Shown: piece by piece, positions 1 to 64,000 of the stretch
Numbering within the stretch: position 1 is the stretch's first letter
Layout: each line of letters begins with the position of its first letter
DNA from: Metamycoplasma hyosynoviae
GTDB lineage: Bacteria > Bacillota_I > Bacilli_A > Mycoplasmatales > Metamycoplasmataceae
Assembly: GCF_004365165.1 (NCBI RefSeq)
Contig: NZ_SOCH01000002.1
Coordinates: 62,001-126,000 of the forward strand
Length of the DNA stretch: 64,000 nucleotides
Direction: 5' to 3'
Position numbers and translations under genes: made by a program
Notes under the pieces: generated by a model
What the model was told of the DNA's origin: nothing
Databases searched by the model: none
Seen by the model: only the letters and a program-made list of their open reading frames with translations

Positions 1-2319
1 ATCATTAAATGGAATTGAAGATTTAAAAGTGTGAGTTATTTGATAAGTATTTAGAGCTTCAGCAAGTTTTGTTAATTCAGGGAATGATTTTTTAAAGTTT
101 TCTCCTGCTTTATGTTTTATTCAACTTAAACTAAAGATCAAGTGTTGGTTTCATGACATACCATCAAAACCCGATGCAGAACCATCATAATCATAACTTC
201 AGCCACTGAATTCTTGACCTGAAATACCATTATCTCTAACATCATTGAATGTTTTGTCTTCTTGTGAAGAGTATTCAAATTTTATGTTTAATCTTGGGTG
301 TAATTCCTTGAATAAATTCATTAATTTTTCTTCTGTACTTTTTAGTTCTGAAGTTATATTCAAGTATTGGTAGTAGTAAGTATATTCAAATGGTTTATCT
401 TTATACTCAGGATTTTTATTATCAAATTCTTGAATCGTCTTAGCAATTTCTTCTTTTAATTTAGCAAATTGTGCAGATTTTAATTTTTCTTTAATTTCTT
501 TTTGACCTTTTGCATATTCAATGTTTTCAGTGTTGGTAATTAAGAATTTATCTCCATCGAATTTAATTCTATTTCCATCTTTGTCTATAGCATATAATGA
601 GTTCAAGTCTTCATAGAATTCAGCTAAGGTTTTTTTGGTAGCACTTTCTTGGTCACTTCCACCGATTTGACCATCTCATGCTAGCTTACCAAGTCATGGT
701 TTTCGTAATTGGTTTGATTGTTGGTCTTCAAATGTTGCTCAGTTAACAGCTGCATCTAAAATAGTTCTGAATGACAAACCAAGTCCACCGATGAAACTAT
801 CGATTTTTTGTTTACCAGTCTTAATTTCTTCTTTAGTTGCACCATATACTAATTTAGCATAAGCATCATTGAATAAGTAATTTTCTTGTCCACCACGAAC
901 TAATGGAACAGATGCAAATTTATAAGTAGGTGTATATCTATTTAAAGGTTTTGAGTATTTAGGACCTAATTTCTTATTTATAATTTCTGCTTTTTCATTT
1001 GATTCTAGTGAGTTATAAACAACTGTAGAAACTTCATTTAATTTGAAGTTATTGAATTGATTTCTAGCAAATTGCTTTTTATCAGATGAAGCACTTTGGT
1101 TATATTTTCAGATAACTTCTTTAATTTTTTGTGATGAGTTAACTCATTCTTTATCTCAGTAGTAAGCATTTTCTCTAAAAATTCTTCTTGTACCTGATGG
1201 AAATGCTTCATAGAAAGGTCCAGCATATAATGTGCTGTAGTCGCCTAAACCGTATCAATAGCTACCAATTTTTCCATATAAGGTGTCTTTAATAGAAAGC
1301 AGTTTATCTCTAACAAGTTTTTCATCGGCATAACTTAATTTTTTATTTAAGTGGTTATATAAAGTTAAGCTTCCTAAGTTTTTATTGGTTTCATCAATAA
1401 ATTGTGAAGGAGCTGCTAGAAAGTCGTAGTTTCCTATAATACATTTTTTCAAGAATGAATCGAAACTTCCTACTTTACCGCCTTGGGTTAATTCGAATGT
1501 AACACCTTGTTTGGTTGAATTAGGTAGAGCTTGTAAGAACTGATCTTCTTTATAGAACTTGCTTGAATCAATATCAAATAGTCCATATAAATATTCATTT
1601 GAATATGCTTGGTTGGCTGTAAATATAGAAGTATCTTTATTAGCCAACTTTTCATTCATTATTTTATCAATTTCTTCGTTTGTTCCATTTTCAAACCTTG
1701 TATCTCTACTAATGTTTGCAGTTCTTAATCATGAGTAGTAGAAGTCTTTTGGAACAACTTGATGACTTGTTTTTCTACCTTTGTAGTCTACTCAATGAAT
1801 GCCTTCTTTAATAGCAAATTGTAGTTTTTTAGTTTTTTTCAAGTCTTCTAAAAATTGTTTGCTATTAATAGAAGTTGCATTTGCTGATTCTTTGAAAACT
1901 GTTATTTTATCTCATCCACCTGTTGGTTTTTGAGGTGTAACTTCAGCTTGGTCGTTATCATATGTTTTAACAGTGCCATCTTCAAGTGTTAAAACAATAG
2001 CTGAAGCAAGTTCTAAACGATATTTTGCAAAAGTTGGAGTAATAATTTCTTTACCATCTTTTACATCAGGTTCATTTAATCCTTGAACTCTAAGTAGTAA
2101 TCCACCAGTGTTGTGTAACATTGTGGTGTCTTGGAATCCTCCATAGCTTCTAGAAGCATCGCTTCTAAAAGGAACAGGAGTTAGCAGTGAGTCTCATGCC
2201 CTAACAAATTGTTGTCTTTCGATAATGTCTTTACCGCAAGATGCAGAAACAAGTGGGATGGTTGTTAATGCTGCTAAGGGGAGTGCATTAAGAAATAGTA
2301 ATTTCTGTTTCTTAGTCAT
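1..2319 (-). CDS. OppA-like oligopeptide-binding lipoprotein (3' end outside window)
   Basis: This is probably the surface lipoprotein that captures peptides for an oligopeptide ABC importer. The ATG at 2319 opens a signal peptide (MTKKQKLLFLNALPLAALTT) that ends in a lipobox with Cys near residue 28 (VSASC-GKD). The frame then stays open, with TGA as Trp, to the window edge. A segment near 1730-1790 reads as a W-x-D..K..FYYSWLRT block and one near 1250 as YGLGDYSTLYAGPFYEAFP, which match the DFvySw and GPF blocks of the SBP_bac_5 (OppA/DppA) family. No opp permease or intact ATPase gene adjoins it here, so either it works with a system elsewhere or the remaining genes lie before base 1. In hominis-type mycoplasmas OppA-like proteins can also serve as cytadhesin or ecto-ATPase; nothing here tests that. 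Confidence 0.72.
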
Positions 2320-2335
2320 TTTAATTTTTTTCCTT

Positions 2336-2649
2336 TTGTTAAGTTTGTTAATTTAATTTCATTAATTATTAAAGTGTCAAGTGTTTTTACAATATTTTAT
2401 TATGTGTTTTTAAATTTAAATTAAGTAATTAAATAGTTGGTTTTTGTTTTTTTTATTATTGATTTATAAGTTAGTTAGTTTAAAGTTAATTTTATAAATT
2501 TGATGAAATTGGCTTTTGCATATTTTTGATTTATTTGTCTAAAATGATATTTTTATGATGATTGACTAAAAAGTCAAATTAATCAAAACTATGTTCCCCT
2601 AAAAGCCAGAGGTTTCTTCGTATGGTTATAAATATAAATTATTATAAAA
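2336..2649. other. Intergenic region between the 61-aa gene and the OppA-like gene
   Basis: I see no gene in this very AT-rich stretch. It contains the candidate -35 box at 2375-2380 and a perfect small inverted repeat at 2562-2577 (TTGACT, four A, AGTCAA) that lacks a clear T run. Confidence 0.5.
2375..2380 (-). promoter_or_regulatory. Candidate -35 box of the OppA-like gene
   Basis: A perfect TTGACA on the minus strand lies about 55 bases before the ATG at 2319. The following 17-20 bases contain only a loose -10 (TAAATT-like). This is weak evidence for a promoter. Confidence 0.3.
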
Positions 2650-2835
2650 TTATTGAAAAAGTACAGGTTCATTATTAATTCCTTTATTAAAAATATAGTT
2701 ATTCATCATTTTGTTCATTTTAGATGCGTTCTTAATATTCTTAATAATGAAATTAATAATTGATGAAGCAAAAATAACTGCAGATTTAGCAGCCTTGATT
2801 GTTCAAGTATGTTTTAAAACTAATTTTGTAGTCAT
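2650..2835 (-). CDS. Small hypothetical protein, 61 aa
   Basis: A 61-codon frame starts at the ATG at 2835 with a good Shine-Dalgarno (CGGAGAAAA) directly before it, and ends at TAA 2650. The product starts MTTKLVLKHTWTIKAAKSAV and has an alanine/isoleucine-rich hydrophobic middle (IFASSIINFIIKNIKN) followed by a Lys/Asn/Met-rich tail. One TGA is read as Trp. I do not recognise it. It could be a small membrane-associated peptide. Support rests on the RBS and the amphipathic composition, so it is only moderately certain. Confidence 0.45.
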
Positions 2836-2981
2836 TTTTCTCCGTTTTGTTCGTGAAATATTTTAATTTAAAAAGGATATTATTTTTCTTATATTTTTGA
2901 TAAAAAAATAAAAAAACACTTTTTTATAGCTCATTTGGTTATATTTTTGTGTTTTTTTAATGAAAAATGGTGATATTAGCC

Positions 2982-5501
2982 TTATTTGGCTTGTTTTTCT
3001 TCTAAAAGCTTTTGATAAAATCCTAGTTTTTCTTGATATTCTTTAAGATTTTTTTGCTTTTCAATAACAAATTCTTTCGAAGCTTTTTCAATGAATTTAG
3101 GATTATCTAACATTTTCTTATTGAAAGCAATTTCATCTTCAGCATGTTTTATAGCTTTTTGAATATCAGCGATTTCTTGTGCCTTGGCATTTTCATCTTG
3201 TTTAACATAAATTGTAGCATCAATTAATTTGATTGCAAAGTCAGTATTTGCTTTCATATCAAAATTTGTCATCTTACGAATTATTTCTTTAGAAAGTTGT
3301 GAGATAGTAAATTCATCTGATATATCAAAGTACAAGATTTCTGATTTTGAAATCGCTCTGCTTTCACGATATTTACGAAGTTCAGTGATTAATTCAATTA
3401 ATGTATCAATTTCTTTATGACTTGGTGAAGTGTATTCCGCAAAGTTAATTGATTTATATAAATAAAGTTCTTCTTTATATACATTTTCAAAAATATAATC
3501 AGTTATAAATGGCATAAATGGATTCATCATAATTAAAATTTCTTTAAATATGAAATGCAAGAAAATGTCATTATTTTTGAATTTACAGAATTCTAGATAT
3601 CAAGAAGAAAAGTCGTTTACAACAAATTCATAAATATATTTATAAACAACTGCAAATTCATATTTTTCCATATTTTTATTAACAAGGTCTTTTGTTAATA
3701 AAAATCTATTTAATATTCAAATATCGAAATTATCAATTACTTCTTTGAATTTAATTTCATCGCTTATTTTAACTGGCTTAGTTAAAATCAAACGAGCAAT
3801 GTTTCAAAGTTTATTTAAAAATAGTTGCGAGCTTTTGATTTTATCAAGACCAAAGTTTATATCTTGTCCTGGACTTGAATTAAATATTAAAGCCATTCTT
3901 AATGCATCAGAACCATAAGTGTCAATTATTTCAATAGGATCAATTCCGTTTCCTAATGACTTAGACATTTTTCTACCTTGTTCGTCACGAACAAGTCCAT
4001 GAATTAATACATTTCTAAAAGGAGCTTCGCCTGTGAAATAAAGTGATTGGAAATACATTCTAGCAACTCAAAAGAAAATAATGTCATAAGCTGTTACTAA
4101 AACATCTGTTGGAAAGTAGCGTTCTAATTCTTCTGTATTTTTAGGTCAACCTAAAAACATAAATGGAGCAAGCGCACTACTAAATCAAGTATCTAAAACA
4201 TCTGGATCTTGAACTCAGCCTTCACCAGGTGAAGTTTCTTGAACTTTTATTGCACCTTCATTATATCAAGCTGGAATACGGTGCCCTCATCATAATTGGC
4301 GACTAATGGTTCAGTCATAAACATTTTCCATTCATTTTACAAGAACATCTTCAAAACGACCTGGAATAAAGTTAACTTTATTAGCTGATTGTAAGTGCTT
4401 TAATAAATCCTGTGAAAGTTTTTGCATTTTAACAAATCACTGATGCTGCATCAAAATTTCAATAGGTTCATCACTTCGTTCGCTATATCCTACATTTGAA
4501 ACTATGTCTTCAACTTTTTCGATAAAACTAGCATCTTTTAAATGTTTGAAAATTTTTTTACGTGATTCTTGACGTTCTAATCCTTCAAATTCACCAGCAA
4601 CTTTATTTAATTTCCCATTTTTGTCAATACATTCAATTATTTCAAGTCCATTTTCTTGGATGATTGCAATATCATCAATTGAGTGTGCTGATACTTTCAT
4701 AATCCCTGTACCAAAAGCTGGATCAATTAACTTAGAAGCTACAACAGTAAGTTCTTTTTTAGTTAATGGGTGAATTATTTTTTTGGTTTTTAGTTCGTTA
4801 AATCTGCTGTCTTCTGGATTAAGTGCAATAGCAACATCTGAAAATAAAGTTTCAAGTCTAGTTGTAGCTATTAATAAATGATCCTCAGAATCTTTTATTG
4901 GATATTTAATGTAATACATTTTTTGAGGAGTTTCTTTATTAATAACTTCAATATTAGAAAGTACTGTTTGAAGTTTAGGATCTCAATAAATTGGTTTTTT
5001 AGCACGATAAATTAAATTATTGTTGTACATATCAATAAAAGCTTTTATAACAGCTTCATTTGATTTTTCATCTAATGTAAAACGCTCAGAAGTATAATCT
5101 AGTGCAAGTCCCAACTTATCTCATTGGCTTGTGATGTTAGCTGAATATTCATCTTTTCATTTTCACATTTCTTGTAAAAATTTTTCGCGACCCAATGTAT
5201 ATTTATTTAATTTCTTTTTAGCAAGTTCTTTTTCAACCTTAGCTTGAGTTGCTATACCGGCGTGGTCTTTTCCGGCTAGATATAATACATCATAGCCTTC
5301 AAGTTTTTTATATCTAATAATAGTGTCTTGAATATAAGTATCAAGTGCATGACCTATATGGAGTTTACCCGTAATATTAGGAGGCGGAACTATAATGGTG
5401 AATGGTCTTTTTACTGGATTATGAAATGAAAAGTATTTATTTTCTTTTCATTTTTGTTGGCGTTTATTTTCAGTTATTAAGTGATTATAATTCTTATCCA
5501 T
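2982..5501 (-). CDS. valS: Valine--tRNA ligase
   Basis: ValS charges tRNA-Val with valine in the cytoplasm. The class I signature is present as [11 protein letters not shown] about 45 residues from the start and as KMSKSLGN around 3970. The CP1 editing domain includes the [12 protein letters not shown] stretch and the C-terminal Arg-tRNA-binding coiled coil is Lys/Glu-rich. Length is about 839 aa, normal for the family. Several conserved tryptophans (WFSSAL, WGHRIPAWY) are TGA codons. ATG 5501 is chosen over ATG 5507 because the AAGGA box sits about 9 bases before 5501 but only 3 before 5507. The upstream ATPase-like frame is in the same phase and has no stop before valS, so a fused product is formally possible; the internal RBS suggests separate initiation. 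Confidence 0.95.
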
Positions 5502-5507
5502 ATTCAT

Positions 5508-7874
5508 GTTTCCTTGTTCAAATATTAATGAGAAATCAAATATTTCATCTTCTTTAGTACTGCTATCAAAACTAACAGTGGTTGTTTTTAATTTAATGCT
5601 TTCAGTGTAATTGTTAAATAATAAATTTTTTATTTTAGGGTTTTTAATGTTTTTAGGAACTACTCATTTTCCTAGTTCATTTCATTGACATCACAAAATG
5701 TGATTTTGTTCAATTTCATATTTATTTAAATTTTCAAAGTTATCTTTATAAGTTTTATATTCTTTTAGCAAATAAGCATTTGTACCACTATCTGGAAAAA
5801 TTAAGTATTTTACCATTGGGTTCAATGGGTTTTGAAAAACAACATTGGTTCTACCTTCTTCAACAACTTTGAAGTTGTTGATAAAAATAACTTTGTTGGT
5901 TAATTTACGGATATTATCAATATTATTGATTAAATAAATTCCAATGATATTGTGTTCAAATATATATTTATTAATTTCAGTTAGAAATTTATTTTGCTGC
6001 TTTTCATCAAATTTATTAATGTGGTGATCTACTAAAATCAAACTTGGTTTTGAGATGAACACTTTTTCACGTTCTATATCAAAACGGTGCTGAATATCTA
6101 AAAGTGAGTAGGGCAGTTCATTATGTATCAAAGGAAGAGAAACTTTTTTTAAGATAGTATAAATTAAAGATCTTAAAATAAATTTTTTGCATAGATTGTA
6201 GCTCAATTTAGAATCACGGAACAGAGGTGAATAAGTTGAATACATATTCCGTTCTTTTTTGAAAATATCTTGATATTTCAAAAGCATCTTAGTTTTTAAA
6301 CTAAGTTCGGCCACAAAATTTATTCCAAATTTATCTTCACTTTCTTCAAGTGATTTTAAACTTACATATTTTCTAATGGTTTTTAGAATCTTATTAATTA
6401 ATGCATTGTTTTCATCAATTAGATCATTATTAATAATTTGGAATTTTTCAACAATGTTGTAATATTCAATTCTTTTTTCATTTACTTCTTGTGAAATATT
6501 GTCGAAGTTTCAAAAATATTCATGTCTAAACTTTTGAAACTCACTTTGAATTTCATTGAATATTTCACGGTTCATAATCATACTATTAGCTAGTAAATTA
6601 GTTTCATCTGTGTTTCGATGTTCTTTGTTTTTTAAATTAGCAATAGTTTCATAAAATCTATTTCGACTATCAAGTGATTTATTTCTATAAAATTCTGTTT
6701 TTAAAACAAATTTTTCATTAACAATTTGCCTAATATTTGAAAATAGTTTTCTTCTAGAACGAACTTTAAAACTTATAAAACTTACTTCTTCTGAAACTTG
6801 AAGGCAAATGTCATGATATTCATTAATAAGTGAATCTACTACTGTACTACCACATCATACAAGTTTAAAATAATTAAAAGTAATGAAGTTAATTAAACGT
6901 TTATTAATTAAATAAAGTTGGTAGTGGTAAATTACCGATCTAAGGTCATCATTATCTATTAATTTGATTTTATGAAAATCATTTTCATACCTTAGGTCAG
7001 AAGCAAGTTTATTTAATAAAAATCTAGTTTCTTTTAAAACAATTGCATTGTTAGCTTTTAATTCTTTGATGTTTTGAATTATAGTTTTTTGGTTCTCTCT
7101 TTTTTCATCGTATTTATTTAAAAGTCTTTGCTTTGCAATAGCAACATTTTTTTTAAGTTTAATATAACGGCTATAATCTAAAAACGATTCACCATGGGTG
7201 AATTTATTGATTGAATTGTATGAAAGTTCCATCAACATATATTCATATTTTTTTGAAACCTCAGAAAAATTAATGTAATCATCAATAATGATTTTGAAAA
7301 TATTAGATATATTTTTTTCACTAATATTTTCAAGTTGATTTGTGATACTTAAAAGTTTGATGTTTAAGATTTTTAAAAAATCATATAACTCTTTTTCATA
7401 TTCACTGTAATATTCAATGAAATGCTTCTTTAAAATAATTGAATAACTTTCATAAGTGTCTTTTCAATCTTTTATAAAGTTTTTAACCGAAATATCTATA
7501 AGTCTATTTTTCTCAAAATAGCCTTTTAACATTTTATAAACTGTGACATCAGGATTAACTTCTAAAATATTTTCTTCAAAACAATGAGCAAAGTTTTTGA
7601 TAAATTCTTCTTTGCGACTATTAAAGTCTAAATTTTTGTTATCAAATTCTATCTGAGTAGTACCCAAGAAATTTGTTTTAGGTTTTTTTTGATAATTTAA
7701 AAAAAGTGAAAAGATTTCATTGTAGGTTTTTTCAGAACTATTGTAAATAGCAAGAATATCGTTTTTATCAAGGTTGATATTTAAGTTAAATAATGAAATA
7801 TCAAAATTTTCTTTTTTCTTTTCGAATATTTTGATATTTTTAAGAACAAGATTTTTAATGAAACTTTTAGCCAT
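5508..7874 (-). CDS. Degenerate OppF-like ABC ATPase, frame open into valS
   Basis: This 789-codon stretch (ATG 7874, overlapping the S-component stop as TAATG) resembles an oligopeptide-type ABC ATPase with a very large helical insertion, as mycoplasma OppF proteins have. The end of the ATPase fold is recognisable: a Walker B-like LILVDHH at residues 612-618, an H-loop region, and a C-terminal VVEEGRTNVVFQNPLNP block at 670-686. Catalytic motifs are lost: the Walker A place (residues 41-53, LAIYNSSEKTYNE) has no GxxGxGK, the LSGGQ place (588-597) reads PYSLLDIQHR, and the Walker B Glu is His. It is therefore probably a pseudo-ATPase. No TAA or TAG occurs between its end and the valS ATG, and I checked every codon from 5691 to 5505. 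Its operon partner is an ECF-type S component. Confidence 0.7.
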
Positions 7875-8902
7875 TATAATCTTGCTCCTTCTTTTGAACT
7901 AATTAAAGGATATACAACTTTATAAGTTGCCAAAATTATTGATAAGTTTCAGAATATTTTAATAGGGCCAGTAGAAGCATGTTGCGTTAGATTAATTCAA
8001 AAATCAACTTTTAAAGTAATAGTATCTGCTATTGCAAGTAGCATTGTGTTAGCAAATTCTAAAATAGCTGAAAGTGAAATAATCGCCATTATTTCAATAA
8101 AAGTACGATATTTGCCTTTCAAAAAAACACGGTAGAAAATTGCAAAAAGAAACATAACAATAAAACCAAGAGATGTTAAGAAAATATAAAACAATTTGTT
8201 TTTAATAAAACGGTTGTTTTCAAAATTTTCTGCAGGTATACGTGAAAAAATAACAAATATCAAAATGCCTTGAATTGCTAACGATATTAAAGTGGATACA
8301 AAAGCAAAGTTAATCATCGCAGTTGGTTTTTTGCGATTTTCAAGCATTATTATTTTTACTTCGTAAAAAGCAATTTCTTCTGAAAAATATTGAATGTCAA
8401 TTGAATTACCTTTTAAAAGCGCTTCATCATATTTTTTTTGGAAAAAAGATATTATTTCTTTGTATTTATAAATTCTATACTTACTTGAAAAAAACATTTC
8501 ATTCAAGTTAAAGAAATAATATCCACAAAGGCCAGGAATAAATCCAGCTATTGCAATTGCAATAGTATAAAGATAATGGTAATAACTAGGAACCAATAAA
8601 AAAGAAATTAAATCAGCAAGCACACCAGTAATTATTCCAACTACAGGACCAAAAATAAAACCAGTTATTTTAACAGGAAGTCCAATGAAACTGAACTTGT
8701 ATGAAGGAAGTGCATTTATTGGCAAAATACGAACTGATATAATGAAAAATACAACAGAAATTGAAATTAATACACTAACAAAAGCAATTCTTTTAGAATC
8801 TCATTTTTTGTAGCTAAATCCAAATTGTGTTCTTACTCATCTTAAATAGTGAAAAAGCCCACCAGGGATTTTATTTTCATAATTCTTTCTTTTTTCATTC
8901 AT
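7874..8902 (-). CDS. ECF transporter S component-like membrane protein
   Basis: This is a 342-aa polytopic membrane protein, probably the substrate-binding subunit of an energy-coupling-factor vitamin importer. The stretch from about residue 45 (RILPINALPSYKFSFIGLPV, then GFIFGPVVGIITGVLADLISF and IAGFIPGLCGYYFF) matches FolT-type S components: LP, FGP, GxxxDxxxF and pGl motifs in order. A charged cytoplasmic loop (IYKYKEIISFFQKKYDEALL) of about 70 residues is inserted between helices, which is unusual. It starts at ATG 8902 without a visible Shine-Dalgarno. Its stop overlaps the start of the pseudo-ATPase gene, implying translational coupling. The substrate cannot be told from the sequence. 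Confidence 0.75.
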
Positions 8903-9051
8903 ATGTATTTAATATTTTATATTAACTAATAAAATATTATGTAAAATGCAATTTATTTATTGCTAGTAAGTTGAAACTAGAAATTATTAGCTTGCTTTTA
9001 AACCTTGTTTTTATATTAAAACAAAGCACCATTCATCACCATAAAACAATT

Positions 9052-9081
9052 AAAAATAACGCCGATACCTGCGTTATTTTT
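9052..9081 (-). terminator. Rho-independent terminator of ddaH
   Basis: An 11-bp perfect stem (AAAAATAACGC / GCGTTATTTTT) with an 8-base loop lies 15 bases after the ddaH stop and ends in a T run on the minus strand. Confidence 0.85.
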
Positions 9082-9095
9082 AAGCTAAAATTTTA

Positions 9096-9878
9096 TTAGA
9101 ATCTTAGCGACAAGCAGCTCAATCCACCATCTAGTTTTTTAAATTCAGAAGTATCGCAAGTAACTACTTTGTAAATTCCTAGATCTTGAATTGCTTTTAA
9201 TACTGTTGGATATCCTTCAGGAACAATAACTGTTTCATTCATTCAGATGCAGTTTGCTGCATATCCTTCTGATGCAGGTACTACAATTTTATTAAAATCA
9301 TTAAAAATTGGGTAGTTTATAAATTCACCTGAAATTAGTAAATTGTTATGTTCTAGATAATTAACTCCAGTTTTTAAGTGTAACATTTCAGTCATAGGAA
9401 CAGGGTAACATTTTTTGCCATGTTTTGCAAGAATGTTGAAGAATTGTCTAATTCCTTCATCGTTTGTTCTTTCAGACATACCAATGAAGTAAGTGTCTCC
9501 CACCATCATAACATCGCCACCGTCTACAGTACCAGGAGCTTCAATTTTGTATATATGTTTTTCATCAAAGAATTTTTGTAGATAAGGAAGTGCAATATGT
9601 TTTTCGCCATTACGTGTTTTTGCACCTGGGTTTGTTAAGATAGCAAATTCACCCGGAACAATAACAGCAGTATCTTCAACAAAACAAGAGTCTGGGAATT
9701 TTTCATCTTTTGGTGCAATTGTAACTTTCACACCAGTAGCTTCTAATTTGCTAATATAGTCTTTGTGTTGCAAGCAAGCTTTTGCATAATCAGGTTTTCC
9801 TAATTCTGGCACAGAAGTAATTCCATTTACCATACTAGCAGCAGGTATTCTAACAATAACATTATTAAATTTTTTCAT
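9096..9878 (-). CDS. ddaH: Dimethylarginine dimethylaminohydrolase-like protein
   Basis: This 260-aa enzyme belongs to the guanidino-group modifying superfamily and matches DDAH-type proteins in length and layout, not arginine deiminase, which is about 410 aa. Such enzymes hydrolyse methylated arginines to citrulline and a methylamine. Superfamily landmarks are visible: FPDSCFVEDTAV (Glu68, Asp69), APGTVDGGDVMMVG, LHLKTGVNYLEHNNL with the likely catalytic His167, and the terminal GGLSCLSLRF with the nucleophile Cys255. The start at 9878 has AGGAAATA before it and a TATAAT -10 at 9911-9916. It is monocistronic, with a terminator right after the stop. Whether dimethylarginine or another guanidino compound is the real substrate is unknown. 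Confidence 0.88.
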
Positions 9879-9910
9879 ATTATTTCCTATTTTATAATTT
9901 ATGTATATAA

Positions 9911-9916
9911 ATTATA
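9911..9916 (-). promoter_or_regulatory. -10 box of ddaH
   Basis: A perfect TATAAT on the minus strand (context AGTATAATTTA) lies 33 bases before the ddaH start codon. Confidence 0.55.
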
Positions 9917-10207
9917 CTATGTAGCTTTTACCTTAATTTTCCGAAAAAGAAAATAATGAAAAACTTGCAAATTTATCATGATAAAAATTTAATTTTTAGT
10001 GAATACTATTGAATTTAAAAATTGAAATTATGGGATTTTTTAGAAATTGCAAAAACTTATAATATTTAAAGTCTTTTTTATTCATAAAAGTAAGGTAAAA
10101 AAAATAATGCTTATATAAAGCCAAATTTTCTTATAAAATTTATATATTGCATTTATTTTCACAAATAAATGACAAATAAAATATTATGAGGAAATATAAC
10201 TAAATTT
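9917..10207. other. Divergent intergenic region between ddaH and a plus-strand lipoprotein
   Basis: No gene is seen. It should hold promoters for both directions. The plus-strand gene has a GAGGAAA box at 10188-10194, about 13 bases before its ATG, which is a longer spacing than usual. Confidence 0.4.
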
Positions 10208-12994
10208 ATGACTAAACAGAGTAAGATAATTTTATTATCTTCATTAATCACCCCCCCCACTTGCATTCCTTTATTAGTAATTTCATGTACTAATCAAGAC
10301 CCTACAAGTGAAATTGAAAAAGTTAAAGTTTCTGCAACTTCATTAGATAAATTAGCTAGCGAAGTAACTGATTCAGATATAAAAATTACTGGTTATCGTA
10401 CATCAGTGTTCACTGCCACTCAAACGCACCAAGTTAGTGCCACTGATCCAACCACACTAGAAGTTCTAGTAGAATTAAAAAACATTAAAAAGGGCACTAA
10501 GGCACAAAAAGTCTTTCCTATTAAGGGCTTTAAGGCCGATTCCACCGAAGAAATAAAAAATCTTTTAGCTACAGAGCTTGAAAAAATTAGTGGCGTTACA
10601 GTAGATAATCACACTGATAAAATAGCTAACACTATTGTTGCAAGCGACATAAAAATTACTGAAACTTCAACTATTGACAAAAACACTTTTGAATTTTCAA
10701 TAAATCCAAAAGTTGATAGTAAAGATAAAACCAAGCTTAATGTTACAATCAGACTAAAACATAAGCAAAGTGGAGTTTTATCAAAAGCAAAAAGCTTTTC
10801 AATTGAGGGTTTTAAAGCACTTACAGCCGAACAAGAAGAACTAATTAAAAAGCTTAATACTGCGTCAAGAAAAGTTACTGTTGATGTTGATAACAAAGCA
10901 AATATGTTTGCAAAAGAAGTTACAGAAGCAGATTTAAAATTCACAATCCCTACAATTTCAGGCATCATTGATGATCCCAATAAATATGAGATAATAGAAA
11001 AATCTTGATCCGTAAGTAAAACAGATTCAAAAAATCTAGAAGTATATTTCCACTTAAAAAACAAAGAAAATAATTTAGTTTCAGATAAACGTAAATTTGA
11101 AATTAAAGGTTTTAAAGAAGCTGAAGCTTCTACTCCCGAAGAAAAAGCATTGCAAGATGCATTAAATGCTGTTAGTTTATCATATGAAGGCGGCAAAGAA
11201 GTATTAGATAAAACTGATGCTGGTGATTTAGCAATTACTAAAGTTAAACTAGAAAATCAAAAAGAAGGTTTCGAATATAGCCATAAATTCAAAAATGATA
11301 ATCCAAGCAAGGTTAATTATAATGATGGATTTAGAACTGTAGTAATTACTATCAAAAAAGGTTCAAAATCACTTTCAAAAGAAATTAATCTTGAATGCTT
11401 TAAATCAGATTATGATGTAATCATAAAACAAAGAGAAAAAATCAAAAATATTGATTTATATCAAACCATTGAAACCAAAAATCTTGTTGAATCATTATTA
11501 ACGGGTCAAAAAACTGAAATTGATATATTCTATGATTTTAAAGAAAAGAAATTTTATGATAAAAAACATGATGATCCCGATAAAAAGCAAATATTAGATT
11601 TATCAAAAATAAGTTTTGAATTTGGAACTACTTTTGGAAGAAGCAAATTAATCAAAGTTATCGATAATAAATATAAAGCAGCTATAACATTAGCTAAAAG
11701 TTATAAAGTGGATAATAAATGAAAATACATTTATGATACAAAACAAACTGAAACTAACGAACTAAGTTTTGAAATTATTGATCAAAATGCGATAGATAAA
11801 GTTGCAGAAGATGCTAAAACTAAATTTGATTATCCTAATAAAAAAGATATATTTGTAAATACAGCTGAACAAAGCAATATTATTTTGCCTAATGTGAAAC
11901 TTCAAAATATTGCAGTTAAATTCATTATCAATAAATTTGAAAAAGACTCTGAACATTCAAAATTGGTTTTAACATATCAAGCAGAAATTGAATATAAAGG
12001 TACAAAATTCACTTCTAAATCAACCAAAACTGAAATAACCGGATTTAAAGCAGATGAATTAGGTAAAGAATTTAATGGTTTGACAGTAGATTATGATAAT
12101 AAAGATCAAGTCGAAGCTGATAAAGCAGAAGATTCAAAATTCAAACTATTAAAAGGAAGTGAAACATATAATGCACCTTCTGGAATTACTAAAAAAATAG
12201 AAGTTTTAGAAAAAGATAAATATAATGGAAAAGTTAAAGTAAAAGTTATTTTAACTAAAGATGGTAATAATGCTTCAAAAGAATTTACAGTTGAAGGATT
12301 TAAAAAAGTAAACTTTGATTTTAATAGTATTACTGCTGATAGTTTAACAATTGAATACGAAGGTATCACAAAAACTGAAGTTTTACCTACATCTATTACA
12401 AAGTTAAATGTTAACATTACCGTAAAACCCGAATATAAAGATGCTATCGAGGTTCAAGATTTCGAATTAACTGATGCTAATAATACTGCTGGAAGTTTAA
12501 AAATAAAAATCACTATAAAAAATCTAGTTGATAATTTGCATCCTACTAGAATAATTGAAAAAGATGAAAGTGGTTTCAAAACATCAACAGGTTCTACAAA
12601 AGAATATAAACTAAAAGAATTATATGATTTATCTGTTTCAAAAAACTTATTCAAAGTTGATACATCAAAGGAAGATAATATTATCGAATCATTTAATAAA
12701 GTAACAAATAATGGAACAAAAATTGCTTATCTAGCAATTAAGGATAATGTAATTCTTGAAAAAAATAAGGGTAATAAAATAGATGGACTTTCAATTTCTG
12801 ATGCCTTAATAAAGGGTAAAGTAAATACCCACGGAACAAATGAACAAAACATTTGCAAGCATGAAGATAAAGGTAATGCTAAAGGCGTTTCACTTATTAG
12901 AGAAAACAATAAATGAATAATTAAGTGAAGATTATTAATAAAAGATAATAAACTTGATGACGAAATATTTGAACAAATAATATTTGAAAAATAA
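10208..12994 (+). CDS. Variable surface lipoprotein with repeated domains; C8 tract in signal peptide
   Basis: This is a 928-aa predicted surface lipoprotein. The signal peptide starts MTKQSKIILLSSLITPPTCI and ends in a lipobox LLVISC at about residue 27. The mature part is a string of roughly 90-110-residue beta-rich repeats, each closing with a GFK motif (IKGFKADS, IEGFKALT, IKGFKEAE, ITGFKADE, VEGFKKVN), as in Lipoprotein_17-type variable surface proteins. Several TGA codons encode Trp. A run of eight C (10251-10258) codes for part of the signal peptide, so gain or loss of one C would abolish expression. It lacks the C-terminal cap shared by the 19.5-31 kb family and ends WRLLIKDNK...IIFEK. 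It is followed by a strong terminator. Its ligand or role is unknown. Confidence 0.85.
10251..10258 (+). repeat. Homopolymeric C8 tract inside lipoprotein signal peptide
   Basis: Eight consecutive C in a very AT-rich genome encode Thr-Pro-Pro-Thr in the signal sequence. The current length is in frame. Such tracts are classic slipped-strand switches of mycoplasma lipoproteins. Confidence 0.85.
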
Positions 12995-13008
12995 ACTTTT
13001 GCCAATGC

Positions 13009-13043
13009 AAAAAGATGAATTAAATTGAAGTTCATCTTTTTTT
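13009..13043 (+). terminator. Terminator of the plus-strand repeat lipoprotein
   Basis: An 11-bp stem AAAAAGATGAA / TTCATCTTTTT with an 11-base loop is followed by further T residues, 15 bases after the stop codon. Confidence 0.85.
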
Positions 13044-13110
13044 CTGCAATTTTACTAATTGAAGATAATTAATCAATATCGCCACATATTTTTGGAAAAG
13101 ATGCAATAAA

Positions 13111-13140
13111 AAGACACAAAACTTTTTTTGTTTGTGTCTT
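13111..13140 (-). terminator. Terminator of pepP
   Basis: A 10-bp stem AAGACACAAA / TTTGTGTCTT around a T-rich loop lies 23 bases after the pepP stop, with TTTTTATT following on the minus strand. Confidence 0.8.
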
Positions 13141-13162
13141 AATAAAATATAAATTCTAATTT

Positions 13163-14200
13163 TTAATAGTCTTCTGGTCTACTTAAAACTCTATTGCCGT
13201 CTTTTGTAACTAGAACAGTGTCTTCAATACGAGTTCCACCTAGATTTTCAACATAAATTCCAGGTTCAACTGTAATTATCATACCTTCTTCTAAAACAGT
13301 TGGAACAGTTGCATTTACATAAGGGAGTTCATGAACATCAATACCAACACCATGTCCTGTTGAGTGAACAAAGAATTTACCATAACCAGCATTTTCGATG
13401 TAATCACGGCAAATTTTATCAATTTCTTGTGTAGTTACCCCCGGTTTGACCGCTTCACGTCCAAGACGTTGAGCTTCTGTAACAATGTCAAATATTTTTA
13501 CAAGTTCAACATTTTTTGGTTTTCCAAAAAAGAAAGTACGTGTAATATCACTAGCTCATCCCATAAATTGTGCACCGAAGTCAATTTTAACAATGTCTCC
13601 TTCAACTAACTTTCTATCAGTTGGGTGGTGATGAGGTTCGGCAGCATTCGAACCAAAAGCCACAATTGAATCAAATGATTCTTTTTCAGCACCAAAAATA
13701 CGCATTAAATAACCTAATTTGTTTGAAACTTCAATTTCACTAATTCCCACTTTTAGAAGTTTTTTAACTTCTTCGTATGCTTGAAGAGAAATGTTGCAAG
13801 CTTCTTGGATTTTAGCTACTTCTTCATCATCTTTTTTGATTCTAAATTGTTGACCTTGAACCAAAACAAATTCTGATTTTGGTGAAAGTTTTTTTAATCT
13901 TTCAAATACACCAACATTTAAATAGTCTTGTTCTATCGCTATTTTTTTGTATTTTTTCTTTTCTAAGAATTTTGCAAGTGCATCTTTTTCTAATAAGTTA
14001 ACTTCAACGTTTTTGGCATTTTTAGTAGCATATTCAATATAACGTCCATCAACAAATAAAAATGCTTTTTCTTTTTCAACAATCAAATATCCATCTGATG
14101 TTTGTACGTTTGAAAATCACAATCTAGTTTGTGGGGCTTCTGAAATATAAGCATCTACTTTAGTTTCAGAAAAATATTTATTTAATTCATTTCTTAACAT
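13163..14200 (-). CDS. pepP: Xaa-Pro aminopeptidase (M24 family)
   Basis: This 345-aa cytoplasmic metallopeptidase removes N-terminal residues that precede proline and so helps use imported peptides. An N-terminal creatinase-like domain (DGRYIEYATKNAK) is followed by the pita-bread catalytic domain. The dimetal ligands are visible in order: KIDFGAQ and SDITRTF (Asp, Asp), HSTGHGVG (His), VEPGIYVE (Glu) and GTRIEDTVL (Glu). ATG 14200 has a strong AGGAGATA box. Whether it prefers Xaa-Pro dipeptides (pepQ-like) or longer peptides is not decidable here. Confidence 0.9.
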
Positions 14201-14276
14201 ATTATCTCCTGTGTGTTTGAAATATTTTTAATTTTGAAATTTGATAAATTTGGGTAAATAAAAAAATAACGCAAGA

Positions 14277-14429
14277 TTATTTTTTTTCTTTATGAGCAGT
14301 GTGAGCGTTGCATTTTGAGCAGTATTTCTTCACTTCCATTTTATCGGGATGAAGTTTTTTATTTTTTTTGGTTATATAGTTTTCCATTTTACATGTTTCA
14401 CATCTTAATGTAAGACCTTCTCTTGGCAT
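14277..14429 (-). CDS. rpmG: 50S ribosomal protein L33
   Basis: This 50-aa large-subunit protein ([20 protein letters not shown]...) has the two CxxC zinc-ribbon pairs, RCETC and YCSKCNAH, of the zinc-binding L33 type. It starts with a strong GGAGGAAC box and lies between pgsA and pepP in the same direction. Confidence 0.95.
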
Positions 14430-14508
14430 TGTTCCTCCGATAAGTTATTTTGTTAAATAAGAATAATCTTTATATGTAGAGCTTCAAAGATTACTAAATT
14501 ATATACTA

Positions 14509-15429
14509 TTATTCAAAAATTTCCGTTTTTGAAAAGTCGATTTGCTTTTCGTTTGCATCAGCATCAGCTTCATCTTGACTATCAGTTTTTGAAGCTTTTT
14601 TAGGTTTAGAAGTAGGTTTTTTAACTAGATTTTTATCGATTTTAATTCCTGGAATTTCAACTTCTTTTGTTTTTTCAACAATGAAATCTGATAAATATTC
14701 ATTTTCATCAGTGTTATTGTAATGATCGTATCTAATACCTTTTAGGTATTTTTTAAGGTACATAAATCCACTAACTCAAGCAAGTACAAGTGAAATTATT
14801 AGTGGGATATTAATGTAAAACACATACATTAGATTAACATTATTTGATTTTCTGTTGAAATATGAGACTCATGGCATAGCAATTGCAATCAATATTATTG
14901 AAAATGACATTAAGAAAGTTTTTGCTTTACCTAGAAAATTTGCTTGCACTTTAATGTTTTTCTTTATAGCATACATTCTAGCACCATCAACAATAACATC
15001 TCTGATGATAAATAGGATTATTACAACTAAAAATGAATAGTTCAGCATAATTAAGAACACTAGCATTAATGAAGTTGCAACTTTATCAGCAATAGGATCA
15101 AAGATTTTTCCAAACACTGATATTGTTTTAGTCTTGCGCGCATAATATCCATCAATTCAATCAGTGAACATTGCAAGAATGAATAGTGAGACATTAATTC
15201 AATATAAAATTGATAGCACTTCTTTTTTGCCATAACCATTAACTTCTAGCTTGTTATATCAGAAGAAGCTAGGTTCAGCAGCATAGTAAATCAAAACAAA
15301 CATTGCAATCATAATTGCAAGAAACGGCAACATAAACGCAAGTCTTAAAATTGTAAGTCAATTAGCTACACCAAACTTTTCATTACGTAGTAATGTTTTT
15401 GATTTTAAGTGTGAGCTACTATTTTTCAT
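14509..15429 (-). CDS. pgsA: CDP-diacylglycerol--glycerol-3-phosphate 3-phosphatidyltransferase
   Basis: PgsA makes phosphatidylglycerol phosphate, the committed step to phosphatidylglycerol and cardiolipin, in the membrane. The CDP-alcohol phosphotransferase signature DG-x2-AR-x8-G-x3-D-x3-D is complete (DWIDGYYARKTKTISVFGKI then FDPIADK). Several transmembrane helices flank it. The 306-aa product carries a non-family tail of about 80 charged residues (KKPTSKPKKASKTDSQDEAD) after the last helix. The ATG at 15429 lies inside the end of the upstream gene (11-base overlap), so the two are probably co-translated. Confidence 0.92.
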
Positions 15430-15955
15430 AATATTGTTCCTTTATTGATTTTTGCACAAGTTCTAAATAAGTTTTTGTATGTTCAGTGGTTGGAATTTGT
15501 TCATACTGGGTTTTAAAAAAACTTAAAGAATTAGGGATTTTAGTTTCTCAAATGTTGCAATTAACTGTAGCTAAAAGTTCACAATGTTCAAGAAATTCTT
15601 TGTATTCTTCTTTTTCCACAAAGTTTTGTGCAAAGTCATCTCTTTTTAAAAGCTTAGTTACAAGTTTGTTAGCTCCATCTTTGATTTCAGTCATTTTGAC
15701 TTTACCAATAGAAGGCACAAAATTTTGTAGTTCTTTTAAAGTAAAATTTATGATTTCATTGAAAGTAATAATGTAATCATAAAAAAGCATACGAGATTTT
15801 TGTTCTTTTTCTTTTTGGATTTTAAGTTCTTTTTTCTTTAAGATCTTACCTTTAAGAATTTTTCAAATAAAATATGCAATTAAAAATGCCAATAAAAGAG
15901 CAAGGATTATGTAGATAACAATTTGCGATGTGGGTGCTTTTTGTTGTGGCTGCAT
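15419..15955 (-). CDS. Hypothetical single-pass membrane protein upstream of pgsA
   Basis: This 178-aa protein has an N-terminal transmembrane helix (IVIYIILALLLAFLIAYFIW) followed by a Lys-rich stop-transfer and a helical cytoplasmic domain. I do not recognise a family. It overlaps the start of pgsA by 11 bases, which suggests a role linked to the envelope or lipid synthesis, but that is only context. Confidence 0.75.
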
Positions 15956-16018
15956 TTTATATGTCCTTACCTTAATATTTGTACTATATATAATTTAATT
16001 TTAAATTATATACTAATA

Positions 16019-17542
16019 CTAATTAGCCTTACTAAATTCTTTTATGAAAAGAATGCTTTCATAAGGTTCTAACATATTTACATTGCCTTCATAGATTTTA
16101 TCGCCATTATTACTTGCAAGAATTTGGTATCCATGACATTTTTTAAATCGTTTAGGCTTATCTGCTAAATTCAAAGCAAAATACAAAGTAATTTTTTTGT
16201 ATTTTCTTTTGATTAACACAACTCTTTTATGGTTAGATTTTTTAACTAGCACTCTTGATTTATCAAAGTTATTACTTAGTTTTTCATTATTAATAATTTC
16301 GGTTAATTGAATGAAATAATTTAATGGACTATTTTTGATAATTTTTTGAAGTTCTACATTATTTTTTGCTACATTATCAGCATAAGAAAAATAGTAGTTA
16401 TTAGAATCACCAAATCCTGAATTTTTACCATCACTTCATGACATTAAAGCATAAGAGCTTTCAGGAGATTGATATTTTTTTGCTTGTTCATAAGTGGCGT
16501 AAGGGATTTTCTTGCTTTGATAAAACCTTTTTTCTTCATTATTTTTCTTTTCGTTTTTATGAAGGTTTATGTGATAGGTTTTAGTCATTCCAAGTTCGTC
16601 ACCATAATACATCCCAATAGAAGATTTACCTGCAAATAGTAATGAAATTAAGGCTTTTGTTGATTCTTCCAAAAAGGCTTTTTCGCATCCTCACATCGAT
16701 TGAATTCTGCCATAATTATCAGATCCAAGGCAAATTATATATTTAGGGGAATAATATAAGAATTTAATTTCATTAGTAATTTCTTTGAAATTAAAAATGG
16801 TTTTATTAGCATAAGGCATTTGCTTATCTATACCTATGGTTGTAAATGAATTAATGTACAAATAATCTACTACTTTAGCTTTTGATTTAATCATTTTTTT
16901 AAAAAGTGTTTTGTTAAACACACTAGGATTTAATATCACTTTAGCATCAGGATTTAGACGTTTAATCATTTTATAAATATCTTCAAGTTTAGAAAGTGAT
17001 TTTTGTTTTTTAGTGTTTGGGATTAAAAACTCGAAGTTTTTAAGGACAAACGATTTAACTCCACATTCATTGTAGAAATTTATAACTTTGTCGAAATATA
17101 AAATAAAGTTGGCTAGATCGGTTATTCTTTCATTAGGCTGAATGTCATTATTCAAAACATATTTGCTATATAGTGTATTTCATTCAATTTCTTTGGTAGT
17201 ATCAAAATCGTCTGAATAAAGTCTCATCATATTTTTTCAATTGATATAGCTTTGCTTGATTTCAGTTAAATCAATTATTGGTGTAATTTGAACTTTATTT
17301 GTATTAAATAGTTTTGTAAGTTCAATAAATTCATCAAGTGAACCAAAACGTTGGTTAGCACTTTCAAGGGAATTTACATTTTCATATTGTTTTAAAATGT
17401 CATTAATAAATAAATAATTAATGTTTAAATACTTGAAATAATCAAGTTTAGATGAAAGCCCTTTGAAATCACCAATTCCGTTATTATCATTATCTTTGAA
17501 AGTTTCAATTTTTATTTCGTAAGTAATTATTCTTTCTTTCAT
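16019..17542 (-). CDS. Degenerate GH13 alpha-glucosidase-like protein
   Basis: This 507-aa protein is clearly derived from a GH13 oligo-1,6-glucosidase/trehalose-6-phosphate hydrolase fold: YEIKIETFKDNDNNGIGDFK at residues 8-27, RFGSLDEF at 65-72, and later IGMYYGDELGMTK near 16600, all match that family. Active-site motifs are lost. Motif I (normally DVVxNH) reads DLTEIK from residue 91. The nucleophile motif (normally GFRxD) reads SFVLK with Lys168 in place of Asp. The NHD motif reads GSD. It is therefore predicted to be catalytically dead. It follows holA, with its ATG 12 bases after the holA stop; a GTG at 17554 overlapping the holA stop is an alternative start. A retained sugar-binding or structural role is possible. 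Confidence 0.75.
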
Positions 17543-17553
17543 ATTTCCAACCA

Positions 17554-18594
17554 CTATTTTATTAATTCTAAGATAAAAGTTTTTATTCCAACCATTTCAT
17601 CTATGCGACCACTTTTTATTTTTATGTCAAGTTCAGCGAGTTTATATATTCATTCTTTAACTTTTAAATAAGATACTTTGTTTATAAATTGATTGCACAA
17701 TGAAAGTCTATATTTATGGATTTTTGTAATTTCTGCAATTTTATCTAAGCTATCATATTGTGTTTTATAAATGAAAAGTTTTTGAATATCATACAGTATA
17801 TTTCCAATTTGAGCAATGATTTGACTGATTGTTAGTCCTGAGTTAAGTTGTTCATAAAAAGCTTTGATTATTCTTTTGTAATTATTCATTGATAAGAAAG
17901 CATCTTGAAAAGCAAAATCAACATCATTCAAACTTAAATCAGCTGAATCTAGCATACTCAATTTAATGTTTTTATCAATCAAAAGCAATTTATCAATTTC
18001 ATTTTCAATTACTTTTAAATCATTAGGAAGATAAGTTAACATTTGAATTTTGGCAAGACGTTCAATTGTTCCACCTTTTTCTTTAATAATTTGGTCAATG
18101 TAATCACCCAATAAATAATTGCTAACTTTGTTTTCTTCGAAAACTTTAGCATTAGCTTCTAAATATTTATAAACAGTTGAAGGTTCGAATTCCTTGTCGT
18201 ATTTTTTTAGAAGTTGTGAAAATATAATATGTGTGTCAGGTGATTTTTCTTCAATCATTTCAATAATATCTTCAAATAATTCTTTTTTGGACTTATTGAA
18301 TTTTTCATTATATTTTTCATATTTAACTTTATTTTTTCCAGTTTTTGTTTCAGATGCTTTTTCTTTACTATAAAGATGTGATTTAGCATTTAAAAAGTCA
18401 ATGTTTTTAAAAATAATTAATTTTGTTGAAGCAAAAATATCAACATTCACTAAAACATCAACAATTTCTTCAACATACATAGAATAAGAAAAGTATAAAA
18501 CTTCCATATTTGGGTGCTTTGAAATAAGGTCAGATTTTATCTTATTTACCCTTTTATCTATTAAATATTCTTCATTGCCTTTTACTAAATACAT
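17554..18594 (-). CDS. holA: DNA polymerase III subunit delta
   Basis: HolA is the delta subunit of the clamp loader, which opens the beta clamp. The 346-aa protein starts with MYLVKGNEEYLIDKRVNKIK, the typical delta N-terminus, and has the central lid (LGDYIDQIIKEKGGTIERLA) and the LPNDLKVIENEIDKLLL segment of the family. The C-terminal helical collar contains NNYKRIIKAFYEQLNSG. A Lys-rich insertion occurs around residues 80-105. The start has little Shine-Dalgarno signal. It is divergent from yebC and shares the intergenic region 18595-18741 with it. Confidence 0.85.
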
Positions 18595-18708
18595 ATCTTA
18601 TTAATTATAGTTAAATTTTTAGTTTTACAAAGTTAATTGGTAAAAATGATTTACAAATTTTAACAATTAGTAAATGATAATTGGATATAAAAATAAATCC
18701 ATTTTTGA

Positions 18709-18714
18709 TATAAT
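18709..18714 (+). promoter_or_regulatory. -10 box of yebC
   Basis: A perfect TATAAT lies 28 bases before the yebC start; the -35 region is not clear. Confidence 0.5.
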
Positions 18715-18741
18715 TTTTTGAAAATAAGCTAAGGAGAAATT

Positions 18742-19476
18742 ATGTCAGGACATTCAAAATGAGCAACAACAAAAGCACATAAATTCGCACAAGATGCTAA
18801 AAGAAGCAAGATGTTTCAAAAGTTTTCAAAAGAAATAATGGTTGCAGCAACCATTGGCGGTCCAGACCCTGATTCCAATCCTTCTTTAAAACTAGCAATT
18901 ACAAAAGCAAAATCACGTAGTATGCCAAAAGCTAATATTGATAAGATATTAGCTAAATTTACTGGAAACGCCAAACAAGAAGGAACTAATTTCCAAGAAG
19001 TGCTGTATTCAGGAACTGCATTTGGTGGGGTTACGTTTTTAATTGATTGTTTAACTGATAACTTTAATCGTCTTTCTTCTAATATTAAACATTATTTTAA
19101 TCACGCTAATGGAACATTGGGTAAGCAAGGTTCTGTACCTTATGTATTTGATAAAAAAGGTATTATCGAATTTAATAAATCTATCGCCCCTGAAGATGAA
19201 GTTATGATGCTAGCGCTAGATGCTGGTGCAAGTGATTTCCAAGTTGAAGAAACCACTTATGTAATAACTACTGAACCAAGCGACTTTTCAGCCGTTAAAC
19301 AAGCTTTAGATGATGCTTTAAAAATTGAAAACTATATTACTGCAGAAGTTACTTATATACCTAATTCAACTGTCGAAATTTCAGTTGAAGATAAACAAAA
19401 CCAAATTGAAAAATTCATTGACTTATTAGAAGACGACGAAGATGTTCAAGAAGTCTACCACAATGCTGAATTCTAA
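18742..19476 (+). CDS. yebC: YebC/PmpR family DNA-binding/translation regulator
   Basis: This 244-aa protein matches the TACO1/YebC family from its first residues (MSGHSKWATTKAHKFAQDAK; the Trp is TGA), through the GGPDPDSNPSLKLAI and NIKHYFNHANGTLGKQGSV motifs, to the C-terminal EDDEDVQEVYHNAEF. Members act as transcription regulators or help ribosomes through proline stretches. A strong AAGGAG box precedes the ATG. It is the only housekeeping gene here on plus. Confidence 0.93.
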
Positions 19477-19506
19477 AAATTACTAATTAATTTAATAAGA
19501 TAATAA

Positions 19507-19543
19507 TGAAAAATACAATAGAAAACTACTGTATATTTTTTAA
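19507..19543 (+). terminator. Probable terminator of yebC
   Basis: An imperfect hairpin (AAATACAATAG / CTACTGTATATTT) followed by six T lies about 30 bases after the yebC stop. Pairing includes a wobble and a bulge, so it is a moderate call. Confidence 0.5.
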
Positions 19544-19551
19544 TTATTTAA

Positions 19552-22383
19552 TTACTTTTTTCAGAAATCAACTATATACTTTTCAGAACCACCATTAAGT
19601 TTAAATTCGATAAAGATTTTTATAATCCCCCCCCCGGTTCCATCGGTCTCAACTTGTATTTGACCATAATTTCCAGAATCATCAGCTGCACGAATATGCT
19701 TTTTAAATTTTCCTCATTTTTCGTTAAATAATATTGATTTACCTATTATTACTGGATTTTTATCTTTTCTAGATTTTTTTAATGTTCAACCATTTCCATT
19801 ATTATTTTCTTCAAATCTTCTATGCCTAGTATTTGCTCCATTAGTTTCAAATCAATTTTTGATTGCATTAACATCATTTTGATAATTTGGTTCATTTGTG
19901 TCAACAGTAAACAATAATCCTTGTGCGGCCGCTTCTTCAATAGTTGTAGGATCGCTTGCTTTAAATCCCGATAATTCAAAACTTTTTTCTAGTATATTGG
20001 TTGTATCTGTAGCATCTTTAACTTTGACAGTTAATTTAGCTTTACCATTAGCCAACGGTTTAAGTGCAACAGTTTCGAATTCTATATTATTTGTCGATAA
20101 GAAAATTTTGTATTGTGAATTGTCTTTTGAATTGGTTATTACTTTTTGTGTTAGATCAGTATATTGTGCTATATATTCAGCAACCGTTTGTTGATCACTT
20201 ATACCATCTAGTTTTAAATCTTCTTCAAAAGCTTTAGGCAATTTATTCTCTTCAAATCCTAAAATTTCGTTGCTAAAAACTTTATTATGTGTAGCTTTTA
20301 CAATTTTTATTTCTAAGACACCGATTTTACTATCGCTATCTTTCTCTTTTAATGATACTTCTTGAATCTTAGCTCCTTGGCCTTCAAGTCAAAGTGAAAA
20401 TTCTGTTGAATCAATTTTAAATTCGATTTTTTCTTTTAATTTAGTTCCAAATTCACTTAAATATTTTTTAACTGTTTTGCCTGACTTTTCTTTTAAATCA
20501 ATTTTAGGTGTAGCTGATTGAAGTTTTGTAAATATTTCATCCAGGGTCAAATCAGCAAGAAACCCAACAATTTCTATTGATAATGACTTAGTTTGACCCG
20601 CTCTTTTTAGTGTAATTTCTAAAATACCGACATTGTTTGAGCCAACTTTTTGAGTTAATGTTGAACTTTCAACTTGAGTATTGTGTGAAGTTAATCATTC
20701 TACAAAGGTCTTAGATTCAATTGTATTATTGATTTGGTTATGAATAACGCCATTAAATTCTTCTGCAAATTGGCTAACTGTTTTAGTTTCTTTTCCAAAT
20801 AAATCAATCGGAGGATTTAACCCTTTAATTTGCGTGATTATTTGTTCGAGAGTAGTATCAGCTTTAAATCCTGAAATTTCACTAGTTATACTTTTTGTCT
20901 CAGAACCCTTCTTTATTTCGATTTCTAAAATTCCGACTGTTCCGCCGTCTTCTTTGGCTTCAAGTGTAACTAGATTAATCCATGCATTATTTTTTGCTAA
21001 TCATTTTTCAAATTCAATAGTTTCTACTTTAAATTGAATTTGTTCTTTTAAATCCGCGTTATGTTCAGCAACATATTGCGCTATTGTTTTATCGTTTTTG
21101 TCTTTTAAATCAAACGATGTAGTTTCTGCATTAATTTTAGCAATGATTTCGTCTAACGTTAAATCTTGTTCAAATCCTTGAATTTCTTGTGATAATGTTT
21201 TTGTTTCTAAATATTTTTTTAGTTTTATTTCTAAAATACCTATTTTCGAGTCGTTAACTTTTGGTTTTAAATCTACACCTACAATTTGTGTATTTACCGA
21301 ATTTAGTCATTCTTCTAATGATTTACCTTCAACTGAAAAAATAATTTGGGATTTTAAATCACTTGCATATGTAGTAGCATAATCATTTACTGTTTTACCA
21401 TCTTTATCTTTTAAATCAATTGGAGGAGTTTGGCTATTGATTTTGGCAATTATTTCTGTTAAAGTAATGTCTTCTTTAAAACCAGAAATTTCTTGACTTA
21501 AAATTTCAGAATCAGTTCCTTTTTTAAGTTTAATTTCTAAAATTCCCGACTTTCCATCACCATCTTTTGGTTTTAAAGAAATACTTTCAATTTCTATTCC
21601 TTGTTCACTTAAAAATGCTTCAAGCGATTTTTCTTCAATTTGAAATACAATTTGGGATTTTAAATCACTTGCATATGTAGTAGCATAATCATTTACTGTT
21701 TTACCATCTTTATCTTTTAAATCAATTGGAGGATTAACTGATTTAATTTGTTCTATGAATTTTGTAATTATAGTAGTTATTTTAAAACCAGAAATTTCAG
21801 TTTCCATAGTCTGTTTTTGTTCTCCTAATGAAAACTCAGATTTTAAAATAGCAATGCCTTGTTTTGCATCTTTAACTTCCAATGTGAATTTCGCGAATAA
21901 TTCATAAAAATGCAGAAATTCTTGCATATTTTTACCAATTGAAGTTTTTAATGTAATTTTTTTAGATAAATCATTTTCAAAATTAGTTTTATAATCTTCA
22001 ACTTTATATTTATCTTTTTCTTCTAAATCAATTGTTTTAATTTGCTTCAATATTACTTCAAGTTTTCTTGCAAAACCTGAAATTTTTAGATTGAATGGTT
22101 TTTTTGTGCCTTTATAATTTGGTGTTATACTTAATTCTACTTCACCAATTGCATCATCAAATTTTATAATTTTAGCAGTATACCTTACCTTATTTGATTT
22201 AGATTTTAATGTAATTTTTTCTAATACATCAGAAGCAAAGAATGTTGACTTAGTTTGTTTAAATTTGATATCAATATCCTGTTCATAATCAATTTTCTTA
22301 CAACTAACCAATAGTGGTATTCCTATTATCGGGGTTATAAGTGATCCTGTTAGGGTTAATAAATGTAACGACTTTTTCTGCAT
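19552..22383 (-). CDS. Modular variable surface lipoprotein with near-identical tandem repeats and a G9 tract
   Basis: This 943-aa lipoprotein starts MQKKSLHLLTLTGSLITPII and has lipobox LLVSC. It begins with the N-terminal cap shared by the cluster (DYEQDIDIKF..KSTFFASDVL..GEVELSITP), then at least seven repeats closing with SGFK or equivalent. Two of these are nearly identical (IDLKDKDGKTVNDYATTYAS twice). It ends in the shared C-terminal cap (GLLFTVDTNEPNYQ...WGKFKKHIRA...KYIVDFWKK). The coding strand carries nine G at 19635-19627, giving Gly-Gly-Gly 24 residues from the C-terminus; at this length the cap is in frame. A one-base slip would rewrite the last beta strand. Length variation through the 85-bp repeats is also possible. 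Function beyond surface exposure is not known. Confidence 0.85.
19627..19635 (-). repeat. Homopolymeric G9 (C9 on plus) tract near the 3' end of a lipoprotein gene
   Basis: Nine consecutive C on plus within codons for the C-terminal cap. It is the longest C/G run I noticed in the window and is expected to be mutation-prone. Confidence 0.85.
21343..21427 (-). repeat. 85-bp perfect direct repeat, copy 1
   Basis: Identical over 85 bases with 21649-21733, offset 306 bases (102 codons), inside the coding sequence of the 19552-22383 lipoprotein. Confidence 0.9.
21649..21733 (-). repeat. 85-bp perfect direct repeat, copy 2
   Basis: Second copy of the repeat at 21343-21427. Recombination between the two would delete or add exactly one 102-residue unit in frame. 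Confidence 0.9.
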
Positions 22384-22394
22384 TTTATTTCTCT

Positions 22395-22421
22395 CTATAA
22401 TTTTTATTACTAAAATTATAG
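22395..22421 (-). promoter_or_regulatory. Inverted repeat with TATAAT-containing arms before a lipoprotein gene
   Basis: Ten-base perfect arms CTATAATTTT / AAAATTATAG with a 7-base spacer lie 12 bases before the ATG at 22383. Each arm contains a TATAAT. It may be a promoter/operator or an mRNA leader hairpin. Confidence 0.4.
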
Positions 22422-22483
22422 TTCATTATTCCTCATATATTGCCATTAAGTCGATAAAAAACATCTTGTATTAAGGTAAATAT

Positions 22484-24463
22484 TTATTTACTATTTTCAG
22501 ATTCTTTTTCTCAGAATACTACTTCATAAACTTTGTTTGAACTATCATTGACAAGTTTAAATTTAATTAATATTTTTGTTATTTCGCTTCCGTTTTTGAC
22601 AAAATGCATTATGGCATAATTTTCATTATTTGATTCAGATAATATAACTTCATTGTATTTTAAATTCAAATTTATGTCATCAAAAATTAATCAATTAAGT
22701 TTAAATGAAATATTCTTCAAATCCTTTTCGATGATTTGAAAATTGTCATTTGAATCTTGAATAATTTTTCCAGAATATATATTTTTTTTATTTGCTCAAT
22801 TTTTTAATTTAATAATTTCTTCTGAATATTCATTATTGTCTTTCAAGGGATATAACAATTCATTTTTTTCAGCAAGTTCTTTTGCTTTTTTATTTAATTC
22901 ATTTGTATGTTTTTTAGAATGAAAACCACTAATTTCAAATTCTTTACTAAAACTTGTTGGTGTGAATTTATCCGATGTATATTCAATTGTTAATTTTATT
23001 TTTGTATCATCTTTTTCAGAAACTATAAGTTTATTTTTTCTTAATTCAATTTGATAATCTTTGAATTTCTTATTATATTGATCAAAGTTCTTAATAAAAG
23101 CTTGTAATTGTGAATCTTTATACTTATCTATAAATGCTTGTGATTTTTGAGTTCTATCATCAATTTCTATGTTTTCATTTTTATTTACAATATCTTGTAT
23201 AGATATTGATTTAAATTTATTACTTGCTTCATAATTAGTAGTTATCTCTTCATTATTTTCCAGATTTTTTATAGTAACAAATATTGAATAATTTCCAGTT
23301 GTGTAGTTTTTAACTTGGATTTTTACATTCTTAATTTCTATTTTTTTAGTTTTTAACTCACTAACTAATTTAGCATTATCAAAATTTTTTGCAATGATTT
23401 TTGATTTTAAATCATTGTGTTGCATCTTATATTCTACTGGATCTAAGTTTTCTGTTCCTTCTAATGAAACATTAATTAATACTTCATCAAGTGCTTTTGC
23501 AATTTGATCTTCTTTAAATCCTGATACATTTCCATCAACTTCTCTAAGTTTATTATTTGATTTATTTTTTAAAATAAATTTAACTGTTCCAGTACCTTTA
23601 GCAGCAAAAGTGATTTGAAGTTTCACATTGTAAATTTCGATGTCTTTATTTTCTTCTAAATATTTTTTCAAATCTTTGCCTATTTTATGGAACTTCAACT
23701 TTTCTTTTAAATTATTACCAAATTGTTTTTGATATTGAGAAATTGTATGTTTTTCTTTATCTACTAAATCAACTGTACCAAGTTCATTAATAACTTTATC
23801 TAATAAAGTATCAGCCACATAAGGTGAGGGAGTTATGTGGGCATATATTTTCTTAAACCCTGAAATTTCATATGCTATTTCTTTTACTTCATTATTTAAT
23901 TCAAACTTTATTTTTAATACCGCAATACCTAATTCTTTATTTTTAGTTTCTAGTTTTGGTGTTGAAACTATTTTATGGCGAGTTAAAAACTCTTGCATTT
24001 TCTTACCATTAATAGTAATTTTATTTGCTAGATCACTACCTTTAAAACTATCAACATATTCTTCTATTGTCTTAGTTTGTTTTTCGCTTAAATCAACATT
24101 TTGAATTTTATGTAAAATTTCTTCAAGTGGTGTCATCTTATTTTTTTTAAAACCATCAAAAGTTAAATTGAATCTTTTTTCGACTTTACCTTTATAAATG
24201 GGAGTAATCATAAGTTCAACTATACCTTTTGTATCATCAGCTTTTACTATACTTAGGTTGTATTTAACTTTCAAAGAAGCAGATGTAGCTTCTAAATATT
24301 TCAAAATTTCAGAAGCTAAAATTTCATTTTTATCTCTTTTAAAAGAAATTTTTATATCTTTTTCGTAGTTAACTTTTCAACAACTTATTGAAAGTGTTGA
24401 AGCAACAATTGGTGAAAATAACATCATTCCAATTAATAATGAATTGTGTTTATTTTTATTCAT
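22484..24463 (-). CDS. Modular surface lipoprotein, family member 2
   Basis: This 659-aa lipoprotein starts MNKNKHNSLLIGMMLFSPIV with Cys28 after SISC (next Trp is TGA). It follows the cluster plan: the N-cap (NYEKDIKISFKRDKNEILAS...GIVELMITP...FDGFKKN), then several repeats ending in GFK, then the C-cap with YAIMHF and a terminal NKVYEVVFWEKESENSK. A strong AAGGAG box and a TATAAT at 24504-24509 precede it. Repeats here are more diverged than in its downstream neighbour. It is 100 bases from the 22383 gene with no clear terminator between them. Confidence 0.85.
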
Positions 24464-24503
24464 TTTAACTCCTTTTTATGGTTAATTTTTTCAAAACCTA
24501 GAT

Positions 24504-24509
24504 ATTATA
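24504..24509 (-). promoter_or_regulatory. -10 box of family member 2
   Basis: A perfect TATAAT on the minus strand lies about 41 bases before the ATG at 24463. Confidence 0.45.
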
Positions 24510-24890
24510 AATAAATTTTTGTTACGACCAAAAATTGGCAGTAATAAAAATCAATATACAGTATTGAATTTATAATTTTTAATCCAACTCTTTATTTGCT
24601 ATGCAAATAAAATTAAATTAATAGTATGTTAGAAGTACATTAGTTAATAATTATTTATGCAATTATCGAAATACTTAAAATGAAGTATAGGGTAGATTAA
24701 AAACATATTATAAGTACATTATATTTTTTTCATATGTAATAAAAAAACACTTTAATAAAATGCAAATTTCTCAAAACATATATTTAAAGTAGATTAATGA
24801 ATAATTAATTTGTATAACTCTCAAAGATCATAAGTATGTTGAAAATAAACTCAAAGTATATTAGTAAATAATTATCTTTTTATTGAACAT

Positions 24891-24920
24891 ACATTAAAAA
24901 ATAAAAAGCCAAATGGCTTT
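24891..24920 (-). terminator. Terminator of family member 3
   Basis: A 6-bp stem AAAGCC / GGCTTT with a four-base loop, followed on minus by TTATTTTTT, begins 4 bases after the stop codon. Confidence 0.7.
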
Positions 24921-24924
24921 AAGT

Positions 24925-27342
24925 TTATTGATTGCTCTTATTTCAAAATTCTAATTCATAGATTTTGTTGTTGGGTTCTTTTGCTATTCTGAATCTAATA
25001 GTTATTTTTGTAATTTCTCCACCTTCTTTTTGAAAATACATTCTTGCATACTTTTCTTTTACATCATTAGGATGTTTTACAACATCACTATATTTTCAAT
25101 TATTGTCAAAGTTATTGAAACTTAATGAATTAATTCATTCGGCTGGTTCTATATTATTTAGCCTTATTTGTCATAAACCGTTTAAATATATTAATATTCC
25201 TTCTTTATTATATTTCTTGTATCATTTTTTCAATCTTTCAACATCAGATTTATATTCATAATGCTTTCTATCAACTACAATCAATAAATCTTTATCAGCT
25301 GCATCTTCAAACGATGAAGGCTCATACTCATATTTTTTAAACCCTTTTATTTCATATTCTTTTTCAAATGATTTATTTGTGAACTTTTCTGAATCATATT
25401 TTAATTTTAATTTGACTGAATTTTGTTCATTATTATGAGATACATCACCTATTGATATTTTTATATTGTAATCATTTACTTTATTACTATAGAAAACATA
25501 ATTTTTTATATTTCTTGGTAGTTCTTTTTCATATTTTTTAATTCATTTTTTAGCAGTTATGGTTTTATCATCAACATCAATATTTGATATATGTTTTTCA
25601 ACAATTTCTTGTATTGATGTTTTCTTGAAAAAATTTATTGGGTTTATTTCTTTTGTTTGGCTTTCTGTAGAATTTAGTTTCGAGATAGTTATTGATAATT
25701 TATATGTGCCATTTTCAAAATTAAAATCATCCAAAATTTCAACTTTTTCTAAAGAAATGTTTCTCTTTTTTAATTCTCCAATTAATTGGGCATTATTTTT
25801 ATCTTTTGTAACCAATTGATTCATTAGATTATTTTCATTATCTTTTCTATATTCAACTGAATCTTTCTTATCTGCTTCACTTAATTGAATTTCTTTTAAA
25901 AGAGTATCAAATGCTTCTGATAATATATCACCTACAAAAATATTTTTTAGTTCAAATGATTTATTAATCGAACTCCCATTATTTTTTGAAAGTTTAATGT
26001 TCAACATTCCACTTTTAGGTTCATTTTCTTTTTTAAGAAGTTCAATTATAGGATTAATATTATTTTCTTCAAAATATTTTTTTAGATCTTTAATTTGTTC
26101 ATTACTTGATTTTATTTTTGATAGTAAATCAAGATTTTCATTTTTATATTCTTCAAATGTTTTCCCAGATGTATTTTCCAATGATAATTCACCTAAATTT
26201 TCAATAATTTCTGAAAGTGAAATATCTTTGACAAAGCCTGCAATTGGATAAGTTCTTTCGACAAATTTATTATTTTTGCTAAATACTATTTTTAAGGTCG
26301 CTTTTGTGCTATCTTCTGAATTTGGGATTAGTTCAATTTGAATTTTTATTTCATTATTAGTTAAATATTTTTCTACACTATCAATTTTTGGATTATTAGA
26401 TTTTAATTTTTCAGTAGTTAAATTTTTATTAACTAATTTGTAATTTGCAAATGTTGAATTTCTAATATCCTTAAGTGAGACATCTTTTAATTCATTAACA
26501 TAATCATTCAAATCCAATGTTTTCTTAAATCCTGAAATATCAAAACTTTTAGTTATTGTCTCACTATCTTTTTTAAATTGAATTTGTAGTTCAGCTTTTG
26601 TACTATCATTAGATTTTTCTTTTATTGAAGTTTTAACTTCAATACCATTTTTATTCAAATACTTTTGAATAAAATTTGTTTCATTAGAATTTAGGGAAAT
26701 TAACTGTGATTTTAAATCAGGAAATTTATTCAAATATTCATCGATGGTTTTATTTTCTTTTTCTTTTAAATCAAGGTTAGTAATTTTTTCAACAACATCT
26801 TTTAAATTAGTTTTTGAAACTGATTTAAAACCGCTAAAGGTTAAATCAAATGTTTCTTGTGATCTTCCATTATGAATAGGTGTAATTCTAATTTCTAGAT
26901 TGCCCTGACTATCATCAAAATTTAGTATTTCATAATCATATGTTGTTTTTCTAGATTTAGACAGAATTTGAATTTCAGATGAAATTTGTGAAGGCAATAT
27001 AGAAGATTTATCTTTTTTAAAGATAATTTGCAAATCATTTTTGAAATCTAATTTAGATGTTTCTTTTTGATTATCTCCGCGAGTTTCTTTTAACTTTTGT
27101 TCTTGCTCTTCTTGTGGTTTTGTTTCTTGAATTTCTTTTTGATTTTTTTCTTGTGAATCTTCTTTTATATCCTCTTGGGATGAGTTTTTCCTGGGAGGCT
27201 TATATTCTGGGAACTTTTCAAGTTCTTTATTGTCTTTTTCAATATTTAAATTATTTTTACAACTTACCAAAATTGGTATAGAAACAATTGAAATAAATGA
27301 ACTAATACCAAAAATCAGTAAACTTTTATTCTTCAATTTCAT
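24925..27342 (-). CDS. Modular surface lipoprotein, family member 3, with charged linker
   Basis: This 805-aa lipoprotein starts MKLKNKSLLIFGISSFISIV with lipobox ILVSC. Unlike its relatives it has a Glu/Lys/Gln-rich spacer of about 65 residues (SQEDIKEDSQEKNQKEIQ) before the N-cap, which would hold the folded part away from the membrane. Repeats closing with GFK follow (SGFKSVSK, SGFKKTLD, AGFVKDIS), then a C-cap ending KIYELEFWNKSNQ. The conserved aromatic and Trp codons of the cap include several TGA. A perfect 9-bp palindrome lies 44 bases upstream of the ATG. Confidence 0.85.
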
Positions 27343-27385
27343 ATGTTAATTCTCTTGTTTTTTATGTATAAAAGTAATTTATTTG

Positions 27386-27406
27386 TTTGTATTTTATAAA
27401 TACAAA
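27386..27406 (-). promoter_or_regulatory. Palindrome upstream of family member 3
   Basis: TTTGTATTT-TAT-AAATACAAA is a perfect 9-bp inverted repeat 44 bases before the ATG at 27342. It is well placed for an operator or promoter element, but no regulator is identified. Confidence 0.4.
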
Positions 27407-27504
27407 CCTATAACCTCAAAAAAACGGGAGAATTATAACATCATTTATTTTCCAGAATAAAGAAAATTAAATTGTTTCATCAAGTATAAAAAGTCAAAAA
27501 TAAA

Positions 27505-27542
27505 TGCAAAAAAATATAGTAGAGAGATTTTCTACTATATTT
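27505..27542 (-). terminator. Terminator of the frameshifted lipoprotein gene
   Basis: A 12-bp perfect stem AAATATAGTAGA / TCTACTATATTT with a 7-base loop is followed by seven T on the minus strand, 10 bases after the stop. Confidence 0.85.
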
Positions 27543-27551
27543 AAGACTAAA

Positions 27552-29226
27552 TTATGATTTTGTTCAAAAATCTACTTTATATACCTTATTGCCACCATCT
27601 TTAACTTTAAACTCTATGTAGATTTTTTCAACTTCGTTAGTGCCCGATTTTGTTTCAATATTAATTTGAGCGAACTTGCCGTTACCTTTAGCTGGTTTTA
27701 TAACATCTTTGTATTTGCCTCATTTTTCATCAAATTTAATAGATGTACCAATATTAACTATAATTGCACTAGTACCACTTTTTGACTTCAAAGTTCAAGT
27801 TCCGCTTGATTTTTCATCTAATCTTCTACTACTTTCTAGTGTGTTTGGCTTACTAAAAAAATCTTTAATAGCTTCTACATCTGCATCATAAGTAGACGCT
27901 GTCTTATCAACTGTAATTAATTTGCCTTGTTCAGCAGCTTCCTTTGCATTCTTTGGCTCAGTTGGTGTTGGTGGTTGTGGAGGTTCTGGTGTAGTTGATT
28001 TTTCTTTAAATCCATCTAATACAAATGTTTCTTCAAGAACTTTACTTGGATCAGATGTACTTTTTACTTTAACTTTTAAATTAGCTTTTGTACCACCAGC
28101 TGATTCTAATGTTACTGTATCTAATTCAATTTCATTTTCTTCAAGATAATTGGTATATTCTTCATTTGATTTTGTAGTAGTTTTAACTTGGATTTTTAAA
28201 TTAGGATGTTCTTGCTTATAATCATCAACAGTTTTATCTGATGAAATACCATCAAGAGTTAAAGGTTCTTCAAAAGCTTTATTTAATTCAATTGAAGGTT
28301 GTTGCGCATTTTCTTTAAAACCAGTAATTTCTTTTGTGATTGTTTCGCTTTTAGAATCTTTAGTAATTGTAATTTTTAAAATTCCAATTTTCGGGTCATT
28401 TGATTTAGCTTCTAAAATAATATTTCCGATTTCAAAACCTTCATCTGTTAAATAATCATTTCAGTTTTTACCTTCAACTTTACAAGTGATTTTATCTTTT
28501 AAGATAGAACCATATGCAGTATTATAATCATCAATTGTTTTATCAGATTTATCTGATAAATCCATTGGGGGCGTAGCACTAAGAATTTTGTCAATTACTA
28601 ACGTAAAGGTATTATCAAATAAAAATCCAGATATTTCAAATTCTTTAGTTTCTATTTGATCACCTAATTTAAATTGAACATTTAAAGTTCCAATACCTTT
28701 TGCTAAATCCTTAATTTTTAAATTGGCATTAGCATCTAATTTGTATTTGGTCAAAAAAGCAGATAAAGTTAAATCTTTTGAAGTTTTAACTACAACTTTG
28801 TCTTTTAAAGTGGTAGAAAATTTAGAAATATAATCATCAACTTTGTACTTTTCTTTTTCAGTTAAATATAAAGATTTAACATCTTTTAAAACTTCAAATA
28901 ATTTAATTTTAAAACCAATTAGTTTTAATTCAAAAGCTGTTTGAAGTTTATTATTTTCAATTGGTGTAATTTTTACTATAGCTTCACCAGTTTTATCATT
29001 AGAACTAACTAATTCAACTTCGTATTTTACCTTACCTGATTTGGAACCAAACTTAATAATACTTTGACATTCAGAAGCAAAAATAGTAGATTTATCTTTT
29101 GTAAAATCTTCTTTTACGTCTTTTTTTATAATCAATATTTTTGCAACTAACTAATAAAGGTGTGCTTATTATTGGTATTAGAATGCTAGTATTCAAAACC
29201 AATAAAGCCGAAACTTTTTTAGTCAT
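27552..29226 (-). pseudogene. Modular surface lipoprotein, family member 4, frameshifted at an A7 tract (phase-off or broken)
   Basis: The ATG at 29226 opens a full signal peptide (MTKKVSALLVLNTSILIPII, lipobox LLVSC) and the cap start KNIDYKK, but the frame then shifts at seven A (plus-strand T7, 29121-29127) and stops at TAA 29092 after 44 residues. The body in the other frame continues the cap as DVKEDFTKDKSTIFAS and runs through repeats and a Pro/Thr-rich linker (PEPPQPPTPTEP) to the C-cap ending NKVYKVDFWTKS at 27552. Six A would restore one frame, exactly matching relatives (IDYQKDV, IDYEQDI). No Shine-Dalgarno is visible before the ATG. The downstream coding part has no stop, so the break looks recent or reversible; an assembly error is the main alternative. 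Confidence 0.8.
29121..29127 (-). repeat. A7 tract (T7 on plus) at the frameshift site
   Basis: Seven A on the coding strand separate the signal-peptide frame from the body frame of the 27552-29226 lipoprotein gene. Confidence 0.8.
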
Positions 29227-29352
29227 AATTTTTTTTACTATTAATATCTTTTCGTAAATTTTTTTGTCATTTTTTCTTCTTGTATAAAATTATACCTTTT
29301 AAAATCTAAAACAAAAGGTAAGCATAGCTTAAATAGATAAAAAACAATTTTT

Positions 29353-29390
29353 GGAAAAACTAAAAATCAGACCGATTTGATCTGATTTTT
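29353..29390 (-). terminator. Terminator of family member 5
   Basis: A 10-bp perfect stem AAAAATCAGA / TCTGATTTTT with a 9-base loop lies 13 bases after the stop codon, followed by AGTTTTT on minus. Confidence 0.85.
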
Positions 29391-29402
29391 AAAGTTAATT
29401 GA

Positions 29403-31343
29403 TTATTGTTTTGTTCAATAAACTACTTCGTAAATAGTGTCGCCGTTGTCTACTAATTTAAATTTAATAGTTATTTTAGATATTTCATTATTTGATGATG
29501 TTTCAAAATACATATGAGCATATTTTTTATTATTTTCTGTATCTAATCTTATTAAATCTGAAAATTTTCAACCATTTCCAAAATCATTAAATTTCAAAGC
29601 ACCAAAGTAATCTGGTGAGGTTTTGACATCTGGTCTTATTAACCATTCTCCACCATTTGAAGGATATATTAGTCCTGGTTTTTTATTTTTATTCCATCAT
29701 TTTTTTATAGTTTCTAGACTAGTTTGATATTGAGGGTCATTAGTTTCAGGAACAATTAGTAAACCTTTTTCAGCTGCTTCTTTTGGCGTTTTAGGATCTG
29801 ATTCTGGTTCTTTAAAACCTTCAAAAGCAAATTCTTTTGTAAATAAACTAGTTTTAAATTTAGATGATTCAAATTTAATTGTTAATATAACTTTCTTTTC
29901 TTGCTCATATGGAACTATTTTCTCTTTTTTTAGAGATATATCATAATCATAAAATTTATTAGCATATTCTAAATAATTTGACAAAATATCTTTTAATTCT
30001 TTATCTCCATATTTTGTCATTCAATGCTTAACAGTTAAATTATTTTCTTTTATTTCTAATTTAAAATCTTTAAATTTATTAGTTATATTGTTTATTTTAA
30101 TATTCTTAAAGTGATTTGTTCCAGTACGTGTTCTATATTGTGTTTCACCCGAACCGATTTTTTCAAGAACTATTATTACTTTATAAATTCCATCACTTAA
30201 ATTTTCGGCTTCAACTAAAACATCTTTTAAAGAAACTTGTTTCTTTTTTAATTCTTCTTTTAACTCTTCTTTAGTTTTACCATTTGCAAGTAATTTTTCT
30301 TTTAAATCAGTAAATTTCTCTTTATATTCAACGCCATCATATGTTTCAGCATCTTCTAACGAAACTTCTTTTAAAATACCGTCAAACACTTCTGAAAATA
30401 CATCAGCTACAAAAACGTCTTTTAACATATAAGTTTTTTCAACAGTTTCTGTACCTTTTGCAAATTTAATATTTAAATTTGCACTTTTTGAATCATTATC
30501 AATAGGCATTAAATAAATTTGTACATTTATTTTTTCTTTTTCCAGAAATTCCTTCACATTAGAAATAGTTGTACTACTTGATTTTAGCTTTGAAATTAAA
30601 TCAGTGTTTTCTTTTAAATATGCTGATATTGATTTATCTTTAGTGCCTTCTAAAGATAAATCTTGAAGTCTATCTACAAATTCTTGTAAACCTATTTCTT
30701 TAGTAAAACCATCAATTAAATAATTTTTAGTAATAGAAGTTTTGGCTTTTGTAAACACTATTTCTAGGTTGGCTTTTGTATTATCTAAAGGTTTTGCTAT
30801 TAATTTTAATTGTGTGTTAATTTCATTTTTATCTAAATAATTTTGGATGCTAGGAGTCTCGGTTCCAAAATCATCTGATGAAATTAATTGTGGTTTTAAA
30901 TCGGGATGTTCTGTTTTATATTGGTTTAAAGTTTTGCCAGCTTTATCTTTTAAATCAATGTTTGTAATTTTGTCTAGCAAGTCTTTTAAATTATTTTGTT
31001 CTTCTATTTTTTCAAGTTTTTTAAAACCCGGAACTTTCAATGTAAATGAAGGTTGGTTTTTATTTTTATGAAATGGAGTAATTACTAATTGAATAGTACC
31101 TTCATTATCATCTGTTTTTTCAACTTTAAAGTTATACTTAACTTTACCAGAAGTAGATAATAATGAAAGATTGTCTTGAACTTCACTTGCTAAAAGTGTA
31201 GATTTATCTTTTTTAAATTGAAAGTTGACATCTTTTTGATAATCTATGTTCTCACAACTTACTAAAATTGGAGCTGACACAACTGGAATAATAGATCCAA
31301 ATGCTAATAATGATAAGCTCCTTATTTTCTTATTTTTCTGCAT
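29403..31343 (-). CDS. Modular surface lipoprotein, family member 5
   Basis: This 646-aa lipoprotein starts MQKNKKIRSLSLLAFGSIIP with lipobox ILVSC. It has the N-cap (NIDYQKDVNFQFKKDKSTLL, GTIQLVITP, VPGFKK), then repeats whose junctions read IDGFTK, and LKDVFVAD, then the C-cap (GLLIVPETNDPQYQTSLETI ... IYEVVYWTKQ). The repeat starting NIDLKDKAGKTLNQYKTEHP is closely related to repeats in family members 1 and 3, so sequence exchange is plausible. Confidence 0.85.
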
Positions 31344-31430
31344 TTTGTTTTTTTAAAAATCCTTGTTTTCTTGTTTTATATATAAAGTAGTCTTTGATAA
31401 TTAATTTTTAGTATATAAATTATAAAGATA

Positions 31431-31465
31431 AATAAAAAATAATGTTTATTTGGGAAATAAACATT
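31431..31465 (-). terminator. Terminator of the 31490-32263 lipoprotein
   Basis: An 11-bp stem AATGTTTATTT / AAATAAACATT closed by a GGG loop is followed on minus by ATTTTTTATTT. Confidence 0.8.
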
Positions 31466-31489
31466 CATTGACTAATTTTGTAATTTTTT

Positions 31490-32263
31490 TTAATTATTAA
31501 GATTAAGCATTATCACATCTAAGATAGTAAAATCAGTTGCAACTTCACCATTTTCATTGTGATATTTTCTAGTTTTAGTAGTTATTTTCAAGTTATATAA
31601 ATTGTTCTGAGTTTTTTCAAAACTTCATTCTAAATTAGGAATATCTTTATAATCAAGCAAATTAATTTTTTCGCCACTACTTGAAATAAATCCTTCTGCT
31701 TGAAGTAAATAATTTTTTAAATTAGATGTTACATCATCAATTTTCTTTTTTTCATTGTTTAATTTTTCTTGATTAATTTTGATTTTGAATGTGTTAGCTT
31801 TAACAGCAAAAGGAAGTTGGAAACCTTTACAATTAATTTCATATTTAATTAATTCTTTATTTTCTTCTTTTAATGTCATATTGAAACTTAATGTTCCAAG
31901 TAAGTCATCATAAGAAATTATTTCAAGGCTTTTAATTTGCTTATTATTCACAAATTCATTTTCATATTTTTTAATGCTATCTGCATTAAATGAAGCTAAG
32001 CCTAATTTATTTAAATGAAGGATATCAATTAATTCTACAAATTTATCAATACTAATACCATTTTTAGTTCCACCTTTTGGAACTATAATTTCTTTTTTGG
32101 GTTCATCTGCTTTTTTAATTTTACTGTCAGCAATGATTTTCTTTTCTTCATTACCTTTGTTAATTTTGCTTTGTGTTTTAACACAAGAAATTAAAATTAT
32201 AGCAGGAGTAAAAACTACTGGTGTAAGTGAAAAAATAATTGAAATTTTCTTAGAATTTTTCAT
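31490..32263 (-). CDS. Small lipoprotein related to the cluster
   Basis: This 257-aa lipoprotein starts MKNSKKISIIFSLTPVVFTP with lipobox ILISC. A Lys/Glu-rich linker follows, then one domain resembling a single repeat unit of the neighbouring family (KIKSLEIISYDDLLGTLSFN ... INCKGF in place of SGFK). It lacks the C-cap. It may be a minimal or reduced member of the cluster. Function is not known. Confidence 0.75.
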
Positions 32264-32482
32264 TTGAGCCCCTTTAAGGAAAGTAGTAGATAAATTTTTA
32301 TTGGGTTAATTTTAAACAAAAATAATTTTATTTTCATTTTTGGTCATATTTTTTTTCATATTAGATACCTAAAACAAGAAAATTCCCAATTATTTATAAT
32401 TTTTAGTGTAAAAATGTAGGTATATTTGTATCCAAACTTCATTTTAATTACCACTGTTTAAAAATTTAGGAGTTATTCAAAA

Positions 32483-32543
32483 AAATCCTAGAAAATTAAA
32501 ATATTAAGTGTGGTGATATTTAACACTTGATATTTTAATTTTG
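32483..32543 (-). terminator. Terminator of the second OppA-like lipoprotein
   Basis: A 19-bp stem with one G-T wobble (left arm 32492-32510, right arm 32524-32542) is followed by T-rich sequence on minus, 20 bases after the stop. Confidence 0.85.
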
Positions 32544-32562
32544 GAAATATAAGGCTCTGAAA

Positions 32563-35088
32563 TTATTTTATGAATATGTCTTGGAAATATTCAAGCCCGT
32601 CATAAACTAATGGCTTATAAATATAGTTTTGATAAACAATTTTAGAGAAACTATCTGTTTGGACATTATTTTCAAAACTTAGTGTATAAGAAATTAAGTT
32701 GTTAATCTCATTAATTAAATGAAGCGTATCTGATGTAGATAATTTATTTAAATAATCATTTAAGAATACTTCAAATTTATTTTTATTAATGTCAAGTTCT
32801 TCTACATTAATTATTTTTTTAATTAATTCAGGTTTTACTTCCAATAATTTCTTCAAGTTTTTAAATACGGCTTGATTTCCATTTGCTTTAACTATTTTAT
32901 TAAATAGTTTAACCATTTCATAGTTATTAATGGAAAGTAGTTTTTTCAAATAATCATTGCTGCTACTATTAGACAAAGTAAAATCAATGTGTTTATAAAT
33001 GGATTTATTTTTTTTGAAATATTCATCATATTTATAATAATCATCTATTAAAACAATTTTTGGTTTTAGTTTTGGATGCAACTGGTTATAAATACTTTCG
33101 ATTGTTTTGACAGATTTTTTTATGCTTTGACTCAAATTAAATGCAGCAATTGGAATTTGTCATTCTATGTTTTGTGTTTTATATTCTGGATGCTTTGCAT
33201 AAAAATTTTCAATTATGTTTGTAATATTAGATTTAATATTTTCAAAATCAATTGATTTATATTTTTCAAAGTTATTTGAAAAAGCTTTTACATCATTAAT
33301 CTTTTGTTTGTTGTCATACAAACTAAATTGTGAATTATTTTCAATTTTTCCATTTGTGTTTTTCAAAACTATTTGATTATTTATTGGAACAAGCGCATCT
33401 TTTAAATTTTCATAATTAGATGAAAAAATATTTTGAGCATTGATTTTAATATCACTTGGTGCTTGACTCATTCATATTTCACTATTTTTTTGAAGCAGTG
33501 AAATAAATACATAAGGATTTATTACACGATTAATTAGGTTTTGAAAAACTATTGTTTCAGGATTAAAATCAATGTTTCCTTGTTTTTTTGTTAATTCTTT
33601 AGCATTACTTCCATAGTAAAGGCAAGCAAATAAATCATTGAAATAAAATTCATTTGCTGACGGAAGATAATTTAAAAAGATATTAGAATGTAATTTATAT
33701 TTTTCGAATTGACGGGTGTAATTTAAATTAAATTTATCAAAATTTTTGAAAATAAATTCTTTTTGATCAGCATTAAGTGTTGAAACATTTAAATTTGAAA
33801 CTAGATTTTGTTTGAATAAGTTGTATTGTTGAATGTTATAAGTTTCATTAGGTGAAGGAATTTCATTGTATTTATAAACAATTTCATTTAAATGTTTCAG
33901 TTCTTGTCATTTCAAATCTGAACTATAGAAATTTTCATTTCTATATAGTTTAGTTTCAGAAGAAGAATTTTTTGCTATATAGTAATATGAAGCATAAAGT
34001 GTTGAGTCATAAGTTCTTCCATATTCATAAAATCAAGCAAATGATTTATCAGAAAACAAGCTATCATTACTTCTTTTGGCATATTTTTCTTGCAAATAAT
34101 CATAAGGAATTGCATCCATATAATTAGAATAAATGAATAAATTATTGAAAAAATCTATGTTATTTATAGGGCTAGAAATATCAAAAGTAATTGCAGAATT
34201 GCCCACCAGCTTATACTCTTCTATTTTTTGATAGTTGAAAAAGTTTTTAGTATCTACGTTATAACTTTTGAACATATCATAAACCGAATCACCATTAAAA
34301 TAAGGATTATCTTTTTCATAATACTTATCTTCTAATTTTTGCATTTCAGTTAAATTGTTTTCTTTAATAAATTGTTGGCGAAAAGCTTTATTTTGGAGAG
34401 CTGATCTAAATAAACCTAGTCTAAAATCTATGGCACTTACTTGATATTTTTTATTAACTATTTCACCACGATGATTAACCCAGTAATTATTGTGATAAGT
34501 ATTTCCATTAGTTAAATTCAAAGTAATTTTTTCAGCAGTTTTTAATTCTTCTAAAAAATTAGGATGGTTAATTGAATTTTCTTTAGCTGATGGAATGAAT
34601 AAATAAGGGCTATAAAACCCTAATCCTTTATCTTTTTTGGGATAAAAAAACTCGGGTTTTTGGTTAGATTCTAGGGTTTCTTCATAAATAGTTTTTTTAA
34701 TATGGTCATTTTCATAAGCTTTACCTTGCGTTATATTACCATATAAATCAGTGATTTGTGGATCAAATGAAATTCATTTGGCATATTCAGTTTTGTATCA
34801 TAACTCAGTGGGTTTTGTAACTATATTATCTCTAAAATCAATTTCAGGTTGATTTTGAGAAGAAAGACGAAATAATTTAGCTCCTGTTGCTAAATTTAAA
34901 GCATTTAATTCTTGACTATGTGAATTTGCATAAGCAGAAAAGTAGTTTTTTGCCTTATTAGCATGATTAAAATAATAAATTAGATTATCACGATCTGGAT
35001 TGTAGTCATTAGTGCAACTTAAAGCTACAAGAGGAGCAGAAATTGTAGCAACTGAAGCTAATAACAATAATTTTGCTTTGAGTTTCAT
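32563..35088 (-). CDS. OppA-like substrate-binding lipoprotein
   Basis: This 841-aa lipoprotein starts MKLKAKLLLLASVATISAPL with lipobox VALSC at about residue 25. A block near 34430-34500 (NNYWVNHRGEIVNKKYQVSAIDFRLGLFRS) corresponds to the W-x-DG..vtA.DF..s..r block of SBP_bac_5 peptide-binding proteins, and downstream the aromatic-rich middle resembles the first gene of this window. Several Trp codons are TGA. No permease or ATPase gene flanks it, so it would have to work with a transporter encoded elsewhere or act as an orphan surface protein. The OppA assignment is by motif, not by alignment. Confidence 0.6.
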
Positions 35089-35148
35089 ATTCTTAAACTT
35101 TCTACACTTCTACTATCTCAAAGTTATTATTTTTAATATAATTTTAAT

Positions 35149-35847
35149 ATGATAAAAAAGAATAAATTTATTATACTTGGTTTGGTTTGCAATGTTCCAA
35201 TAATTACTAGTTTTTTTGTGTCGTGCAAAATTGCAAAAAAACCAACCTGAAAATTAAATAAAAATTATTCTTTTTATAATAAAAATTTCATAAATGCTCA
35301 GTTTGATGATGATAACATACAAGCAGAAGATGAAAGTAATTTAAAAATTATAGGTAACTATCAAAATAGTTACAATATTTCACGTGAACAATTATTGGAA
35401 ATTTTTAGTTCCTTTAATTTGAAACTTACAGATTATGGTAAATCATTTACTTCTACTGAAATGTTTGAAAAACTTAGAGAAATAGTAGGAAAAAAAGTAA
35501 TTGTTCCAGGAAAATACTTCCAAAGTTTAGCGGCTGGACGTAAAACTTTTGAAGAACTAATGAAAAACGATCCTGAACTAACCAAGATTTTTACCGGAAC
35601 ACTTCCTGATATAACTAAATTCAATAATTATTATAGTGTTTCTAATTTTTGGGAAATTAGATATCAGTTTTTACCTCCAAGTAATGAAAAGCAATCATTT
35701 TTATGACTACGAGCTACTTTTTATCACACAGATAATACGCACATTGACCGTAGTGTTTCTGAAAATGTTCATATAAATCGTCATGATGTTGGAGTTCCTG
35801 TTGGACCTGCCTTTTATTGCAAAATAGATGGATTTAAAACAAAATAA
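35149..35847 (+). CDS. Small plus-strand lipoprotein of unknown function
   Basis: This 232-aa lipoprotein starts MIKKNKFIILGLVCNVPIIT with lipobox FFVSC. Two TGA codons encode Trp. The mature part is about 205 residues with no motif I recognise. No Shine-Dalgarno precedes the ATG, and a TATAAT at 35137-35142 lies only 6 bases upstream of it, so translation may start on a leaderless or near-leaderless transcript, or from another promoter. It diverges from the OppA-like gene and is closed by its own terminator. Confidence 0.75.
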
Positions 35848-35879
35848 AGTTCTATTCAAAGAATAGAACTGCTTTTTTT
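35848..35879 (+). terminator. Terminator of the small plus-strand lipoprotein
   Basis: A 10-bp perfect stem AGTTCTATTC / GAATAGAACT with an AAA loop is followed by GC and seven T, directly after the stop. Confidence 0.88.
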
Positions 35880-36309
35880 ATTTGTGATATTTACCGTTGT
35901 TTTTGATTGAAAAACCCCGAAAAATTTGTTCTACTAACATCACTCTAAAAAGTTGATGGGGAAATGTGAGATCAGAAAATGAAATTTTATTTTCAAATTC
36001 TTCTTCACAAACACCATTGCTTCCACCAATGATAAATGTGATGTTATCTTCTTCTAATAATGTACTAAATTGGATACTATCCAATTTTCTTCCTTTCAAA
36101 GAAAGATAATAAACTTTGGAATTTTTGGGTATTTTTTCAAGAATTAACTTAGTTTCTTTTTTACGTTTCAGGTCAATATTATCATCTACAATTTCTTTAA
36201 TTTCGATTAAATTTAATTGACTATAAAAATTAATTTTCTTTTTGTATTCATTGTATAAGTTTAAATAATCTTTATTTAAATTACCTACTGCAATAATATT
36301 AATTTTCAT
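35878..36309 (-). CDS. rlmH: 23S rRNA (pseudouridine-1915-N3)-methyltransferase
   Basis: RlmH is a SPOUT methyltransferase that modifies helix 69 of 23S rRNA using S-adenosylmethionine. The 143-aa product has the family start [10 protein letters not shown], the SAM-binding knot IIGGSNGVCEEE and the terminal LVEQIFRGFSIKNNGKYHK, and matches family length. It is the last gene of the nusA operon and overlaps mnmG by 11 bases. Confidence 0.95.
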   Translation of the reverse strand: MKINIIAVGNLNKDYLNLYNEYKKKINFYSQLNLIEIKEIVDDNIDLKRKKETKLILEKIPKNSKVYYLSLKGRKLDSIQFSTLLEEDNITFIIGGSNGVCEEEFENKISFSDLTFPHQLFRVMLVEQIFRGFSIKNNGKYHK

Positions 36310-38128
36310 TAGTTTTCTTATTATTTAGTCAATAAATTAGCATCTGAATGTCAGCTGGATTTATTCCACTAATTCGTGAAGCTTGACCAATTGTAGAAGG
36401 TTTTATGGCTGAAAGTTTTTGTTTAGCTTCAGTTGCAATATTAGGAATTTGGTAATAATCAATTGAAGGTGATAATTTGAGTTTTTCTAAATGATTCATC
36501 TTATCAGCCATAGATTTTTGCTTTTGCAAATATCCATATAATCTAACTTGGATAGTAAGTTCATTCTTATAAGGAAAATCTTCATCTAATACATCAAGTG
36601 GATCAACTTCAGGATTAGCTAAGAGTTTTAGCTTAGAAATCCCATTAACACAATTATATTTTTTACCAACTTTGCTAGTTGATGAAACATATTCATTTTT
36701 TAGTTTTTCAATGGTTTTATCAATTAGTTCATATTTAGCTTTAACCTCTAAATATTCCTTACGTGAAATCATTTTATTTTTATAAGCATATTTATAAAGT
36801 CTTTGATCTATATTATCATTGCGAAGTAAAAGACGATATTCAGCACGGCTTGTTAGCATTCTATAAGGTTCATTTGTTCCTTTTGTGACAATATCATCGA
36901 TCAAAACGCCTATGTAAGCATCTGAACGACTTATTTCCATAATAGCCTTGCCTTCTAGTTTATTAGCAGCATTAATGCCTGCAATTAATCCCTGAGCAGC
37001 TGCTTCTTCATAACCACTTGTTCCATTTGGTTGTCCTGCTGAATAAAAATTAGCAAGAGTTTTAGATTCTAGTGATTTATATAAAGCAAGTGGGTTAATT
37101 GCATCATATTCAATGGCATATCCATATTTTTGAACTCTAGCATTTTCAAGACCTGGAATTGAACGAATCATTTTATCTTGCACATCTATTGGCATAGATG
37201 TAGAAAGACCATTGATATACATAATATCGCCTTCATTAGTTTCGGGTTCGAAGAAAATATGATGAGACAGTTTTTCAGGAAAACGCACAATTTTATCTTC
37301 AAAACTTGGACAATAACGAGGCCCTATTCCAGTGATAATTCCGGAATAAAGCGAACTTCTACCAATATTTTCTTGAACTATTTTTTTAGTTTCTTCAGTA
37401 CTATGAGTTAAATAACAACAAGTTTGTTTGTCTAGTTTTATCCCCGAACGAGGTGAAAAGAATAGTTCATTTTCTTCAAGTATTTCTTTTTCAACCTTTG
37501 AAAAATCAATTGAATCAGTGTAGATTCTACAAGGCGTTCCTGTTTTTAAACGGATGATTTCAAAACCATATTTTTTCAGATTTTCAGAAAGTCTTATGCT
37601 TCTTTTTTCCTTATCAGGACCTTCATATTGAATGTCACTGCCACGCAGAATGCGACAATTCATATAAACACCGGTTGTCATTATTGTAACATCAGCATAA
37701 AATTCTTTACCATCAGCGCATTTAACACCAATGCATTTATCATCTTTTACAATTAAATCTTCAACTTCATTTTCTTCGAGAGTGATATTTTTTTGTTTTT
37801 TTATGTCTTCTAAAATAATTTTGCAATATTTTTCTTTATCAATTTGAGCACGCAATGATCAAACCGAAGGACCTTTTGATGAATTAAGCATTTTGATTTG
37901 AATCATAGATTTATCCGCAAAATATCCTTGCATTCCACCAAGACCATCAATTTCACGCGTAATTATTCCTTTAGCAGAACCCCCTATAGAAGGATTGCAA
38001 GGAAGCATTGCAAGCTTATTGAGATTAAGTGTAATTAAAACAGTAGAAAAGCCACGCTTGGAAAGTGCATATGCTGCTTCAATTCCTGCATGGCCTCCAC
38101 CTATTACTATAGCTTTGAAATTATTCAT
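36299..38128 (-). CDS. mnmG: tRNA uridine-5-carboxymethylaminomethyl modification enzyme MnmG
   Basis: MnmG is the FAD-binding partner of MnmE in making the cmnm5 group on U34 of tRNAs. The 609-aa product shows the dinucleotide fold at its start ([15 protein letters not shown]), the GGSAKG segment, the [17 protein letters not shown] stretch, the [19 protein letters not shown] motif and the C-terminal helical domain ending [19 protein letters not shown] Trp (SVW-S) interrupts the frame at 37856-37858 if read with the standard code. ATG 38128 overlaps the rbfA stop by 8 bases. Confidence 0.95.
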
Positions 38129-38459
38129 TATTCTTTTCAATATCTTCTAGAATTTTTTCAATTTTAGAAGCATGTGGTTCAACTGTGTCCAGCAGAAATT
38201 CCAATTCAGGAAGTTTTTTATAATTTCAACTTTTTGCTACAACTGAACGAACAAAAGGTGCCATTGCAGTAATTTTTTCAAGATATCTTTGTTTATCTTT
38301 AAAAAAAGTTACATAAACTTTTGCGTGTGAACCGTCATTACTTAAAATGACATCGTTTATTGCAACATTAGTTACATTGAAATCTTGTAATTCGTAAAAA
38401 CTTTCTCCTATTAATTTTAATAAAAGACTTGTTTTTCTCTCGTGATTGATGTTATTCAT
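38121..38459 (-). CDS. rbfA: Ribosome-binding factor A
   Basis: RbfA is a KH-fold factor for 30S subunit maturation. The 112-aa product has the family pattern ([20 protein letters not shown], then [20 protein letters not shown]) and includes one TGA Trp. It overlaps infB by 8 bases and mnmG by 8 bases. Confidence 0.9.
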
Positions 38460-40266
38460 CTTTTAATACTTCCTCGTAAAATTTTAATTCATCATCTACT
38501 TCAATTTTATCAAAATCTTTAATGTGAGTCCCGAATTCAAAACCTTTTTCAACAATTTTTACATCATTTTTTTCTCTTTTTAATGTTTCAATTACACCTT
38601 TGTGAATAAGTTTTTCTTTACGATAAACTTCCACTTTTGAAAACTCCTTGCAAACTCCTTGAAGTTGCTTGCAACCCGCAATGGTTCCAACTTTTGAATA
38701 ATAGAAAAGTTGTATAACTTGTGCACTTCCTATTAGTTCATCTATATAAACAGGTTCTTTTAGAGTTTTTATAAGAGCAGTTAATTCTTCAATTATTTTA
38801 TAAATAATGTTGTGTTGGATAATTTTGATTTTCTTTTGTTCGGCTAAACTTTTTATTGCTGAATTTATATTTGAATTATTGAAAGTATAAATTCTAGCAT
38901 TTGAAGCTTCTGCTAAAATAACGTCAGCTTTATTGATTTCTCCGGCAGTTGCACGGATAACATTAATTGCTACTTCTTCATTTTTAATTTTTAAAATAGC
39001 ATTTTTTATAGCCTCAGCTGTTCCTTGAACGTCAGCTTTAATAAGAACATTGATAACTTTCATTCCATCTTGAATTGAAATTGAGTTTTTTTCACTTAGT
39101 TCTTGTTGCTTATCTAAATAAGCACGTTCATCAGCTAGTTTTTTTGCAAATTTTTCATCACTTAATACGATAAATTTGTCACCAACAGCAGGATTGTGGT
39201 TAAGTCCGGTAATTATGCATGGCATTCCAGGGGTTGCTTTATCAAGTGGTTTTCCATCAAATGATAGTAAGCTACGGATGTTTCCATACTGTCCTCCTGC
39301 TACGATGAAGTCTCTTGGATACAATGTTCCATTTTGGACAATAACCGTTGATACAACACCTTTGCCTTTGTCAAGTTTAGATTCTATGATAGTACCAATA
39401 GGATCACGGTTTAGTGAAGCTTTTAAATCCAATAATTCAGCTTGCAAAAATATTGCTTCAAGTAGTTGATCAATATTTTTGTTCTTCATTGCAGAACCAT
39501 AAATAAATTGAACGTCACCACCTCATTCTTCACAAATGATGTTGTTTTCACTTAATTGGCTTTTTACTTTTTCAAGGTCAATGGTTGGTTTGTCAATTTT
39601 ATTTACAAAAACAATGATTGGAACATTAGCAGCTTTAGCATGGTCTATAGCTTCAACAGTTTGAGGTTTAACACCATCATCTGCAGCTACTACTAAAACA
39701 ACTATGTCTGTAACCTTAGCACCTCTGGCACGCATTTCAGTAAATGCCTCATGACCAGGAGTATCTAAAAATGTAATTTTTTTCTTGTTATAAACTACTT
39801 GATAAGCTCCGGTGTGTTGAGTAATTCCACCAAATTCTGAACTTAATACATTACTTTTTCTAATTTGATCAATTAATGTAGTTTTCCCATGATCAACATG
39901 CCCCATAATAGTAACAATTGGAGGGCGAGACACCAGTTCATCAGAAAAGTCATTTAGATCAATTTTATCAATGTAGTTTGTAGCATCAATTATGTCTTCT
40001 TTTTTAAAATCTAAGTTAAATTCCAAACAAAGTTCAGCAATTTCTTCTTCATTTAAAAACGTGTTAATTGTTTTAATTTTTCCATTTTTGAAAAAATAAC
40101 TAATTACAAGTGATGGACTTTTTTTGGTTTTTTCAGCAAAATCTGAAATTGTAAGCGCGCCATGAAATGTAAAAACCCCATCTTCTAATTTAGTTTCTGT
40201 AGTAGATGAAAGTTGTTCTTTTATTCTTTCATCGTTTGATTTTCTTTTATCTTGTTTTTTATTCAT
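38452..40266 (-). CDS. infB: Translation initiation factor IF-2
   Basis: IF-2 is the GTPase that places initiator tRNA in the ribosome. The 604-aa product has the G1 (GHVDHGKTT), G2-G3 ([18 protein letters not shown]) and G4 (VNKID) motifs and the C-terminal IF2 domains. The N-terminal region is short, as in other mollicutes. One TGA Trp (EEWGGD) splits the frame. It overlaps ylxR by 4 bases (ATGA type) and rbfA by 8. Confidence 0.96.
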
Positions 40267-40532
40267 TCGTCCACATCCTTTCTGATTTCGTTGTATTCTT
40301 CAATACTAATATTATGCCTAAAAGATTTATTTAATAAACGTTTTTTAAACAAAATATCTAGTTGACTGATGTTCTTATAACAATATGCACCTCTACCAGA
40401 AAGCTTACAATTAGGGTCAAATTTAATACTTCCATCAGCTAGTTTTGCGAATCGAATAAGTTCATTTAGTGGATATAATTTACCATCAACTATTGATTTT
40501 CTTAGAATTTGTTTATTCTCAATCTTCATCAT
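40263..40532 (-). CDS. ylxR: YlxR family RNA-binding protein
   Basis: This 89-aa protein carries the YlxR/DUF448 signature GRGAYCYKN and is placed between nusA and infB as in Firmicutes. The family (RnpM) binds RNase P RNA. It overlaps nusA by 14 bases and infB by 4, so all are probably coupled. The start could be either of two adjacent ATG codons. Confidence 0.88.
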
Positions 40533-42078
40533 TAATATCGCCTATATTAATTCCTGAAAGTAAGTCATCATCTTGTTTGAAATCTTTCATTTCATTTTTT
40601 GCGATTTTGTCATAATCATCTTTTTCTTCAGTTTTTTTAGTTTTTTTATCCCCTGAATAAATGTCATCATCATGTTGTTTGATGGGAGCGTTTAATTCAG
40701 TATGAACCTTATTTAATGCAGCTTGAAAATCGGCATTAAATTCATCACTTCCTAAGATTCTATTTTCAAAATTGGTTGATTGAATTTCTGAACGTAGTTC
40801 AGCAATTTCATTTGCAAAATCATCTAAATCAATTGAAAGTGTGCGTTCGTTTTGTTTTTTGAATGGTCTTCTATTTTGATTGTGAAGACGTTTTCCTTGT
40901 TTGATTTCTTCAAGTTCTTCATCAGTGATATTCCCATTTTTTGGATTGAAAATGATTTGTCTTTGAGCAGCTTCTTCTTCACTAATAATATCTAATCTGC
41001 AATTTGCAATGTCTCCTGCTAGAATAACATTTTGACCTTTTTTCCCAATAGCAATCAAATTATGTTCGTTAGGTGTAATTACTGTATAAGTAGGAAGTTT
41101 TGACTTAACTTTACGATCTTGGATAATATCAAAGATCTTGGCTGGACTTAATGCATTTATAATAAGTGTTTTCTTATCTTCAGAAAATTGAAATACATCA
41201 ATTTTTTCTCCATTTAATTGATTAGAAATGTTTTCAATTCTTTGTCCATTACGGCCAATAATCGACCCTACTTCTTCTATAGAAGAAGATGCTTTCGAAG
41301 TTTTACGAACTGCAATCTTAGTTCTTGAACCTGCTATTCTTGAAATATTAACGACTTCAATAATTCCATTTGCGATTTCAGGAATTTCTTTATTTAATAA
41401 ATTAATCAAGATTTTATCATTTGCATTTGTTACTAAAATATGAGCATTTTTACCACCCGAAATTGTACCAATGATACATACATCAATGATTTCTGCAGCT
41501 TTAGATTCATCAATTAATTTTTTATTTGTTAGATTGTTAGGCATATATGCGCTAACATTTTCATTTTCACATAATTGCAATAAAATCCCGTTTTTTTGAA
41601 ATGATGTGATTGTTGCTTTGACAATTTGTCCCACTTTACGTTCATAATCAAATGCGATTTTTTCTTTTTCATATTCAATAATTAAAGTCTTAAAAATTGA
41701 ATTGATTTTTTCATAATCACGTTTAGTGAATAAATCAAAACTTACTTCTTCTGAAATTTCATCTCCTATTTCTGCTTTAGGATTTATTTCAAGAGCTTGC
41801 TTCAAAGGAATTTCAATGCATCTTTTTAGTTGTTCTGTTTCATAAGGTGTGGTGGGATCTTCAATTACTTGTTTTGAATGGTTGGTAATTGAAAATTTCT
41901 TTTCATTAGCATCAAAAGCAAATTCTAGTTTTGCTTCACTATCATAAATTTCAAAGAAAGCTTGTTCAATTGAGTTTTTTAAGAAATTTAAAAGCACATC
42001 CTGAGGAATTTTCTTTAATTCAGAAAGGTTATAGATGGTTTTAAAAATTTCTTTAATTTTCTTATTATCTTTTTCCAT
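40519..42078 (-). CDS. nusA: Transcription termination/antitermination factor NusA
   Basis: NusA binds RNA polymerase and nascent RNA to modulate pausing and termination. The 519-aa product has the N-terminal polymerase-binding domain, the S1 domain (VGQIVKATITSFQKNGILLQ), and KH domains (GSIIGRNGQRIENI; NLIAIGKKGQNVILA). The acidic Lys/Asp-rich tail after about residue 440 is lineage-specific. It is the first gene of the operon; the tex terminator lies just upstream. Confidence 0.95.
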   Translation of the reverse strand: MEKDNKKIKEIFKTIYNLSELKKIPQDVLLNFLKNSIEQAFFEIYDSEAKLEFAFDANEKKFSITNHSKQVIEDPTTPYETEQLKRCIEIPLKQALEINPKAEIGDEISEEVSFDLFTKRDYEKINSIFKTLIIEYEKEKIAFDYERKVGQIVKATITSFQKNGILLQLCENENVSAYMPNNLTNKKLIDESKAAEIIDVCIIGTISGGKNAHILVTNANDKILINLLNKEIPEIANGIIEVVNISRIAGSRTKIAVRKTSKASSSIEEVGSIIGRNGQRIENISNQLNGEKIDVFQFSEDKKTLIINALSPAKIFDIIQDRKVKSKLPTYTVITPNEHNLIAIGKKGQNVILAGDIANCRLDIISEEEAAQRQIIFNPKNGNITDEELEEIKQGKRLHNQNRRPFKKQNERTLSIDLDDFANEIAELRSEIQSTNFENRILGSDEFNADFQAALNKVHTELNAPIKQHDDDIYSGDKKTKKTEEKDDYDKIAKNEMKDFKQDDDLLSGINIGDINDED

Positions 42079-42100
42079 TATTTTTCCTTCATATTAATTT

Positions 42101-42129
42101 AAAAAAGTTAGCAACGCGCCAACTTTTTT
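42101..42129 (-). terminator. Terminator of tex
   Basis: A 12-position stem AAAAAAGTTAGC / GCGCCAACTTTTTT with one A-C mismatch lies between the tex stop and the nusA start, with its T run on minus. Confidence 0.75.
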
Positions 42130-42163
42130 GTTCAAAAATCTCGATGGTTATATTATAACACTT

Positions 42164-44302
42164 TTATCAAACAATTTCACCTTGAATTCTATCTCTAGTT
42201 TTATCAATTTCAATTATTTTAATATTAACATTTTGTCCTACACTAACAACATCAGCAGGATGTGCTATAAAATCGCCTTCGCTTCTTTTCATATGAGATA
42301 CATGAATTAAAGCAGTTTGTTTGATACCAAAGAATGCAAATGCACCAAAATCAGTAATATTTAGTATTTGAGCAGGTAGAATTTGACCGATTTTTAGATC
42401 ATCAATGGTTTTTACTTCACTTTGAAGTAAAAAGCCATTTTTATCATCGCGAATATCTTTACCAGGATTTTTTAGCGAATCTACAATCAAGTTTAAATCA
42501 TATTCAGAAATTTGAAGGTCTTCACAAATTTTCTTTTCATTGATATGTTCTAAGATTCTGCTGTCGATTTTATTTAAATCTAGTTTCAAATATTCAACTA
42601 ATTTGTTAGCTAATTTATAACTTTCAGGGTGAATGTTAGTACGGTCATAAAATACTTTAGAATCAAATATTCTCAAAAAGCCAATACATTGTTCATAAAT
42701 TTTATCTGATATACCCTTTACATTCTTTAGCTCTTCTCGTGAATTAAAGTTTGAATTTTTATTACGATAATCAATAATATTTTTTGCAAGTGTTTTAGTA
42801 AGACCTGAAATAAATGAAAGTATGTGATAAGTTGCAGTATTTAGATCAACACCAACTTCATTAACTACTTTTTGAATTTTGAATTCAAGAGCAGATGAAA
42901 GTTCTTTTTGATCCACATCATGTTGATATTGACCAACACCAATTGATTTAGGATCTATTTTAATAAGCTCATTTAGTGGATCTTGAAATCTTCTACCAAT
43001 ACTAATTGCACTTCTTTCTTCTACTGAAAGTGTTGGAAATTCTTCTTGAGCTAATTTTGAAGCTGAATATACCGAAGCTCCTATTTCACTAACGATGGCA
43101 TATTTTATGTCACGATAATGTCTTTCTTTTAGAAAGTTGCTTACAAATTGTTCAGTTTCACGACTAGCAGTTCCATTTCCAATAACAATTAAATTGATGT
43201 TATGTTCTAAAATAAGTTCATTTAAAACCTTAGCTGATTCTTCTGTTTTATTTTGTGGTGGATTTGGAAAAATGATTCTTTTTGCTTTTAGATTCCCGTT
43301 TTCATTAAGCACTGCAATTTTTGAGCCATTTACATAAGCAGGATCAATTGCCAAGATTTTTTTGTTTTTAGTAGCAGGAGCAAGCAACATTTTTTCTAAA
43401 TTAAAAGCAAATATTTTTATAGCTTTTTCTTCAGCGCGAGCAAATAAATCACTTTTAATTTCCCGAATTATAGAAGGAAGTAAAAGTCTTTTCAAACTAT
43501 CATCAATAGCTTCATAAACAATAAAAGCAGTTCTTTTGTTTACATAGTACATATTTCTTAGATGATAAATAATTGGCTTATCATTATAAGTTATGTCATA
43601 GTTTAAAATCTTTTTATCTTCACCACGAGTGATAGCTAAGATTCTATGGTTAGGAATATATTTAATCTTTTCACGGTAGGTATAATATTGACGAAAAACT
43701 TCTTTTTCATCAATTGCTTCTTTTTTAAGCGAAGTTTCAATAATTCCATATTGCATCAAATTTTCTTTTACAAACTTACGGGTATTTGGGTCTTGTGAAA
43801 TAATTTGCGCAATTATATATTTCACTTGTTCAAGTACTTGATCAGTAGTTTGAAGTGTTTCATTGAAATATTTTTTACATTCATTGAACACATTAAAATC
43901 AGGAGATGCTTCTTGCATAATTAATTTAGCAAGAGGTTCTAGCCCCATCGCAATAGCATCTGATGCTTTGGTTTTCTTGCCAATTTTAAAAGGTTCATAA
44001 ATATTTTCCACTTCTTGTTTAGTAGAACTAGATAAGATTGTGTTTTTTAAATCATCAGTTAGTAAACCTTTTTCTTCTAGGATCTTGATAACTGCTTCTT
44101 TACGTTTTGTAAGTTCAAGATCGTAGTTATAAATCTTTCAAACTGCTGCAACTTGTTCTTCATCAAGACCACCAGTTTCATTTTTACGATAACGTGAAAT
44201 AAATGGAACAGTTGCACCTTGTTGCAAAAGTTGAACTGTATTTTGAACTTGTTGTTCTTTAATGTTCAATTTATTTGCAACAGATAGTATTGAATTAATC
44301 AT
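42164..44302 (-). CDS. tex: Tex family RNA-binding protein
   Basis: Tex (YqgF-like, HhH and S1 domains) is a conserved nucleic-acid-binding protein linked to transcription. The 712-aa product shows, in order, the helical N-terminus (ISRYRKNETGGLDEEQVAAV, with TGA Trp next), the YqgF-like core (KILAIDPAYVNGSKIAVL), the HhH region (YHILSFISGLTKTLAKNII, VKGISDKIYEQCIGFLRI), and a C-terminal S1 domain (ILPAQILNITDFGAFAFFG). It follows two flavin oxidoreductase genes by 24 bases. Confidence 0.93.
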
Positions 44303-44326
44303 TTTGATCCTTTGTTTTATAAATAG

Positions 44327-44884
44327 CTATTTAATTTTGTTAATAATTTTATTAATCAGTTTTTCTCTGTTTGTTTGGTTTCTATATACAAGTTTGTCGA
44401 TTTTTACAACTTGTTTAACTTTGATTCCAGTAAATCAACAAACACCATTTTTTAATGAATTTAAATCTGAATTTTTATATAGCAAACTGATAAATCAGTT
44501 TGGAGCGTCACAGGTTCTAAAAATACGAGCAGTTTTACCTTTTAAAAGTTTGTCTCATAGTGGATTATTTTCATGATACTTATGTGAAAAACCAGGAATA
44601 AAAACTCTATCAATAAATCCTTTTAACAAAGCAGGGAAATTCCCTCATCATAAAGGATAGAAAAATATAATTTCATCAGCTCATTTAATGTCTTCTTGAG
44701 CTTTTATTAAATCAGGTTCTAGTTTAGAAGTTTTTCTTAGATTCAAATCAAATTTAAGATCAATTAAATTAGTTTGTCTAACTTCAAAGTTTAATGTCTC
44801 TAATTTTTTGCGGTAAGCTTCTGCTAATTTACCATTAAAACTATCAACAGTAGGATGTGACATTATAATATAAATTTTTTTCAT
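44327..44884 (-). CDS. NAD(P)H-dependent oxidoreductase, flavodoxin fold
   Basis: This 185-aa protein has the flavodoxin-like fold of the quinone reductase/KefF family: MKKIYIIMSHPTVDSFNGKL at the start, the WADEIIFFYPLWWGNFPALL motif with its conserved tryptophans (several TGA), and FIDRVFIPGF. It would reduce quinones or FMN in the cytoplasm. It lies 11 bases after the neighbouring azoreductase gene and may be its paralogous partner. There is no clear Shine-Dalgarno. Confidence 0.85.
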
Positions 44885-44895
44885 GTACTTTTTAA

Positions 44896-45495
44896 TTAAA
44901 ATTCAATTGCTTTCTTAGTGATTTCTTTTTCATACATTGTATAAATTTCTTCTTTGGTTTTTTTGATATTTTCAGCAATTTTAACACCCGCAATAACTAT
45001 AGAAGGAAGCACTTTAGCACCTAAAAAGTTTCAAAGTCCTTCAAGATATTTAAAATGACTTGATCATTGATATCAATCAATTGGAGCACCTTGTGTGGCA
45101 ATAATTTGTACTTTTAGATTATCTAAAAGTCCAATTGCATCACCTTTTTTAGAATATTTATAAGAAAAAGTTTTGTTCGCAATACAAATACGATCTAAAA
45201 AATTTTTTAAAATCACAGGAATGTTGAAATTAATCATTGGAGCTGCAATTACAAGTTTATCAACTGATTTTAATAAGTTGATGTATTCGTCATTTTTTTC
45301 TTCTTGCAAATAAGTTGCCATATTTGAAGCTTGCATTGGATTTTGTAATTCTTTTTCTTTATTTAAATCTAATAAAATAACTTCATCTTGCGGATGATTT
45401 TTTTTATAGATATCTAAAAATTGGTTGGTTGCATAAGTAGATATAGATAATTCTTCACGAATCGGTGAAGATATTAAACATAATAATTTTGCCAT
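44896..45495 (-). CDS. azoR: FMN-dependent NADH-azoreductase
   Basis: This 199-aa flavoprotein matches AzoR (formerly AcpD): start MAKLLCLISSPIREELSIST, NPMQASNM region, then APMINFNIPVILKNFLDRIC and TFSYKYSKKGDAIGLLDNLK, then ATQGAPIDWYQW. It reduces azo compounds and quinones using NADH. It heads a likely operon with the second flavodoxin-fold gene and tex. Confidence 0.88.
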
Positions 45496-45549
45496 AGCGT
45501 TTCTCCTTGAATAGTCAGTTTAATGAATATTTTAAATAATAACACAATT

Positions 45550-45582
45550 GAAACAAAATATCAAGCCAAACGACTTGATATT
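45550..45582 (-). terminator. Terminator of rplK-rplA
   Basis: A 9-bp stem AATATCAAG / CTTGATATT with an 8-base loop lies 5 bases after the rplA stop, with a T-rich tail on minus. Confidence 0.8.
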
Positions 45583-45587
45583 ATGTG

Positions 45588-46280
45588 TTAGTCAATCTTT
45601 ACCTTAATTGATGGACTCATTGAAGTTGATATAGTAATATTTTTAACGTAAGTACCTTTTACAGTTGTAGGTTTCAATTTTTTAATTACTTGAATTAATG
45701 CTTCTGCATTTTCGGTAAGTTTCTTTGAATCCATTGATTTTTTACCTATAGAAGCGTGAATAATTCCACCTTTATCTGCTCTATAGTTAGCTTTACCTTT
45801 TTTAAGTTCTTCAACAGCTTTAGCAGGTGTTGTAGTAACAGTTCCAGTTTTAGGGTTTGGCATTAAGCCTTTAGGACCTAATTTTTTACCATATTTACCT
45901 AAAACTAACATCATTTTAGGATCAGCTACAATTACATCGAAATCATATTTATCTTGATTTAGAATTTCAGGAAGTTCAGTAGCTGAGTAAATAAAGTCAG
46001 CTCCAGCTGCTTTAGCAGCTTTTTGTGCTGCAACATCATCGGTTGCTACTAATACTTTAACAGTTTTCCCAGTTCCATTAGGAAGAACAACTGAACCACG
46101 TAATTGTTGGTCTGATTTACGAGTGTCTAGGTTTAAATTGATAGCAATATCAACTGATTCGTCAAATTTAGCAAATGATATTTTTTTAGCAAATTCAATA
46201 GCTTCTTGCAATGGTAAGATAGTATCTTTTGCAATTAATCCTTTTGCTACTTTGACATTTTTTGAAAGTCTTCTAGCCAT
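45588..46280 (-). CDS. rplA: 50S ribosomal protein L1
   Basis: L1 forms the stalk that releases deacylated tRNA. The 230-aa product has the family start ARRLSKNVKVAKGLIAKDT, the LVLGKYGKKLGPKGLMPNPK signature, and the terminal GTYVKNITISTSMSPSIKV. It begins 2 bases after the rplK stop. Confidence 0.97.
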   Translation of the reverse strand: MARRLSKNVKVAKGLIAKDTILPLQEAIEFAKKISFAKFDESVDIAINLNLDTRKSDQQLRGSVVLPNGTGKTVKVLVATDDVAAQKAAKAAGADFIYSATELPEILNQDKYDFDVIVADPKMMLVLGKYGKKLGPKGLMPNPKTGTVTTTPAKAVEELKKGKANYRADKGGIIHASIGKKSMDSKKLTENAEALIQVIKKLKPTTVKGTYVKNITISTSMSPSIKVKID

Positions 46281-46282
46281 TT

Positions 46283-46726
46283 TTAGTTAGTTCCTTTCTT
46301 TAATCATTCTTCATAACCTTCAATTTTAATACCCATTTGTTTTGCAGTTCCAGCAATTTGTTTCATTGCAGAATTTACATTTTTAGTATTTAAATCAGGT
46401 AATTTGTATTCAGCAATTTCTTTCAATTGAGCAAGAGTGATTGTTCCAGCAACTTCTTTATTAGGAACACCTGCGCCTTTTTTAGCATTTGCAGCTTGCG
46501 CCAATTTGTATGAAGCAGGCGAAGTAAAAATTTTGAAATCAAATGATTTATCTTTATAAACAGTAATTAATACAGGAACAGGTTCCGAACCTCTATCTCT
46601 TGTCTTATCATTAAAAGCCTTAGTAAATTCAGGCATATTAATTCCAACACCTGCTAAAGCTGGGCCTGGTTTTGCTTGTCCTGCTAAGAATTGCAATTTA
46701 GCTTTTTTCACAATTTCTTTAGCCAT
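46283..46726 (-). CDS. rplK: 50S ribosomal protein L11
   Basis: L11 helps factor binding at the GTPase-associated centre. The 147-aa product has LQFLAGQAKPGPALAGVGIN and the C-terminal rRNA-binding AGTAKQMGIKIEGYEEW, the last Trp being TGA. It heads the L11-L1 operon. Confidence 0.97.
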
Positions 46727-46821
46727 ATTTTATCCTTTCGATTTAGTGGTACAAATGAATTTAAATTCTCCCACTTGCTTTTAAATTGTGCAAAAATAAA
46801 TTAGATTTATAATGCACGCAT

Positions 46822-46827
46822 ATTATA
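46822..46827 (-). promoter_or_regulatory. -10 box of rplK-rplA
   Basis: A perfect TATAAT (context TTGATATAATATG) on minus lies about 96 bases before the rplK start, leaving a leader long enough for regulation. Confidence 0.5.
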
Positions 46828-46879
46828 TCAAAAAAACAACTGATTTAATTACATTTAGAAAAAGTAATAATTTTGATAT

Positions 46880-46906
46880 TATAAAAAATAACCATTCGGT
46901 TATTTG
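46880..46906 (-). terminator. Terminator of the transglutaminase-like lipoprotein
   Basis: An 8-bp stem AAATAACC / GGTTATTT with an ATTC loop lies 20 bases after the stop, followed by TTT-rich sequence on minus. Confidence 0.8.
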
Positions 46907-46924
46907 CTAATTAATATTGAACTT

Positions 46925-48559
46925 TTAGTTTATTTCGTATGTTTCATTGTTGATTTGAAATTGAATTTTTTCTTTATTTCTTACTAAAACAATAGTTTCG
47001 ATATTTGAAGTAAAATCTTTTACCTTTGATTCGGAATTTGAATTTTTTAAATCAATTTTTCATAATTCTTTACCTTTAACATAATATAGGAAAGAATCAT
47101 TTACAAATAAAGCAAGTTTATTTGTATCGTTAAGTTCTTTAACTGATTTAATCTCTTTTGCCTTAGTATCTATATATTTAAGTAAAGTTTTATTACCTTC
47201 TTTTTCTAAGAAATAGAATTTGTTTTCATAGTAATTTAAGGCAGAAACTTGTTTCCCATTAGCTACAACTTCTTTTATTAATTTAATGAAAGTTTTATTA
47301 ATATATTCATCATTTATTACATTTTCAATATTTTCACTTGTAGGTGTAATTAAACCAAACATTTTTTGATCAGTTTGAGCGCTTGATTGTGTTCTAAATA
47401 ATTGTGTTATTGCACTTTTATCGGTTTCACTAGTTCCACTTTTTCCAATAGCCTTAATTATATTTTCACCACTATCATCTGCAAAAGTTGGATCTGAATA
47501 AATTCACTTGTTATCATCCAATTGAATCGAAAGTCATGTGTGTGCATCACCAGTTTGAATGCGATATTTAATTTTTGCACGCGAAAGCAAATGTGCAAAT
47601 TGATCAACATATTCTTTGCACACACCTTTTTGCGAGGTGTAGGCATTATTTAAACTAGCATTTTCGATCACATAATTTAAATTTTCAACAACATATTTAC
47701 CAAGTACATAAACTTTTTCTAGTGTTGTCATTGACGGATTTGAAATTAATTTCATAGCATTATCAATGTACACTTTTTGAGCTTTTTTGCCCTCTTCTGT
47801 TAGATTATTATTTGAAATATTAAGTCTTGCAACACGGTTTTGTCTAATATCGAAACGAAGGGAACCTTCACTTACTAGTGAAAGATATGAAGGGAAGTCA
47901 TCACTTTTCATTATTTCTTGCAATGCTTCGTATGCTACATCGTTGGTTAAACCAAATTCTCCGTAAACATCATATTTAACCCCTATTGCTTTTGCGTTTT
48001 CTAATTTTTTAAAAGTTTCTTTAAAATTTTGAATTGCATCTTCTTTAGTTCAAGTTCTATCAAAAGTAACATCATTTTTACCATCTTGACGATCTTTTTC
48101 TTCGAGGTCATTTTGAAAAGTGTCATATTTTGATTTTAATTTTTCAAATTCTTTTTGAGTATTTTCGTTATACTCTCCAGTTTTAAGTTTAGTTATATTA
48201 GGTGATAACTGGTTGTAATTATCTCAAAAAAAGAAAGATGTCGCAAGTCCAAATTTATAGAATCTTTGTAATTCTAAAGTGTTGTACATATCATTTAAAG
48301 TGCTATAAAAATATGCTTTTTTATCACCAATTACAACTTTTTCTTGAGGATTATTAGGAGTAGAAGGTGTATTAGGCTTTTCAGATTCAGATTGAGTATT
48401 CGGATTTGATGGATCTAATTTTGGTGTTTCTGAGCTTATTTCATTTTTTTTAGTTTGCTCTTGATTTTTGGTTCAATGACAAGAAACTGCTAAAAAGGGA
48501 AGTGATGAAGTTCCTAAGACAAACAATAATCTAGTTAATTTAGTTTTTGACTTTGACAT
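46925..48559 (-). CDS. Lipoprotein with transglutaminase-like domain
   Basis: This 544-aa lipoprotein starts MSKSKTKLTRLLFVLGTSSL with lipobox AVSC, followed by a Pro/Asn/Ser-rich linker (PNTPSTPNNPQEK). The middle holds a transglutaminase-like fold with a complete Cys-His-Asp triad: SQKGVCKEYVDQFAHLL, DAHTWLSIQ, and WIYSDPTFAD. Such domains act as cysteine proteases or cross-linkers. The last 150 residues look like a beta-rich repeat (FYFLEKEGNKTLLKYIDTKA) of unknown role. It would act at the cell surface. It has its own terminator. Confidence 0.82.
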
Positions 48560-48665
48560 ATACTTTACCCTTGCTTTCTAGATGATAAAATTTTTTGCTT
48601 GTAAATAATAAAGCAATTTTTAATAATGTTTTAAAATAAAACAAATTTTTTATTTTTTTCAAACA

Positions 48666-49529
48666 CTAACTTTTCAATTTTTCAAAACTATCAAGATGGT
48701 GAATAGCAAAACCAACGTTTTTAGGAACTAAGTTCGAAAGTTTTGTAAGCTCATTAGCAAGTACACCCTTGCCTTCATCATAATAAGTCATATCCAAATT
48801 TTCATTATTATCTGTTTCAATACAAATGTTAATTTCTTTATTATGTTTTGCAGCATATTCTAATAAATGCTTAGATATTGAATAAGATTTTTCAGCACTA
48901 GAACGATAAGCCATAACATAAACACTATTAGCCATATTCATGATATGTTTATATGCTTCTTGAGTTTTACCATCGAATTCAATCTCATCTTTTAATCAAA
49001 AGGGAATGTCATAATCAAAAGTGATATCAGGATAATTAGTTTTTAATTTTTTTATTAATGTTAAAAATCTCGAAATTAAGTCTTTACGTTTTATCGGATC
49101 TTTGAATTCTTTGCTATATTGGTGAGGTTCAATATCTAAATGAATACCTTTAAATTCAGAATTTGTGTTGAACTCAGATTTATATTGATTAATTTTTTTA
49201 ATTAAATTTGTATCATCTAATAATCACGTCTTATTACCCATCAAGAAGAAAATATCAATGTTAGCATTTTTTAGTTTAGCAATAAGCTCCTTTGATTTTG
49301 AATTTAATTCATTTACTTTTAAATAAATTTCACTAATGTTATGATTTTTCAAAAATTTAATACTAGTATCTGTTATTTTTTCAGAACGTCAAGCTCAAAC
49401 ACCAATTTTATTTTCGATACTTTGCAGTTGTTTTTGAATTTTATTATTACACGAAATTGCTATAAGAGGTAAACTAAAAAAGTTAGACAATAAAGTCGTT
49501 AACACAAAATTTAATTTAGTATGTTTCAT
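48666..49529 (-). CDS. Lipoprotein with glycoside hydrolase-like TIM barrel
   Basis: This 287-aa lipoprotein starts MKHTKLNFVLTTLLSNFFSL with lipobox AISC. The mature part looks like a (beta/alpha)8 enzyme: IGVWAWRSEKITDTSIKFLK at the start, FFLMGNKTW, then GIHLDIEPHQY, a D-x-E arrangement like the acid of GH18-type or related putative glycosidases, and later FDYDIPFW. The assignment is by fold logic only; no substrate is known. It begins 2 bases after the pip stop and so belongs to that operon. Confidence 0.6.
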
Positions 49530-49531
49530 AG

Positions 49532-50482
49532 CTATTTAATCGATTTAAATTTTTCGCAAGCGTCCAATAATGCTTGAGCAATACCTAATTCTTTCGAAGA
49601 GTGTCCAGCTGCAGGAACAAAATGTAATGTGGAATTAGACAATGATTTATGCAATAAATAAGCTGATTCGGGACGGCAATCCATATCATAGCGTCCATGG
49701 ATAATAGATGTTTTAATGTTTTTGATTTTACTAATGTTATTCAAAATGTAATTATCATCTTCTAAAAACAAATCATTAACAAAATAATGGTTTTCAAGTC
49801 TTGCAAGTTCTAAATTAGCTTTTTTGTCTAATAGTATTTCTTCAAGAATATCAATTGGATATAGTGTTATTAATCCAAGTTCTCATTTAGCTCAATGATA
49901 TGCTGCTTGTTCTGCAATTTTATTATTTTTTGAATTTAAATACTTTGAATAAGCTTTTATTAAATCTTTGCGTTCATCAGCTGGAACGAAATTAGCAAAT
50001 TCTTCATAAGCATCAGGAAAAAAGTAAGAAGAACCTTCTTGATATAAAAATGTTTGATCTTCCTTTCTACCCAAAAATATGCCTCTTAAGATCATTGCTT
50101 TTACTCTTTTGGAATAGTTAATAGCATAAACTAAAGATAATGTCGATCCTCAGCTACCACCAAATAATATTCAAGAATCTATTTTCAAATGTTCTCTTAA
50201 TTTTTCAATATCCCAAACTAAATCCATTGTAGTATTTTCTCTAATTTCAGAACTTGGTAATGATTTACCACACCCTCTTTGGTGAAATATGATTATTCTA
50301 TAATGCTCAGGATCGAAAAATCTTGAAGAATCAGAAGAAGGTGAACCTCCGGGTCCACCATGAACAAATAAAATTGGGACGCCATTTTTATTACCTAATT
50401 CTTGAAAGTATACTTTGTGAAGTTTACTTACTTCTAAAAAACCTTCATTATAAGGCAATGTATTTTCATAAAAGTTATTCAT
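49532..50482 (-). CDS. pip: Proline iminopeptidase
   Basis: This 316-aa alpha/beta hydrolase removes N-terminal proline from peptides. The oxyanion motif HGGPGG, the DQRG-equivalent FHQRGCGKS, the nucleophile elbow FGGSWGS (Ser), the GRYDMDC Asp loop and the AAGHSS His are all visible. It overlaps the ABC ATPase gene by 8 bases. With pepP it points to import and breakdown of peptides. Confidence 0.93.
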
Positions 50483-51587
50483 AATTTTCCGTGTCTTTTG
50501 TCTTTACATTTTCAAGGTATATTTCATCTAGTGAAAGCTTGTTTTCAGCAAATGAAATAATTTCAATTTTACTATTCTCAGCTAATGTAAATAACTTTGT
50601 TTTAGCTTTAGCATCTTTAATTTCAATTAAAATACTTGCTTTTAGCAAATGCAATTTGTATTTTTCTTTACTCAAAATCTCAAAGAACTGGCTATTGTTT
50701 GTAGTTTGAATTTTGTAATTAAAATCTTTACCTTTTAATTTATCTGCAATTTTTCCCGAAACTTTGACTTTACCATTTTCCAAGATGGTAAAAGAATCTA
50801 TGTATTTTTCTAATTCGGTCAATATATGCGAAGATATTAAAATAGTTTTGCCTTCTTTGTGCAATTGTTTAATAACCTCAAAAAATTCATTACGGGCGGT
50901 TGGGTCTAAATTGGCGGTAGGTTCATCTAATATTAATATTTCAGGATCATTAATTAAAGCTTGCATCAAAAGTATTTTTTTCTTCTGGCCCGATGAAAGT
51001 TTATCGGCAGATTTATTAAAAAAATCTTTACTAAATCCATATTTTGTCATTAATTGTTCTACTTTGATTTCAGCTTTCTTTTTATCTATATTTGAAAGAG
51101 TTGCAAAAAAGTATAAATATTCAAAAATAGTTATATTTTTAGGAAAAACACTAATTTCTGGAATATATCCGATTTTATCTTTTGATCTTTTGTTTTTAGA
51201 ATCAATTCCGTTAATAAATATCTTGCCGAAACCATCTTGGTAATAATTTAAAATTAATCTAATTGTGGTTGTTTTGCCGGCACCATTATTTCCGATAAAG
51301 CCATGAAATTCGCCTTTTTTGACCACAAAGTTAACATCATCTAAAACTTTAAAAGGAGTTCCTACAATATTAGTAAAAATTTTTGATAAGTGTTGTACTG
51401 AAATAGCATCATTTGAATTAGGTGTTACAATATCTTTTTCAAGTTCTTTTGCCTGCTGTTTAATAACGCGCGAGGCACGAATATTTTTAGGTAGATTTTT
51501 TAAAAAATCTATACTAAAAAATTTCTTCTTTTTAGATTTATGATTGCTATTATATGTATTTTGATTTTCAGTAGTATTCCCATTCAT
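50475..51587 (-). CDS. ABC transporter ATP-binding protein
   Basis: This 370-aa cytoplasmic ATPase has Walker A GNNGAGKTT, Q-loop region YIPEISVFP, signature LSSGQKKK, Walker B ILILDEPTANLD and H-loop ISSHI, so it is fully competent on paper. The first 60 residues are an extra Lys-rich extension (NSNHKSKKKKFFSIDFLKNL). It pairs with the ABC-2-type permease 27 bases upstream and overlaps pip by 8 bases. The pair most likely exports something or handles a lipid or peptide; the substrate is unknown. Confidence 0.92.
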   Translation of the reverse strand: MNGNTTENQNTYNSNHKSKKKKFFSIDFLKNLPKNIRASRVIKQQAKELEKDIVTPNSNDAISVQHLSKIFTNIVGTPFKVLDDVNFVVKKGEFHGFIGNNGAGKTTTIRLILNYYQDGFGKIFINGIDSKNKRSKDKIGYIPEISVFPKNITIFEYLYFFATLSNIDKKKAEIKVEQLMTKYGFSKDFFNKSADKLSSGQKKKILLMQALINDPEILILDEPTANLDPTARNEFFEVIKQLHKEGKTILISSHILTELEKYIDSFTILENGKVKVSGKIADKLKGKDFNYKIQTTNNSQFFEILSKEKYKLHLLKASILIEIKDAKAKTKLFTLAENSKIEIISFAENKLSLDEIYLENVKTKDTENYE

Positions 51588-51614
51588 TGTTAAAAATTTT
51601 CCTCACACTTTTGA

Positions 51615-53336
51615 TTAATTATTTTTTTTAACATATATTATTCCGCCGATTATTGATAAGAAAGTGGATAATAGAATTAAAACAACAATGGCAATATGTC
51701 ATTTAATAGCAGGTTCAGTACTATATTCTAAAATTGTGTTAGGATCTAAACTAACTATTTTAAGCCCCGTAAAAGAATTGAGTGTTTTAAGTTGTGATTT
51801 CAAAGCATCAGCATTGAAATTATGTAAAACTGAAGAAGATTTATCTTTTATTAATTTTAAGAAAAGATAAGTCATGCTAGTTTGTTTAATTAAATTATAT
51901 TTAAGTACAAAATTAGTAAAGATAGGATTTTCTTTAAGATTATTAATTTCTTTTTGAGTTAATTTCTTTAAATTTTCTTTTGAATACTCTTCTTGTGAAA
52001 ACTCAACACGGTCGATAGTGTAATTCTTAATAATTTCAAAAACATCCACATCATTCCCGATTGCTTGATATAAAAGTGGAAATGTGCCCAACGAAAGTAC
52101 AGGAATAGTATTATCAAAAACACCGTTTTTTGTTTCATATAAATTATCTAGTTGTTGAAGCAAATTGTTTCTTAAATCTAAAAATCCTTTTTCTCTTTTT
52201 TCGGTAATAGCATTTTTATTGGTTTCTTTGAAAACATCTGCTCATTGTTCAATTGTTGAATCTTCACTTTTTACTTTTTTAGAAATGTTTGAAATTATCA
52301 CCGGACTATAAACCATAGCAAAATAGTTGACTTTTTGTTCTGTTGAATTTAAAGTATCATCAACAATCTTAAAAACGTATTTACCTTCTTTTAAATCAGA
52401 CTGAAATTTTTCTTCATTGTATTCATAATCTCTTGAATACATAAATTCATTTGTGTTTCCATCACCACGATTAACCGTAAATGAAATAGCACCAAAATAT
52501 GCACTTAAATCCATTCAATAAATTTTATGATACAAACTTTTTCTAGTGTTTTTAATAGCTGTACGAAAATCTTCTTTTTGCGTAAATGTATTATCGACTA
52601 AGAATGAAAATTTATTCACATTCAATGGATTTGCAATGAATTTAATATTTTTTAAATCTTCTTCATCAGATTTTTTTTGTTTTACAATGTAGGTATTTTT
52701 AGCTAATGCAATCGGTTGAACCAAATTTGCTTTGGTTCTTCCTGGTATTGAAATGAAAAATGATATTAAAACAAATAATCCAGGAATTCAACCTGCAACA
52801 AATTGATAACTTTTTGATTGTACAAAATTATGTCCTATCGCACCGATTCCCATTGAAACAAGCGATATTAGAAAACTTGCTCCAAAAAATACTAATCAAC
52901 TTAAAAATTTATGTTTAAGTGATAATGCTGGAATAAAAAAAGTTCCAATAAAATAACCAATGCTATTAATGCCAATTTGACTTGCTAAAATAATGATTCC
53001 TGCTAAAATAGTTGCAGTAAAAATTTCTTTTTTAGTAATTGGCTTAGATTGCATTACATAAAAAAGGCCTTCTTCTTTATATTTATAAAAAAGACTTTGC
53101 ATAGCAAAAGCAGATGTCATAAAAGCACTTATCGTTCCAAACACAACCATAAACGAACGATACATTGAACTAGCTTCTGTTGACTGAGCAAATTTGCCTG
53201 ATTGATCTGCAACTTTTAAAGAAATATACATAGAAAATGCAATAACAATATTTATAATAGATATTACAGATGCACTAATATAATATGAAATTTGTCGATA
53301 AAATAGTTTTAGCTGAAGTTTGAAAAATGCCTTCAT
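51615..53336 (-). CDS. ABC-2-type transporter permease with large extracytoplasmic domain
   Basis: This 573-aa membrane protein has six N-terminal transmembrane segments in an ABC-2 layout (QISYYISASVISIINIVIAF; TISAFMTSAFAMQSLFYKYK; PITKKEIFTATILAGIIILA). A domain of about 330 residues follows, probably outside, and then one last helix (WHIAIVVLILLSTFLSIIGG). It is the membrane partner of the following ATPase gene. The large outside domain is not one I recognise. Confidence 0.85.
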
Positions 53337-53645
53337 TATACCTACTTGTTTTACATTAATAAAATTATAGCATTATTAATTATTTTACTCTATTTACTAA
53401 ATATTGTATAGGTGCTGTTCAATATTTTTTTGTTTAACATTTTAAACAAAAATAATTTTCTATTTAATACACAATTTTAAACAAAATATCAAGCACATTG
53501 TGTTGCACTTGATATTTTCTCCAATTTAATTGCTGGGGTTATTTTAATTTTGTTTTTTTGCTTTGTTGTAAAATAATTTCAGCAAAATATTATTTATTTA
53601 TATCATTTATTAGTAAATTAAAGTAGGATTTTAATGATTTTGATT
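53337..53645. other. Intergenic region between the AbiEii-like operon and the ABC permease
   Basis: No gene is seen. A terminator-like hairpin occupies 53483-53518 and the rest is AT-rich leader for the permease. Confidence 0.5.
53483..53518 (-). terminator. Terminator of the AbiEii-like operon
   Basis: An 11-bp stem AAAATATCAAG / CTTGATATTTT with a 14-base loop; T runs follow on both strands, so it may work in both directions. Confidence 0.7.
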
Positions 53646-54173
53646 TTATGAACTTAAATTACTTTGTTCTTGTTGAGATGAATTCTCAACATTTTCATAA
53701 AAATTTATGTCTTGTGAATTGAAAATAGATAGAACTATTGGCTGCTTTTTAATTTGTCAAATTAAAAGCGAAAGAAATACCATAAGTATTACACATGAAA
53801 TTATTGATAATAGAGAAAATGTAAATACTCATATATACTTATATCATTCAATTACAGTTAAAAATAAAATAATATTTAAAAATAAAATGAATAATAGAGA
53901 AAAATATGCTATTAAAATTTTAGTTTTGTGTTTTCTTAATTTCGGAATTATCAACATATCTATTAATAAATAAATTAAAATAAAAGTAATTAAAACTATA
54001 AATATAAAAATCAAAGACCCAAATGTTACTGTTGGATAAAATAGTTTATATTCTTTGCCAACCATTCCATAAATACTATATATAAACTTTCAAAAAAACA
54101 TAAATAAAATAGTTGAGAGAAATGACAACAAAATGGATATTTTTATTATTACATTTTTAAAATAGTTTTTCAT
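53646..54173 (-). CDS. Hypothetical membrane protein (third gene of the AbiEii-like operon)
   Basis: This 175-aa protein has about four transmembrane helices (IIIKISILLSFLSTILFMFF; FGSLIFIFIVLITFILIYLL; ILIAYFSLLFILFLNIILFL; FSLLSIISCVILMVFLSLLI) and a short Ser/Gln/Glu-rich tail. I recognise no family. It starts at ATG 54173 with a clear AAGGAAG box, 10 bases after the nucleotidyltransferase-like gene. The context implies that it works at the membrane with that gene. Confidence 0.78.
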
Positions 54174-54182
54174 TTGCTTCCT

Positions 54183-55520
54183 TTATATTAATTTTTTATT
54201 CAATTCTAATAACATTATTTGTCTAATATCCAGTGTGTCAAGTTGCTTGTTAGGATCATTTTCGAATAAATCATAAAATAGTTTAATTACTTTTGAACCA
54301 AAGGAATAATCTTGATAATTATCTTTAATAAATTTATTTTTCTCAGCTTCAGATGAAAATATTCTTTTTAATGAGGAAATTTCTCTTTCTTCACTGCTTG
54401 AATAATTTAAGAAATTATTTTCTAATTTTTCTTTATCTTTAATTATTTGGTTAATTGATTTAGCCATCTTAATCATTAATGTATTAGACTTCAATTTACT
54501 AATAAGTTCATCAAAGAAGAAAAATAATTCATTTACATTTTTTAAATCATTTATTTCAGTTGCAAGATATTCAGAAAACTTTGTTATATTTCCATCACTA
54601 AAATCATCGAAACAATTGCTATTTAAAAAATAACCAATAAAGAAATTAGAAATATAAAGATATTGAATATTTAAAATAATTTTGTTAATATTAAAGATTT
54701 TTAATTTACTCAATAGAAATGCTGTATCTATTAAAGTATTATTAATCTTTTCTTTTGAAACTATATTCCCATCTTTTCTTAAATTATATAATTTAACTAA
54801 TTGATGAAATTTCATCGCTATCATTCAAGTAATTTTTGGAATTTTTATCCCTCTTTTATTTTCAACAAAATAACTAGGAACATATTTTGAAATTATAACT
54901 TCTACCGAGACTCCATTAAAAATAAGTTTCCCTACTATATTGTCTTTTTGTTTGATTTCAATATTTTTTTGTTTTTCCAAATTATTTAATTTAGCATTAA
55001 TTTCAAAAGCATTGAAATCAAAATCATTAGTTTGTCTTTCAAAATCTTTATATTTTCATAATATGGATTTGCTTCCTTGAAGTAAGAAACGATTTTTTTG
55101 CATATATTTAACAAAATCTATTTCTTCTTCTTTGAAATCATTAACTCTTTTACACAATTGGGTAAATAATTTATATCTAAACGTAAAAAATAATTTTAAT
55201 TTCAATCATTTGCTGCAACGATAAATATTAAACCTATAATATTTATTTATAAAAATCATTGCAAGTGAATCAATGAATCAAATTAAATTAAATGCTATAG
55301 ATAAAAACAAAACCATCCATAAATAAATCTGTATTTTTTGTTTTGTTGTAATATTTTTTGAATCAAATATTTTAAATGTTATTCCCATTTTTTCAGTTAA
55401 AAGAAAAATAAAATATAATGATAGAAAAAATAAAAATGTACTAAAAAATAAGAAAAAATAGTATTTTTTTAAATTTATTTTTAAAATTTTCTTCTCTATT
55501 AAAATTTTTTCTAATAGCAT
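54183..55520 (-). CDS. Membrane-anchored AbiEii-like nucleotidyltransferase
   Basis: This 445-aa protein has two transmembrane helices (about residues 21-41 and 66-90) followed by a soluble domain that matches AbiEii/AbiGii-type nucleotidyltransferases in pattern. The hG[GS]..DhDh motif is present as LLQGS (Gly149, Ser150) and NDFDF (Asp166, Asp168). A third acid may be Glu207 in GVSVEVII. Then comes the KIPKITWMIAMKFHQLVKLY segment, like the lsh..aeKl.al block, and a helical C-terminus rich in Lys and Glu. AbiEii proteins are abortive-infection toxins that add nucleotides to tRNA. No antitoxin of AbiEi type is visible; the partner genes are different. ATG 55520 lies inside the end of the upstream gene (10-base overlap). 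I checked the frame 54825-55280 codon by codon. The family call is by motif only. Confidence 0.6.
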
Positions 55521-56263
55521 CCACCACCTCAAACATTGTTTCTCAAATATTCTTCGTATCTATTAAAAGCGAGACGATAAATATTTATAACTTCATTTAG
55601 GCAAATATTTACCTTTCTTCTTGCAATTGGTAATGTTAATAAAATAGAAAATGATAATGTTTGTTCATCAAGAATTCTCTTTGCTTCTCATAAAGTAGAT
55701 TTTAGTATTTCAATATTCTTTGTATTTTTGGCTTTTATTATTTTTTCTAAAATGTCAAGAATAAATTCTTTAGAATATTCAAATTTTTTATTATCTACAC
55801 GCAATGCAGCTAAAACTGCTCCAACAGTTTTGCCCACTAAAACAGTTGTATCAAAAAGAGGTATTCCTGTTGGGTTCATTTCTGATAAAACATTAGATAA
55901 ATTATCACCAAATTCTAACAATGGATCTATTGTTTGTAAAAATTCTTTAATTTTAGTCAATGTACTTCTTACAACTGAATGAAAATTATAAAATGTTGTT
56001 ATATATTTATATATATTGTGGTCAATACTTTTTCATTCTTCTTCTGTAACAAAATCATTAACATTAGCAGAAGTAGAACCAATTGATGCAGTTTGTATTC
56101 TAATTTCTTTTTCTTTCGTTAAAGTTGTAGCATCAAATAATTGATTTATTTTTTTATCAAATTTTGCCTTTAAAGCATCAATTTTCTCTTTAAATTTTTC
56201 AAAACTTTCAGTTTCGTTAATTTGATTTTCGCTTTTATAATATATAGGTTGAATAGGTAACAT
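55511..56263 (-). CDS. Hypothetical protein, first gene of the AbiEii-like operon
   Basis: This 250-aa protein starts MLPIQPIYYKSENQINETES with a strong AGGAG box. It is mostly helical, with a Lys/Glu-rich coiled-coil-like first part (FKEKIDALKAKFDKKINQLF), a glycine-containing apolar segment (TVLVGKTVGAVLAAL) and a C-terminus ending NNVWGGGCY, the Trp being TGA. I recognise no family. Its end overlaps the start of the nucleotidyltransferase-like gene by 10 bases, so the two are probably co-translated; it could be the immunity or sensor partner, which is inference. Confidence 0.75.
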
Positions 56264-56306
56264 TTATCTCCTTTTTTAATGTTAAATTTTTAACAATTAA
56301 AATATA

Positions 56307-56329
56307 CCTATAATAAATTATATTATAGG
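56307..56329 (-). promoter_or_regulatory. Perfect palindrome before the AbiEii-like operon
   Basis: CCTATAATA-AATTA-TATTATAGG on plus, a 9-bp inverted repeat with a 5-base spacer, lies 44 bases before the ATG at 56263 and 24 bases after the MATE stop. Its arms contain TATAAT, so an operator over a promoter is likely. A weak terminator for the MATE gene is the alternative. Confidence 0.5.
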
Positions 56330-56352
56330 ATTTTAAGTTTTTAGCTATGTGG

Positions 56353-57951
56353 TTATTGAACTATTTGAATTTGCGGATTTTCAGAAGTTTCAAGTGTAAT
56401 ATTTTGTTTTCAATTAGATTTACGCAAAACTATTTCGAATATAATAAAGCGAATAATATCGAAAATATAGAAGATAAAATAAGCTAATGGAAGTGATATT
56501 GTTGGGTTAAATTTAACAATAGCAAATAAAACTATTACAAGTCATGCAAAAGAAAGCATATTAGTTATAAGCATTGTTACAGACCCTAAATATGTACGTC
56601 CACCTGATCTAATTAAAGCGGCTGCTGTATAAAATCAACATCATAATGGATTAACTAAAATAAATGTGAAGCTAGAATGTAAGAAATTATTTCTAAATAC
56701 TTGTTTAGCCACTGTTATTCTTTCATCTAAAAAACTAGAAGTTAAAGTTCAAGTATTTGGTAACTTAGATTCTTGTTTTATTTTAATAAGATTATTAGGA
56801 TCTTCAAAATAAGTTCGAACTGAATTTTCTACACCTTTAGTAATAGTTGGTGTATATGCTATAGCATATACAGTACCAATCATAGCAAGTGACATTATTA
56901 TTCCGGTTAATGTGTGAAAGCCTTTTAATTGATATGCATGTTTTTCAGCTTCCTTGAAATTACCCTTTCCAAGTTCAGTTGCGACAAAATAAGAAACATT
57001 TGAAGAACATGCACTTGTAGTAGCAGCAGCTACATTAGATAAATTTTCTACAAGTCCAAGAATGGTCACACCACTAATCCCCATCCATTTTTCACCAATA
57101 CTATTTTCAGGAAATGTTTTTGACCATAAAATCATACGAATAGGAATAGTAATCATAGCAGCTATCATTAATAGCATTGCAGGGATTTTGCTTAAAATTT
57201 GTTTAGCAATAGGTTTAGTTATATGAAATAGTTTGAATGGATTTATAAAGATATTCCTATCTTTATAATAAGCAAAAAGTGAATCACTTATCGTACAAAC
57301 AATATTAGAAATAATCGATCCTATAGCTGCATAATAGATAGGTTTTTTTAGAGCATATAAGAAAATTGCATTAATTGTAACATTAGTTGTAACTGAAAAC
57401 ACTGCACTAGTTAGAGCATAATTAGAATGCCCTACTTCATTTAACATAATGTTGGTATTAAAGTTATATGAACAAATAAGTCAAGAAATAGTAATTAATA
57501 GTAAATAAGGTTTAGCCATCGCAATAGTATTATCGCTAAGCGGAGTGGCAGCAGCTGATTTTATCATCATCTGAGGAACTATTCAACTTGGAATTGAAAA
57601 CGACATAGCAATAACAAAGAATATTCAAACCCGTAAGTTCATAATTTGGTTGAGTTTATCATATTCTTTTTTACCGTAATATTGGCCTACAAACATAGCT
57701 GCTATTCCTTGAATAGCAAAAAAGATAACAAATAATATTCCAGTTCAAGTGTTTGCATAAGTCAAAGCATCAATACCATTAGAATGATGGCTTACCATAA
57801 AATTGTCGAGGAATCCGTTGATACAAAATAGTATTTCACCAATTATGATTGGTACTGTTTTTTTGAAATACAAAATTCAATCAGTTTTTGACTGTGGAAA
57901 AAGTTTTTTAATATTCTTACATCTACTTTTAGTTTCTTTTGTGCTAGTCAT
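56353..57951 (-). CDS. MATE family efflux transporter
   Basis: This 532-aa protein of about 12 transmembrane helices starts with the family opening WILYFKKTVPIIIGEILFCI and NGFLDNFMVSHHSNGIDALT, and has the mid-protein GISGVTILGLVENLSNVAAA repeat of the same pattern. MATE proteins export cationic drugs or metabolites with Na+ or H+. ATG 57951 has GAGGAATTT before it. The length includes a loop of about 40 residues (GVENSVRTYFEDPNNLIKIK) longer than usual. Confidence 0.88.
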
Positions 57952-58007
57952 AAATTCCTCCTTTTGAATGTTTTAATTTGGATTTAGTTATAGTTAGGGT
58001 GATAAAA

Positions 58008-58775
58008 CTACAAAGTTCAAATTTTTTCTTTGATTTCTTTGATGGTTAGATTATCATCAAAGTTTAAGTTCTTTAAGATTTTCATTAAATCCTTTTTCAA
58101 ACTTAACTCACGCATCAAAATTTTTGCTTCTTCTGGATTTTGTTCAACAAATATCATTTTATGAACATCATCAGCAGAATAATTTCGAAGATCACGCGTT
58201 AAACTTTTTTTATCAAGGTCATAAAAGTATTTTAACTTTTTATCGTTACTACGCAAGTTCTTGATACTTTTGGTATAAAGTCAATAACCTGCAAATGAAG
58301 CTAATGCACCATTATTTTCTATAGTCTGTTTCATAACGCTTGAATCTTTAATTTGAGGAAGTAAGACCTTACGTGTATTTTTTCAATAGATAGTATTAAA
58401 TTTTTTTGCAGTTAATTTAGAAAGCGATATAGTTTGCTTACTAATCAATTCACGAACCGTGTTATTAGGAAAAAGTTTTTTAATACAATTGGTTTCCAAA
58501 ACAGGATTATGTCCAACAAAGACTATGTCTTTGATATCTAAAGTTTTATTGATTTTGTGAATATCATGCACAATAAAACGACGCAATATAGTTCAAATAG
58601 AACTTAATTTGTTGTGCTGGTTAAAGTCCATAATGAAGGTAGTAGTTTCAAATGTATTATTTTCATTAATAAGACCAAGTGTATAAGCATAAGGAGTACC
58701 ACTTGGAAGATCTAAAAGTCTTGCAAATGGATTAGTGATTGCTTCAAAATCAATATAAACTTCGTTTTTGTTCAT
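58008..58775 (-). CDS. Predicted RNase H-fold protein (DUF2779-like)
   Basis: This 255-aa protein starts MNKNEVYIDFEAITNPFARL, a D-x-E motif typical of DEDD exonuclease-like folds, and continues with PSGTPYAYTLGLI and FVGHNPVLETNCIKKLF, which resembles the layout of DUF2779 proteins. The C-terminal half is helical (YFYDLDKKSLTRDLRN). Nuclease function is inference. It starts right after the tsf terminator with AAAGGAAT before the ATG. Confidence 0.6.
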
Positions 58776-58787
58776 ACTTATTCCTTT

Positions 58788-58815
58788 AAAAAAGCACCTT
58801 AGGAAAAGGTGCTTT
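58788..58815 (-). terminator. Terminator of rpsB-tsf
   Basis: A 10-bp stem AAAGCACCTT / AAGGTGCTTT with a 5-base loop lies just after the tsf stop, with TTTTTT following on minus. Confidence 0.85.
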
Positions 58816-58824
58816 ACTACTATT

Positions 58825-59703
58825 TTATTGTTTCATTTGTTCAGCTACTTCAGCTGCAAAGTCTACAATTTTTTTTTCAATTCCTTCACCTAATTCAAAA
58901 CGAATTGCTTTTTGAAATTTCAAATTAGATTGTTCTAAAAATTTTTGAACAGTTAATGAATCATCAACAACATAAGGTTGGTATTCTAATACACCTAAAT
59001 CATTATATTCTTTTTTCAACATACCAGCTTTAATGCTTTCTTGAATTTTTTCAGGTTTGCCAGCTAGTTTAGGGCTTGTTGAAATTTTTTCTTCAATTTG
59101 TTTAACAACTTCTTTAGGTATTTCTGATACACACATATATGTTGGATTTAGCGCAGTAATATGCATTGCTAAAAATCTTAATTGTTCAGCATTATTTCCT
59201 TCAACTAATACAATAGTTGCAACTCTATTATTTGCGTGAGTATATGAAGATACAACTTCTTGTTTTTTAGCAGTATATTTTTCTACTCTTCTTAGAGAAA
59301 TTTTTTCACCAATTTTAGCAGTTAAATCTTTACAATGATCTTCAATGGTTAATCCATCAATTTTTAATTTTAGAACATCATCTATAGTTTTAAATTTTGC
59401 ATTAATTAAAAACTTTTCAAGTTTTGCGGCGAAATTTAAAAATAATTCATTTTTAGCCACAAAGTCAGTTTCTGAATTTAATTCAAATAAAATTGCAGTT
59501 TGACCTTCAGTATATGCCCTAACAATTCCTTCAGCTGCGATTCTTGAAGATTTTTTAGCAGCTTTAACAATACCTTTTTCTTGCAATCATTTGATAGCTT
59601 TTTCAATATCGTTGTTAGTTTCTTCTAAGGCATTTTTGCAATCTAGAAAACCCGAATTTGTGCGTTCTCTTAATTCTTTTAACTTATTTAAATCAACAGC
59701 CAT
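58825..59703 (-). CDS. tsf: Elongation factor Ts
   Basis: EF-Ts is the nucleotide exchange factor for EF-Tu. The 292-aa product has the UBA-like start [20 protein letters not shown], the [12 protein letters not shown] signature, and paired core domains ending [17 protein letters not shown] 59703 follows the rpsB stop by 4 bases. Confidence 0.96.
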
Positions 59704-59707
59704 TTTA

Positions 59708-60964
59708 CTATTCCTTTACTTCTTCTTTTTTAGTTGCTTTTTTGGTAGTTTTAGCTTTTGTTGCTTTTTCTTCTTTAACTTCGGCAACTGCTTTTTCTTT
59801 TGTAGTTTCTTTAGTGGTTTTCTTAGTTTCTTTAACTTCTTCTACTTTTTCTTTTGCTTTAGCTTTGGTAGTTTTTTTAGGTTTTTCTACTTTTACTTCT
59901 TCTGTAGCTTCTTCTTTTTTTATGGTTTTAGTTACTTTTTTTGTTTCTTTTACCGGTTTTTCTTCTTCAACAACTTCTACTTTAGTTTCAACTAGTTTAG
60001 ATTCCACAATTTTAGTTTCAGTAGCAGGAGTTGAAGTTTCAGTTGATGAAGTTTGGGCGTCATCTGCTTCTTTTTTCATAAATGGTCTTTTTACAAAATT
60101 TTTCTTATTTGGATCTTTTTTAGGATCTTCAGGTAAGATAATTTCTTCATCTTTTTTGTATGCAAATAATTCTGGATTACCTTTTGCAGCACAAATAGCA
60201 TCAGCTAATACTGTTAAAATCAATGTAATTGATTTAACAGAGTCATCGTTTGCAGGTATTACAAAATCTGATAAATCAGGTTTTGAGTTAGTATCATTAA
60301 TGGTAAAAATTTTGATACCTTTTTTAGCGGCTTCTTTAATAGCAATTTCATCATCAATAGGCGATGCACAAATCATAACTTGTGGTAATGAGTTTTTTGT
60401 TGCTAATTTTCTGATACCATTTAAGTTCTTTTGTAGTTTAGCAATTTTCTTGTCAAATAAAAGGCCTTCTTTTTTGCTATAACCTTCATATTCAGTTTTT
60501 TGTAATTCTTCTAATCTTTCAAGTTCTTTAACTGATTTGAAAATAGTTTGTGAGTTAGTTAAAGTTCCACCTAATCATCTTTCATTTACATAAACTGAGT
60601 TAGTTCTCATAGCAGCATCTTCGATTGCTTTTTTAGCATGTTTTTTAGTACCTACTCAAATAAATGAAATAGCTGATTTTTGGCACATTTTGTAAAGTAT
60701 TTTGTATGCATATTCCAAAGCTTTTTGGGTCTTAGAAATATCAATAATGTGGATACCCAATCTTTTACCATAAATGTATTGTTTCATTTTTGGGTTTCAT
60801 TGGTAAGCACGGTGTCCAAAATAAACTCCAGCTTCTAATAATTTTTCTCTCGAAATTATTTCAGGAGTGGCTTCAAGTCCTTCTCCGTTTTCTAATGTTG
60901 TATCAGCTTCAGTTTTAGCTTCAAGAGCTTTTTCAACTACAACTTTCTTGTCTTTTTCTTCCAT
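59708..60964 (-). CDS. rpsB: 30S ribosomal protein S2 with long charged C-terminal tail
   Basis: S2 is a 30S head/body protein. The core is normal, with [33 protein letters not shown] and the [20 protein letters not shown] segment. The product is 418 aa because the core is preceded by about 40 extra residues and followed by roughly 140 Lys/Glu/Thr/Ala-rich residues ([20 protein letters not shown]), where S2 usually has about 250 in total. It heads the rpsB-tsf operon. Confidence 0.95.
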
Positions 60965-61188
60965 TGTAAAATAATTAAAATCCTTAATTTGTTATGCTTC
61001 CTATTATTTCTAACAATTTGCATTACTAATGTAACACACGCAAATTGAATTCATAATAGTGTTTGATTAAATCATTTGTGTAATAAAATCAAGTACTTTG
61101 TGTTTTTAAAATAATTTTAAAAGTACTTTTTTATTGTATCATAAAAAGCCAAATTTTTTTAAGTGTATTTTACAAAATTTTAGACCAA

Positions 61189-61218
61189 TAAAAAAATGCT
61201 CACTAAACTTAGTGAGCA
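61189..61218 (-). terminator. Terminator of dnaK
   Basis: A 10-bp stem TGCTCACTAA / TTAGTGAGCA lies 24 bases after the dnaK stop, with seven T following on minus. Confidence 0.85.
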
Positions 61219-61241
61219 ATTATTAAGGATTTATAATTTTA

Positions 61242-63026
<1,785 letters not shown>

Positions 63027-63063
63027 TTAATAAACTATTAATTAGAATTTCATAAAATAAATT

Positions 63064-63090
63064 TTAGCACTTTATAAAAAAGAGTGCTAA
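63064..63090 (-). promoter_or_regulatory. CIRCE operator
   Basis: TTAGCACTT-N9-GAGTGCTAA matches the CIRCE consensus (TTAGCACTC-N9-GAGTGCTAA) at 17 of 18 positions, with exact spacing. It lies between grpE and dnaK and is the binding site of HrcA. Confidence 0.93.
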
Positions 63091-63130
63091 AAATATTTTT
63101 ATTTTTTTATAAATAAGTAATAGGAGAGGA

Positions 63131-63949
63131 TTATTTAGAAACTACAACTAAAGCAGGTTTAATTGTACGATCATGCAAACGATAACCTACATTCTTGACT
63201 TCAAGGATAGTATCTTTTGGTTTATCCGATTCAACAAGTTCATATACTTGATGAATTTCAGGACTAAATTTTTCACCAATTTCAGGAATTATTTTGGTAA
63301 TGCTAAAACTTTCTAAGACACCAAGAATTTGTTGATACAGCATTTCAAAACCTTTTGCATAAGCAGCTACACTTTCATTAGTTGATGAAAGTGAATGATT
63401 TAATGCTACTTCAAAGTTATCAAAAGGTCCAATTAAGTTTTCCACAAATTTTTGCAGAGCAAATTTCTTTTCTTCAGAAATAATTGTTTTCATATGGTTG
63501 TCATTTTTAGCAATATGTTCTTGAATAGTTTGCTGTGCTTTTGCTTCCATTAATTCAATATGTTTCTTAAATTCTGTTTCCATTGTGGCATATTTTGTTT
63601 GTTCTTCGGCTAATTTTTTTTCTAAATTTTTAGCTTTTTCTTCTAAATTAGTCATTTGAATCTGAAAATATTTCATTTCCATAATGAAATTAACAAAACG
63701 GTCAGGTGTTTTATTATATTTAAGCAGTTTAATTTCAAATGTATTTTTTTTATCTTTAGGATTTACAAAGGTTAAAATTTCGTCTTTTTTTTCGGCTTCT
63801 TGCCCAATTAAAAAGTTCTCAATTTTTTCATCAAAAGGATCAAGTCCAATATATATTTTTATAACTTCTTTAGGAAATGTCTTTTGAATTTTTTTATTTT
63901 TATATTCAACTATTGTAAATTCAACATAGTCATACTTTCTAATCTTCAT
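63131..63949 (-). CDS. grpE: Nucleotide exchange factor GrpE with N-terminal extra domain
   Basis: GrpE releases ADP from DnaK. The 272-aa product is long for the family. The first 85 residues (YVEFTIVEYKNKKIQ, VIKIYIGLDPF, IENFLIGQEAEKKDEILTFV) look like an FKBP/trigger-factor-type PPIase fold, then a coiled coil (EEKAKNLEKKLAEEQ) leads to the GrpE core (ENLIGPFDNFEVALN, FEMLYQQILGVLESF, IHQVYEL) and the terminal KNVGYRLHDRTIKPALVVVS. It overlaps the upstream gene by 11 bases. Confidence 0.92.
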   Translation of the reverse strand: MKIRKYDYVEFTIVEYKNKKIQKTFPKEVIKIYIGLDPFDEKIENFLIGQEAEKKDEILTFVNPKDKKNTFEIKLLKYNKTPDRFVNFIMEMKYFQIQMTNLEEKAKNLEKKLAEEQTKYATMETEFKKHIELMEAKAQQTIQEHIAKNDNHMKTIISEEKKFALQKFVENLIGPFDNFEVALNHSLSSTNESVAAYAKGFEMLYQQILGVLESFSITKIIPEIGEKFSPEIHQVYELVESDKPKDTILEVKNVGYRLHDRTIKPALVVVSK

Positions 63950-64000
63950 TTTTCTTCTCCTTGATGATTTTTTCTAGTAGATTAATTGCTTCAAACGATT
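63939..64000 (-). CDS. hrcA: End of the upstream gene, probably hrcA (partial)
   Basis: The last 19 codons of an upstream frame (SFEAINLLEKIIKEKKNED) end in TAG at 63939-63941, overlapping the grpE start by 11 bases. The position before grpE-dnaK and the CIRCE site suggest the repressor HrcA, but too little is visible to confirm it. Confidence 0.45.
   Translation of the reverse strand, partial: SFEAINLLEKIIKEKKNED

What the first reader, a model, noticed from the sequence alone, without database searches (positions are those of the whole stretch)
19552..31343. Cluster of modular lipoproteins: shared N-cap, variable repeats, shared C-cap
Five adjacent minus-strand genes share an N-terminal cap (DY..D(I/V)...F..DKS...AS, ITP), a variable number of roughly 100-residue units closing with GFK, and a C-terminal cap (LL...YQ...I.kW...GkfxxxI...V.FW.K). 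Caps appear more conserved than the middle. This suggests a scaffold whose repeats are shuffled between genes, and the C-cap may be an adhesive or assembly module in its own right.
Basis: partly seen in the sequence, partly recalled or inferred. Interest (0 to 1): 0.6.

Follow-up and report, generated by a model that had tools for sequence, protein, structure and literature searches.

The report
Stalked mycoplasma lipoproteins with shared tip
A mycoplasma carries a family of surface lipoproteins built as a lipid anchor, a stalk of 1 to 7 copies of a known ~100-residue domain, and a conserved end domain absent from Pfam and NCBIfam; the same end domain sits on unrelated stalks in related species, so it looks like a transferable tip, probably for binding or assembly.

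Summary
Five adjacent minus-strand genes (code 4, TGA=Trp) share an N-cap, 3-7 repeats and a C-cap, and two more members lie on another contig. The N-cap and repeats are divergent Lipoprotein_17 (PF04200) domains by Pfam, by profile comparison and by an AlphaFold2 model that matches the solved PF04200 domains. The C-cap is a separate, confidently predicted domain (pTM 0.83) with no PDB fold match and no Pfam or NCBIfam family. Profile searches found it in 17 genomes of two genera, at or within 10 residues of the C-terminus. It crowns PF04200-type stalks in most, and LMP/FIVAR-like helical stalks in five congeners. It is therefore a module in its own right. "Shuffled between genes" is not supported: repeats group by position, and N-terminal and C-cap trees agree. 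Repeat number changes by duplication inside genes (5-fold in g5; a three-unit block doubled in the C8 paralog). One 5' segment may be converted. Two switch-like tracts were seen: A7 after the lipobox shifts g2 out of frame (its paralog has A6), and G9 lies inside g5's C-cap. Best reading: N-terminally anchored, variable-length stalks presenting a tip. Adhesion is inferred, not shown.

The parts
29403..31343 (-). g1: lipoprotein, signal peptide/lipobox (LVSC), N-cap, 4 PF04200-like units, C-cap
31014..31247 (-). g1 N-cap (PF04200-type domain lacking the first helices)
   Evidence: 3jvc_C Z 6.9 on residues 30-114
29808..31013 (-). g1 stalk, R1-R4
29406..29807 (-). g1 C-cap
27552..29135 (-). g2 open frame: N-cap, 3 units, Pro-rich linker, C-cap; out of frame with its own lipobox
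29121..29226 (-). g2 signal peptide/lipobox frame, ending in the A7 run 29121-29127 (A6 in the C8 paralog); the shifted frame stops within about 11 codons
24925..27342 (-). g3: lipoprotein with charged linker, N-cap, 5 units, C-cap
22484..24463 (-). g4: lipoprotein, N-cap, 4 units, C-cap
19552..22383 (-). g5: lipoprotein, N-cap, 7 units (R2-R6 an expansion of one unit type), C-cap
19627..19635 (-). G9 run coding Gly-Gly-Gly inside the g5 C-cap; the other two frames stop after 4 and 10 residues
27555..27968 (-). g2 C-cap
24928..25329 (-). g3 C-cap
22487..22912 (-). g4 C-cap
19555..19953 (-). g5 C-cap

Best explanation
A species-level expansion of periscope-like surface lipoproteins. Each protein is held in the membrane by an N-terminal lipidated cysteine (inferred from the lipobox). 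It carries a PF04200-type N-cap and a stalk of 1-7 PF04200-type domains whose number changes by duplication or loss within the gene, and it ends in a conserved C-cap domain. Because the anchor is N-terminal, the C-cap is the part furthest from the membrane, so I infer it is the tip that contacts host, matrix or other cells, or joins proteins together. Repeat number sets reach and antigen. Slippage at an A run after the lipobox (g2) and perhaps at a G run in the C-cap (g5) may switch whole proteins or only the tip. Shown here: architecture, domain homology, C-terminal position of the cap, its occurrence on two stalk types, positional repeat phylogeny, and the two runs. Inferred: surface exposure, tip role, ligand binding, switching in living cells.
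For: PF04200: Pfam matches in g2-g5 (g3 E 4e-9, over cut-off); template-free model of g1 with pLDDT 82.8; Foldseek probability 1.00 to 3k63, 3jvc, 2krt; VIA Z 6.9/6.6/5.4 for the same entries. PF04200 is treated as a stalk domain of fibrillar adhesins in PMC9210967. C-cap: pLDDT 88.8, pTM 0.83. Cap profiles from separate sets agree: hhalign 98.3%, E 2e-14 for other-species caps versus window caps; 99.3%, E 3e-20 for those versus caps on helical stalks. Accepted matches end 0-10 residues from the C-terminus. Repeat tree by position, with 100/99 support for last and penultimate units. A7 versus A6 in otherwise nearly identical 5' DNA. G/C runs of 8 or more: 3 pattern matches in the window versus 0.01 expected; ten tracts genome-wide, most inside ORFs.
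Against: No ligand, adhesion or expression data. The C-cap resembles no known adhesive fold. Window caps and helical-stalk caps are linked strongly only through the intermediate set; direct comparison is weak (E 0.005). The A7 could be an assembly error. G9 is in frame and no isolate with another length was seen.
Confidence: 0.55

Rival explanations
1. The C-cap is only a structural end-cap that seals the last stalk domain against fraying or aggregation; binding is done by the variable stalk domains.
For: It is always at the end, and its secondary-structure order (helix, helix, three-strand meander) loosely resembles a repeat unit with an insertion. Stalk domains may themselves bind, as PMC9210967 notes.
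Against: No sequence relation to the repeats (hhalign E 0.11), and PF04200 solved structures do not appear among its listed fold matches. It also ends helical LMP/FIVAR-like stalks, which a cap fitted to a PF04200 stalk would not be expected to do.
Confidence: 0.2
2. The C-cap is an assembly or oligomerisation module that links lipoproteins to each other or to a partner complex, giving a fibrous surface coat.
For: Conserved while stalks vary; present in several co-resident paralogs.
Against: No partner gene or conserved interface identified; copy number per genome ranges from 1 to 7.
Confidence: 0.2
3. The repeats are a recombination reservoir shuffled between genes for antigenic variation.
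For: Lower synonymous divergence in N-cap and R1 (dS 0.23) than in R2 to C-cap (0.42-0.66) between g2 and the C8 paralog; 98-100% identical DNA over the signal peptide.
Against: Repeats group by position and gene tree; N-cap+R1 and C-cap trees agree; the best between-gene repeat identity inside the window cluster is 48%.
Confidence: 0.05

Closest known systems
Lipoprotein_17 / PF04200 lipoproteins of mollicutes (solved: 3k63, 3jvc, 2krt, Ureaplasma parvum Q9PRA0)
   Same: N-cap and repeats have this fold and, in part, this sequence profile
   Different: Repeats are divergent; the C-cap is a separate domain not covered by the family
Fibrillar adhesins / periscope proteins (PMC9210967)
   Same: Surface anchor, domain-repeat stalk of varying length, distinct end domain
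   Different: Lipid anchor at the N-terminus, so the end domain is C-terminal; no known adhesive domain; length variation shown between paralogs, not isolates
Mycoplasma hominis Vaa adhesin (PMC524362)
   Same: Conserved 5' part, variable number of ~110-residue cassettes, 5' poly-A run whose length sets the frame
   Different: Vaa is single copy with coiled-coil cassettes; here an alpha/beta stalk, a multi-gene family and a conserved end domain
M. hominis Lmp/Vmp large repeat proteins (PF04778; PMC524362)
   Same: A congener protein with a weak LMP-repeat match carries the same C-cap
   Different: The window's stalks are PF04200-type; whether M. hominis Lmp or Vmp itself ends in this cap was not tested
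M. genitalium P110 C-terminal domain (6se7, 5ox7 and others)
   Same: Weak fold similarity to R1 (Z 4.9)
   Different: Z too low to argue kinship; different protein architecture

Membership tests
PF04200 Lipoprotein_17 (N-cap and repeats) | Profile match over the curated cut-off | tested here: inconclusive
   Over cut-off in g3 (37.0 vs 22.4) and g4 (22.7); below it in g5 and g2; no match listed for g1 in the Pfam scan, though the six-frame genome search scored the g1 N-cap over cut-off (30.0 bits, G000:C1:93017-93226)
PF04200 Lipoprotein_17 (N-cap and repeats) | Same fold as solved members | tested here: met
   Template-free model; Foldseek probability 1.00 to 3k63/3jvc/2krt, VIA Z up to 6.9 over 83 residues
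PF04200 Lipoprotein_17 (C-cap) | Profile or sequence relation to the repeat | tested here: not met
   No PF04200 match in any of 16 caps; hhalign to repeats E 0.11
Fibrillar adhesin / periscope protein | Repetitive domain stalk | tested here: met
   3-7 units in the cluster, 6 and 1 on C8; PF04200 listed as stalk domain in PMC9210967
Fibrillar adhesin / periscope protein | Cell-surface anchor | tested here: met
   Signal peptide with lipobox Cys in g1, g3, g4, g5, g6, g7, by sequence only; g2's is out of frame
Fibrillar adhesin / periscope protein | Repeat number varies between strains | not testable with these tools
   One genome per species held; variation seen only between paralogs
Fibrillar adhesin / periscope protein | Adhesive domain | tested here: inconclusive
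   C-cap has no known adhesive family or fold match
Vaa-type adhesin | Coiled-coil cassettes | tested here: not met
   Units are alpha/beta in the model
Vaa-type adhesin | 5' poly-A run with ON/OFF length variants | tested here: inconclusive
   A7 vs A6 between paralogs g2 and g6; no within-strain variants available
LMP/FIVAR proteins | LMP or FIVAR repeats in the window genes | tested here: not met
   Not in the Pfam scan of the window genes; weak matches only in congener proteins

The most novel reading that the evidence does not exclude
The C-cap founds an undescribed domain family: a C-terminal tip carried by unrelated stalks (PF04200 and LMP/FIVAR-like) in two mycoplasma genera, and in one gene subject to on/off slippage at a G9 run that would remove its last strands while leaving the stalk in place.
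Probability: 0.3. Interest if true: 0.6.

Novelty: new variant of a known kind. Interest (0 to 1): 0.48.

Why it matters
Mycoplasma surface lipoproteins diverge so fast that their functional ends are hard to find. A conserved end domain shared by different stalks gives a defined target for ligand searches and structure work, and lets many unannotated lipoproteins be grouped. If the tip can be switched separately from the stalk, that would be an unusual form of phase variation.

Tried and rejected
Naming the organism: two genome-contig scans (C-cap alignment, OppA lipoprotein) returned no confirmed relative, so species and genus are not named. C-cap search with five rows gave only the own genome; iterating with added members opened the wider family. 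Cap matches in the middle of proteins (loci L135, L137, L139, L140, and a DNA-glycosylase-like ORF in L103) were set aside as false positives. g4 as a chimera of the two subfamilies: rejected, the trees are compatible. C-cap as a modified repeat: no sequence support. Fold libraries: no C-cap match (best Foldseek E 0.21, VIA Z 3.0). Promoter scan: 88 found versus 86 in shuffles, uninformative. Synteny: the closest congener by YebC (G013, 81%) has no such genes beside yebC.

Full report
Genome and code. The window uses TGA for tryptophan and is 24-29% G+C. It lies on contig C1 of an 870,663-base, 10-contig genome. The organism could not be named.

Architecture. With code 4 the five ORFs are intact except g2. 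Splitting at the GF motif gives N-cap, units of 94-113 residues, and a C-cap of about 135 residues. Unit counts are g1 4, g2 3, g3 5, g4 4, g5 7. Two more members on contig C8 have 6 units (g6, 852 aa) and 1 unit plus a long proline-rich linker (g7, 447 aa). Two other genes in the genome carry the N-cap without a C-cap match: 249 aa, and 1326 aa with about 12 unit matches.

What the stalk is. Pfam PF04200 (Lipoprotein_17) matches N-caps and some units. A template-free AlphaFold2 model of g1, on a 7-row alignment, has mean pLDDT 82.8 with low pTM 0.45, as expected for beads on a string. Foldseek gives probability 1.00 to the three solved PF04200 entries 3k63, 2krt and 3jvc. VIA-align ranks the same entries first, aligned to the N-cap (Z 6.9, 6.6, 5.4). 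PF04200 was used as a stalk domain in a survey of fibrillar adhesins (PMC9210967).

What the C-cap is. Folded alone it reaches pLDDT 88.8 and pTM 0.83, with no PDB match by Foldseek (best E 0.21) or VIA (best Z 3.0); a missing match does not prove a new fold. None of 16 caps scanned matches a Pfam or NCBIfam family consistently. A first search found it only in this genome. With more members it appears in 21 of 135 family genomes at E 1e-3 or better. Four of those matches lie mid-protein and I reject them, leaving 17 genomes: 11 of 24 in the own genus and 6 in genus g13. In these the cap ends 0-10 residues from the C-terminus. Profiles built from separate sets agree: other-species caps versus window caps 98.3%, E 2e-14; those versus caps on helical stalks 99.3%, E 3e-20. 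The direct comparison of the two ends of this chain is weak (E 0.005). In five congeners the stalk looks helical by sequence and composition, with a FIVAR match in one and an LMP-repeat match in another, both below curated cut-off. The window's caps form one clade with the two C8 caps (99/97), pointing to expansion in this lineage.

Exchange between genes. A tree of 30 units groups last units (g1R4, g3R5, g4R4; 100/99) and penultimate units (g1R3, g3R4, g4R3; 100/99), and places R1, R2 and R3 types of the second subfamily together. N-cap+R1 and C-cap trees are compatible. g5 R2-R6 are an expansion of one type, and g6 R4-R6 repeat R1-R3. For g2 and g6, dS is 0.23 in N-cap and R1 but 0.42-0.66 further on, and DNA over the signal peptide is 98-100% identical, against mostly 70-98% elsewhere in the aligned gene. 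That is modest evidence for local conversion.

Possible switches. In g2 an A7 run just after the lipobox puts the signal peptide out of frame with the body; the C8 paralog has A6 in the same context. This resembles Vaa, where 8 A is ON and 7 or 9 OFF (PMC524362). An assembly error is not excluded. g5 has a G9 run coding three glycines in its C-cap; the other frames stop after 4 and 10 residues. Runs of 8 or more G/C are rare by chance (0.01 expected in the window, 3 pattern matches seen); ten tracts occur genome-wide, most inside ORFs, including a type I methyltransferase-like gene.

How it likely works. The N-terminal lipid anchors the protein; PF04200 domains form a stalk; the C-cap is the far end. 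Tip function, binding and switching are inferences. Rivals are a structural end-cap or an assembly module; presence on helical stalks argues against a cap fitted only to PF04200.

Verdict. A new variant of a known kind (stalked, size-variable mycoplasma surface lipoprotein), with a C-terminal domain family not in Pfam or NCBIfam as the novel part.

Noticed in passing
window 10169-12994 (+), tract 10251-10258: 941-aa lipoprotein with a PF04200 match has a C8 run in its signal-peptide region; a paralog of the same length on contig C5 (L062 1578-4403, minus strand) has the matching run at 4314-4321, near its 5' end.
   Followed up: partly
L068 4023-4034: C12 run inside a 560-aa ORF that looks like a type I restriction-modification methyltransferase, a possible phase-variable modification gene.
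   Followed up: no
L097 1994-5974 (-): 1326-aa N-cap protein with about 12 unit matches and no C-cap match.
   Followed up: partly
window 32563-35088 (-): OppA-family ABC transporter substrate-binding lipoprotein (NF045850) next to the cluster, with small lipoprotein-like ORFs on either side (31490-32263, 35149-35847).
   Followed up: no
L149 1830-3050 (+): Congener protein with two near-identical helical repeats and a C-cap; its N-terminus looks like a membrane anchor without a lipobox.
   Followed up: partly
G008:C1:718707-721742 (-): Run of at least 12 equal-scoring PF04200 matches at 255-base spacing in a congener, suggesting a recent tandem expansion.
   Followed up: no
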